A stretch of DNA of 38,005 bases, taken from positions 1-38,005 of IMG/VR virus record IMGVR_UViG_3300037520_000547. One strand, written 5' to 3'. Position numbers and translations under genes: made by a program. Below, piece after piece: positions 1-38,005 of this stretch (positions within the stretch are counted from its first letter, which is position 1; each line of letters starts with the position of its first letter). Below the pieces are notes generated by a model that saw nothing but the letters and a program-made list of their open reading frames with translations, had not been told where the DNA came from and did not search any database. Source of the DNA: a virus.

Positions 1-253
1 GGCGGGCAAAGGCGTGAGCGCTGCGGGCCAACAGATCAACCGTATGGTGCCCGCCCAGACTGGCGCTGCGGTACAGACTGCTACGAATTTGTTACCCAAG
101 GTCGTGCAGCAATTGGAGACGACAGGACGCCGCGTGTTGGCCGGGCCAAAGGCGCGGGCGTTGGCAGACATCACCGAAGGCCAGAACGTAAACGCGCTTA
201 TCGCGTCGTTGGAAAAACCAAGTTCGTTTCCGCGTACGGCGGCCGAAGCCGCT
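1..253. repeat. terminal direct repeat, left copy (imperfect)
   Basis: Bases 1-253 align without gaps to 37753-38005. The first 126 positions are identical. The next 127 carry 11 differences (127, 135, 142, 145, 151, 214, 215, 224, 225, 235, 241). The reading frame is kept, and three residues of the encoded ejection protein change (V to A, K to Q, S to V). The best reading is the overlap of a circular or circularly permuted genome assembled from two closely related strains. A true terminal repeat packaged by the phage would be expected to be identical. Confidence 0.9.
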
Positions 254-1564
254 GCGTCTACAGGCGCGGCAGAATACGTTGCAATGCAGCAACGTCTGGC
301 TGAACGGGGCGGCGCGGCGTCGGCTAAACAAGCGACAAAAGCCAAGCGGGCTATCGAAGCGCCGATTGCCAATATCAAAGGCACTCCTGCGCAACGCCAG
401 GCAGCAGTCGATAAGCGCGCAGCTATGGCCGATCCCTTTTACGAGGCTGCCGATAAGTCTTTCCTCAAAGAAGACGCGGCGCTGCGCGAGTTGTTGGGCC
501 GCCCTGAAGTGGCGGCGGCGGCGAAAAAAGCCGCTGCTGACGCGCGCAGCGAACGACGGGTGGCGGTTACAGGTGAAACGCGCGCGGCGGCTACAAACCG
601 CGTAGAGGCGGGCGTTACCGCAGATTTCCGGCCCATATACAAAGATGTAACAACGCCCGCTACAACGGCTGAGTACAACGGCAAGTATCTGTCCGACATC
701 ATTGAAGAGATGAAGGCGGAGTATAAAGCTAATGTCAAAAACCCGGCCGCCGCGCAGTCAAACCGGATACTCTGGAATACCGTCCAAGAGATGGAAAAGT
801 GGTATGGAGATCGGTCGCCGGAACGCAAGGCGGCCAAAGAACTTTTTGAGATGTATAGCAAGCCCATCAACCGTACAGATGCGGCGGCGTTTATTTTTGA
901 CGAGTTGTCTCCCACGACAAAACGGGGCACGACAGATTTGGACTTCAACGCTTTTGCCAAAGCGCTTGAGGACGAGCGAGACACTATCACGAAAGCGCTG
1001 AACTGGTCGTCAACGTCTAAAAAGTTTAAGGACGTACTTAACCAGAACGACATTAACGCTATCAAAGCAATCGACGCCGAACGCCTCAATAAGAACCTTA
1101 CGCAAGATTTGGAGAAGTTTGGTCGTGAGCGCGCGTCTGGCGTCGTTAGCGACGTGTTCGCAACGCCTAACACCGGAAGCTGGCTCAATCGTTTTATGAC
1201 CTTGTTCAACATGGTCAAACGATTGGTTGGCGCTAAACTGAGCGACAAGGCGATTGCTGAAATGTCGCTTGAGGCGCTAGATCCTAAGCTGGCCGCCAAA
1301 GCGCTTAAAGAGATGCAGACAAAGCTAAAGCCCGCGCCCGTTCGTCAGATGCCGGGTATGCCTGCGGCGCCTGCGCCGGTCAAGAAAGCCGCTAAAGTCG
1401 CAAGCGCTGTTAAGGCTGGCGTAAGAGAACTGCCGCGTCCGTCCAAGCCCGGTTTGACTGCAACGGGCACTGTAGCCAATACGATGGCTCAGGCCCGCGA
1501 AGACAATCCAAACGCCTTTTTGACTGATGCGTATGGTCGTACATACGAATATCCTACGAGGTGA
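1..1564 (+). CDS. large ejection/internal virion protein, C-terminal part (continues from 37139-38005)
   Basis: The frame is already open at base 2 and ends at TGA 1562-1564. Joined to 37139-37752 it gives one protein of about 725 residues. This half is rich in Ala and Lys and predicted helical, with a Lys/Pro/Ala-rich tail, and has no recognisable enzyme domain. Its N-terminal half (37139) begins with an opening I recall from phage DNA-transfer proteins. It follows the gp7-like and a second ejection-type gene, as expected for the third member of a P22-type ejection set. A/T-ending codons are more frequent than in the replication genes. The internal ATGs and GTGs near the left edge should not be read as starts. 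The role is inferred from position and composition. Confidence 0.75.
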   Translation, partial: AGKGVSAAGQQINRMVPAQTGAAVQTATNLLPKVVQQLETTGRRVLAGPKARALADITEGQNVNALIASLEKPSSFPRTAAEAAASTGAAEYVAMQQRLAERGGAASAKQATKAKRAIEAPIANIKGTPAQRQAAVDKRAAMADPFYEAADKSFLKEDAALRELLGRPEVAAAAKKAAADARSERRVAVTGETRAAATNRVEAGVTADFRPIYKDVTTPATTAEYNGKYLSDIIEEMKAEYKANVKNPAAAQSNRILWNTVQEMEKWYGDRSPERKAAKELFEMYSKPINRTDAAAFIFDELSPTTKRGTTDLDFNAFAKALEDERDTITKALNWSSTSKKFKDVLNQNDINAIKAIDAERLNKNLTQDLEKFGRERASGVVSDVFATPNTGSWLNRFMTLFNMVKRLVGAKLSDKAIAEMSLEALDPKLAAKALKEMQTKLKPAPVRQMPGMPAAPAPVKKAAKVASAVKAGVRELPRPSKPGLTATGTVANTMAQAREDNPNAFLTDAYGRTYEYPTR

Positions 1565-1568
1565 CACG

Positions 1569-1826
1569 GTGGACTACCAAGTGCTTTTCAACCTCGCAGT
1601 AGGGGCTGTCAGTGTTACGGGTGGGTGGGTTTTGAGCCGGGTGTACCACAGTCTGGACCGTCTCGACGAAGACGTGCGGAAGATCCCGCTGAACTACGTC
1701 CAAAAGGACGACTTCAAGTCGGCCGTTGCGGACATCAAGAACGACATCCGCACCGGCTTCGCCCAGGTGGACCGCACGCTGAACAGCCTCTTCGACCGCG
1801 TCAACGAGAAGGCCGACAAGACGTGA
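1569..1826 (+). CDS. small membrane-anchored coiled-coil protein of the lysis cassette
   Basis: This gene would encode 85 residues. I chose GTG 1569 because GAGG lies just upstream (1557-1560) and the protein then starts with a hydrophobic segment (residues 3-22, YQVLFNLAVGAVSVTGGWVL). An ATG at 1527 would begin inside the previous gene. The rest is charged and heptad-like (residues 25-85), with Leu/Val/Ile spacing typical of a coiled coil. The stop overlaps the endolysin start as GTGA, so translation is probably coupled. One membrane anchor plus a cytoplasmic coiled coil next to an endolysin resembles XhlA-type haemolysin/holin accessory proteins. The exact family is not certain. Confidence 0.7.
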   Translation: MDYQVLFNLAVGAVSVTGGWVLSRVYHSLDRLDEDVRKIPLNYVQKDDFKSAVADIKNDIRTGFAQVDRTLNSLFDRVNEKADKT

Positions 1827-2269
1827 AGGTCAACGCCGCAGGTCTGGACTTGATCAAGAGCTTTGAGGGCCTTCGCCTGAAAGCGTACAAGTGCAGCGCG
1901 GGCGTGGACACCATCGGTTACGGCCACACGTCGGCAGCCGGCGAACCCAAGGTGACGCCGCGCATGACGATCACGGCCGCCGAGGCCGAGAAGATACTGG
2001 CCCGCGACTTGGGCAAGTACGAGCAGGCGGTCGATAAGGCCGTCACCGTCAAGCCGACGCCCAACCAGTTCTCCGCGATGGTCAGCCTCTGCTACAACAT
2101 CGGTCCCGGCAACTTTGCGGGCTCGTCGGTTGTGCGGCGCCTGAACGCGGGTGACGTCAAGGGCGCTGCCGAAGCATTCCTGATGTGGAACAAGGTTCAT
2201 GGCCGCGCGTTGGCGGGGTTGACCCGCCGCCGTGAGGCTGAACGCAAACTTTTCTTAACCCCGGAGTGA
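1823..2269 (+). CDS. endolysin, GH24 (T4/P22-type) lysozyme
   Basis: The protein has 148 residues, a normal length for phage lysozymes, which cleave the MurNAc-GlcNAc bond of peptidoglycan. The GH24 catalytic pattern E-x8-(D/C)-x5-T fits E15, C24 and T30, in SFEGLRLKAYKC and DTIGYGHT. Cysteine at the middle position is a known variant of the family. A second core block (NQFSAMVSLCYNIGPGNF) and the C-terminal LTRRREAERKLF also match. GTG 1823 is the start; it overlaps the stop of the preceding gene and keeps the conserved opening VNAAGLDLIKSFEG. There is no signal peptide or SAR segment, so release depends on a holin, probably a neighbouring gene. Confidence 0.93.
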   Translation: MKVNAAGLDLIKSFEGLRLKAYKCSAGVDTIGYGHTSAAGEPKVTPRMTITAAEAEKILARDLGKYEQAVDKAVTVKPTPNQFSAMVSLCYNIGPGNFAGSSVVRRLNAGDVKGAAEAFLMWNKVHGRALAGLTRRREAERKLFLTPE

Positions 2270-2274
2270 ATAAC

Positions 2275-2451
2275 ATGACTGCACATAAGGCCGTAGCTGC
2301 CTTCATCACCAGCCTTGTGGCCCTCATCGGCTTGTTCGGCATCTCGACCGGCTGGGTGACGCCCAGCCTGATCGACAGCGTGTCGGTCATTCTTGGCGCG
2401 GTCCTGACCGCCGTCGTCACCTACATGGTCCCGAACCAGCCCAAGGTATGA
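2275..2451 (+). CDS. holin-like protein, two transmembrane segments
   Basis: The product has 58 residues. ATG 2275 is preceded by GGAG at 2263-2266; a GTG at 2266 would add only three residues. There are two hydrophobic helices, at about residues 7-26 and 31-51, joined by a short polar turn (GWVTPSLIDS). This is the usual topology of small phage holins, which form lesions that let the endolysin reach the wall. It lies directly after the endolysin and overlaps the next gene by four bases (ATGA). The role rests on size, topology and place; no family-specific motif is visible. Confidence 0.75.
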   Translation: MTAHKAVAAFITSLVALIGLFGISTGWVTPSLIDSVSVILGAVLTAVVTYMVPNQPKV

Positions 2452-2675
2452 CCTGGCTGGAGATTGCCGCTATCGCCGCGCTGCTGGTCGGCGTCGGCGC
2501 TGGCGGCTATCTGGTGGCGCGGCGGCCGACCTTCTGGGTCGGTCTGGGCGCTGCTGTGTTCAAGAGCCTTCTTCCTCATCTGGCCAAACGCATGACAGCG
2601 GAACAGGAGAAGGCGTATCAGGACTGCGTTCGCCGGGGTGGCGAGTGGGATCCGTTCCGCAAGCGCTGCAAGTGA
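2448..2675 (+). CDS. small membrane protein of the lysis cassette, function unknown
   Basis: The product has 75 residues; its ATG overlaps the holin stop as ATGA. Residues 2-24 are strongly hydrophobic (TWLEIAAIAALLVGVGAGGYLVA) and form one membrane anchor. The rest is basic and ends in a two-cysteine motif (DCVRRGGEWDPFRKRCK). Its place after the endolysin and holin could suit a spanin or lysis regulator, but it has no lipobox and no long coiled coil, so I do not call it Rz. Its last 116 bases overlap a minus-strand ORF (2560-2769), so the lysis and replication transcripts converge here. Confidence 0.65.
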   Translation: MTWLEIAAIAALLVGVGAGGYLVARRPTFWVGLGAAVFKSLLPHLAKRMTAEQEKAYQDCVRRGGEWDPFRKRCK

Positions 2676-2769
2676 AGTCGATGATGAGCCCGACCCACTC
2701 CTCGTAAGAGTTTGGTGCTATAGTCTTGACATGCTGGATGGCCGCCTCGATCAGCGCCGCGCGGGTCAC
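2560..2769 (-). CDS. small hypothetical protein at the end of the minus-strand replication operon
   Basis: This ORF has 69 codons. Its GTG (2769) overlaps the stop of the preceding minus gene as GTGA, the same coupling used one gene earlier. The first half looks like a folded small protein (helical AALIEAAIQHVKTI, then FTCSACGTDP with two Cys). The second half is low-complexity and antisense to the plus-strand membrane protein at 2448-2675. I see no family. The coupling makes it plausible, but a 116-base convergent overlap is unusual and the C-terminal half may be spurious. Confidence 0.45.
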   Translation of the reverse strand: MTRAALIEAAIQHVKTIAPNSYEEWVGLIIDFTCSACGTDPTRHPGERSPDTPSPVPLSCVWPDEEEGS

Positions 2770-2948
2770 GACTTGACCTTCTCCAACAGTTCCTGACGCT
2801 CCCGCTGCGCCCGCAGCATGGTGTAGCGCTGGTGAATGCGGACGATGAAGGTGGGCCGCTTGTGGACCTTGACCTCTTCATCCAACATCGCCCGTATTTG
2901 GTTTTCGTCCTTCAACGGCAGCACAGCGTTAAGTTGAAACCAGTTCAC
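2766..2948 (-). CDS. small hypothetical protein coupled to the SNF2-type helicase
   Basis: The product has 60 residues. GTG 2948 overlaps the helicase stop as GTGA, and purine-rich Shine-Dalgarno sequence (AGGAG, AAGGGG) lies just upstream in the helicase end. The sequence is charged and mostly helical (KDENQIRAMLDEEVKVHKRP, then RIHQRYTMLRAQRERQELLEKV). I recall similar small proteins beside phage SNF2 helicases but cannot name a family. Tight coupling suggests it is needed in proportion to the helicase. Confidence 0.65.
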   Translation of the reverse strand: MNWFQLNAVLPLKDENQIRAMLDEEVKVHKRPTFIVRIHQRYTMLRAQRERQELLEKVKS

Positions 2949-4282
2949 CCCTTTAACTCCTCTAAAGCTATGTCGGAAATCGCGCGCTTGTCCGCCAAGG
3001 CGGCCCAGATGCGCTCGTCTATCGTCTTGTTGGTCAGCATCACGTAGACCCACACGTCCTTGTCTTGGCCCCCGCGATGAATGCGGCCGACCGTCTGTTC
3101 GTACAGTTCCAACGACCACGGCAGCGACAGAAACACCATCTTGTTGCCGCCGTACTGGAGGTTCAGCCCGTGGCCGGCCGACTTGGGATGGACGGCCAGC
3201 AGCCGGATCTGCCCCTTGTTCCAGCGCTCGACCACATCGGCGCCGTCGTCCAGCGTCCACAGGTGCGGGTAACGGGTCTTCAACTGCGCCAGTTCCTCGA
3301 CGAAGTTGTAGACGATCAGCGTGTTGTCCTGCTGGTTGCCTTCCAAGATCTCATCCAGCAGGTCAAAGCGGTGCCGGGAGAACCAGTGCGCGAACTTGTA
3401 GGACTTGAAGACCCCCGCCGTATCCATTGCCTCCGTCACCGTGTCGTAGACCCAGCCGCCCGCCATCTGTTGCAGCTTGCTCGTCACGGCGGCGGCTGAC
3501 AGGGCGGTGATTTCCGTACCTTTCAGCGTTGTTACAAAGTCGCGCTTCATCTTCTCGTATGGCTCACGGTCGGGCATGTCGCAGCGCATCTCGACGACGT
3601 GGCAGGGCGGCAGCTTGTCCTTGTAGACGCCGGGCTCCAGCACAAATGTCGCCGGGCGGATGCGCGCCATGACCTGTTCGAGGGCACCGCGTCGCGGCTG
3701 CCAATCGCCAAACTCGCGGTTGATGCAGACAAAGTATTGCTGGAGGAACGCGCCCTTGGCGCGGCCCAGCAACGCCTCGTCCACCACCTTGCACTGGCCG
3801 AAGACGTCCTCCAGCCCGTTCGAGGTGAACGATCCGGTCAGGCCCCAGCGGACGGGGAAGCGGTCCAGCACCTTGTAGAACGCCTTGAAGCGTTTGCCCG
3901 ACGGGTTCTTGAGCCGGGTCAGTTCGTCGAACACCACGCCCTGGAACGGCAGGTCAGCCGGCAGCTTGTCAAGGTTGTCGTAGTTGACAATGACGATGTC
4001 ACTGCTAGACGAGAGCGCTGCCTTGCGTTGGGTGGAGGTGCCGACGGCAACGGAATAAGACAGCGACGGCGCCCACTTCGCCACCTCGACGGGCCACACG
4101 TCCGTACACACACGTTTGGGCGCCACCACCAGCCAGCGCCTGGCGTGACCGTCGCGCTTCATCTCGGCCATCGCCCGCAGCGTGATTGCGGTCTTGCCCG
4201 CGCCCACCGGGGCCAGGATCATGGCGCGGTCACGCTCGTACAGGAACGTGACCGCTTCGTTCTGGTAGGGTCTAAGTTGCAA
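2945..4282 (-). CDS. SNF2-family DEAD-box-like helicase
   Basis: The product has 445 residues, a compact two-RecA-domain superfamily 2 ATPase. Visible motifs are Walker A APVGAGKT (24-31), motif II FDEL (118-121), motif III LTGSFTSNG (148-156), motif V SAGHGLNLQ and motif VI QTVGRIHRGGQ near the C-terminus, in the SNF2 order. Such phage proteins are thought to translocate on or remodel DNA during replication or recombination; the substrate is unknown. The start overlaps the end of the methyltransferase by 11 bases, and the stop is coupled to the next gene. The VRR-NUC nuclease two genes upstream is a frequent partner of this helicase type. Confidence 0.92.
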   Translation of the reverse strand: MQLRPYQNEAVTFLYERDRAMILAPVGAGKTAITLRAMAEMKRDGHARRWLVVAPKRVCTDVWPVEVAKWAPSLSYSVAVGTSTQRKAALSSSSDIVIVNYDNLDKLPADLPFQGVVFDELTRLKNPSGKRFKAFYKVLDRFPVRWGLTGSFTSNGLEDVFGQCKVVDEALLGRAKGAFLQQYFVCINREFGDWQPRRGALEQVMARIRPATFVLEPGVYKDKLPPCHVVEMRCDMPDREPYEKMKRDFVTTLKGTEITALSAAAVTSKLQQMAGGWVYDTVTEAMDTAGVFKSYKFAHWFSRHRFDLLDEILEGNQQDNTLIVYNFVEELAQLKTRYPHLWTLDDGADVVERWNKGQIRLLAVHPKSAGHGLNLQYGGNKMVFLSLPWSLELYEQTVGRIHRGGQDKDVWVYVMLTNKTIDERIWAALADKRAISDIALEELKG

Positions 4283-5294
4283 GGTAGGCCCCGATCACTT
4301 CTGCCGCTGCTTGCGGGACGATGGCATTGCCGTAGGCGCGCAGGCGTCCCACTCTGGCGGCAGCCCCATGAGCCAGCGGGAATGTGCCGGGTTCAACTGG
4401 CCGCCACTTTCCATCCCGGCAGTGGAGCCAGTCAGCATCTCGCCAGTGGCCGTTAGTCGCGCTGGCTGATCGTGGATGACCTTGCAGACCGCGTTCGGCA
4501 ATTCGCTGTCCTTGTGCGCCGCCGCTCCCGCCCGGCCCCGGCTGTCCGCCGCCAGTGGTGTCGGCCAACCCGACAACTGCACTTGATCCTGTAGCGCCCC
4601 CGACCTGTTCTCGCCCTTCCCCGCTTCCGTGTATCGGTTGTAGTCCGTGCCCTTCGTGTCGTGGACCGTCGGCGTTGCCCAGCCCGCTAGGTCCGCGTCC
4701 CTCACCAAGCAGGCGCAGCCGTGCTTCGTTCCATGCTTCTCCTTCTGCCCCAACGAGCGCCCGTGCGTGTCGTGCGCCTGTGGTGTCGTCCAGCCTTTCT
4801 CCGACAAACCAGAGACGCTGACGGATGTGCGGGGCGCCGATGCCCGCAGCGCACAGATCTGCCGCCCCAATGGCGTAGCCCGATGCTTCCATGTCAGCGC
4901 ATACAGCGTCGAGCCAGCCGAGGCCGTCCTTGCTTGCAACCTGCTCTCCAAAGACAACTGGAGGGCGGCACTCTGCGATGAGCCGATGGAACTCAGGCCA
5001 GAGGTGGCGCTCGTCTTCGACGCCCTTGCCTTGACCGGCGGCGCTGAAGGGCTGGCAGGGACAGCTTCCGGTCCAGACGGGCCTGGCGTCATCCCACCCG
5101 GCAAGGCGGAGGGCATGGGACCAGACGCCGATACCGGCGAAGAAGTGGCACTGGGTGTAGCCGCGCAAGTCTGCCGCAGCCACGCCCCGAATTGATCTGT
5201 CATCTACATCACCGTCCGCTATCAAACCGTTCTTGATCAGGTTTCGCAGCCATTGGGCTGCATAAGGGTCGAACTCGTTATAGTACGCTGCCAT
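4272..5294 (-). CDS. DNA (cytosine-5) methyltransferase
   Basis: The product has 340 residues and transfers a methyl group from S-adenosylmethionine to C5 of cytosine. Motifs in order: I FFAGIG (51-56) for SAM; IV GSCPCQPFS with catalytic C80; VI GEQV (116-119, the ENV position); VIII GAPHIRQRLWFV (153-164); a Gly-rich variable target-recognition region (about 170-290); motif X RLRAYGNAIVPQAA near the end. There is no paired endonuclease gene, so it more likely protects phage DNA from host restriction than forms a restriction system. Its first 58 bases overlap the VRR-NUC gene. A long second ORF (4295-5203) runs in the +1 frame through most of it. Confidence 0.93.
   Translation of the reverse strand: MAAYYNEFDPYAAQWLRNLIKNGLIADGDVDDRSIRGVAAADLRGYTQCHFFAGIGVWSHALRLAGWDDARPVWTGSCPCQPFSAAGQGKGVEDERHLWPEFHRLIAECRPPVVFGEQVASKDGLGWLDAVCADMEASGYAIGAADLCAAGIGAPHIRQRLWFVGERLDDTTGARHARALVGAEGEAWNEARLRLLGEGRGPSGLGNADGPRHEGHGLQPIHGSGEGREQVGGATGSSAVVGLADTTGGGQPGPGGSGGAQGQRIAERGLQGHPRSASATNGHWRDADWLHCRDGKWRPVEPGTFPLAHGAAARVGRLRAYGNAIVPQAAAEVIGAYLAT
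4295..5203 (-). CDS. candidate overprinted ORF inside the methyltransferase gene
   Basis: This is a 302-codon ORF in the +1 frame relative to the methyltransferase, starting at ATG 5203 (GGTGAT about eight bases upstream) and ending inside motif X. The product is Ser/Pro/Ala-rich at first, then has GSTLYALTWK, and a spaced W-x-T-P motif three times (GWTTPQAHD, GWATPTVHD, GWPTPLAAD), and ends LNPAHSRWLMGLPPEW. I recall predicted phage proteins with these signatures beside or within C5 methyltransferases, which would argue for a real product, but I cannot search here. Against it, long open shadow frames are common in this GC-rich genome, and motif VIII constrains both frames. The function is unknown. 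Confidence 0.4.
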   Translation of the reverse strand: MTDQFGAWLRQTCAATPSATSSPVSASGPMPSALPGGMTPGPSGPEAVPASPSAPPVKARASKTSATSGLSSIGSSQSAALQLSLESRLQARTASAGSTLYALTWKHRATPLGRQICALRASAPRTSVSVSGLSEKGWTTPQAHDTHGRSLGQKEKHGTKHGCACLVRDADLAGWATPTVHDTKGTDYNRYTEAGKGENRSGALQDQVQLSGWPTPLAADSRGRAGAAAHKDSELPNAVCKVIHDQPARLTATGEMLTGSTAGMESGGQLNPAHSRWLMGLPPEWDACAPTAMPSSRKQRQK

Positions 5295-5545
5295 TCATCC
5301 ACCTCCGTTTTTGACCATAGCGTAGTGTAGTTCTGGTTGCGTGCCCGCATGTCCTCCGCAAACTTACGTTGCAGCGGCGACAGCCGGCCATTGGGCGCTT
5401 TCAGTTCGACGAACCACGTCGCCCCACCGGGCAGGCAGGCGATGCGGTCGCTGACGCCCTTGCAGTTCAGCGCGCGGAACTTGTATGTGACGCCGCCCAT
5501 GCGCTGGACGGTCCACACAAAGTATCGTTCGATCTCGCGTTCCAT
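5237..5545 (-). CDS. VRR-NUC domain nuclease
   Basis: The product has 102 residues from ATG 5545; an in-frame ATG at 5551 would add two. It is a single VRR-NUC (PD-(D/E)XK-like) domain. GVSDRI supplies the active-site Asp (residue 33 from this start) and WFVELKAP the E-x-K pair, followed by the family's GRLSPLQ. Such stand-alone nucleases resemble Holliday-junction or flap-cleaving enzymes. I prefer 5545 because the best promoter places the -10 box at 5552-5557, directly against the upstream ATG, so transcription would begin at or near 5545. The 3' end overlaps the methyltransferase start by 58 bases. Confidence 0.9.
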   Translation of the reverse strand: MEREIERYFVWTVQRMGGVTYKFRALNCKGVSDRIACLPGGATWFVELKAPNGRLSPLQRKFAEDMRARNQNYTTLWSKTEVDEWQRTITSSTLMQPNGCET

Positions 5546-5551
5546 GCTCAT

Positions 5552-5580
5552 TATGTATCAAACAATCATTGACAGGTCAA
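5552..5580 (-). promoter_or_regulatory. promoter for the nuclease-methyltransferase-helicase operon
   Basis: On the minus strand TTGACC (5580-5575) is followed after 17 bases by TACATA (5557-5552). The start of transcription would fall about seven bases on, at the ATG of the nuclease, predicting a leaderless mRNA. Its -35 box directly abuts the -35 of the opposite promoter. Confidence 0.6.
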
Positions 5581-5597
5581 CAAACATTCTGTAGCGT
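5569..5597 (+). promoter_or_regulatory. promoter for the DUF2800-polymerase-primase block
   Basis: TTGACA (5569-5574), a 17-base spacer, then TAGCGT (5592-5597). The -35 is perfect and the -10 weak. It lies 28 bases ahead of the DUF2800 start, whose ribosome site is AAAGG. The two divergent -35 boxes form the palindrome TTGACAGGTCAA. Confidence 0.6.
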
Positions 5598-5624
5598 CGG
5601 GCCATCAACACAGAAAGGTACACT

Positions 5625-6749
5625 ATGGCTGCTCACTCAAACGTCGTCGGCGGTTCGACCGCCAAGCGCGTGCTGGCCTGCCCCGGCAGCGTCGCGCTCG
5701 TCCGCACCATGCCCCCGCAGCCGTCGTCGGTTCACGCCGACACCGGCACGCTGCTGCACAACACCATCGCCACCATCCTGGAGACGGGCAAGGACCCGCA
5801 GGAGTTCCTGGGCGTCACCTACAACGGCATCGAACTGACCGACGACCTGATGGAGCGCAAGTTGCTTCCGGCACTCGCCGCCCTTGACGAGATCGACCCC
5901 GACAAGATGATGGAGTACGCCGTCGAGCAGGTCGTCGGCTTCGGCGCCGCCCTGCCGGGCGTGTTCGGGTCCGCCGACGTCGTGGGCCGGATGGGCAAGC
6001 GCGGCATCCTGCTGGATTGGAAGTTCGGCGACGGCGTCGCGGTGGACGCGGAAGAGAACCCGCAGGGGCTGTTCTACGTTGCCGCAGCGCTCCGTACCGA
6101 GAAGACCGCATGGGCCTTCAAGGACGTCGAGGACATCGAGATCATCATCGTCCAGCCGCCCTACGTGAAGCGCTGGGTGACAACGCCCGCCCGCGTCAAG
6201 CAGTTCGAGGCCGACCTGATGCTGGCGGTGCGCGCTGCCGAGCAGCCCGACGCGCCACTGGCAGCCGGCGACCACTGCCGCTGGTGTACGGCCAAGACGA
6301 TCTGCCCGGTGGTCAGCGGTGCAGTCGCCCGCGCCACCCGCACGGCACTCAAGACGGTCAACGTGGACCGCCTGGCCGAGGCGCTGGGGCAGATCGACCT
6401 GCTGGTGGGCTACATCAAGGACGCCCGCGACATGGCGCAGCAACTGCTGGAAGCAGGCGTCGAGGTGCCGGGCTGGAAGCTGGTGCCCAAGCGCGCCACC
6501 CGCAAGTGGGTAGACGACAAAAAAGTCTTGACGACCCTGACCGAAGCAGGGCTTAATATCGAACAATTGACGGACCCCAAGTCCCCCGCGCAGATGGAGA
6601 AGGTGTTGAAGAAGCACAATGTCCCGCTGCCGTCTGACCTGATCGTGTCCGTCTCAACAGGTAGCACGTTGGCACCCGAGGATGATCCTCGCCCAGCGTC
6701 GTTACAAGTAGGTCGTCATCTGACGGCTGCTTTAGGTAAACTAGTCTAG
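5625..6749 (+). CDS. DUF2800 family RecB/Cas4-like nuclease
   Basis: The product has 374 residues. The PD-(D/E)XK core is visible as GSADVV (D118) and LLDWKFG (D131, K133). C19 with C218, C221 and C227 (in HCRWCTAKTIC) matches the four-cysteine iron-sulphur cluster of Cas4/AddB-type nucleases. The family occurs in phage replication modules and probably processes DNA ends. It is the first gene after the divergent promoter; the next gene starts 13 bases on. The last 70 or so codons use more A/T-ending codons than the rest. Confidence 0.88.
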   Translation: MAAHSNVVGGSTAKRVLACPGSVALVRTMPPQPSSVHADTGTLLHNTIATILETGKDPQEFLGVTYNGIELTDDLMERKLLPALAALDEIDPDKMMEYAVEQVVGFGAALPGVFGSADVVGRMGKRGILLDWKFGDGVAVDAEENPQGLFYVAAALRTEKTAWAFKDVEDIEIIIVQPPYVKRWVTTPARVKQFEADLMLAVRAAEQPDAPLAAGDHCRWCTAKTICPVVSGAVARATRTALKTVNVDRLAEALGQIDLLVGYIKDARDMAQQLLEAGVEVPGWKLVPKRATRKWVDDKKVLTTLTEAGLNIEQLTDPKSPAQMEKVLKKHNVPLPSDLIVSVSTGSTLAPEDDPRPASLQVGRHLTAALGKLV

Positions 6750-6762
6750 AAAGGACAGTACA

Positions 6763-7398
6763 ATGAACGACGTAGTATCTTTCGGCAACGGCAACCTCCC
6801 CTCCGTCCAGTCCCTGACCACTGCCCTGCGCAGCCTCGAAAGCGAGGTCGGCGCTGCCGGCATGGTCATCCTCAAGATGGACAAGACCGGCCATTGGGTG
6901 TTCGGTGCCGACCAGACCGAAATCGACGACGACAGCACTTGGGCGATCAACCCGTTCTCCTTTGTCCACGGCTTTATTGCCTGGGGCGAAGGCGAGGTGC
7001 TGGGCGAGAAGATGGTGCCGGTGTCGGACCCGCTTCCCGAAATGGATAACCCGCCGCCGGGCGCCAAGCGCGGCTGGGAGATGCAGGTCGGCATGAGCCT
7101 CAAGTGCATGAACGGCGACGACAAGGGCATGGAGGCGCGCTACAACGTCACCTCCGTGGGCGGCAAGCGCGCCGTTCAGAAGCTGGCTCTTGAGATTGCC
7201 GCGCAGGTCGAGAAGGACCAGACCAAGCCTGTGCCGGTGGTGCGCCTGAAGAAGGAACATTACATGCACAAGTCCTACGGTCGCATCTTCACGCCTGTCT
7301 TCGAGATCAGCAATTGGATTGATCTGGAAGGCAAGACGGATGCGCCCGCCGCTGAACCGACGCCGGAAGCCACCGTCCGTCGTCGTCGTACTGCGTAA
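6763..7398 (+). CDS. probable ssDNA-binding/replication accessory protein
   Basis: The product has 211 residues, with AAAGGA ahead of ATG 6763. It has no enzyme motif. The central part (GHWVFGADQTE, WAINPFSFVHGFIAWGEGEV, LGEKMV) resembles a phage family found between DUF2800 nucleases and family A polymerases. In related modules that slot holds DUF2815-type OB-fold ssDNA-binding proteins. The C-terminus is acidic and Pro-rich and ends in RRRRTA. The ssDNA-binding role is inferred mainly from position. Confidence 0.65.
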   Translation: MNDVVSFGNGNLPSVQSLTTALRSLESEVGAAGMVILKMDKTGHWVFGADQTEIDDDSTWAINPFSFVHGFIAWGEGEVLGEKMVPVSDPLPEMDNPPPGAKRGWEMQVGMSLKCMNGDDKGMEARYNVTSVGGKRAVQKLALEIAAQVEKDQTKPVPVVRLKKEHYMHKSYGRIFTPVFEISNWIDLEGKTDAPAAEPTPEATVRRRRTA

Positions 7399-7406
7399 GC
7401 GGGCGC

Positions 7407-7444
7407 GCGGGGCCGCTATTTCCTCCCTGGTTGGGCGGCCCCGC
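7407..7444 (+). promoter_or_regulatory. perfect 10-bp hairpin just before the DNA polymerase start
   Basis: GCGGGGCCGC (7407-7416) pairs perfectly with GCGGCCCCGC (7435-7444). It ends four bases before ATG 7449 and has no T tract, so it is a poor terminator. It may limit translation of, or transcription into, the polymerase gene. No clear Shine-Dalgarno lies between the hairpin and the start. Confidence 0.6.
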
Positions 7445-7448
7445 ACCT

Positions 7449-9404
7449 ATGATCATGATATTATATATTGATCTAGAAACCCGCAGCCGTTGCGACCTGC
7501 CGGGGCGCGGCGTCTACAACTACGTGCAAGACCCCAGCACGGAGGTGCTGTGCATGTCCTACGCCTTCAACGATGAGGACGTGCAGACGTGGCGGCCAAG
7601 TGAGCCCTTCCCGACGCGCGTCGCGCTGCACCGGGGGCAGATCCGCGCCCACAACGCGGCGTTTGAACGCCTGATGTTCTGGTACGTCATCTGTCCCGAC
7701 TTCGGCGTACCGGAACCCGCGCTGGAGCAGTTCTACTGCACCGCAACACAAGCCCGCGCCAACTGCGCGCCGGGCAGCCTTGAGGACGTGGGCCGCTTCG
7801 CGGGTGCTGGCATGCGCAAGGACCACCGGGGCGCACAATTGATCCGCCTGCTGTCGATCCCGCAAAGCGACGGCACCTTCCGCGACGACCCCACGCTGAT
7901 GGCCGAGATGGTGGCCTACTGCGAAATGGATGTCAAAGCCATGCGCGCTGTCTCCAAGGCGCTGCGCGAGCTGTCCGACGAGGAACTGTCCGACTACCAC
8001 ATCAACGAGCGCATCAACGACCGGGGCGTGCGCCTGGACGTGCCGCTCGCCAAGGCCGCCGTGCGCTACGCGGCACAGGAACTGGACGACATCCAGCAAG
8101 TGGTGCAGGATGTGACCGGCGGCGTGCTGACGTCGGTGCGCAGCCCCCGGATGCGGGAGTGGGTGCAGGAGCGCGTCGGGCCGGAAGCTCGCAAGCTGAT
8201 GCAAGTATGGAAGGACGGCGTCGAGAAGACCAGCATCGACAAGACCGTGCGCGCTAACCTGCTGGCGATGGAGAACCCCGATGAAGTCCCTGCGGAAGTC
8301 GCGGAAGTGGTGCAGTGCGCGGACGATCTGTGGGCATCGTCCGTGGCGAAGTTTAGCCGTGCCGCAGCGCTTAGCGATGATCAAGACAGTCGCGTCCGGG
8401 GTGCGTTTGTATTCTGTGGTGGCTCAGCTACAGGCCGAGCGTCAAGCTATGGTCTTCAGGTCCACAATTTCCCAAGACGATGTGCCGACGAACCTGAATT
8501 AGTCCGCCAGGCACTGGTGCGCGGGCACGACGTCGTGCCGCAGTATGGCCGCCGCGTCACCGACGTCCTGAAGGGCATGCTGCGGCCCGCGCTGATCCCG
8601 GCACCCGGCAAGTCGTTTGTGGTCGCCGATTGGTCATCCATCGAGGCCCGCGTCACCCCGTGGTGCAGCGGCGAGGCGGGCGAGGACAAGCTGTCACTTT
8701 TTCGTGATGGTGCCGACGTCTACAAGGTCAACGCGGCCGCCACCTTCCGGTGCCGCGTCGAGGACGTCACCAAGGACCAGCGCCAGGTCGGCAAGGTGCA
8801 GGAACTGGCCTGCGGCTTTGCCGGCGGTGTGGGGGCCTTTGCGGCGATGGGCCGCGTCTACGGCCTGAGCCTGCCTGAGAGCGAGGCCCGCAAGATGGTG
8901 GACGCTTGGCGCCGCGCCAATCCGTGGTCGGTGCCTTACTGGCAGGATCTGGAGATTGCGTACACACACGCAATTCGGAACCCGAAGACAAAGATACAGG
9001 CGGGTCGCGTATCGTATTACTACGATGGGCTCCACTTGTGGTACGCCTTGCCGTCGGGCCGTGTTCTTTGTTATCCTTATGCACGGATCGAAGAGGAGGG
9101 CGTCACGTATGCGAAGGCGTCATGGAAACCCGCCGCAGACGCCAAGGAGTGGCCGAGAGCTAGGCTGTGGAAGGGCCTTGCATGCGAGAACATCACGCAA
9201 GCCACCGCTGCGGACATCCTCCGCCATGCTTTACGCGAGATACCGGATGTGGTTTTGCACATCCACGACGAGGTTGTAGTTGAGACAGACCAGCCCGACG
9301 CCGCGCTCGAACACATGCAGCGCGTCATGAGCACACCGCCCGCATGGGCCGCCGGTCTACCACTGGCCGCCGAGGCGTCGGTGATGGCCCGTTATGGCAA
9401 GTAA
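7449..9404 (+). CDS. family A DNA polymerase with 3'-5' exonuclease
   Basis: The product has 651 residues from ATG 7449; ATG 7455 is also possible, and the TTG at 7431 lies inside a hairpin. Exonuclease motifs: DLE (8-10), HNAAFERL (about 68), YCEMD (157-161). Polymerase motifs: A, ADWSSIEAR with metal-binding D394; B, RQVGKVQELACGF with R445 and K449; C, HIHDE (604-608). There is no 5'-3' exonuclease domain, as in T7-like polymerases. It should be the phage replicase. Codon use shifts towards A/T-ending codons around 8340-8510 and 8940-9290, hinting at mosaic exchange. Confidence 0.95.
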   Translation: MIMILYIDLETRSRCDLPGRGVYNYVQDPSTEVLCMSYAFNDEDVQTWRPSEPFPTRVALHRGQIRAHNAAFERLMFWYVICPDFGVPEPALEQFYCTATQARANCAPGSLEDVGRFAGAGMRKDHRGAQLIRLLSIPQSDGTFRDDPTLMAEMVAYCEMDVKAMRAVSKALRELSDEELSDYHINERINDRGVRLDVPLAKAAVRYAAQELDDIQQVVQDVTGGVLTSVRSPRMREWVQERVGPEARKLMQVWKDGVEKTSIDKTVRANLLAMENPDEVPAEVAEVVQCADDLWASSVAKFSRAAALSDDQDSRVRGAFVFCGGSATGRASSYGLQVHNFPRRCADEPELVRQALVRGHDVVPQYGRRVTDVLKGMLRPALIPAPGKSFVVADWSSIEARVTPWCSGEAGEDKLSLFRDGADVYKVNAAATFRCRVEDVTKDQRQVGKVQELACGFAGGVGAFAAMGRVYGLSLPESEARKMVDAWRRANPWSVPYWQDLEIAYTHAIRNPKTKIQAGRVSYYYDGLHLWYALPSGRVLCYPYARIEEEGVTYAKASWKPAADAKEWPRARLWKGLACENITQATAADILRHALREIPDVVLHIHDEVVVETDQPDAALEHMQRVMSTPPAWAAGLPLAAEASVMARYGK

Positions 9405-9501
9405 ATTCCGGCAGTCCGCCGGTATCCGGCGTCGCAGCGGTCCTGCGATATCCAGAAGGTTGCAAGCACACAGACACCACACCCCAAAGCCTCCTCTTTA
9501 A

Positions 9502-9536
9502 GCGCGCTGGTAACCCTCAGCCTTTTACCAGCGCGC
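9502..9536. repeat. 12-bp perfect inverted repeat between polymerase and primase
   Basis: GCGCGCTGGTAA (9502-9513) and its exact reverse complement (9525-9536) flank an 11-base loop. No T run follows on the plus strand. A TATACT box at 9547-9552 lies 16 bases after TTTACC (9525-9530), so the right arm could overlap a -35 and serve as an operator for the primase gene. The 198-base gap (9405-9602) holds nothing else I recognise. Confidence 0.55.
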
Positions 9537-9602
9537 ACATTTAGAGTATACTTGCGCCGCGCGTCGTGGGGACCGCTGCGCGATCTCATAAGGGACGGAA
9601 AC

Positions 9603-11912
9603 ATGGAATTACTTGACTATTTGGTCAAGCTGGCACCAGCCGGCGAGACAGCCTTAATCGTCCGGCAGACACCGCGCCATTCGGGCGGTGAGGTAAAGTA
9701 CCACGCAGATGGTGCGCCGGTCGCCACTTTCCCGGCCTTTCTGCCGACGCACAAGCGCAAGGCTGGCGAGGCTTGGTACATCAACACAGGCTCATTTATC
9801 ATTAGCCGCTTCACGGCGGGCAAGCCATCGGCCAAGAGCGAGAACATCGAGTACGTCTTGTTCATGATGCTGGACGACGTCGGCACCAAGTCGAAGGTTC
9901 CGCCGCTCGATCCGACATGGATCATGGAGACGTCGCCGGGGTCGTTCCAATGGGGCTATGCGTTCAGCGAACAGCCGAGCAAGGGCGAGTTTACGGCGGC
10001 CATCACGGCCATTGCAGAGGCTGGCTACACCGATCCGGGCGCCACGAATGCCGTCCGCAACTGCCGCCTGCCTGGCAGCGTCAACCTGAAGCGCGGGCGT
10101 GACGGGTTCAAGGCGCGGCTGGTCGAGTTCCATCCCGACCGCGAATACACGTTGGAAACCATCTGCAAGACGCTCGACGTGGTGCCGGGGCCGGCCGACG
10201 GTGCCGGGCTGACGTCCATCAAGATCCGCGACACCGGCAGCGACACGGTGCTGAAGTGGCTGAACGACAACGCCATGGTGTTGAGCCGCGTCAACAACGA
10301 GGGCTGGTGCGGCGTTGTCTGCCCGAACAGTGCCGAGCATACGGACGGCAACCCGGAGGGCCGATACTCGCCCATCAACCGGGCGTTCTGCTGCTATCAT
10401 GGGCACTGCCAGCACCTCGACAGCAATGCGTTCCTTGCATGGGTAGGCGAGCAGGGCGGCCCCAAGGTCCAGCCGGGCTTCCGCGAGGAGTTGGTGGCCG
10501 AGCGCATGGCCCTTGTGGCCGAGACGATCAAGCCAACGTCGGAATTCCCCGACGCGGCCGCCGAGGTCGTGGCCGAGGTTGACCGGAAGGAGATGGGCCG
10601 TCTGGAAAAGCGCGAGTGGTTCGGCCGTTTCGCATATATCGTCGAGGATGACGCCTATTTCGACATGATCGACCGGCGCGAGATGACGCGCGGCGCATTC
10701 AATGCCGTGTTCCGGCATGTAGACTGCAAGTCCATCCACAACCAACGCAAGGTCGAGGCGGCGACCTGCTATGACGAGAACCGCCAGGGTGCTGGCGCGC
10801 GCGTCCTGCGCGGTCTGACCTACGCCGCCGGCGAGAGTGTGCTGGTCGCCAAGGATGGCGAGGTTTACGGCAACCGCTGGGTCAACGCCCGGCCGGACCT
10901 GTCGAACATCGCCAGTGGCACGGACATGGCGCCGTGGCTCGACCATGCCAAGCTCCTGATCCCCGACGACGTCGAGCGCGAGCACGTCTTTGACGTGATG
11001 GCCTTCAAACTCCAGCACCCGGAGGTCAAGATCAACCACGCGGTCTTACACGGCGGGGACGAGGGCTGTGGCAAGGATACGCTCTGGTATCCGTTCATAT
11101 GGTCCGTTTGCGGGCCAGACCTGCGCAATCGCGGCCTGGTGGACGCGGACGGCATCAACTCGCGCTGGGGCTACGCGCTCGAAAGCGAGATCCTCATCTT
11201 GAACGAGCTTAAGGAACCGGAAGCCGCGCAACGCCGCGCGCTGTCCAACAAGCTGAAGCCGATCATCGCCGCGCCGCCGGACACGCTCACCATTGAGCGC
11301 AAGGGGCTGCACCCTTACGATATGGTCAATCGCATGTTTGTCCTTGCGTTCACCAACGATCCCGTGCCGCTGTCGCTGCCCAGCCAGGATCGGCGTTGGT
11401 TCTGCGTATGGTCGCATGCGCCACGCATGGACAAGGACGCCGCGCGCGCTTTGTGGACGTGGTACAAGAAGCAGGGCGGCCTTGAGGCCGTGGGCCGCTG
11501 GCTCATGGATCGGAACGTCTCAGCGTTCAATCCGGCAGCCATGCCGCCGTGGACGGATTACCGTTCGCGCCTCATCGAGACGGGCCGGAGCATGGCGGAA
11601 AGTTACGTCATCGAGCAGGTGCTTCAACCGTCGCGCGAATTTGCCGCCGGCGTCATTGCGTCACCGTTCCACAAGCTCTGTAACCAGCTTCAGCAGGGCG
11701 CGCCCGGCGGCGTGAAAATCCCGCAGGCGGCGCTCCTGCATGGCCTCAAGGAAGCGGGCTGGCTAGACCTTGGCGCCGTCAAGTCGGCCGAGTTCCAGAC
11801 GAAGAAAAACATATGGGCGCGCGAGGACATGGCGCGCACCTACAACAAGTCGGACCTGCGGCGCATGGTCGAGCACGCCGCAGGTCCAGGTCTTACAGTG
11901 GTCAAAAGCTAG
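9603..11912 (+). CDS. primase-helicase (RepB/AEP-like primase plus DUF5906-type helicase)
   Basis: The product has 769 residues. I chose ATG 9603 for AAGGGACGG just upstream. The N-terminal part resembles archaeo-eukaryotic/RepB-type primases, with the acidic pair MLDD (D91, D92) and NCRLPGSVNLKRG near 155. A Cys/His-rich stretch follows (WCGVVCPNSAEH, CCYHGHCQH). The C-terminal half is a superfamily 3-like helicase with Walker A GGDEGCGKDT (484-493) and an acidic EILILNELKE. It should unwind the template and make primers for the family A polymerase just upstream. Its stop meets the end of the minus-strand operon almost directly. Confidence 0.9.
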   Translation: MELLDYLVKLAPAGETALIVRQTPRHSGGEVKYHADGAPVATFPAFLPTHKRKAGEAWYINTGSFIISRFTAGKPSAKSENIEYVLFMMLDDVGTKSKVPPLDPTWIMETSPGSFQWGYAFSEQPSKGEFTAAITAIAEAGYTDPGATNAVRNCRLPGSVNLKRGRDGFKARLVEFHPDREYTLETICKTLDVVPGPADGAGLTSIKIRDTGSDTVLKWLNDNAMVLSRVNNEGWCGVVCPNSAEHTDGNPEGRYSPINRAFCCYHGHCQHLDSNAFLAWVGEQGGPKVQPGFREELVAERMALVAETIKPTSEFPDAAAEVVAEVDRKEMGRLEKREWFGRFAYIVEDDAYFDMIDRREMTRGAFNAVFRHVDCKSIHNQRKVEAATCYDENRQGAGARVLRGLTYAAGESVLVAKDGEVYGNRWVNARPDLSNIASGTDMAPWLDHAKLLIPDDVEREHVFDVMAFKLQHPEVKINHAVLHGGDEGCGKDTLWYPFIWSVCGPDLRNRGLVDADGINSRWGYALESEILILNELKEPEAAQRRALSNKLKPIIAAPPDTLTIERKGLHPYDMVNRMFVLAFTNDPVPLSLPSQDRRWFCVWSHAPRMDKDAARALWTWYKKQGGLEAVGRWLMDRNVSAFNPAAMPPWTDYRSRLIETGRSMAESYVIEQVLQPSREFAAGVIASPFHKLCNQLQQGAPGGVKIPQAALLHGLKEAGWLDLGAVKSAEFQTKKNIWAREDMARTYNKSDLRRMVEHAAGPGLTVVKS

Positions 11913-11968
11913 AGATCAAGCCATGCCAGCAACACGGCGGCGATGAGGATACCGATCACCGCCGCCAT
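11909..11968 (-). CDS. possible 19-residue hydrophobic peptide
   Basis: A 20-codon ORF encodes MAAVIGILIAAVLLAWLDL, long enough for one membrane helix. Its ATG lies within the end of the preceding 38-residue gene (13-base overlap), and its stop overlaps the primase stop codon on the other strand. The ribosome site is weak. It is reported because several tiny membrane proteins precede it in the operon; chance is quite possible. Confidence 0.3.
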   Translation of the reverse strand: MAAVIGILIAAVLLAWLDL

Positions 11969-12072
11969 TTTTCTGCCAGTTCACGCGCGAACATGATGAG
12001 CAGCGTCCAGCCGCCCACCGCGCCACCGAAGAAGAACGCGTATTGCAGCCATTGCATGAGGTTGTCAGGCAT
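11956..12072 (-). CDS. 38-residue single-pass membrane protein
   Basis: ATG 12072 overlaps the stop of the preceding gene by eight bases. One hydrophobic segment (about residues 9-29, LQYAFFFGGAVGGWTLLIMFA) is followed by a charged end (RELAEKWRR), suggesting a basic C-terminus on the cytoplasmic side. I know no family. Overlap with its neighbour and a clear membrane segment support it, although it is short. Confidence 0.55.
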   Translation of the reverse strand: MPDNLMQWLQYAFFFGGAVGGWTLLIMFARELAEKWRR

Positions 12073-12262
12073 TGCCGTTGACCATCGCATAGAGGGCTTG
12101 GTCGCGGGCCTCGATCTCAACTTGCAGTGCGTCGATCAGGGCGTCGATTTCTTCGCCGTGGCGCAGTTTCATCTCGCGCAACTGTTCCGAAAGGCTGGTG
12201 CCCATCACGCGATTGTGCGCGCGTTCGGTTTCGACGTCCGAAATCATCTTTTGCAGGCTCAT
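12065..12262 (-). CDS. 65-residue coiled-coil protein, hypothetical
   Basis: I chose ATG 12262, with AGAAAGGACG upstream; it overlaps the previous stop as ATGA. Upstream ATGs in this frame lie in unrelated sequence. The product is charged and almost wholly helical (SLSEQLREMKLRHGEEIDAL and on), with heptad spacing that suggests an oligomer. No family is recognised. It lies between two small membrane proteins in the minus operon. Confidence 0.6.
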   Translation of the reverse strand: MSLQKMISDVETERAHNRVMGTSLSEQLREMKLRHGEEIDALIDALQVEIEARDQALYAMVNGNA

Positions 12263-12411
12263 AGTTCTATCGTCCTTTCTCTGTTGGTTAAGCGTGTTGT
12301 TACTCTGGGAACGGATGGGAGCGGTGGTGGGGCTGGCCGCCGTAGCAGCGTGTAGTAAAGGCAAGCGGTGCCCATGAGGGCGCCGGCGGCGAAGCCTATG
12401 AAGAAGAGCAT
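12259..12411 (-). CDS. 50-residue single-pass membrane protein
   Basis: ATG 12411 has GGCGGAGG directly upstream and overlaps the DnaA-like gene by 16 bases. Residues 2-22 (LFFIGFAAGALMGTACLYYTL) form a membrane helix. A Pro-rich linker (RRPAPPPLPSVP) and a basic end follow. There is no lipobox. The function is unknown; the strong ribosome site and overlaps make it likely real. Confidence 0.6.
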   Translation of the reverse strand: MLFFIGFAAGALMGTACLYYTLLRRPAPPPLPSVPRVTTRLTNRERTIEL

Positions 12412-12776
12412 GCGTCCTCCGCCAGGATGGCCTCGACGCGGGCGCGTTCGGCGGTGTAGCGGCCCTGCGCCACCATCGCGCAGAACGTCGTATAGCTGTG
12501 GTGCGCGGTCGTGTGGTCCGTCCGGTTCAGGTGCGCCGCGATCTGGCTTAGGCCCAGGTCCTGCCTGCGTCGGCGTAGTTCCCAAGCCGCATGGTGGCGC
12601 GCGTGGCAGTAGCGGCGCGGGCGTCGGATGCTGTGCAGCTCGTCGACCGTCAATTCGTGGGCCTCTGCCACGGCGGCCACGATCCGCTTGGCCGGGTAGC
12701 GGCGGCGCTGCTCCGCCATGTGGGCTTGGTGCGCCTGCCAGAGCCGGGCAACGTCCTCTTTAAATTTACTTTCCAT
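12396..12776 (-). CDS. DnaA domain IV-like DNA-binding protein
   Basis: The product has 126 residues and starts at ATG 12776. Residues 32-97 match the C-terminal helix-turn-helix domain of the bacterial initiator DnaA: a lead helix IVAAVAEAHELTVDEL, a basic loop RRPRRYCHARHHAAWELRR, then LSQIAAHLNRTDHTTAHHS. The TDHTT at 86-90 corresponds to the DnaA signature RDHTT. There is no AAA+ domain. Such truncated proteins occur in phages and may bind DnaA boxes, either at a phage origin or as regulators. A perfect DnaA box lies upstream at 15184-15192 in the promoter of this same operon. Confidence 0.85.
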   Translation of the reverse strand: MESKFKEDVARLWQAHQAHMAEQRRRYPAKRIVAAVAEAHELTVDELHSIRRPRRYCHARHHAAWELRRRRQDLGLSQIAAHLNRTDHTTAHHSYTTFCAMVAQGRYTAERARVEAILAEDACSSS

Positions 12777-13014
12777 CTGTGCCGCTCTCTGTTACAGTTG
12801 CCCCTGTTTTCGTCCCCACAACTAGACTAGGCGGCCCCTTGGGGCCGTCCTTTTCTTTTGGTAGCAGGTTCCGGCGCCGGGCTTCCTGCGCGGCCGCCTC
12901 TAGTGCAATCGCGTGATTGTCCAGGCGGATCTTGACGGCCGCCAGGAACCGCAGCAGGTCGACGTCGTCCAAGCCTGCCACGTTCGCTTGCCAGTGCGCG
13001 CTCAACGGTTCCAT
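12766..13014 (-). CDS. 82-residue hypothetical protein
   Basis: I chose ATG 13014, with GGTGAAGG close upstream; it overlaps the previous gene by 13 bases and the next by 11. The first 50 residues are helical and regular (DVDLLRFLAAVKIRLDNHAI, ALEAAAQEARRRN). The tail is Gly/Thr/Lys-rich and disordered. No family is recognised. The DNA for the tail also contains a terminator-like hairpin on the opposite strand. Confidence 0.6.
   Translation of the reverse strand: MEPLSAHWQANVAGLDDVDLLRFLAAVKIRLDNHAIALEAAAQEARRRNLLPKEKDGPKGPPSLVVGTKTGATVTESGTDGK
12832..12859 (+). terminator. intrinsic terminator-like hairpin on the plus strand, inside a minus-strand gene
   Basis: CGGCCC (12832-12837) and GGGCCG (12842-12847) pair around a four-base loop. 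TCCTTTTCTTTT follows at 12848-12859. It points against the minus operon, where it could stop transcripts reading through from the primase gene. It also lies in the coding sequence of the 82-residue protein. Confidence 0.5.
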
Positions 13015-13265
13015 TCCTTCACCACGCCGTTGAGTTGTTCTGCGATGCCCTGCCACTCGTCGCGCGCGTCTAGCGCCTCGTCCAGGTCAACCTGCAAGCC
13101 CGCGTTGGTCTGGTGCAGCTGCTCACACATCTCGTCTGTATCTCTCAATTGTACCGCCAGCGCTTCCACAAGGGCGATGGACAGCACGCCCACCTTGGCG
13201 CAATCGAGCGCATGCCGGACGAGTTCCGCCGGGGGCATGTTCATCATGTCGGTATAATCGCGCAT
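13002..13265 (-). CDS. 87-residue hypothetical helical protein
   Basis: ATG 13265 lies behind GGAGG and overlaps the upstream gene's stop (TAATG). The product is helical, with acidic repeats in its second half (LQVDLDEALDARDEWQGIAE). It resembles other small phage coiled-coil proteins, but I know no function. The longer frame that continues upstream is antisense-like read-through and not used. Confidence 0.6.
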   Translation of the reverse strand: MRDYTDMMNMPPAELVRHALDCAKVGVLSIALVEALAVQLRDTDEMCEQLHQTNAGLQVDLDEALDARDEWQGIAEQLNGVVKEWNR

Positions 13266-13567
13266 TAGTAAGCCTCCGCGTAGCGGTCGACAATGCCGTC
13301 GTCGGCCAGCATATCGGTTAACCGTTCCTGGAGCCATTCGCGGTCTAGATCGGCGTAAAGGACATGGAACAGCGGCATATGGCGGCCGATTTTGGTATAG
13401 ATTGGCTTGCCGTCTTTCTTGCCGGTGAAATGAAATTCGGTCACGTCCCAATCAATTACGCCGCTCCGACCGTCGGGCAAATAGTACTCGATCCGGCACT
13501 CGCAATCGGTCTCGAACAAGCAGACGTCGTCCTTCCAGACGGAAATGGTCGTTTCAATGTAAAGCAT
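13265..13567 (-). CDS. 100-residue hypothetical protein
   Basis: A strong AGGAGG lies ahead of ATG 13567. The first half is rich in beta-prone and aromatic residues (LYIETTISVW, ECRIEYYLPDGRSGVIDW), and the second is helical (EWLQERLTDMLAD). It looks like a small folded cytosolic protein with no motif I recognise. It is coupled to the next gene by TAATG. Confidence 0.65.
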   Translation of the reverse strand: MLYIETTISVWKDDVCLFETDCECRIEYYLPDGRSGVIDWDVTEFHFTGKKDGKPIYTKIGRHMPLFHVLYADLDREWLQERLTDMLADDGIVDRYAEAY

Positions 13568-13576
13568 TGTATCCTC

Positions 13577-13669
13577 CTATGGTGTGATGATGAAGAAGAC
13601 GAAAACGAAAGCGTAGGATGCGAGCAGCAGCGCCGCGACTTTGGCAAGCTGTAAGGTTAGGTTGAGCAT
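13577..13669 (-). CDS. 30-residue membrane peptide
   Basis: ATG 13669 lies just after the stop of the 120-residue gene (13672), and its stop lies within the ribosome site of the next gene. The product is mostly one hydrophobic helix (residues 10-29, KVAALLLASYAFVFVFFIIT). It may be a real micro-protein because the operon has almost no other unused sequence. Function unknown. Confidence 0.5.
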   Translation of the reverse strand: MLNLTLQLAKVAALLLASYAFVFVFFIITP

Positions 13670-13671
13670 GA

Positions 13672-14034
13672 TCACACCGCCTGCAACACAGTGAAGCCGG
13701 CGCCCGTCAAGGCGGTGTTCCAATCCAAACCGCCGTCGGCGCGCATGACGTCGACAAACTTGCCGTAGACGTCGGCGGCCGCGTCATAGCCTGCCGGCAG
13801 GTGTTCCGGCAGCTTGCGGGCGGCGCTGGCGCACGCGGCGGAGCGCTTGTCATAACCACCGCCGCCGGCAAAGCCTCGCACCATAGGCACGCCCAGCCAA
13901 TGCACATAGCTATAGAGGCGGCCGGCGCCGTCGCGCGGATACTTGATGGCCACGGTGGCGACGCGCTCGCCGGCGTGCATAACGACGTAGGCGGAGACGT
14001 TCGAGAAGGCGGCGCGGTGTTGATCATAGATCAT
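13672..14034 (-). CDS. 120-residue conserved phage hypothetical protein
   Basis: This is the first gene after the palindromic-spacer promoter at 14070-14098. It starts at ATG 14034. The protein mixes strands and helices: FSNVSAYVVMHAGERVATVA, YVHWLGVPMVRGFAGGGGYDKRSAA. I recall similar proteins (YDKRSAACA, HWLGVPMVRG) in phages and plasmids, without a known function. The internal promoter could let this and the following genes be made separately from the clamp-like gene. Confidence 0.7.
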   Translation of the reverse strand: MIYDQHRAAFSNVSAYVVMHAGERVATVAIKYPRDGAGRLYSYVHWLGVPMVRGFAGGGGYDKRSAACASAARKLPEHLPAGYDAAADVYGKFVDVMRADGGLDWNTALTGAGFTVLQAV

Positions 14035-14069
14035 TGGATTGTTTCCCCTAGTTGCTTGTTAGTGTGGAA

Positions 14070-14098
14070 AGTATAGGGGGCATTATGCCCCCTGTCAA
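14070..14098 (-). promoter_or_regulatory. strong internal promoter with a palindromic spacer
   Basis: On the minus strand TTGACA (14098-14093), exactly 17 bases, then TATACT (14075-14070). The whole spacer (14076-14092, GGGGGCATAATGCCCCC on the minus strand) is a perfect 8-bp inverted repeat about one central base. A dimeric regulator bound there would block RNA polymerase. It drives the 13672-14034 gene and those beyond. Confidence 0.8.
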
Positions 14099-14106
14099 GA
14101 ATTGTT

Positions 14107-14670
14107 TTAGGCAATCGCGCGGGCGACATTCCAAGGTGTTGCTTCCTTGACTGTGCGCATGGGCATGATGACTGCGAAGCAATCTTCACGGCCGGCAAAC
14201 GTCACGCCATGCGGGCTTGTGTTGTCCCAAGCATGGATGCGGAAGGTAACGCCGGTCTTAGAACCAAGCGCGCGCGACATTTGGCCGAGATCATAGATGT
14301 AATCGGGGTTAAAATGCGCCGGTGTTTGATCCTCGCCAGGCTTGAAGCCGTCCATGGGCGGGATGACTGCTTTCCAATTCGGAAACGTGCCGTCTACCGG
14401 CGTGAACACAATGCCGCCCAATGTGTTGCCGTTTAGCTCGAGCGTTTCGGCGCGCTTTGGTGCCAGTTTGAGCGCGGCCTTGACCGTCTCGAGGGGGATA
14501 ATGATATCCGCCGGCACGGCTTCGGTCAGCTTGGCACAAAAGAGCCGGTGCCCGTCCGTCGTGACCATATGGCCTGACGTGCTGAGATGCACGCCTTTGA
14601 GGTAGTAACGCGTTTCCTCAGTTGAGGCACAAAGCAGGGCGGCCTTGAGAAGATCGGTCGGAATAAGCAT
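14107..14670 (-). CDS. sliding-clamp-like protein (DNA polymerase III beta-related), short form
   Basis: The product has 187 residues from ATG 14670. Residues 20-43 (TRYYLKGVHLSTSGHMVTTDGHRL) match the core of the beta-clamp C-terminal domain, in which R-Y-x-L-x-G-V is followed by TDGHRL. A bacterial beta clamp has three domains and about 366 residues, so this covers roughly one and a half. It might form a ring from more subunits, or bind and modulate the host clamp or polymerase. Its presence beside a family A polymerase is notable. A hairpin at 14718-14738 separates it from the preceding gene. Confidence 0.75.
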   Translation of the reverse strand: MLIPTDLLKAALLCASTEETRYYLKGVHLSTSGHMVTTDGHRLFCAKLTEAVPADIIIPLETVKAALKLAPKRAETLELNGNTLGGIVFTPVDGTFPNWKAVIPPMDGFKPGEDQTPAHFNPDYIYDLGQMSRALGSKTGVTFRIHAWDNTSPHGVTFAGREDCFAVIMPMRTVKEATPWNVARAIA

Positions 14671-14717
14671 AGTTCAGTTTCCTTTGGTTGAGGTTAGGTT
14701 AGGTTAAGGTCTAGTGA

Positions 14718-14738
14718 ACCGGCGCGCTAGGCGCCGGT
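14718..14738. repeat. 8-bp inverted repeat (hairpin) between operon genes
   Basis: ACCGGCGC (14718-14725) and GCGCCGGT (14731-14738) flank a five-base loop. No T run follows on either strand, so it is not a standard terminator; it may be a processing or attenuation site. Three tandem AGGTT units lie close by (14691-14705), between the hairpin and the clamp-like gene's start. Confidence 0.5.
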
Positions 14739-14742
14739 CTAT

Positions 14743-14991
14743 CTAGATCCTAACGATACCCTTTAGGCCATAGTGCGCGGTATACTCCACGCGCCACTCA
14801 TTGCCGCCGGCCGTCCAAACGCGGATGACATTGCCGCGGGATTTTTTGGCGCGGATCGGCGCGCTGGTGCCGCGCTTGGCGAAATCGGCGCCGGCCAGGA
14901 AGGCGAGCCAAGCGTCGCTCGACCACAAGTAAGGGTTATCGATATCCGGTTCGCTGGCATTGTATCCCTCGATAAATTCGGTGGTGAGCAT
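14743..14991 (-). CDS. 82-residue protein with an Rmf/CrpP-like N-terminus
   Basis: ATG 14991 has GAGGAGAAACG upstream. Residues 8-40 (EGYNASEPDIDNPYLWS, AWLAFLAGADFAKRG) match the short pattern of ribosome modulation factor-like proteins: a G-Y-x-A turn, N/C-P-Y, then an aromatic AWxxFLAG helix. The C-terminal half is basic with beta-strand character. Rmf silences ribosomes, and phage relatives are common but mostly unproven. The match is short, so the assignment is tentative. Confidence 0.6.
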   Translation of the reverse strand: MLTTEFIEGYNASEPDIDNPYLWSSDAWLAFLAGADFAKRGTSAPIRAKKSRGNVIRVWTAGGNEWRVEYTAHYGLKGIVRI

Positions 14992-15003
14992 TGTCGTTTC
15001 TCC

Positions 15004-15156
15004 TCAGCGGGGGTTGATTATGTTGTTCTTGGCGAACACTTGGACCTTGCCGACAAACGGCTTGCGCCCCTTGATAACGCGGCACACGAGAGCATGGCCA
15101 ATGTCCTCGAGGATTTCGACGCTGAAGGTCTGGCCGGCGCGGGTATCGAATGTCAT
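15004..15156 (-). CDS. 50-residue hypothetical protein, first gene of the minus operon
   Basis: ATG 15156 lies behind AAAGAGGAAAA, 35 bases after the -10 box of its promoter. The product is basic and beta-prone (FSVEILEDIGHALVCRVIKG, VGKVQVFAKN). No family is recognised. Its leader (GAGGAAAACGACA) closely matches that of the next gene (GAGGAGAAACGACA), which suggests similar translation. Confidence 0.6.
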   Translation of the reverse strand: MTFDTRAGQTFSVEILEDIGHALVCRVIKGRKPFVGKVQVFAKNNIINPR

Positions 15157-15183
15157 TGTCGTTTTCCTCTTTCCGTGTTGCTA

Positions 15184-15192
15184 TGTGGATAA
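15184..15192 (-). promoter_or_regulatory. perfect DnaA box
   Basis: The minus strand reads TTATCCACA, the consensus DnaA box. It overlaps the -10 hexamer (15191-15196) of the early minus promoter. Because a DnaA-like protein is encoded in this operon, the box may serve autoregulation or initiation. Only one perfect copy was noticed. Confidence 0.65.
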
Positions 15193-15219
15193 CCTAACAG
15201 GCATCCGGAAGCTTGTCAA
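15191..15219 (-). promoter_or_regulatory. promoter of the early minus-strand operon
   Basis: TTGACA (15219-15214), a 17-base spacer, then TAGGTT (15196-15191) on the minus strand. An AATTGT stretch precedes the -35, as at other promoters here. It drives 15004-15156 and the overlapping genes down to 11909. Confidence 0.65.
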
Positions 15220-15252
15220 ACAATTCTTTTCATCTGAGCGTAAAGAATTATG

Positions 15253-15281
15253 TTGCAGCCATTCCGCGCTTGTGTTATGTT
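15253..15281 (+). promoter_or_regulatory. plus-strand promoter, divergent from the early operon
   Basis: TTGCAG (15253-15258), 17 bases, then TATGTT (15276-15281). It lies 28 bases ahead of ATG 15310, which has AAAGGAAA as ribosome site. The two divergent promoters leave 33 bases between their -35 boxes. Confidence 0.55.
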
Positions 15282-15309
15282 TTCCCCATAACGAAAGGAA
15301 ACGTGAACA

Positions 15310-15432
15310 ATGCACCCCAATATGAAAAAGCTGCTAGGCCTTAACGTCCGCCCGGTATTTCATGTCCAGACCTGGCCGACGCCGGTAGATATCCCGTACG
15401 TTCCCGCAACACCTAAGAAGGAAGGCAAGTAA
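15310..15432 (+). CDS. 40-residue hypothetical protein
   Basis: ATG 15310 has AAAGGAAA upstream. The product starts MHPNMKKLLGLNVRP and continues with a Pro-rich run (WPTPVDIPYVPATP). It is basic at both ends. The next gene starts two bases after its stop, so the pair form a small operon ending at the terminator at 15722-15753. No family recognised. Confidence 0.6.
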   Translation: MHPNMKKLLGLNVRPVFHVQTWPTPVDIPYVPATPKKEGK

Positions 15433-15433
15433 G

Positions 15434-15679
15434 ATGACTTACGAACAATACGAGCGTTGCGCCAATGAGATCGACGCTTGGGCAAAGGCGCAATATGACG
15501 CCGGCAAGCTGTCCGAGGATCAAATCGAGCGCCGCGTCGAGCGCATGTTCGACGAACTAGACGCCGCGTTTGCCGGTCCGCCGCCAGATCTGTATCAGTC
15601 GCGCGCCGACGTCGACGCCGATACGGACAACTATCCTGGCTGGCATGCCACGCAATCGGCGTTGCGGTATAACGATTGA
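15434..15679 (+). CDS. 81-residue acidic hypothetical protein
   Basis: ATG 15434 follows AAGGAAGG inside the end of the preceding gene. The product is acidic and helical (YERCANEIDAWAKAQYD, SEDQIERRVERMFDELDAAF), with a Pro/Asp-rich tail. It looks like a small early phage protein, perhaps an inhibitor that binds a host target; that is only a guess from size, charge and place. An 18-base perfect palindrome and a terminator follow. Confidence 0.65.
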   Translation: MTYEQYERCANEIDAWAKAQYDAGKLSEDQIERRVERMFDELDAAFAGPPPDLYQSRADVDADTDNYPGWHATQSALRYND

Positions 15680-15697
15680 CGCCGATTTGTAAACGTG

Positions 15698-15715
15698 CTA
15701 CGGCTTAAGCCGTAG
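15698..15715. repeat. 18-base perfect palindrome
   Basis: CTACGGCTTAAGCCGTAG is perfectly palindromic, with no loop. It sits seven bases before the terminator stem, and may be an extra hairpin or a binding site for a dimeric protein. Confidence 0.7.
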
Positions 15716-15721
15716 TTAGTT

Positions 15722-15753
15722 AACCCCGCCCTAACACGGCGGGGTTCTTTTTT
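15722..15753 (+). terminator. intrinsic terminator
   Basis: AACCCCGCC (15722-15730) and GGCGGGGTT (15738-15746) pair perfectly around a seven-base loop, followed by CTTTTTT. It closes the 15310-15679 operon on the plus strand. Confidence 0.85.
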
Positions 15754-16046
15754 GGGTAGCTGTGGGGTACTGCGTGGGGTTATGTCGGAGAGGGCTAAAA
15801 GCTATACGCCATCGGCTTATGGGTAATATGGGTAGTCATTCTAGTTAAAAGGATGGATTGGTGTATATTAGTAAATGCTAATGTATAGCTGTATAGAAAT
15901 CTAACGATTAACGAGCCTAAGTCTTTCCGTGGGGCATTGCCCATTTTGCCCATATTGCCCCACGCCCCTGCCCCCACGCCGATTGCCCTTGCATTCCGTA
16001 CCAAATAGCGTTATGTGATATCTATCGCTTTTTACGGAGATAACCA
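15754..16046. other. non-coding control region with 9-nt periodic repeats; candidate origin
   Basis: No convincing gene fills this stretch. Copies of (T/C)TGCCCAT repeat every nine bases at 15937-15963 and again at 16056-16073. Two copies of ATGGGTA, also nine bases apart, lie near 15820-15836 in the opposite sense. The 15929-15963 array is framed by an 8-bp inverted repeat (GTGGGGCA/TGCCCCAC). An AT-rich stretch (about 15835-15910) lies between the repeat groups. Spaced iterons beside AT-rich DNA are typical of replication origins or multi-site operators; which one applies here is unknown. Confidence 0.5.
15989..16017 (+). promoter_or_regulatory. possible promoter for the 89-residue gene
   Basis: TTGCAT (15989-15994), 17 bases, then TATGTG (16012-16017), 29 bases ahead of ATG 16047. 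Both hexamers are imperfect. Confidence 0.4.
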
Positions 16047-16316
16047 ATGCAGAAACTGCCCATATTGCCCATGGCCCATGTTGATGACCCGGCCGCAATC
16101 CGCGCCTGGGCCGTTGACGCTATCACGCAAAAGCAAATCACGCGGCGCCAATTCTCTGGCATTGTGCTGTTAGCTTCCCGTCACGTCCCGTGCTCCGTTG
16201 AGTTGCGCCAGCGCTCGCCTAAGAGCGTGCTGTATCTCTGGATCAATGGTCAGCTCGAGTATCGCATCGGCCAGCGTGCGGAGTTGTTCGGCGGCTATCC
16301 GCAACAAATTGTTTGA
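16047..16316 (+). CDS. 89-residue hypothetical protein
   Basis: ATG 16047 has ACGGAGAT upstream. The product has a helical core (PAAIRAWAVDAITQKQITRRQ, then FSGIVLLASRH) and a basic, beta-like end (SVLYLWINGQLEYRIGQRAE). Its first codons overlap the second group of nine-base TGCCCAT repeats, so start-region residues LPILPM are set by the repeat. No family is recognised. The next promoter overlaps its stop codon. Confidence 0.55.
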   Translation: MQKLPILPMAHVDDPAAIRAWAVDAITQKQITRRQFSGIVLLASRHVPCSVELRQRSPKSVLYLWINGQLEYRIGQRAELFGGYPQQIV

Positions 16317-16341
16317 CAGTCCCCTAGCCATGTGCTAGTGT
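16313..16341 (+). promoter_or_regulatory. promoter upstream of the late/packaging region
   Basis: TTGACA (16313-16318), 17 bases, then TAGTGT (16336-16341). Its -35 overlaps the end of the 89-residue gene, and AACAAATTG precedes it as at the 15219 promoter. It could drive the terminase and structural run from 16609. Confidence 0.65.
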
Positions 16342-16373
16342 CTAGTCATCGGAAGCAAAAAGGACCACGGCAC

Positions 16374-16391
16374 ATGACGCGCAACCACTAG
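16374..16391 (+). CDS. possible five-residue leader minigene
   Basis: AAAAAGGACC precedes ATG 16374, which opens a five-codon frame (MTRNH) ending in TAG. It sits about 30 bases after the promoter's -10 box and 220 bases before the next gene. Such a minigene could act as a leader peptide, but at this length chance is a serious alternative. Confidence 0.3.
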   Translation: MTRNH

Positions 16392-16608
16392 CTGCACACC
16401 ACAATCCCCAGTAGCATAGAACTATATTCCTAATTGCTGCCCGGCTGGCCGGCCGATTTTGGCCGATGGCCTCGGGGCAGGGGGGGGACAGGGCCCTGCG
16501 GCCCGCTGCTAGTGCTGTGGCCAGGGGTCAAGAACAAAATTTTTTTATTTTTTGACCCCAACGCCAACCAATGCTAACTTCCCCTGCATCCCTCAACTGG
16601 AGCGCATC
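16392..16608 (+). promoter_or_regulatory. non-coding leader with GC hairpins, G tract and a GGGGTCAA inverted repeat
   Basis: This interval has no gene. It holds GGCCGGCC and other GGCC-rich pairings (about 16450-16475), an eight-G run near 16480-16490, the palindrome CAGGGCCCTG, and an inverted repeat GGGGTCAA (16524-16531)/TTGACCCC (16552-16559) around a T-rich loop. It could fold as a structured leader or terminator, or include a packaging signal ahead of TerS. None of these is proven by the sequence. Confidence 0.5.
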
Positions 16609-16875
16609 ATGCCCAAAGGAACAATCCGCAATCCCGGTTCCAAGAAACCTTTGCTTTCAGTTAAAACTCTTGGTGGGCAACGGCTACCGCTGCGCTCTAA
16701 AGAAGAACTAAAAGCGCGGACTAAAAATAGACGCCGCGAAGGTTTTATCGAAACAAAACCTGAATACAGCAAAAACCGCGCAGTCGCACGCGACGTCCGC
16801 GCCGACAAGTCTGTGATGACAAAAGCCCGGAAGACTATCCGCCCGGCTACGTCAGCCAAAAAAGGGGCTAAGTGA
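16609..16875 (+). CDS. 88-residue basic hypothetical protein
   Basis: I chose ATG 16609 because TGGAGCG precedes it; the frame is open upstream into non-coding sequence. The product is strongly basic (RSKEELKARTKNRRRE, ARKTIRPATSAKKGAK) and probably binds DNA or RNA. Its stop overlaps the start of the terminase small subunit, placing it in the packaging operon. No family recognised. Confidence 0.65.
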   Translation: MPKGTIRNPGSKKPLLSVKTLGGQRLPLRSKEELKARTKNRRREGFIETKPEYSKNRAVARDVRADKSVMTKARKTIRPATSAKKGAK

Positions 16876-17300
16876 CGTTTCAGTCCCTGCCATATGAGCC
16901 ACGCAAGCTGGAAGCCACTGAGGCGCGTCTGGAGGCGATCTATCACGCCGCCAAGATGGGGCTGAAGGGCGACGCGCTGGCCTTGGCCGCAGGCATGCTG
17001 CCGGTTGAATACCGTCAGCTGACGCAGTTCGACCCCATCGCCAGCTATGCCGAGATGAAGGGGCGCGCCGACGGCGAGCAGGAGATGGCGACCACCATCT
17101 ACACGGCGGCGCGTGAGGGCGACGCCAACGCGGCCATGAACATGCTGCGCTACAGCCACGGCTGGGTCGCCAAGCAGGCCGTCGAGGTGACCATCGACCA
17201 GAAGATCTCCATCACGGCGGCACTTGAAGAGGCGCAGCGCAGGGTCATCGACCTGGTCGCAACAGAAGTCGAACATGCAGACGCCACAGTACAGCGCTGA
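16872..17300 (+). CDS. terS: terminase small subunit
   Basis: The product has 142 residues, starting at a GTG (16872) that overlaps the previous stop. It is helical, with an N-terminal DNA-binding-like region (EARLEAIYHAAKMGLKGDAL, AAGMLPVEYRQL) and a C-terminal coiled part (ISITAALEEAQRRVIDLVA) suited to ring formation. It sits directly before the large subunit and overlaps it by 26 bases. In P22-like phages TerS recognises the packaging start site and loads TerL. The call rests on position, size and this helix pattern. Confidence 0.8.
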   Translation: MTFQSLPYEPRKLEATEARLEAIYHAAKMGLKGDALALAAGMLPVEYRQLTQFDPIASYAEMKGRADGEQEMATTIYTAAREGDANAAMNMLRYSHGWVAKQAVEVTIDQKISITAALEEAQRRVIDLVATEVEHADATVQR

Positions 17301-18798
17301 GGACGAGCAAGCGCTCATGGCGTCCCTGTGGACGCCCGCGCTCAAGAACGACCCGCTCAAGTTCGTGATGTGGCTGTTCCCGTGGGGGCAGAAGAACACG
17401 CCGCTGGAGAACTTCGCAGGACCGCGCAAGTGGCAGCGCGAGGTGCTGAAGGAACTGGCCGACCACATCGCCACCAACAACGGCAAGATAGACTTCGAGA
17501 CGCTGCGGATGGCGGTGTCATCCGGGCGCGGCATCGGCAAGTCGGCACTGGTCAGTTGGCTGGTCATCTGGATGCTGACCACCCGCATCGGCAGCACCAC
17601 CATCGTGTCGGCCAACAGCGAGACGCAGCTCCGCGCCGTCACCTGGGCCGAGATCACCAAGTGGCTGGCCTTGGCATTGAACAGCCACTGGTTCGAGGTC
17701 AGCGCCACCCGCGTGATGCCCGCCAAGTGGCTCACCGAACTGGTCGAGCGCGACCTGAAGAAGGGCACGCGCTACTGGGGCGTCGAGGGCCGGCTGTGGT
17801 CTGAGGAGAACCCGGACGCCTACGCGGGCGTGCACAACTTCGACGGCGTGATGCTGATCTTCGACGAGGCCAGCGGCATCGCAGACCCGATCTGGGCCGT
17901 CAGTGCGGGCTTCTTTACGGAGAACACGCCCAACCGCTTCTGGTTGGCATTCTCGAACCCCCGCCGTAACACCGGGTACTTCTACGAGGCGTTCAACGCC
18001 AAGCGGGACTTTTGGCGCAACAAGGTGGTCGACGCCCGGTCGGTCGAAGGAACGGACAAGGCAGTCTATGAGCAGATCATCCAGGAGTACGGTCCTGACA
18101 GCGTTCAGGCGCACGTCGAGGTCTACGGTGAGTTCCCGAGCGCTGGAGATGACCAGTTCATCCCCGTTTATCTCGTTGACGACGCCTTCGGGCGCCCGCG
18201 CTACAAGGACGCTACCGCCCCTATCATCATCGGCGTCGATCCGGCCCGGTTCGGGGCGGACGCGACGGTCATCGCCGTCCGGCAGGGACGCGACCTGAAC
18301 GCCATCAAGCGCTACAGGGGCGACGACACGATGGAGATCGTCGGCCGCGTGATCGAGGCCATCGAGGAGTACAACCCGGCACTCGTCGTGATCGACGAGG
18401 GGGGCTTGGGCGCCGGCGTCGTGGACCGCCTGAAGGAGCAGCGCTACAAGATCAAGGGCGTCAATTTCGGGAACAAGTCGGTCAAGCCCATCATGTACGG
18501 CAACAAGCGGGCCGAGATGTGGGGCCTCATGCGCGACTGGCTCAAGACGGCGTCGATACCGGCGGACAAGCTGCTGAAGTCCGACCTGACGTCGCCCAAG
18601 ATGAAGCCGGACAGCAAGGGGACGATCTTCCTGGAGGGCAAGAAGGAGATGAAGGCACGCGGGCTGGCCTCACCCGACGCTGCCGACGCCATCGCGGTGA
18701 CCTTCGCGTACCCTGTCGGCAGCCGCACCCCCGTTGACAAGATACAGAGGCGGTCGTATGGTCGGTCTGGCGTTTTAACGAGTTGGATGGGCAGCTAA
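17275..18798 (+). CDS. terL: terminase large subunit
   Basis: The product has 507 residues from ATG 17275; starting at 17224 would extend it into TerS-coding sequence. It packages DNA into the prohead. ATPase motifs: Walker A SSGRGIGKS (82-90) and Walker B LIFDEAS (D197, E198). Nuclease motifs: GVDPARFGAD (D322), VVIDEGG (D374) and SPDAADA (D468, D471), matching the RNase H-like fold that cuts concatemers. The whole length and order fit terminases of headful-packaging phages, consistent with the circular permutation suggested by the window ends. Confidence 0.95.
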   Translation: MQTPQYSAEDEQALMASLWTPALKNDPLKFVMWLFPWGQKNTPLENFAGPRKWQREVLKELADHIATNNGKIDFETLRMAVSSGRGIGKSALVSWLVIWMLTTRIGSTTIVSANSETQLRAVTWAEITKWLALALNSHWFEVSATRVMPAKWLTELVERDLKKGTRYWGVEGRLWSEENPDAYAGVHNFDGVMLIFDEASGIADPIWAVSAGFFTENTPNRFWLAFSNPRRNTGYFYEAFNAKRDFWRNKVVDARSVEGTDKAVYEQIIQEYGPDSVQAHVEVYGEFPSAGDDQFIPVYLVDDAFGRPRYKDATAPIIIGVDPARFGADATVIAVRQGRDLNAIKRYRGDDTMEIVGRVIEAIEEYNPALVVIDEGGLGAGVVDRLKEQRYKIKGVNFGNKSVKPIMYGNKRAEMWGLMRDWLKTASIPADKLLKSDLTSPKMKPDSKGTIFLEGKKEMKARGLASPDAADAIAVTFAYPVGSRTPVDKIQRRSYGRSGVLTSWMGS

Positions 18799-19058
18799 TG
18801 GCTCGCAAGGGCGTGTCATTGTCAGTAGGACGGGGCGAGAAGCTACCCGTCTCTAAAGGTGCTGGGCTGACCGCCAAGGGTCGCGCCCGCTACAACTCCG
18901 CCACTGGCTCCAAACTGAAGGCGCCTGCGCCCAACCCGCGCACCGAGGCCGACAAGGGCCGCAAAACGTCGTTTTGTGCCAGAATGGGCGGTGTCGTGGC
19001 CAAGTCCAAGAACGCCGAGCGCGCCAAGGCGTCCATGAGAAGGTGGAATTGCTCATGA
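18798..19058 (+). CDS. 86-residue DUF6321-like small basic protein
   Basis: ATG 18798 overlaps the TerL stop (TAATG). The middle and end (KGAGLTAKGRARYNSATGS, KTSFCARMGGV, ASMRRWNC) match a small family common in environmental phages, which I recall as DUF6321. Its function is unknown. It is basic and may bind nucleic acid. The stop is coupled to the next gene as ATGA. Confidence 0.75.
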   Translation: MARKGVSLSVGRGEKLPVSKGAGLTAKGRARYNSATGSKLKAPAPNPRTEADKGRKTSFCARMGGVVAKSKNAERAKASMRRWNCS

Positions 19059-19198
19059 AACCGGGTCTGTACGCAAATATTGCCGCCAAAAAGGCCCGCA
19101 TTGCCGCCGGATCAGGCGAAAAGATGCGCAAACCGGGCGCCAAGGGCGCTCCGACCGCTGCGGCCTTCCGCAAGTCAGCCAAAACACGGAAAAAGTGA
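19055..19198 (+). CDS. 47-residue basic hypothetical protein
   Basis: ATG 19055 overlaps the previous stop. The sequence [20 protein letters not shown], then [15 protein letters not shown], is a pattern I recall from phage and prophage hypothetical proteins near packaging genes. Its net charge is strongly positive. Coupling on both sides supports it despite the size. Confidence 0.75.
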
Positions 19199-19199
19199 C

Positions 19200-19334
19200 A
19201 TGCCGCTGGTAAAATCAGCCTCAAAAGGGGCGTTTCGGAAGAATATCAAGGCCGAAATCAAGGCCGGAAAGCCTAAAAAGCAAAGTCTGGCCATCGCATA
19301 TTCCGTCCAACGCAAAGCCAAAAAGGGTAAATAG
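19200..19334 (+). CDS. 44-residue basic hypothetical protein
   Basis: ATG 19200 lies one base after the preceding stop. The product ([20 protein letters not shown], then [15 protein letters not shown]) matches another small basic phage family known beside the previous one. The role is unknown. It is likely translated by reinitiation, as no strong ribosome site is seen. Confidence 0.7.
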
Positions 19335-19335
19335 A

Positions 19336-19635
19336 ATGGCCCCGCGCCTTGGCGGCGAACTGCCGCCCTACACCACGACCGGCACCCCAAAGCCCAAGAA
19401 GCCCCGCAAGGTTATGGTTTCTCCGAACTTTAGGTCCACTGGCACGCCCGGCACAAGTAAGTTTGTGCAGCGGGAGCCCCGCGTCAGCACTGGCATGCCC
19501 GGCACAAGTAAGTTCGTGCAGCGCATGCCTGCCGGCGCCCACCAGCGCAAGCCGAGTGCCGCTGGCGTTGGCATGGGGCGTGTTTTGAGCACCATCCGAG
19601 CCAAACTCACCGCACCGCGCAAGCCGGCCAAGTAA
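19336..19635 (+). CDS. 99-residue basic protein with an internal repeat
   Basis: ATG 19336 follows the previous stop by one base. The protein is Pro/Lys/Arg-rich and probably disordered. It carries an 11-residue repeat twice (TGTPGTSKFVQ and TGMPGTSKFVQ), 17 codons apart. No family is recognised. It belongs to the run of basic proteins between TerL and portal. Confidence 0.65.
   Translation: MAPRLGGELPPYTTTGTPKPKKPRKVMVSPNFRSTGTPGTSKFVQREPRVSTGMPGTSKFVQRMPAGAHQRKPSAAGVGMGRVLSTIRAKLTAPRKPAK
19437..19523 (+). repeat. 36-bp direct repeat inside the 99-residue gene
   Basis: Bases 19437-19472 and 19488-19523 match over 36 positions with two differences, 51 bases apart. The spacing is a multiple of three, so the frame is kept. 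Confidence 0.85.
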
Positions 19636-19647
19636 AGGAACAAGACA

Positions 19648-20208
19648 ATGGCAAAGAGTGTCAGGATAGGTTCTACCCGCGACCGTATGAGCAGCATTGT
19701 AGCGGGCGATAGGCGACGCGCTGTAGAGGATACTGTTACCGCAGATGGTTCTTATACAAACGTTTCTGCTGGCATGCCCGTTTCGCGGCTAAAAGATTAC
19801 GTTGGGGCTCAGGTTGTCAACCCGAGCAAAGTTGGGCTAGAAAAGCCAAAAAACATCCCGCGCTCTTACGTTCCCAGCCGGATCAAACAAATATTTGACC
19901 CAACGCCGTTCGCGACGCCTGTTGTTGCTAAGAAGCCTCCGGCTAAAAAGCCCGTCGTCGCCAAGCCGGCGGCTGTTGTCAGCAACGTGGTGCGCGAGAA
20001 GTTGTCGCCAGCCAAGAAGATGCCGCCTGCCACGCGCTTTGGCACCGTCACGGGCAAGACCACCGGCACGCGGGTCAGCGGCGGCGGTGGCTACGGTGGC
20101 GGCGGTACGCGCGGCGGCGGCAGCCTCAGTGGCGGCGGCAGCGGCACCCGGTCGGCGGGCACCAGCCGCACGGGCGGCACCCAGCGCAATGACCCTGTGA
20201 GGGGCTGA
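19648..20208 (+). CDS. 186-residue Gly-rich hypothetical protein before the portal
   Basis: AAAGGAA lies ahead of ATG 19648. The N-terminal part is mixed, with A/T-ending codons; the middle has Lys/Pro/Ala/Val repeats (VAKKPPAKKPVVAKPAAVV); the last 45 residues are Gly/Ser/Thr-rich (SGGGGYGGGGTRGGG). It is likely largely disordered. No family is known to me. The codon use changes from A/T-rich to GC-rich about 350 bases in, perhaps a mosaic junction. Confidence 0.6.
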   Translation: MAKSVRIGSTRDRMSSIVAGDRRRAVEDTVTADGSYTNVSAGMPVSRLKDYVGAQVVNPSKVGLEKPKNIPRSYVPSRIKQIFDPTPFATPVVAKKPPAKKPVVAKPAAVVSNVVREKLSPAKKMPPATRFGTVTGKTTGTRVSGGGGYGGGGTRGGGSLSGGGSGTRSAGTSRTGGTQRNDPVRG

Positions 20209-20210
20209 TA

Positions 20211-22367
20211 TTGGCTGACGACGGCATCATCGGCGCGGCGCAGGTCGCCAACGGCGGGTCGGACAAGTCCGACCTGCTCGCCACCATGCGCTCGCGTTTC
20301 ACGATGGCGCTTGCTGCCTACAGCGAAAGCCGCGAGGATGAACTCGATGACCTCCGGTTCATGGCGGGTTCGCCGGACAACCAGTGGCAATGGCCGGCCG
20401 ACGTGCTGGCGACGCGCGGGTCCGTGCAGGGGCAGACGATCAACGCGCGGCCCTGCCTGACCATCAACAAGCTGCCGCAGCACGTCCGGCAGGTGACCAA
20501 CGAGCAGCGCCAGAACAGACCGTCGCCCAAGGTCATCCCGGCCGACGACAACGCCGACGTGGCGGTGGCCGAGATCTTCGACGGCATCATCCGGCACATC
20601 GAGTACATGTCCGACGCCGACGTGGCCTACGACACCGCCTGCGACAACCAGGTGGTCTACGGCGAAGGCTACATCCGTATTCTTACGGAGTACACCCGCG
20701 ACGACAGCTTCGACCAGGACCTGAAGATCGGACGCATCCGCAACTCCTTCAGCGTCTACATGGACCCGACGATCCAAGATCCGTGCGGGTCCGACGCCAA
20801 GTGGTGCTTCATCACCGAAGACCTGCTGAAGGCCGAGTACGAGCGCCAGTTCCCCGACGCCCAGCCGATCAGTTCGATCCTAGCGCGCGGCATCGGTGAT
20901 CAGGCTCTCAGCATGTGGCTGAGCGAGAACACCATCCGCATTGCGGAGTATTTCTACGTAGACTACGTGCCGTCCACCCTGAACCTGTACCCCGGCAACA
21001 TCACGATGTTCGACGGCACGCCGCAGGACGCGAAGCTGCGCGCCATGTTTGGCCAGCCGCTGCGCTCGCGCAAGGCCGACCGCAAGCGGGTGATGTGGCT
21101 CAAGACCAACGGCTACGAGGTGCTGGAAGAGCGCGAGTGGGCGGGCAAGTGGATCCCGGTCGTGCGCGTCGTCGGCAATGAGTTCGAGGTCGATGGCCGC
21201 ATGTTCGTGTCGGGCCTTGTGCGCAACGCCAAGGACGCCCAGCGCATGTACAACTACTGGGTCAGCCAAGAAGCCGAGATGCTGGCCCTGGCGCCCAAGG
21301 CACCCTTCATTGGCTATGGCGGCCAGTTCGAAGGCTACGAGATGCAGTGGAAGACCGCCAATACGACCAACTGGCCGTATCTGGAGGTTAACCCGGACGT
21401 TCAGGACGGCGCTGGCAACGTGCTGCCGCTGCCCATGCGCGCCCAGCCGCCGATGGCCCAGACGGGCCTCATTCAGGCCAAGATGGGCGCCGCTGAGGAC
21501 ATCAAGGCCACCACCGGCCAGTACAACGCCTCGCTGGGCCAGCAGGGCAACGAGCGCTCTGGCCGCGCCATCCTCGCCCGCCAGCAGGAGGGCGACACCG
21601 GCACGTACCATTTCGTCGATAATCTGGGCCGGGCCATCCGCTACGTGGCCCGCCAGTTGGTCGACATGATCCCCAAGATCTACGACACCCAGCGCGTCGC
21701 CCGCATCATTGGCGTGGACGGCGAGGTGGGCATGGCGCGGATCAACCCGATGCAGGCCGAGCCGGTCAAAAAGATCGTCGATCAGGCGGGCACTGTCATC
21801 GAGAAGATATACAACCCGTCGGTCGGCGTCTACGACGTGGTGATCACCACCGGACCCAGCTATCTGACCAAGCGCCAGGAAGCCGTCGAGGCGATGGCCA
21901 ACATCCTCCAGACCAGCCCGCAGTTGTGGCAGGTCGCAGGCGACCTGTTCATCAAGAACATGGATTGGCCGGGTGCGCAGGAGATGGCGGCCCGCTTCAA
22001 GAAGATCATCGACCCGAAGGTGCTGGCCGAGGACGACAAGTCGCCCGAATTGCAGGCGGCCGAGCAGCAGGTCGAGGCCGTATCGCAGCAGCTTGAGCAG
22101 GCGATGGGCCTCCTCAACAACGTGCAGTCGTCGATGGATGCGCAGGAACTGCGGATCAAGGCGTACGAGGCCGAAACCAAGCGTATCGCCGCCACGTCGG
22201 CCGGCATGTCCACCGAACAGATCCAAGACATCGTCATGGGCACCATCGCCGCGGCGGTCGAGACGGGTGACATCTCTGGCAGCCGCCCGATGATGCCGCA
22301 GATGCCGGATGACCGGGGCGCGATGGGCATGCAGGAAGAACCAATGCCGATGGGGCCAATGGTATGA
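20211..22367 (+). CDS. P22-like portal protein
   Basis: The product has 718 residues, close to P22 gp1 (725). The start is TTG 20211, with AGGGG upstream. Conserved parts include the helical ESREDELDDLRFMAGSPDNQW, a following RPCLTINKLPQHVRQVTNEQR block, and a later NERSGRAILARQQEGDTGTY stretch typical of P22-type portals. The C-terminal 150 residues are a long helical region (AAEQQVEAVSQQLEQAMGLL) that may form the barrel. It forms the dodecameric ring through which TerL packs DNA. Confidence 0.93.
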   Translation: MADDGIIGAAQVANGGSDKSDLLATMRSRFTMALAAYSESREDELDDLRFMAGSPDNQWQWPADVLATRGSVQGQTINARPCLTINKLPQHVRQVTNEQRQNRPSPKVIPADDNADVAVAEIFDGIIRHIEYMSDADVAYDTACDNQVVYGEGYIRILTEYTRDDSFDQDLKIGRIRNSFSVYMDPTIQDPCGSDAKWCFITEDLLKAEYERQFPDAQPISSILARGIGDQALSMWLSENTIRIAEYFYVDYVPSTLNLYPGNITMFDGTPQDAKLRAMFGQPLRSRKADRKRVMWLKTNGYEVLEEREWAGKWIPVVRVVGNEFEVDGRMFVSGLVRNAKDAQRMYNYWVSQEAEMLALAPKAPFIGYGGQFEGYEMQWKTANTTNWPYLEVNPDVQDGAGNVLPLPMRAQPPMAQTGLIQAKMGAAEDIKATTGQYNASLGQQGNERSGRAILARQQEGDTGTYHFVDNLGRAIRYVARQLVDMIPKIYDTQRVARIIGVDGEVGMARINPMQAEPVKKIVDQAGTVIEKIYNPSVGVYDVVITTGPSYLTKRQEAVEAMANILQTSPQLWQVAGDLFIKNMDWPGAQEMAARFKKIIDPKVLAEDDKSPELQAAEQQVEAVSQQLEQAMGLLNNVQSSMDAQELRIKAYEAETKRIAATSAGMSTEQIQDIVMGTIAAAVETGDISGSRPMMPQMPDDRGAMGMQEEPMPMGPMV

Positions 22368-22726
22368 GTTGCGACAAGTTCATAGGCATGCTGTTTCTGG
22401 CCCGTGACGTGACGCACTCGGCGCACCTCAACACGCGGTCTTTTGCCAAGCACAAGGCGCTGGGTAAGTTTTACCCGGAGATCGTTGATCTTGCGGACAA
22501 ATTCGCCGAGATGTATCAAGGCAAGTACGGCCTGATCGGGCCGATTGCGCTGATGTCGGCGGACAAGTCCAACAATGTGCTGACGTTCCTTGAAAAGCAA
22601 GTTTCCGACATCGTCAGCGTGCGTTACGACGTGGTCGATAAGGACTGCACCGCGTTGCAGAACGTCATCGACGAAATCGTCGGATTGTACTATACAACGA
22701 TCTATAAGTTGAAATTCCTCGCGTAA
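22364..22726 (+). CDS. DUF5856-like helical protein
   Basis: The product has 120 residues and overlaps the portal stop (ATGA). It is all-helical, with FLARDVTHSAHLNTRSFAKH, ALGKFYPEIVDLADKFAEMY and VIDEIVGLYYTTIYKLKF. This matches a phage family I recall as DUF5856, whose pattern of histidine and acidic residues recalls ferritin/Dps-like bundles. The metal-binding idea is speculative. It lies between portal and head-decoration-like genes. Confidence 0.7.
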   Translation: MSCDKFIGMLFLARDVTHSAHLNTRSFAKHKALGKFYPEIVDLADKFAEMYQGKYGLIGPIALMSADKSNNVLTFLEKQVSDIVSVRYDVVDKDCTALQNVIDEIVGLYYTTIYKLKFLA

Positions 22727-22736
22727 GGACTGACCC

Positions 22737-23033
22737 ATGGGCCTGAAAACCACTACCGTTTGCCTCGGCTATCAGCAGATTACGCCGAACACTGCAACCA
22801 GCTTGACCGTTCCGGCCATCTCGCCGGATGGCTCCAAGCAGCAGGCAACTTTTGCCATCATCACCCCGGAGATCCAAAATGTCCGGTGGCGCGATGATGG
22901 CACGGACCCGACGGCCTCCGTCGGCATGCCGATCTATGTGGGCACGTCGCTGCTGTATGACGGCGACCTGACCAAGATCCGCTTCATCAACACCGTCGCT
23001 GGCGGCAAAGTCAATGTGAGCTACTACGCATGA
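22737..23033 (+). CDS. 98-residue beta-rich structural protein, hypothetical
   Basis: AAGGA precedes ATG 22737. The sequence is strand-rich (KTTTVCLGYQQITPN, NVRWRDDGTDPTASVGMPI, RFINTVAGGKVNVSYYA), typical of small virion proteins. It overlaps the next gene. I recall similar WRDDGTDPTAS proteins near phage head genes, with no defined role. Confidence 0.65.
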   Translation: MGLKTTTVCLGYQQITPNTATSLTVPAISPDGSKQQATFAIITPEIQNVRWRDDGTDPTASVGMPIYVGTSLLYDGDLTKIRFINTVAGGKVNVSYYA

Positions 23034-23395
23034 TGAACGTCACGGGGGTTCCGCTCAACATTGCTGGCGCAGCCTCTGCGGCTGGCTACATCATCACGGC
23101 CGACGCGATCCTCACCGAAAGCGGCACCACGCGCACGCTGTCGGCTGTTGACAACGGCAAGATCATCTACTGCACCAGCGGTTCCGCGACGACCATCACC
23201 TGCGCCGCAGGGCTGGGTGCTGGCTTCTCCTGCACGATCATTCAGGGCGGCGCGGGCAAGGTCACGGTCGCTGCCGGTGGCCAGACGCTGGTGTCCTACT
23301 CTAGCCTGTTCAGCACGATGGGCCAGTACGCGGTGATTTCCGCCATCTGCCCGGTCGTTAATACTTTCCTTCTGGCCGGCAATTTGGGTGTATAA
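23030..23395 (+). CDS. 121-residue beta-rich virion protein, hypothetical
   Basis: The ATG at 23030 overlaps the preceding stop (ATG 23033 is also possible). The product is strand-rich and Gly/Thr/Ala-rich, with SAVDNGKIIYCTSGSATTIT and GFSCTIIQGGAGKVTVAAGG, as in small tail or head fibre domains. Just downstream is the main tailspike, so it may be a fibre-associated or decoration protein. Confidence 0.65.
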   Translation: MMNVTGVPLNIAGAASAAGYIITADAILTESGTTRTLSAVDNGKIIYCTSGSATTITCAAGLGAGFSCTIIQGGAGKVTVAAGGQTLVSYSSLFSTMGQYAVISAICPVVNTFLLAGNLGV

Positions 23396-23398
23396 CTT

Positions 23399-25864
23399 AT
23401 GGCTGTAAATCTTTCTCCTATTGGCGGTGTGGCTGCGCAGTTCTTCGACAACAGCGGCAACGTGCTGTCGGGGGGCAAGATTTTCACCTACGCGGCGGGC
23501 ACCACCACGCCGCAGAGCACCTACACGTCTGCGGCTGGCACAACGCCGCACGCCAATCCGATCATTCTGGACGCTGCCGGCCGCGTGCCGACGGGAGAAA
23601 TCTGGCTGACGGACGGCGCGCAATACAAGTTCATCATCAAGACCTCGACGGATGTCCAGATCGGGTCTTACGACAACATCATCGGCATCAACTCCAACTT
23701 CGTCAACTACACCAACAGTCAGGAAATCCAGACGGCCACTGCCGGTCAGACCGTCTTTACACTGACGACTATGGTGTACCAGCCTGGTACAAACTCCCTG
23801 TCGGTGTTCGTGGATGGCGTGAACCAGTACGGCCCCGGCGCCAGCTACGCTTTCCAAGAGACGAGCGATACGGTCGTCACCTTTACCTCTGGCTTGCATG
23901 TGGGCGCTGACGTCAAGTTTACGACGTCTGCCATTAACGCCTCATCTTATGGCGACGCCGCGCAGATTGCGTTTGAAGGGTTCAGAAACCAGATAGGTAA
24001 CGTCCAAGATTTAGCCGACGCTGACGGCGCAGATTGGATAGGTTTTACGCCCAATATTACGGGTTCTACGCCGCGCTCCGCCCAGCAAAAAATGCGCGAT
24101 ACAGTATCGTTTAAAGACTTTGGCGCTGTTGGCGATGGCGTAACAGATGATACGGCCGCGCTCTTTGCCATGCGTGATGCGTTGATTAACGCAAATGCCA
24201 CTGCGCAATGGTACTTAAAAGGTTCGGGAGGCAACTATCTTTTTGCCAATAATAAGTGGCTCTGTGGTCTTAGCAACATTGATATTGATCTTGAAGGCGG
24301 TTCGCTGACTTACACGTCAACCAGCGCGGCCAATTATGACGCAGTGACCTTTTTTGGCAACCCCTCCACATTTGCCGGGCCGGTTTCAGATAGTTATGGC
24401 GCGGGTCTGTCAAAAATTGACGCGCTTCCTATTGCGTCTGTGTTAGTTGCGGAAACCGTCCTAACTTTTACCTCGTCAGGCTCTGCGGCGTTGTTTGATG
24501 TAGGTGAGCCTATTATTGTGGGTGGGTGGGAAATTCAATCGGCAGGATACCCGCCTAACCTTTGTGTTTTTGAATTTAATCGTGTTCAGTCCATAGATAC
24601 GGGCGCAAACACGATTACCGTTGCCCCGCTACGAAACAGTTATAAATCCACATGGCCGCTTGTGACCACGGGCGGCCCAGGCCCTTCGCGCGGGCCAGCG
24701 CAGGTCATCAAGATGCTGAACCGCGCGTCTTTGGCGCCAGGCGTTTACTGGCCCAACATGATGCAGAATTTCAGCCTGAAAAACGGCACTGTGTACGGCT
24801 TGCGTACATACATTAACTTCCAGATGCCGGTTGCAGAACGGTGCAATATTGAAAACATCAAGTTTGAAGGTTTGAATGTTTACGGCCTGACAGCCGAGCA
24901 TTTGGTTTTTAACCGCTGTCTCTCTTACGCAAGCGAACTTGAACTAGATAAGTTAATTGACCACGTAACAATAACAAACTCTACTTTCCCCGCTCTTACG
25001 TCCGCCGCAGGCGTACAGAAACTGGCTGTTAACTCGTCTACGATACATGGTCGTTTTGATGTTGCTCCGTTTTCGCTCACTGTGCGTGATAGCGTCATAG
25101 GGCCTCGGTTTAATAACTCAACCACTGTAACAACGACTGTTGCTGGAAAAGCTACTTTTGAAAATTCTCAACTGCTAAACGGAAATACAAACGGCGGTGG
25201 CGCCGCCATAATCTACAACGATTTTACCAGCACCTCGTACACGCCGACGTCTATATCAGGCAATGACTTGGTGTTTGCGACGTACCCGGATTTGCGCGTG
25301 AACGCATACCTTATGAAGACAGATGGGTCTGTGTACGGGCGCATTTTGGATATTTCCGGTTCGGGGCCGTATACAATCTCTGTCCGGTGGAACACCACAG
25401 CCCCTACAACTGGGTCTAGTTTCTACGCCTTTTTAGCCCCAGACATTCAATTTGGCCAAACCTCTACCGAGTTTAAGTATGTTGGGGGCGTTTTGAACGG
25501 GTTTAGCGGGACTGAAATTTTACCGTCCCCCCGCGAGGCGACCATTATAGACAAGTTCATGGTGCCCAACATGATCTCGTCTATCGCAATCAACGTCACA
25601 AAAGCTGGCACAGGGCTTGTTTATGTGCGAGGTTTTGGTGGTACACCTACGATTTGCATCGTTGACACCGCAACAACGGGCTTGCGTACAGTCACCCCCA
25701 GTTCGGCCACGGGCTCGCAGCCTGGCGACGACCTGACAGGCTATACAAACCTTACGTCATTCCGTCCTAGACTGCGTTTTGATCTTCTACCTACAAACCC
25801 GGACGTTTCGGCTAGACCTATCTATACATTGACCATCAACGCAACCCCGCTCATAAATCTGTAG
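23399..25864 (+). CDS. tailspike with head-binding and pectate-lyase-like beta-helix domains
   Basis: The product has 821 residues. Residues 1-105 (LSPIGGVAAQFFDNSGNVLS, GGKIFTYAAGTTTPQ, WLTDGAQYKF) are the phage head-binding domain. A second block resembles a T7-type fibre module (TVFTLTTMVYQPGTNSLSVF). From about residue 238, FKDFGAVGDGVTDDT opens the pectate-lyase-like beta-helix, typical of capsule- or O-antigen-cleaving spikes. The C-terminal part is unfamiliar. From about 23950 the codon use becomes clearly richer in A and T, as if the receptor-binding part came from elsewhere. The substrate cannot be told from sequence. Confidence 0.88.
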   Translation: MAVNLSPIGGVAAQFFDNSGNVLSGGKIFTYAAGTTTPQSTYTSAAGTTPHANPIILDAAGRVPTGEIWLTDGAQYKFIIKTSTDVQIGSYDNIIGINSNFVNYTNSQEIQTATAGQTVFTLTTMVYQPGTNSLSVFVDGVNQYGPGASYAFQETSDTVVTFTSGLHVGADVKFTTSAINASSYGDAAQIAFEGFRNQIGNVQDLADADGADWIGFTPNITGSTPRSAQQKMRDTVSFKDFGAVGDGVTDDTAALFAMRDALINANATAQWYLKGSGGNYLFANNKWLCGLSNIDIDLEGGSLTYTSTSAANYDAVTFFGNPSTFAGPVSDSYGAGLSKIDALPIASVLVAETVLTFTSSGSAALFDVGEPIIVGGWEIQSAGYPPNLCVFEFNRVQSIDTGANTITVAPLRNSYKSTWPLVTTGGPGPSRGPAQVIKMLNRASLAPGVYWPNMMQNFSLKNGTVYGLRTYINFQMPVAERCNIENIKFEGLNVYGLTAEHLVFNRCLSYASELELDKLIDHVTITNSTFPALTSAAGVQKLAVNSSTIHGRFDVAPFSLTVRDSVIGPRFNNSTTVTTTVAGKATFENSQLLNGNTNGGGAAIIYNDFTSTSYTPTSISGNDLVFATYPDLRVNAYLMKTDGSVYGRILDISGSGPYTISVRWNTTAPTTGSSFYAFLAPDIQFGQTSTEFKYVGGVLNGFSGTEILPSPREATIIDKFMVPNMISSIAINVTKAGTGLVYVRGFGGTPTICIVDTATTGLRTVTPSSATGSQPGDDLTGYTNLTSFRPRLRFDLLPTNPDVSARPIYTLTINATPLINL

Positions 25865-25878
25865 TTAACGGTGCAAAA

Positions 25879-27147
25879 ATGATCGTTCCATCATATCTTG
25901 CTACCGCCTCAGAGCGCGTTCTACCGCGAATGGCGTTAGACTTTACGACCGCGTCCTTAGACGCGCGCGTGACTGTAACGAGAGCGTTGGACACGGCTAC
26001 CCGCATCAACAGCAGTGGCGTTGTTGAAGTTGTCAATGCCAACCTTCCCCGGTTTGATTTTGACCCTCTAACGGGCGTTTGCCGGGGGCTGTTAATTGAA
26101 GAAACACGGTTCAACGCGCACACAAGTTCCGGCTTGTACGACGCAACTTGGGCGATTGCGAATGTTACGCCAAACGCAATCGACATATCAACGTCACCTA
26201 CGGGAACAGGCACTAAATTTCTAGAGACGACCGCAAACGCGGAACATCTGTGCGATTACGCTCGATTTTTCCATGCAAATTCATCTACGGTCACGCACTC
26301 TATATGGCTTCGCGGCGGCTTGGGGCGCGACTACATCGGGCTAATTGTCGATGATAACGCTGGTAACGGCTCGGGGTGCGTAGTCAACTTAGCCGCCGGC
26401 ACTGTTGGTTCCGTTACGAACAGAGGAACCGGCACTAATGGATCTGCAACTATACAAGCGTTTTTAGACGGTTGGTATCGGGTAAGTATCAGTACGCAGT
26501 TTACGGCGCCAAGCGGGCAGTCGAGGGGCATTTGTGTCATATACAAAGACGCCACACTCGTATCCACATACGTAGGCGACGTTACCAAAGGCGTATATCT
26601 TACCGGAACCCAGATTGAAGCAGGTGCATTTGCCACCAGCTACATTCCAACGACGACCACAAGCCTGACAAGAAACGCCGACGTTGTCAGCATGACGGGC
26701 ACCAACTTCAGCGATTGGTATAACGCGACTGAAGGTGCATTGCTCGTGCAAGCCACCGCTGAAATACCCGCAACAGACGCAAACGTAAGGTTCGCCGCCG
26801 CTATATACGACACCGCCGCATACGCAAACGCTTTCCGGTTAGAGCGTTTGTCAGGTAATTGCCGCGCGATTAAAACGGTAAGCGGATCGTCTTTGGTAGC
26901 GTCATACTCTTGGCCTATAGACGTGACTGGCAAGGCAATCATGTCTTACAAAGATAGCTCGTCTGCGTCTTCTTTCCGTGCCGCCAATCCAGGGCTCTAC
27001 GCTGGCGGCGTACCAAGCGGCATGGCGTACCTTGGGATTGGTGGCTCTCACGTAGGGTCTAATGTGTGGTGCGGGCATGTCCAGCGCATTCAATACTGGC
27101 CGCAACGCCTAATAAACGCCGAAACGCAAGCCTTTACCAAGGATTAA
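25879..27147 (+). CDS. tail fibre-associated protein with a jelly-roll-like domain
   Basis: The product has 422 residues. Around 70 it has GLLIEETRFN and around 245 QIEAGAFATSYIPT, both typical of phage tail proteins that carry a carbohydrate-binding jelly roll. The part between them (SIWLRGGLGRDYIG, WYRVSISTQF) fits that fold. No catalytic motif is seen. It lies between two beta-helix spikes and shares their A/T-rich codon use, so the three genes may form one receptor-binding cassette. Confidence 0.75.
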   Translation: MIVPSYLATASERVLPRMALDFTTASLDARVTVTRALDTATRINSSGVVEVVNANLPRFDFDPLTGVCRGLLIEETRFNAHTSSGLYDATWAIANVTPNAIDISTSPTGTGTKFLETTANAEHLCDYARFFHANSSTVTHSIWLRGGLGRDYIGLIVDDNAGNGSGCVVNLAAGTVGSVTNRGTGTNGSATIQAFLDGWYRVSISTQFTAPSGQSRGICVIYKDATLVSTYVGDVTKGVYLTGTQIEAGAFATSYIPTTTTSLTRNADVVSMTGTNFSDWYNATEGALLVQATAEIPATDANVRFAAAIYDTAAYANAFRLERLSGNCRAIKTVSGSSLVASYSWPIDVTGKAIMSYKDSSSASSFRAANPGLYAGGVPSGMAYLGIGGSHVGSNVWCGHVQRIQYWPQRLINAETQAFTKD

Positions 27148-27153
27148 ACTGCC

Positions 27154-28404
27154 ATGGGCCTGACTAAAGCGACATACTTTATGGTAAATACGGCCCCGGT
27201 CAACGTGCAAGATTACGGTGCAACGGGTGACGGTTCAACTGACGATCAGGCTGCCTTTGTGGCCGCCATTGCAGCGGGCGCAGGAAAAACCGTTTACGTT
27301 CCTAACCCAACCGTTGCTTACAAGATCGGCACTGCCACTCTTACGCTGCCCGCCAACACTGTACTGGTTGGCGAAACCAACAAAGTAACAAAATTAAACC
27401 ATGCCTTTAATGGCACGATGTTTGTTTTGGGTGATGGTGCAGGGCTTGTAAACTTATACCTTAATGGTGACGGCGCTAACTACACAGGCGTTGGTATTGA
27501 TTTGCAAGGTACGGCAGGCAGGCAAGTTATTCAGGGCGTCCGGGCGTCTGATTGGGAAGATGCTATTCTTCAGTTTGCCGTGGGTGCTGGGTCACAGTCT
27601 GCCGTTTATGACTGCCGTTTTGAACGCCGCAACGCCGGAACAGGCACCAACCGCTACGCCGTTGTCATTTCTGCGACACAGCAGCTTTCAGCAGTTCCCC
27701 GCAAGTTTTCTTTGATTGACACTGGCGGCACTTGCGCGTTTGATTTTGGCGGGTGTAATAACGTCTATATATCGGATAGTTTTTTATCTGATCTCAAATA
27801 TACGGCTGACAGCCGTGGCGTGTTGTTGTCCAATTGCCGTATTGCAAATATGACCGCGCTAACGGTAGACGGCCATAATAACTGCATGGTTGGCTGCGAT
27901 GTTTCTCCGCAGATTACGTTAGCCGCATCTACAGATGCTTGGGCTTTTGACGGGTCCATTTTCAACAACTTGCCAATCATTGACAATAGTGGAAATAACC
28001 GTAATTCAATATCCCACTACCCTATATCTTACACGCCGACTATTACATCGGGCGGCACCGCGCCGGTATTGGGAGACGGTACACTTGTGGGTTACGCTTC
28101 GCGCAGCGGAACAGTGGTTAACGTCAATATCATATTTACCGTTGGTTCGACCACTACGCTTGGCACTGGCGATTTGCGGTTTTCGCTTCCGACTTGGGCG
28201 CCGAATACAAACGGATATGTTCAGGTGTGCGGAACGGCCCTGATTGATGACAGTGGCACGTACTATACCGGTGTCTGTCAAATCCCTAACAGCGTCCAAT
28301 ATGTTCGAATTTTCCGCGACACAAGCGGCGTGGTTACTGCAACTTCACCCGCTACTTTAGCAACCGGCGACAGTATCCGGCTAAACGTTGCATACGAGGT
28401 TTAG
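27154..28404 (+). CDS. second pectate-lyase-like tailspike, without a head-binding domain
   Basis: The product has 416 residues. Residues 18-32 (VQDYGATGDGSTDDQ) open a pectate-lyase-like beta-helix almost at once, so it lacks its own head-binding module and must attach through another protein, perhaps the first spike. The C-terminal part (SHYPISYTPTITSGGTAPVL and on) resembles a trimerisation or carbohydrate-binding domain. The A/T-rich codons match its two upstream neighbours. Confidence 0.82.
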   Translation: MGLTKATYFMVNTAPVNVQDYGATGDGSTDDQAAFVAAIAAGAGKTVYVPNPTVAYKIGTATLTLPANTVLVGETNKVTKLNHAFNGTMFVLGDGAGLVNLYLNGDGANYTGVGIDLQGTAGRQVIQGVRASDWEDAILQFAVGAGSQSAVYDCRFERRNAGTGTNRYAVVISATQQLSAVPRKFSLIDTGGTCAFDFGGCNNVYISDSFLSDLKYTADSRGVLLSNCRIANMTALTVDGHNNCMVGCDVSPQITLAASTDAWAFDGSIFNNLPIIDNSGNNRNSISHYPISYTPTITSGGTAPVLGDGTLVGYASRSGTVVNVNIIFTVGSTTTLGTGDLRFSLPTWAPNTNGYVQVCGTALIDDSGTYYTGVCQIPNSVQYVRIFRDTSGVVTATSPATLATGDSIRLNVAYEV

Positions 28405-28410
28405 CCCCCT

Positions 28411-28439
28411 TTGACTGCCGTAACAAATCATGTTACAGA
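28411..28439 (+). promoter_or_regulatory. possible promoter for scaffold and coat genes
   Basis: TTGACT (28411-28416), 17 bases, then TACAGA (28434-28439), 47 bases ahead of the scaffold start. It would give the abundant scaffold and coat proteins their own transcript. Confidence 0.5.
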
Positions 28440-28486
28440 ACCCTAACCCTACTGGCAGGGCACGCCAGGAACCGAAAGGTGAATAG

Positions 28487-29254
28487 ATGACCGAGAACGA
28501 ACTAGCGGGTGCGCCCGCGCCGGAACAGGCCCCCACGGCTGAACCTGTTGCCGCTACAGATACACCGCCGGAACCGACGCCAACGGAAGCATCCAAGACC
28601 TTCACTCAGGAAGAATTGGACGCAATCGTCGGCAAACGTCTCGCAAGAGAACAACGGAAATGGGAGCGCGAGCAGGCGCAGAAGGCCAAGTCCCAGCCCG
28701 TTCCATCGGAACCGCTGAAAGCTGACGACTTCGCAGACACGCAGACCTACGCCGACGCCCTTGCCGAACGCAAAGCCCAGGAACTCTTGGCGAAGCGCGA
28801 CGCAGAGGCTGAACGCCAGGCTACGCTCGACGCCTATCACGACCGTGAAGAGGAAGCGCGGAACAAGTACGACGACTTTGAACAGGTCGCCTACAACCCC
28901 AAGCTCCCCGTCACGGAAACGATGGCGCAGACCATTCAGGCTTCGGATAACGGCCCCGATGTAATCTATTACCTCGGATCGAACCCCAAGGAAGCCGAAC
29001 GGATTGCGCGCCTATCACCGCTCTTGCAGGCACGGGAAATCGGAAAGATTGAAGCCAAACTCGGCGACAATCCACCGGCCAAGAAAACTTCCACCGCCCC
29101 GGCACCTATTGCTCCGGTCACGGCCCGCACCTCTGGTGCGCCTGCATACGACACCACCGACCCACGGTCTGTGAAGGCCATGTCAACGTCGGATTGGATC
29201 GAAGCGGAACGGCTGCGCCAGATCAAGAAGTACGAGGCTAACCGCAGACGTTAG
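28487..29254 (+). CDS. scaffolding protein
   Basis: GAAAGGTGA precedes ATG 28487. The product has 255 residues and is acidic and Pro-rich at first, then helical and charged (EELDAIVGKRLAREQRKWER, ALAERKAQELLAKRDAEAER), ending in a basic tail (LRQIKKYEANRRR). A disordered acidic start, a central helix and a basic coat-binding end are the hallmarks of P22-type scaffolds. It lies directly before the coat gene, the usual order. Confidence 0.85.
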   Translation: MTENELAGAPAPEQAPTAEPVAATDTPPEPTPTEASKTFTQEELDAIVGKRLAREQRKWEREQAQKAKSQPVPSEPLKADDFADTQTYADALAERKAQELLAKRDAEAERQATLDAYHDREEEARNKYDDFEQVAYNPKLPVTETMAQTIQASDNGPDVIYYLGSNPKEAERIARLSPLLQAREIGKIEAKLGDNPPAKKTSTAPAPIAPVTARTSGAPAYDTTDPRSVKAMSTSDWIEAERLRQIKKYEANRRR

Positions 29255-29273
29255 TCCATAGGACATAGACATC

Positions 29274-30479
29274 ATGGCTAATAGCCTTCTTACCATCGAC
29301 ATGATCACCCGCAAGGCTCTCGAAATCCTTGAAAACAACCTGGTGATCACCCGCAACGTGAACCGTCAGTACGACGACAGCTTCGCTGTCGAAGGCGCCA
29401 AGATCGGTTCGACCCTCCGCATCCGTCTGCCTGACCGCGCTCTGGTCACCGACGGTGCAGCCCTCCAGGTGCAGGACGACAACGAGCAGTTCACGACCCT
29501 GTCGGTTGCTTCGCAGAAGCACATCGGCGTGAACTTCACGTCTGCCGAACTTACCATGCAGCTCGACGACTTCGCCGACCGTGTGCTCAAGCCGCGTATC
29601 TCGCAGCTTGCGTCCTCCATCGACGCTGACGTCGCCAATGCCTACAAGGGCATCTACTCCTCCGTCGGCACCCCCGGCACGACCCCGGCCACTTCGCTCG
29701 TCCTGCTTCAGGGCCAGCAGAAGCTGAACGAGTTCGCCGCCATGATGCCGAGCCGCTACGCGACCGTGAACCCGGCCGCCAACGCTGGCCTCGTCGAAGG
29801 CATGAAGGGCCTCTTCAACCCGGTTGACACCATTTCCCGCCAGTTCAAGAACGGCATGATGGGCGAAGGTGTTCTCGGCTACGAAGAAATCAACATGTCG
29901 CAGTCGATCCAGCAGCACACCACGGGCAGCCGTACCGGTACCATCACGGTGGACGGCACGATGTCGGCTGAAGGCACGTCGAAAATTACGCTGAACGGCA
30001 CCACGGGTAACACCCTCGCTGTCGGCGACGTCTTCACGATTGCCAACGTGTACGCGGTCAACCCGCAGACCCGTCAGTCCACTGGTTCGCTCCAGCAGTT
30101 TGTTGTCACTGCGGCTAACACCGCTGCCGCCAGCAAGTTCACGGACGTCAACATCAGCCCGGCGATCTACACCCCGTCGAACGCTCTGGCCACGGTCAAC
30201 AGCTTCCCGCAGAACCTCGCTGCCGTGACGTTCGTCGGCGCTGCTTCGACGACCTATCCGCAGAACTTGATCTACCACAAGGACGCTATCTCGTTCGCTA
30301 CGGCCGACCTTCTTCTGCCGCAGGGTGTCGATATGGCTTCTCGCCAGGTTCACAATGGCATCTCGATGCGAATTGTGCGCCAGTACGACATCAACAATGA
30401 CCGCCTGCCGTGCCGTATTGACGTGCTGTATGGCTACTCGGTCATCCGCGCCCCGATGGCTTGCCGTCTCTGGGGTTAA
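29274..30479 (+). CDS. major capsid protein, P22 coat family
   Basis: The product has 401 residues (P22 gp5 has 430). The start MANSLLTIDMITRKALEILE and the following VITRNVNRQYDDSFA are typical of P22-type coat proteins, which have an HK97 fold with an inserted domain. VDGTMSAEGTSKITLNG in the middle fits the inserted domain. Codon use is regular and GC-rich, as expected for a highly expressed gene. It should build the icosahedral head together with the scaffold. Confidence 0.93.
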   Translation: MANSLLTIDMITRKALEILENNLVITRNVNRQYDDSFAVEGAKIGSTLRIRLPDRALVTDGAALQVQDDNEQFTTLSVASQKHIGVNFTSAELTMQLDDFADRVLKPRISQLASSIDADVANAYKGIYSSVGTPGTTPATSLVLLQGQQKLNEFAAMMPSRYATVNPAANAGLVEGMKGLFNPVDTISRQFKNGMMGEGVLGYEEINMSQSIQQHTTGSRTGTITVDGTMSAEGTSKITLNGTTGNTLAVGDVFTIANVYAVNPQTRQSTGSLQQFVVTAANTAAASKFTDVNISPAIYTPSNALATVNSFPQNLAAVTFVGAASTTYPQNLIYHKDAISFATADLLLPQGVDMASRQVHNGISMRIVRQYDINNDRLPCRIDVLYGYSVIRAPMACRLWG

Positions 30480-30504
30480 CAGGTAAAGATAGGAGAACAC
30501 GACA

Positions 30505-30933
30505 ATGGCACTTGCGAATGGCGCTAGCGGTTACCAGATTGGCGACGGCAATCTTGGCGAAATCAGCTTTTACAACACCACCGCTCCGGCGGCGCTTTCC
30601 GGCGCAACCGTAACCATCACCGCAGCCGACCTTGCCACGGGCGTTTGCACGATGGACAGCGGCGGCACGGACGCGGGCACGTATACGTTCCCGACCGGCG
30701 CTCTTCTTGATGCGGCGTTTCCCAGCTTGAAGGTCGGTTCGACCTTTGACTGCGCGTTCATCAATATTGGTGATAACGCAGCCAACGACGTGACGTTTGG
30801 CGCAGGCACGGGCAACACCCTTGTCGGCAACGCTGAAATTCAGGACTCTATTACCAAGACAAGCAACACCTCGGGCATCTTCCGTTGGCGCAAGACGGGT
30901 GATGCGGCGTACACGATCTATCGTATCGCCTAA
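30505..30933 (+). CDS. 142-residue head decoration-like protein
   Basis: AGGAGAA precedes ATG 30505. The product is strand-rich and Gly/Thr/Ala-rich (GDGNLGEISFYNTTAPAAL, FGAGTGNTLVGNAEIQDSI) with an end typical of small virion proteins (GIFRWRKTGDAAYTIYRI). Its place after the coat gene and its separate hairpin suggest an abundant decoration or fibre protein. This is inferred from position. Confidence 0.7.
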   Translation: MALANGASGYQIGDGNLGEISFYNTTAPAALSGATVTITAADLATGVCTMDSGGTDAGTYTFPTGALLDAAFPSLKVGSTFDCAFINIGDNAANDVTFGAGTGNTLVGNAEIQDSITKTSNTSGIFRWRKTGDAAYTIYRIA

Positions 30934-30941
30934 GCAACAGG

Positions 30942-30959
30942 CCCCCGCTTCGGCGGGGG
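30942..30959 (+). terminator. strong hairpin after the decoration gene
   Basis: CCCCCGC (30942-30948), TTCG loop, GCGGGGG (30953-30959). The stem is perfect with a stable tetraloop, but only GTCTAACTC follows. It may be a partial terminator or an RNA-stabilising 3' end. Confidence 0.6.
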
Positions 30960-30982
30960 TCTAACTCATCAAGGAGAACAAC

Positions 30983-31276
30983 ATGCCCAATACGAAGCCT
31001 GTTGGTGTTGCCTACGAGGACCCGTACCTCGACGGCGCCACCATCGTTAACCCGGTCTACTCGGCCAAGGGCGCAGCCCTGACGACGCAGTTGACGTCGA
31101 TCACCTCAACGGCTCCCGGCACGCCGGACTACGCCATCCAGGACTTGACCTCCATGACGCCTTTTGGCTTTGTGACCAAGGACGAGGGCAACTCGGTGCT
31201 GGCCGTCATCGCCAACCTTCAGACGCGCGTTGCGCAGCTTGAAAGTCGGCTTCAGGCGCTGAACCTCATCGCGTAA
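30983..31276 (+). CDS. 97-residue head fibre-like protein
   Basis: AAGGAGA precedes ATG 30983. The N-terminal part is extended and beta-prone (VAYEDPYLDGATIVNPVYSA); the end is a helix with heptads (VLAVIANLQTRVAQLESRLQ) suited to trimers. This plan resembles short head-fibre or attachment proteins. No family is named. It is flanked by two hairpins. Confidence 0.65.
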   Translation: MPNTKPVGVAYEDPYLDGATIVNPVYSAKGAALTTQLTSITSTAPGTPDYAIQDLTSMTPFGFVTKDEGNSVLAVIANLQTRVAQLESRLQALNLIA

Positions 31277-31279
31277 TCA

Positions 31280-31305
31280 AACAGGCGGTTCTCGGACCGC
31301 CTGTT
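31280..31305 (+). terminator. 10-bp hairpin after the head fibre-like gene
   Basis: AACAGGCGGT (31280-31289) and ACCGCCTGTT (31296-31305) pair perfectly around six bases, followed by only CTTC. It is likely a weak terminator or an mRNA end stabiliser. Confidence 0.6.
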
Positions 31306-31322
31306 CTTCACAAGGGAAAACC

Positions 31323-31538
31323 ATGGCTGAAATTTACCTGATGCACTACCGTCATGGCATCAAGATTGCCACGATGGAAATGGAGGCGCAGTACGACGAA
31401 CAGAACGGCTGGGTGCGTTTCGACCCGGACGAAATGGTCGCTGAAGCCCCGGCCGACGACTTGCCAGAATTGACGGCTGAAGCTAACGTGATGGCAGAGG
31501 CTCCGCGCCGTCGCGGCCGCCCCCGGAAGGACGACTAG
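31323..31538 (+). CDS. 71-residue hypothetical protein with an AT-hook-like end
   Basis: AAGGGA precedes ATG 31323. The first 40 residues are a compact mixed fold (EIYLMHYRHGIKIATMEMEA). Then comes an acidic linker and a basic end, RRRGRPRKDD, whose GRP core matches an AT-hook. Such ends can bind DNA. It lies one base before the gp4-like gene. Function unknown. Confidence 0.65.
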   Translation: MAEIYLMHYRHGIKIATMEMEAQYDEQNGWVRFDPDEMVAEAPADDLPELTAEANVMAEAPRRRGRPRKDD

Positions 31539-31539
31539 C

Positions 31540-32250
31540 ATGACGACAACTGCCGACATCATTTACGGTTCCTTGCGGCTCATTGGTCAGTTGGCGGAAG
31601 GCGAAGTTCCTTCTGGCGAAACCGCCCAAGACGCGCTGAACGCCATGAACCAGATGATCGACAGTTGGAATACCGAGCGTCTGGCGGTGTTTTCGACCAT
31701 AGACCAGGTCGTTACGTGGCCGCCGGGGTCGCGCTCGCGCACTATGGGGCCGACAGGCGACATCGTCGCCCTGCGCCCAGTTCTGGTGGACGACGCTTCC
31801 TATTTCCGCGACCCGTCAAGCGGCATCTCGTTTGGCCTCAAGCTGATCAACCAGCAGCAATACAACGGCATCGCCGTCAAGACCGTGACCAGCACCTATC
31901 CGCAGGTGATGTGGGTCAACATGACGTACCCGAACATCGAGATGTACGTCTACCCGGTGCCGACGAAGGTCTTGGAGTTCCACATCGTCTCGGTGCAGGA
32001 ACTGTCGCAGCCGGCGACGCTCAGCACGGATCTGGCCTTTCCGCCCGGTTACCTGCGCGCGTTCCGGTACAATCTGGCCTGCGAACTGGCCCCTGAATTT
32101 GGCGTCGAACCGTCGCGCCAGGTGCAGCGCATCGCCATGACGTCCAAGCGCAACCTGAAGCGCATCAACAACCCCGACGACATCATGGCGCTGCCCTACA
32201 GCATCGTGGCCACACGGCAGCGGTTCAACATTTTTGCGGGAAACTATTAA
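31540..32250 (+). CDS. P22 gp4-like packaged-DNA stabilisation / tail accessory protein
   Basis: The product has 236 residues (P22 gp4 has 166). The start TTTADIIYGSLRLIGQLAEG and the following DALNAMNQMIDSWNTERLAV are typical of the gp4 family, which binds the portal ring after packaging and begins the tail. The rest is strand-rich. Order in the window is coat, gp4-like, gp10-like, which matches P22. It has no sign of the lysozyme-like residues of gp4 that I could check. Confidence 0.88.
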   Translation: MTTTADIIYGSLRLIGQLAEGEVPSGETAQDALNAMNQMIDSWNTERLAVFSTIDQVVTWPPGSRSRTMGPTGDIVALRPVLVDDASYFRDPSSGISFGLKLINQQQYNGIAVKTVTSTYPQVMWVNMTYPNIEMYVYPVPTKVLEFHIVSVQELSQPATLSTDLAFPPGYLRAFRYNLACELAPEFGVEPSRQVQRIAMTSKRNLKRINNPDDIMALPYSIVATRQRFNIFAGNY

Positions 32251-33681
32251 GTGAAAACACCGATCCTTGGCTCCGCGTATGTCGCCCGCAGCGTCAACGC
32301 GGCCGACAGCCAGATGATCAACCTGTTCCCGGAGATGGTGCCGGAAGCAGGCAAGGAGCCCGCATTCCTCCAGCGTTGTCCGGGGCTCAGCCTGAAGGTC
32401 AGCGTCGGTTTAGGCCCCATTCGCGGCATGTGGTGGCACAGCGTCTACCTGTACGTTGTGTCGGGCAACACCTTCTACCAGATCACCTCCTCTTGGGTGG
32501 CGACGGCCAAGGGCACGGTCGGCGGCAGCGGTCCGGTCAGCATGGCCGACAACGGCACGCAGATCATGATTGCGGCGGACCCGGCGGGCTACATCTACAA
32601 CACCAGCACGGGCGTCTTTGCGCAGATCACCGACCCGGACTTTCCCGGCGCGTCGCTTGTGGACTATCTGGACGGCTATTTTGTGTTCATCGAGCCCAAC
32701 AGTCAGCGCATCTGGGTGACGGCGCTCCTCGACGGCACCAGCGTCGATCCGCTGGACTTTGTCAGCGCGGAAGGCGACCCGGACAATATCGTCAGCATGA
32801 TCGTCGATCACCGCGAGGTTTGGCTGTTCGGCGAGAACTCCACGGAAGTCTGGTATAACGCTGGGCTGTCGGACTTCCCGTTGGTCCGCATTCAGGGCGC
32901 GTTCAACGAACTGGGTTGCGCGGCGCGGTACAGCACCGCCAAAATGAACAACCAGGTCTACTGGCTGGGCAAGGACGACCGTGGCCGGGGTATCGTCTAC
33001 GCCGCCAACGGCTACCAAGGCCAGCGCATCTCGACACATGCCATCGAGTGGCAGATCCAGCAGTACAGCACGCTCACCGACGCCATCGGCTACACCTACC
33101 AGCAGGACGGTCACTCCTTCTACGTGCTGGTGTTCCCGACCGCCGGCAAGACGTGGGTCTATGACGCCGCGACGGGAGCCTGGCATGAGCGCGCGGGCTG
33201 GAGCAACGGGTCGTGGGTGCGTCAGCGCCCGGTGGCGCAGATATCCTACCAAGACCAAGTGCTGGTGGGCGACTACCAGAACGGCAACATCTACGCCTAC
33301 GATCTTGACGTCTACACCGACAACGGCGCCCCGCAGCGCTGGCTGCGGTCGTGGCGCGCCCTGCCGACGGGACAGAACGACCTGATGCGTTCGGCGCAGC
33401 ACGCGCTCCAGTTGGACTGCCAGACCGGCGTCGGCTTGGTCACCGGGCAGGGCAGCGACCCGGAGGTCATGCTGCGTTGGTCGGACGACGGCGGTCACAC
33501 TTGGTCGAACGAACACTGGCGCAAGATGGGTAAAATCGGTCAGTACGGCTTTCGCACCTACTGGCAACGGTTGGGCATGACCATGAAGTTGCGCGACCGC
33601 GTCTACGAGATCAGCGGCACCGACCCGGTCAAGATTGCCATCATGGGCGCCGAGTTGCAGGTGAGCCGGACCAATGCCTAA
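32251..33681 (+). CDS. P22 gp10-like tail accessory (packaged-DNA stabilisation) protein
   Basis: The product has 476 residues (P22 gp10 has 472). It starts at GTG 32251, right after the previous stop. The opening MKTPILGSAYVARSVNAADS with QMINLFPEMVPE, and repeated blade-like strands (MWWHSVYLYVVSGNTFYQIT, GYFVFIEPNSQRIWVT), are typical of gp10, a beta-rich plug-extending protein. It binds gp4 and carries the tailspikes and needle. The 3' end overlaps the next gene by eight bases. Confidence 0.9.
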   Translation: MKTPILGSAYVARSVNAADSQMINLFPEMVPEAGKEPAFLQRCPGLSLKVSVGLGPIRGMWWHSVYLYVVSGNTFYQITSSWVATAKGTVGGSGPVSMADNGTQIMIAADPAGYIYNTSTGVFAQITDPDFPGASLVDYLDGYFVFIEPNSQRIWVTALLDGTSVDPLDFVSAEGDPDNIVSMIVDHREVWLFGENSTEVWYNAGLSDFPLVRIQGAFNELGCAARYSTAKMNNQVYWLGKDDRGRGIVYAANGYQGQRISTHAIEWQIQQYSTLTDAIGYTYQQDGHSFYVLVFPTAGKTWVYDAATGAWHERAGWSNGSWVRQRPVAQISYQDQVLVGDYQNGNIYAYDLDVYTDNGAPQRWLRSWRALPTGQNDLMRSAQHALQLDCQTGVGLVTGQGSDPEVMLRWSDDGGHTWSNEHWRKMGKIGQYGFRTYWQRLGMTMKLRDRVYEISGTDPVKIAIMGAELQVSRTNA

Positions 33682-34429
33682 CATCACCAACATCACCCCG
33701 CCTCGCGTCCCGCTGACGGACCCGCGCACGGGGCTGATTGCGCGTGAGTGGTATCTGTTCCTGCTGAGCCTGTTCAACCAGACAGGCCAAAGCACCGTGT
33801 CGCTGGAAGACGTCCAGAAGGGACCGCCGACGCAAGACATCGACCTGTCGGCACTACTGGCACAGGCGTCCCTGAACGCCGAGAGTTCGTCAGCACTCCT
33901 GTCGCAGTACGCCCAGCTTGCCACCGACGTGCAGGCACTGGCGCTGGGGCCGTCCAACACGCCGCAACTTGAGCGGTTGCGCTACGGGTCGTTCTACGAC
34001 ACGACCGACCAGACGGCGGCGGTCATCAACACGGCCTACGCCATGACGTTCAATTCGACCGACATTACCCAAGGCGTGTATATCGGGACGCCAACGTCGC
34101 GGGTGTACGTGGACACGCACAACGTCTACAACATCCAGTTCTCAGCACAGTTTGTTAACACAGCGGGCGGCACGCATAACGTCTGGGTTTGGCTGCGCAA
34201 GAACGGTACGGATGTGGCAAATTCAGCCACGACGTTGCGTCTCCAAGGCAACAACGCCGAAGCGGTCGCAGCGTGGAACTTCTTGCTTGACATGAACGCA
34301 GGCGACTATTTTGAACTTATGTGGGAGGTGTCGGACTTGGCCGTGTCGCTATTTGCCGACCCCGCGTCAGCCGTTCATCCTGCCATCCCATCCGTCATCC
34401 TCACCGTCACTGACAATATCAGCGCTTAG
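33674..34429 (+). CDS. candidate tail needle (gp26 position) with a jelly-roll-like end
   Basis: The product has 251 residues. It occupies the place of P22 gp26 (after gp4 and gp10). The start contains PRTGLIAREWYLFLLSLF; residues 55-95 have heptad-like helix (LLAQASLNAESSSALLSQYA); the C-terminal 140 residues are strand-rich (VYVDTHNVYNIQFSAQFVNT, NVWVWLRKNGTDVANSATT), like the TNF-like knob of the Sf6 needle. The helix is shorter than in gp26. The assignment is inference from gene order and domain plan. Confidence 0.6.
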   Translation: MPNITNITPPRVPLTDPRTGLIAREWYLFLLSLFNQTGQSTVSLEDVQKGPPTQDIDLSALLAQASLNAESSSALLSQYAQLATDVQALALGPSNTPQLERLRYGSFYDTTDQTAAVINTAYAMTFNSTDITQGVYIGTPTSRVYVDTHNVYNIQFSAQFVNTAGGTHNVWVWLRKNGTDVANSATTLRLQGNNAEAVAAWNFLLDMNAGDYFELMWEVSDLAVSLFADPASAVHPAIPSVILTVTDNISA

Positions 34430-34438
34430 GAGGTCATC

Positions 34439-34774
34439 GTGACCGTCACCGTAACAGTTCTTGTCCCCGCACAGACCGCCAACAACTCGCAGTCAACCGT
34501 CTACACCGCGACCGGCGTCACGGCGATCATCGACAAGTTTACCGCCACCAACTATTCGGCCAGCGCCGCCACGATCAGCGTGAACCTGGTGACGGGCGCC
34601 AGCACGGCTGGTAACGACAACTTGATCGTCAAGACCAAGACGTTGCAGGCGGGCGAGACGTACACCTTCCCCGAACTGGTCGGGCATGTGCTGCGACCGT
34701 CCGGGTTCATCTCGACCCTTGCGGGCACGGCGAGCGCCATCAACATCCGGGTGTCCGGCCGTGAGGTGACGTAG
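34439..34774 (+). CDS. 111-residue beta-sandwich virion protein, hypothetical
   Basis: GGAGG lies ahead of GTG 34439. The product is Thr/Val/Ala-rich and entirely strand-forming (TVTVTVLVPAQTANNSQSTV, ATISVNLVTGASTAGNDNLI, INIRVSGREV), as in small tail decoration proteins. Its stop is shared with the next gene's GTG. No family is named. Confidence 0.65.
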   Translation: MTVTVTVLVPAQTANNSQSTVYTATGVTAIIDKFTATNYSASAATISVNLVTGASTAGNDNLIVKTKTLQAGETYTFPELVGHVLRPSGFISTLAGTASAINIRVSGREVT

Positions 34775-35241
34775 TGGATGAGGCAGCGCAATCCCTGATT
34801 GTCCACTTTGAGAACCTGGACCTGCCGCCCGAAGCGGCGGGCTGGCTCATGGACATCTGGCGCATGATCCAGATGCTGGACGACGTGGCGGACGGCGACC
34901 CGGTGACCCGGCCGGACCTTGACGCGGTCATCTGGTCCTCGCTGATCAGCATGCCAGCCAATCCGTTCTACCTCGCCAATTTTCAGGCTTTGCAGACCGG
35001 GCTGGCGCTGCTGGTGATGAAGTGGAAGGCGTCGGACGACGCCGAACGCGCTGGTCAGGCGGACGCCCGGTCCTTCATCTGGCGCGCTGGGTACTATGAC
35101 CTGGTGCTATTAGTTGTCCTTTTGACGAAGGGCCACGCAACTGCTATGAAAGACGCCGTGAAGGTCATGCACTTGTACGGCGAGCCACTGGACGTTTACT
35201 TGAAGGAGTTTTCTTTATGCCCGATCCAGTATCAGGTGTAA
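34774..35241 (+). CDS. 155-residue hypothetical protein of the ejection region
   Basis: GTG 34774 overlaps the previous TAG. The product is helical (AAGWLMDIWRMIQMLDDVAD, ANFQALQTGLALLVMKWKAS, YYDLVLLVVLLTKGHATAMK), with one stretch hydrophobic enough for a membrane. I recall similar proteins next to gp7-like genes. Possible roles are chaperone or assembly factor for the ejection proteins; none is shown. The end overlaps the next gene by 25 bases. Confidence 0.6.
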   Translation: MDEAAQSLIVHFENLDLPPEAAGWLMDIWRMIQMLDDVADGDPVTRPDLDAVIWSSLISMPANPFYLANFQALQTGLALLVMKWKASDDAERAGQADARSFIWRAGYYDLVLLVVLLTKGHATAMKDAVKVMHLYGEPLDVYLKEFSLCPIQYQV

Positions 35242-35945
35242 TCGCCGGTTCTGCGATTATAGGCGCGGGGGCCAGCATTTTTGGTGGCAACAAGGCGGCC
35301 GACGAGCAAAAGAAGGCCTCCAAGAAGGCCGCCAAGTTGCAGAAACAAGCCTTGGCGCAACAATTGGCGCTTACCAAGCCCTACGTCGAGGCGGGCACAA
35401 ACGCGCTGGCCGAGTACCAGAAAATGGCCCCATACAAAGATTTCGGCATGGCCGAGTTCCAAGCTGATCCGGGGTACAACTTCCGTATGGCCGAGGGCAT
35501 GAAGGCTTTGGAACGGTCGGCAGCGGCGCGCGGTCTGCTTCAGTCGGGCGGCACGCTCAAGGGCATCCAGCAGTACGGCCAGAACCTCGCCAGTTCCGAG
35601 TACGAGAACGCTTTCAGCCGCTATCTCACCCAGCGCGAGGCGCGCATGGACCCGTATCGTTACCTGTCGGGTCAGGGCCAGGCAGCGGCTGTGGGGCAGG
35701 CCGCCAACGTCGGGTCGTCCGGCGCGGCGCTTGCCGAACTTGCCGCGCAGCGCGGCAACGCCAACGCGGCACTGGCGGCCGGTACAGGCTCCGCCATCGG
35801 CAATGCGTTCACTTCAGCCGGCCAAGGCATCGGCAGCTATTACGCCAACCAGCCGTACATGAACTACTTGCAGTCCATCACGCCGTCCACTGGTAGCAGT
35901 TTGGGCTATGCGCCGCCCGCAGGTTACGTACAGCCCACTCTTTGA
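35217..35945 (+). CDS. gp7-like DNA ejection (injection) protein
   Basis: AAGGAG precedes ATG 35217. The product has 242 residues, close to P22 gp7 (229). It has a Gly/Ala-rich hydrophobic start (VSGVIAGSAIIGAGASIFGG), a Lys-rich helix (KKASKKAAKLQKQALAQQ), and MKALERSAAARGLLQSGGTL, typical of gp7 relatives. These proteins leave the particle with the DNA and help form a channel across the envelope. Confidence 0.85.
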   Translation: MPDPVSGVIAGSAIIGAGASIFGGNKAADEQKKASKKAAKLQKQALAQQLALTKPYVEAGTNALAEYQKMAPYKDFGMAEFQADPGYNFRMAEGMKALERSAAARGLLQSGGTLKGIQQYGQNLASSEYENAFSRYLTQREARMDPYRYLSGQGQAAAVGQAANVGSSGAALAELAAQRGNANAALAAGTGSAIGNAFTSAGQGIGSYYANQPYMNYLQSITPSTGSSLGYAPPAGYVQPTL

Positions 35946-35955
35946 TAGGTGACAT

Positions 35956-37137
35956 ATGCCGCTCGACCCCAGTATTGTCAGCAACGCCTTCGCGAACGTG
36001 TCCATGCCGGACGTGAACGCGCTGATGAACCAGCGCGTGCGAGGCGCGGAGAACATTTACCAGATCGAGACGGCTCGACAGGCGCAGGCTGCGGAAGATG
36101 AGAAGGCAACCGCAAAGGCGCAGGAAGACGCCGCCGTCAAGGCACTGCTTCCGGCCTACGCGCACGCGTACAAGACAGGCGACTTGAGAACCGCGCTCAG
36201 TCTTGCGCCGGCGGAATACCAAGACGGTCTGCTTCAGTACGTTGAGGCTTTGGATGGCAAGCCGATAGAAGAGATCCAAGCCGCGTTGATTGGTTCTCTG
36301 TCGTCCAGCCCCGCAGGGCAAGAAGCGCTGTCCGCTATTCAGCGCGGGCAGACATTTAGTGTTCAGGACCGGCAACAAAAGTTGGCCGAACTTAAGTACG
36401 AGCAAGAACTCGCCGCTGCCGGTCAACCGAAACCTATGTCGGCGTATGAAGCCGCCACTATACGTCTTAGAGAGCAAGAGGCCGCCGCAGAAGCCGCTCA
36501 AAAAGCCGCCGTTGTTTCCGGTGAAGCGCCGCCTGTGCAGTTGCAAAAAGGCGAGCGGTGGAACCCAGAAAAGCAGCGCGTTGAAGCTGTTCCTGGATCA
36601 CAGACATACAACAAGCAGAAGTCTGTACAGGCTACAGATTACGGCGCGGCCAAGAACGCATTGCGCGAACTGGAAAAAGTTAACGGTGTCGTGTCTGACC
36701 TCAAGAACACGACGGGCTACCAAAAGGCTATGAATACAGGCGTGGTTATGGCCAACACACCAAACATTCCTGTCGTGTCCAATTTCAGCGGCGCGTATGA
36801 TTTTCAGACCAAGTACAAGAACCTGAAAGGGTCTGTCGCTACGCTTGGCCGCGCGGCGGCGTCACTTCAGGGCAAACTTGGTAACATGGCTGTGCAAGAA
36901 TGGAAACTTGTGTCTGATGCCATTGCCAATCTTGATCTTGATACAATGGATGCGGATGTTCTTGATGATCAATTGAACGTCATCGCCAACGATATATTAC
37001 GGCTTGAGGCGCAAGTCCGAGACGCATACGAAAATGAATGGGGCGACACGCAATTTTACGCGCCGCTTGAAGGCGCAGGCGCGGCTGAGCAAAACGCACC
37101 TGCGGATAAAAAAAATGACCCTCTAGGTATTCGGTAA
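35956..37137 (+). CDS. internal virion / ejection protein (gp20-like position)
   Basis: AGGTGA precedes ATG 35956. The product has 393 residues (P22 gp20 has 471). It is largely helical and Ala/Gln/Glu-rich (RQAQAAEDEKATAKAQEDAA, AYEAATIRLREQEAAAEAAQ), with a more globular end (FSGAYDFQTKYKNLKGSVA, AVQEWKLVSDAIANLDLDT). Its position between the gp7-like and the large ejection gene suggests the second ejection protein. The second half shows A/T-richer codons. Confidence 0.75.
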   Translation: MPLDPSIVSNAFANVSMPDVNALMNQRVRGAENIYQIETARQAQAAEDEKATAKAQEDAAVKALLPAYAHAYKTGDLRTALSLAPAEYQDGLLQYVEALDGKPIEEIQAALIGSLSSSPAGQEALSAIQRGQTFSVQDRQQKLAELKYEQELAAAGQPKPMSAYEAATIRLREQEAAAEAAQKAAVVSGEAPPVQLQKGERWNPEKQRVEAVPGSQTYNKQKSVQATDYGAAKNALRELEKVNGVVSDLKNTTGYQKAMNTGVVMANTPNIPVVSNFSGAYDFQTKYKNLKGSVATLGRAAASLQGKLGNMAVQEWKLVSDAIANLDLDTMDADVLDDQLNVIANDILRLEAQVRDAYENEWGDTQFYAPLEGAGAAEQNAPADKKNDPLGIR

Positions 37138-37138
37138 C

Positions 37139-38005
37139 ATGGCAAGCATTAATGATATTCGGGCTAAATACCCGCAGTATAATGACTTGACGGACGCTGA
37201 ACTGGCTGAAAAGTTTCATGCCAAATTTTACTCTGACATGCCGTTTGAGGATTTTACCTCAAAAATTGGTTTGCAAGAGCCATCCTATGCAGAAACGGCT
37301 GCTGGTGTGGTTACCGATTTGCCGACCACAGTGGCCAACATTCCTAGCAGCGCTGCCAACCTAGCCGGCGGCATTTACGAAGCCGTTACCAACCCCATCG
37401 AAACCATCTCGTCAATGGCCGACATCGGTGCGGGCGGCATTCGCAACGCGGCTATTCTGGCTGAACGCAACGGAGCGCTGCCGCAAGGTAGCGTTAATTT
37501 TCTTGATAGCTTGAGCGATCCGGCAGCCGCCGCAGCGGCGTCGGAAAAAGCTGCCGCGTTTGGTGGCGTCATTGCCGACCGCTGGGGCAGCGCCGAAAAG
37601 ATCCGCCGCACGCTGCGCGAAGACCCGGTAGGCTTTCTGGGTGATCTCGCCACCGTCGTAACGGGTGTCGGTGGCGCCGCGCGCGCTGCTGGTTTGACAA
37701 GTGTCGGCGGCAAAGTCGGCGCAGTGGCGAACGCTATTGATCCGATTACGCTGGCGGGCAAAGGCGTGAGCGCTGCGGGCCAACAGATCAACCGTATGGT
37801 GCCCGCCCAGACTGGCGCTGCGGTACAGACTGCTACGAATTTGTTACCCAAGGTCGTGCAGCAATTGGAGACGACAGGGCGCCGCGCGTTGGCTGGTCCA
37901 AAAGCGCGGGCGTTGGCAGACATCACCGAAGGCCAGAACGTAAACGCGCTTATCGCGTCGTTGGAGCAACCAAGTGTGTTTCCGCGCACGGCAGCCGAAG
38001 CCGCT
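37139..38005 (+). CDS. large ejection/internal virion protein, N-terminal part (continues at 1-1564)
   Basis: ATG 37139 lies one base after the previous stop. The first 45 residues (ASINDIRAKYPQYNDLTDAE, then KFHAKFYSDMPFEDFTSKIG) match the short N-terminal element I recall from phage DNA-transfer proteins. Hydrophobic, Ala/Gly-rich stretches follow (SSMADIGAGGIRNAAIL, VGFLGDLATVVTGVGGAA), suited to membrane insertion on ejection. The frame runs off the end and continues exactly in frame at base 2, giving about 725 residues in all. Confidence 0.85.
   Translation, partial: MASINDIRAKYPQYNDLTDAELAEKFHAKFYSDMPFEDFTSKIGLQEPSYAETAAGVVTDLPTTVANIPSSAANLAGGIYEAVTNPIETISSMADIGAGGIRNAAILAERNGALPQGSVNFLDSLSDPAAAAAASEKAAAFGGVIADRWGSAEKIRRTLREDPVGFLGDLATVVTGVGGAARAAGLTSVGGKVGAVANAIDPITLAGKGVSAAGQQINRMVPAQTGAAVQTATNLLPKVVQQLETTGRRALAGPKARALADITEGQNVNALIASLEQPSVFPRTAAEAA
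37753..38005. repeat. terminal direct repeat, right copy (imperfect)
   Basis: This matches bases 1-253 with 11 differences, all after the first 126 positions. The two copies encode the same stretch of the large ejection protein, with three amino-acid changes. Confidence 0.9.

Follow-up and report, generated by a model that had tools for sequence, protein, structure and literature searches.

The stretch of viral DNA analysed here (the window; 38,005 nucleotides, IMG/VR record IMGVR_UViG_3300037520_000547) contains on its minus strand a promoter, P_L1 (TTGACA-N17-TAGGTT, 15191..15219), that faces a leftward early operon. Its hexamers are exact, with TTGACA at 15219..15214, TAGGTT at 15196..15191 and N17 between them, and the -10/start region is overlapped by the DnaA box TTATCCACA (15184..15192, minus strand), with which the -10 shares its last two bases. 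By sequence this site is a DnaA box, matching TTWTNCACA at 9/9 positions, and it is the sole perfect copy of TTATCCACA within the 38 kb. A perfect minus-strand box over the -10 of precisely this promoter had been proposed in a sequence-only reading, and box, coordinates and hexamers are all confirmed. The leftward genes that P_L1 faces lie at 15004-15156 (the first gene 3' of the promoter, 50 aa, minus strand), 14743-14991, 14107-14670, 13672-14034, 13265-13567, 12766-13056 and 12396-12776.

The gene at 12396..12776 (minus strand) encodes a 126-aa protein that matches the Bac_DnaA_C model PF08299 (E=6.4e-10, 39.3 bits, curated cut-off 31.5), whereas NCBIfam TIGR00362 matches it at the C-terminal part of the model only (36.9 bits vs. 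a cut-off of 343.9). Domain III, the AAA+ ATPase of a full DnaA initiator, is absent. The AlphaFold (AF2) model of the protein (pLDDT 93.7) found as its two best distinct PDB matches in Foldseek the complexes 3pvp, Mycobacterium tuberculosis DnaA-DBD with its box (target TM 0.83, probability 1.00, E 1.2e-3), and 1j1v, Escherichia coli domain IV with a DnaA box (target TM 0.80, probability 1.00, E 0.04). The phage protein resembles the domains in these complexes in its fold, its helix-turn-helix and its equivalents of R399 and DHT, but differs in standing alone, in having one more helix at the N-terminus and in being only about 22-28% identical in structural alignment. The residues of DnaA that contact bases are those equivalent to E. 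coli 399, 423, 432-435 and 438-439 (PMC5043019). At the positions of the base-reading residues R399, D433, H434 and T435 the window protein, which carries a TDHTT motif, has R, D, H and T, with H88 standing for H434; H439 is also kept, T stands in place of R432 and H in place of L438. The protein is therefore DnaA domain IV alone, a member of Bac_DnaA_C and not a DnaA initiator, and the earlier description of a 126-residue protein with the domain IV fold, TDHTT and no ATPase agrees with PF08299, the C-terminal-only TIGR00362 match and Foldseek alike.

The same operon encodes, upstream of a further promoter (P_L2, see below), a 187-aa sliding-clamp-like (DnaN-related) protein (14107..14670, minus strand; PF02767 E=1.1e-7; TIGR00663 E=8e-11, a partial match; phrog_947); in hosts the corresponding operon arrangement is dnaA-dnaN. 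The top rank for this protein in PHROGs is phrog_3007, labelled RusA-like resolvase, a label that looks mistaken.

Two other promoters in the window have a similar box in the same place. Divergent from P_L1 lies P_R (TTGCAG-N17-TATGTT, 15253..15281, plus strand; kept in relatives), whose first gene, of 40 aa, is at 15310..15432 (plus strand), and at its -10 is a DnaA-like box, TTTTCCCCA (15280..15288, plus strand; TATG-TTTTCCCCA), with 8/9 matches to TTWTNCACA. Within the leftward operon, P_L2 (TTGACA-N17-TATACT, 14070..14098, minus strand), which is followed by a gene of 120 aa (13672..14034, minus strand), likewise has an 8/9 DnaA-like box at its -10, CTTTCCACA (14063..14071, minus strand; TATA-CTTTCCACA), the TCCAC core of which is kept family-wide. 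All three boxes start at base 5 of the -10, so that operator-like sites overlap the -10 of three early promoters, as is expected for targets of a repressor. The spacer of P_L2 (14076-14092, minus strand) is a GC-rich inverted repeat directly 3' of the clamp-like gene, and its arms covary among phages (GGGGGCAT/ATGCCCCC, GGGGACAA/TTGTCCCC, CGGGCGGC/GCCGCCCG and CGGGCAGC/GCTGCCCG); it is a candidate hairpin, terminator or operator. Another promoter, AATTGTTTGACA-N17-TAGTGT (16307-16341, plus strand), which has AATTGTTTGACA in common with P_L1, precedes the terminase genes and carries no box.

Relatives of the 126-aa protein with 68-98% identity are encoded in 19 viral contigs, while tblastn of the searched phage records and a scan of genome contigs returned none. 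We aligned P_L1 in 18 sequences, the window included and L003 left out, and found TTATCCCCA at the place of the box in 15 of them and TTGTCCACA in two (L009 and L010), L003 having the latter as well; TTATCCACA was present in the window only. A pattern scan added one near-identical contig, L029, with the same A as in the window box; it does not differ from the window in its early-operon proteins or promoter box, and its DNA is 96.6% identical over 4.3 kb. In the close relatives position 7 of the box is C rather than A, both at P_L1 and at P_R, and the exact box is not conserved among them. Since TTATCCCCA is found in 15/18 promoters and the A only in the window and L029, what is conserved is a near-box, of which the perfect box is a local variant. 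Thus, where the sequence-only reading looked to related phages to keep the box, they do not keep the perfect 9-mer, but the near-box survives. It also persists where the flanks are dissimilar: L003 and L009 have GATAAC-TTGTCCACA in place of P_L1, plus TAATATCCACA, and a promoter of L015 with different flanks keeps the box TACTTTCCACA.

With a profile search we extended the family to other phages that encode a lone domain-IV protein (L151-L187); representative proteins share 45-64% identity with that of the window. A box with at least 8/9 matches to TTWTNCACA was found at the -10 of 24 of 64 non-redundant promoter-like sites in phages that encode such a protein and at none of 69 in terL relatives without the gene (Fisher p=1.5e-9; reached by 0/2000 local shuffles, mean 0.8), both sets including unvetted promoter-like matches; with stricter clustering the numbers were 14/48 vs. 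0/59 (p=4e-6). In a positional histogram of forward-strand 8/9 matches, 23 of 41 begin precisely at base 5 of the -10. The basal phages L175 and L177 each have the perfect TTATCCACA at two early promoters, and these are the only perfect boxes of their loci; L178, L180, L187 and L152 have one perfect box each in the early control region, and DnaA-type boxes at an early-promoter -10 are also seen in L187 (TTATGCACA) and L178 (TTATTCACA). L151-type phages have no box at P_L1, and several of them show weaker matches only.

For P_L2 we collected 24 distinct sequences, chosen by their -35/-10 hexamers and GC-rich spacer alone, two of which (L018 and L020) resemble a different promoter. Among the 24, positions 4-8 of the box (TCCAC) are conserved and position 3 is random; core positions 4-8, of the TTCAC type, are described as those that matter in DnaA boxes (PMC5043019). 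Compared with the sites in 1j1v and 3pvp, the phage sites are relaxed at position 3 and variable at 7 and 9. On the protein side, the equivalents of R399, D433 and H434 are retained in nearly all family members, while at residue 435 the window clade has T and the remaining members have T, S, A or V. We considered a correlation between residue 435 and position 9 of the P_L2 box (mostly A with T or S, G or C with A or V), but the exceptions L161, L068 and L162 leave it as a lead only. One phage of the family, L178, has two adjacent DnaA_C-type ORFs (6704-7644), with the recognition residues DNHA and VDHT.

In the terL tree the window belongs to a clade of 23 non-redundant phages, all of which encode the domain-IV protein, and most, though not all, have an in-register 8/9 box. 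The other side of the tree holds 20 phages without the gene and three with it (L058, L096 and L120), in none of which did we find a box in the -10 register; in L058 and L120 a leftward early region contains a perfect, reverse-oriented TTWTNCACA, for which a link to the gene is only suggestive. On this tree gene and boxes were gained essentially as one event, so that the contrast between phages with and without the gene does not amount to many independent tests. Given a single gain, the case draws its weight from promoters that have diverged and yet kept their boxes. The tie between the box and the phage's own DnaA-like protein that the sequence-only reading suggested is strengthened by three in-register boxes in the window, by boxes in most of the terL clade and by their absence from gene-less relatives, although it does not hold for the exact 9-mer. 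We also looked at TTGACA-N17-TANNTTATCCNCAT in unrelated contigs as a possible independent origin, and rejected it: the variable base is mixed, which makes these occurrences mostly chance, and L048 is the sole gene-bearing case, with no relatives found. In L048 (6848-6909), an otherwise unrelated contig, TTGACA-N17-TAAGTTATCCCCA stands before an early operon in which an ERF-like gene is found along with one for a DnaA_C protein of 194 aa.

What, then, would a solitary domain IV do in these phages? The explanation that we favour, and judge reasonably likely from the sequence comparisons, is that it serves as a transcription regulator of the early operon, probably an autorepressor, with DnaA boxes as its operators. 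The boxes over the -10 and start of P_L1, P_L2 and P_R would form a set of DnaA-box-type operators, to which the 126-aa protein would most likely bind in monomeric form, by way of the helix-turn-helix and the R399-type loop; bound over the -10 and start point it would block RNA polymerase, and the outcome would be negative control of its own operon, including the clamp-like gene, and of the divergent genes. In support of this are the shared register of the boxes, their conservation in the family, their absence in relatives without the gene and the kept DNA-reading residues, and the predicted structure, which resembles DnaA domain IV/box complexes, is consistent with it. We infer both the binding of the boxes and repression as its effect; the effect could also be activation, or non-transcriptional. 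An autorepressor or early regulator is favoured because the box lies over the -10/start and the operon that carries this mark encodes the protein as well as the clamp-like one, as in the host dnaA-dnaN arrangement. More tentatively, with rather less confidence than we place in the regulator itself, one may suppose that this clade has reused the DNA-reading domain of an initiator as a lone regulator with box operators on the two divergent early promoters and on that of its own gene, and that the predicted overlap in specificity with host DnaA could let early phage transcription also sense the host protein.

Alternatively, it may be host DnaA that reads the boxes and represses or times early transcription, the phage domain IV competing to relieve this or blocking the host oriC. 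The boxes do fit the general consensus, the window, L175 and L177 having the perfect TTATCCACA, and there is precedent in promoters that host DnaA represses through DnaA boxes, such as that of dnaA itself (PMC5835720). We nevertheless consider this unlikely, since the 69 promoter-like sites of gene-less terL relatives lack the box, and since the boxes drift from the consensus in a clade-specific way (C at 7, or G/C at 9). Somewhat less probable again is that TWTCCMCA is an intrinsic promoter feature, a discriminator or initial transcribed sequence spread by promoter copying with no DnaA-type protein involved. Such a feature would account for the fixed register to the -10, the homologous promoters and the asymmetric C-rich stretch between -10 and start, but it is missing where related phages lack the gene (the promoters of L079 and L092 have TACAAT and no box), its offset moves by 1-3 bases in L175, L177, L178 and L164, as a protein site might, and the element matches the known site of a domain that the phage encodes.

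A chance match has very little to recommend it. It is true that TTWTNCACA occurs in the window about as often as expected (2 observed vs. 1.35), so that the perfect 9-mer by itself is not beyond chance, and that a one-base change turns the conserved near-box into a perfect one, but what does exceed chance is the -10 register common to three window promoters and to those of related phages, and at the family level chance is already unlikely. Least probable of all, and rejected, is that an ordinary dimeric repressor of the phage acts on a dyad operator, GTTAT-N4-ATAAC: an GTTATCCCCATAAC-like sequence is present at both divergent promoters, but whereas its CCCC centre hardly changes, its right arm is free to vary (ATAGC, ATCGC, ATCGG, ATCAA, ACAAC).

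The window also has a two-sided array of short repeats (15752-16075; TGGGGTA/ATATGGGTA on the left, ATTGCCCAT on the right) that flanks an AT-rich core of about 90 bp and is located after the terminator of the rightward genes, ahead of a promoter at 16313. Comparable arrays with other units are found in many terL relatives, for instance ATTGTCCAC in L079, AATGACCCA in L092 and palindromes in L058 and L059, and all of these are candidate replication origins. We considered the window array (TGGGGTA/TGCCCAT, with a core like TNCCCAT) as the main target of the 126-aa protein, but phages without the gene have comparable arrays of other sequence, and we therefore do not assign it to the protein. In L008 (2950), L009 (3502) and L003 (445) the AT-rich core contains a perfect TTATCCACA, in the common context CATACTTATCCACATAC; L010, a near-copy of L009, also has TTATCCACA in its core, and the window does not.

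The host dnaA gene is itself autoregulated through a DnaA box in its promoter region (E. coli; reviewed in PMC5835720). Like it, the phages combine a DnaA-type DNA-binding domain with boxes at the promoters of the operon that encodes it, in which a dnaN-like clamp gene is also present, and autorepression is likely. In contrast to host DnaA, the phage protein is domain IV only, and lacking the ATPase it would have no ATP/ADP switch; its boxes are on the -10 of three early promoters, one of them divergent, and the clamp-like protein is short (187 aa). Among phages, DSL-LC05 has at a comparable place an ORF annotated 'repressor protein C', likewise a small putative DNA-binding protein in a leftward early operon, but its early region has palindromic TGACCCACTGGGTCA repeats, unlike the asymmetric DnaA-type boxes of the window. 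Annotated lone DnaA-like phage proteins (UOF77628.1 of MW202483.1, and PHROG 27829, 'DnaA-like replication initiation protein') consist, as the window protein does, of Bac_DnaA_C alone; they are annotated by domain only, with no operators described in the record, and the promoters that we found in MW202483.1 have no in-register box. In the literature that we searched, no phage regulator consisting of domain IV only and having DnaA-box operators on early promoters is described. Autoregulation by host DnaA is thus already known, as are lone DnaA-like proteins of phages, and what is apparently new, as far as the literature searched goes, is the lone domain IV together with matching operators.

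If this interpretation is correct, lone phage DnaA domain-IV proteins could be assigned a role open to testing, that of regulators with defined operators, and a phage switch would have been made from the DNA-binding domain of a replication initiator. A few promoter fragments would then allow a direct test of cross-talk between host DnaA and early phage transcription.
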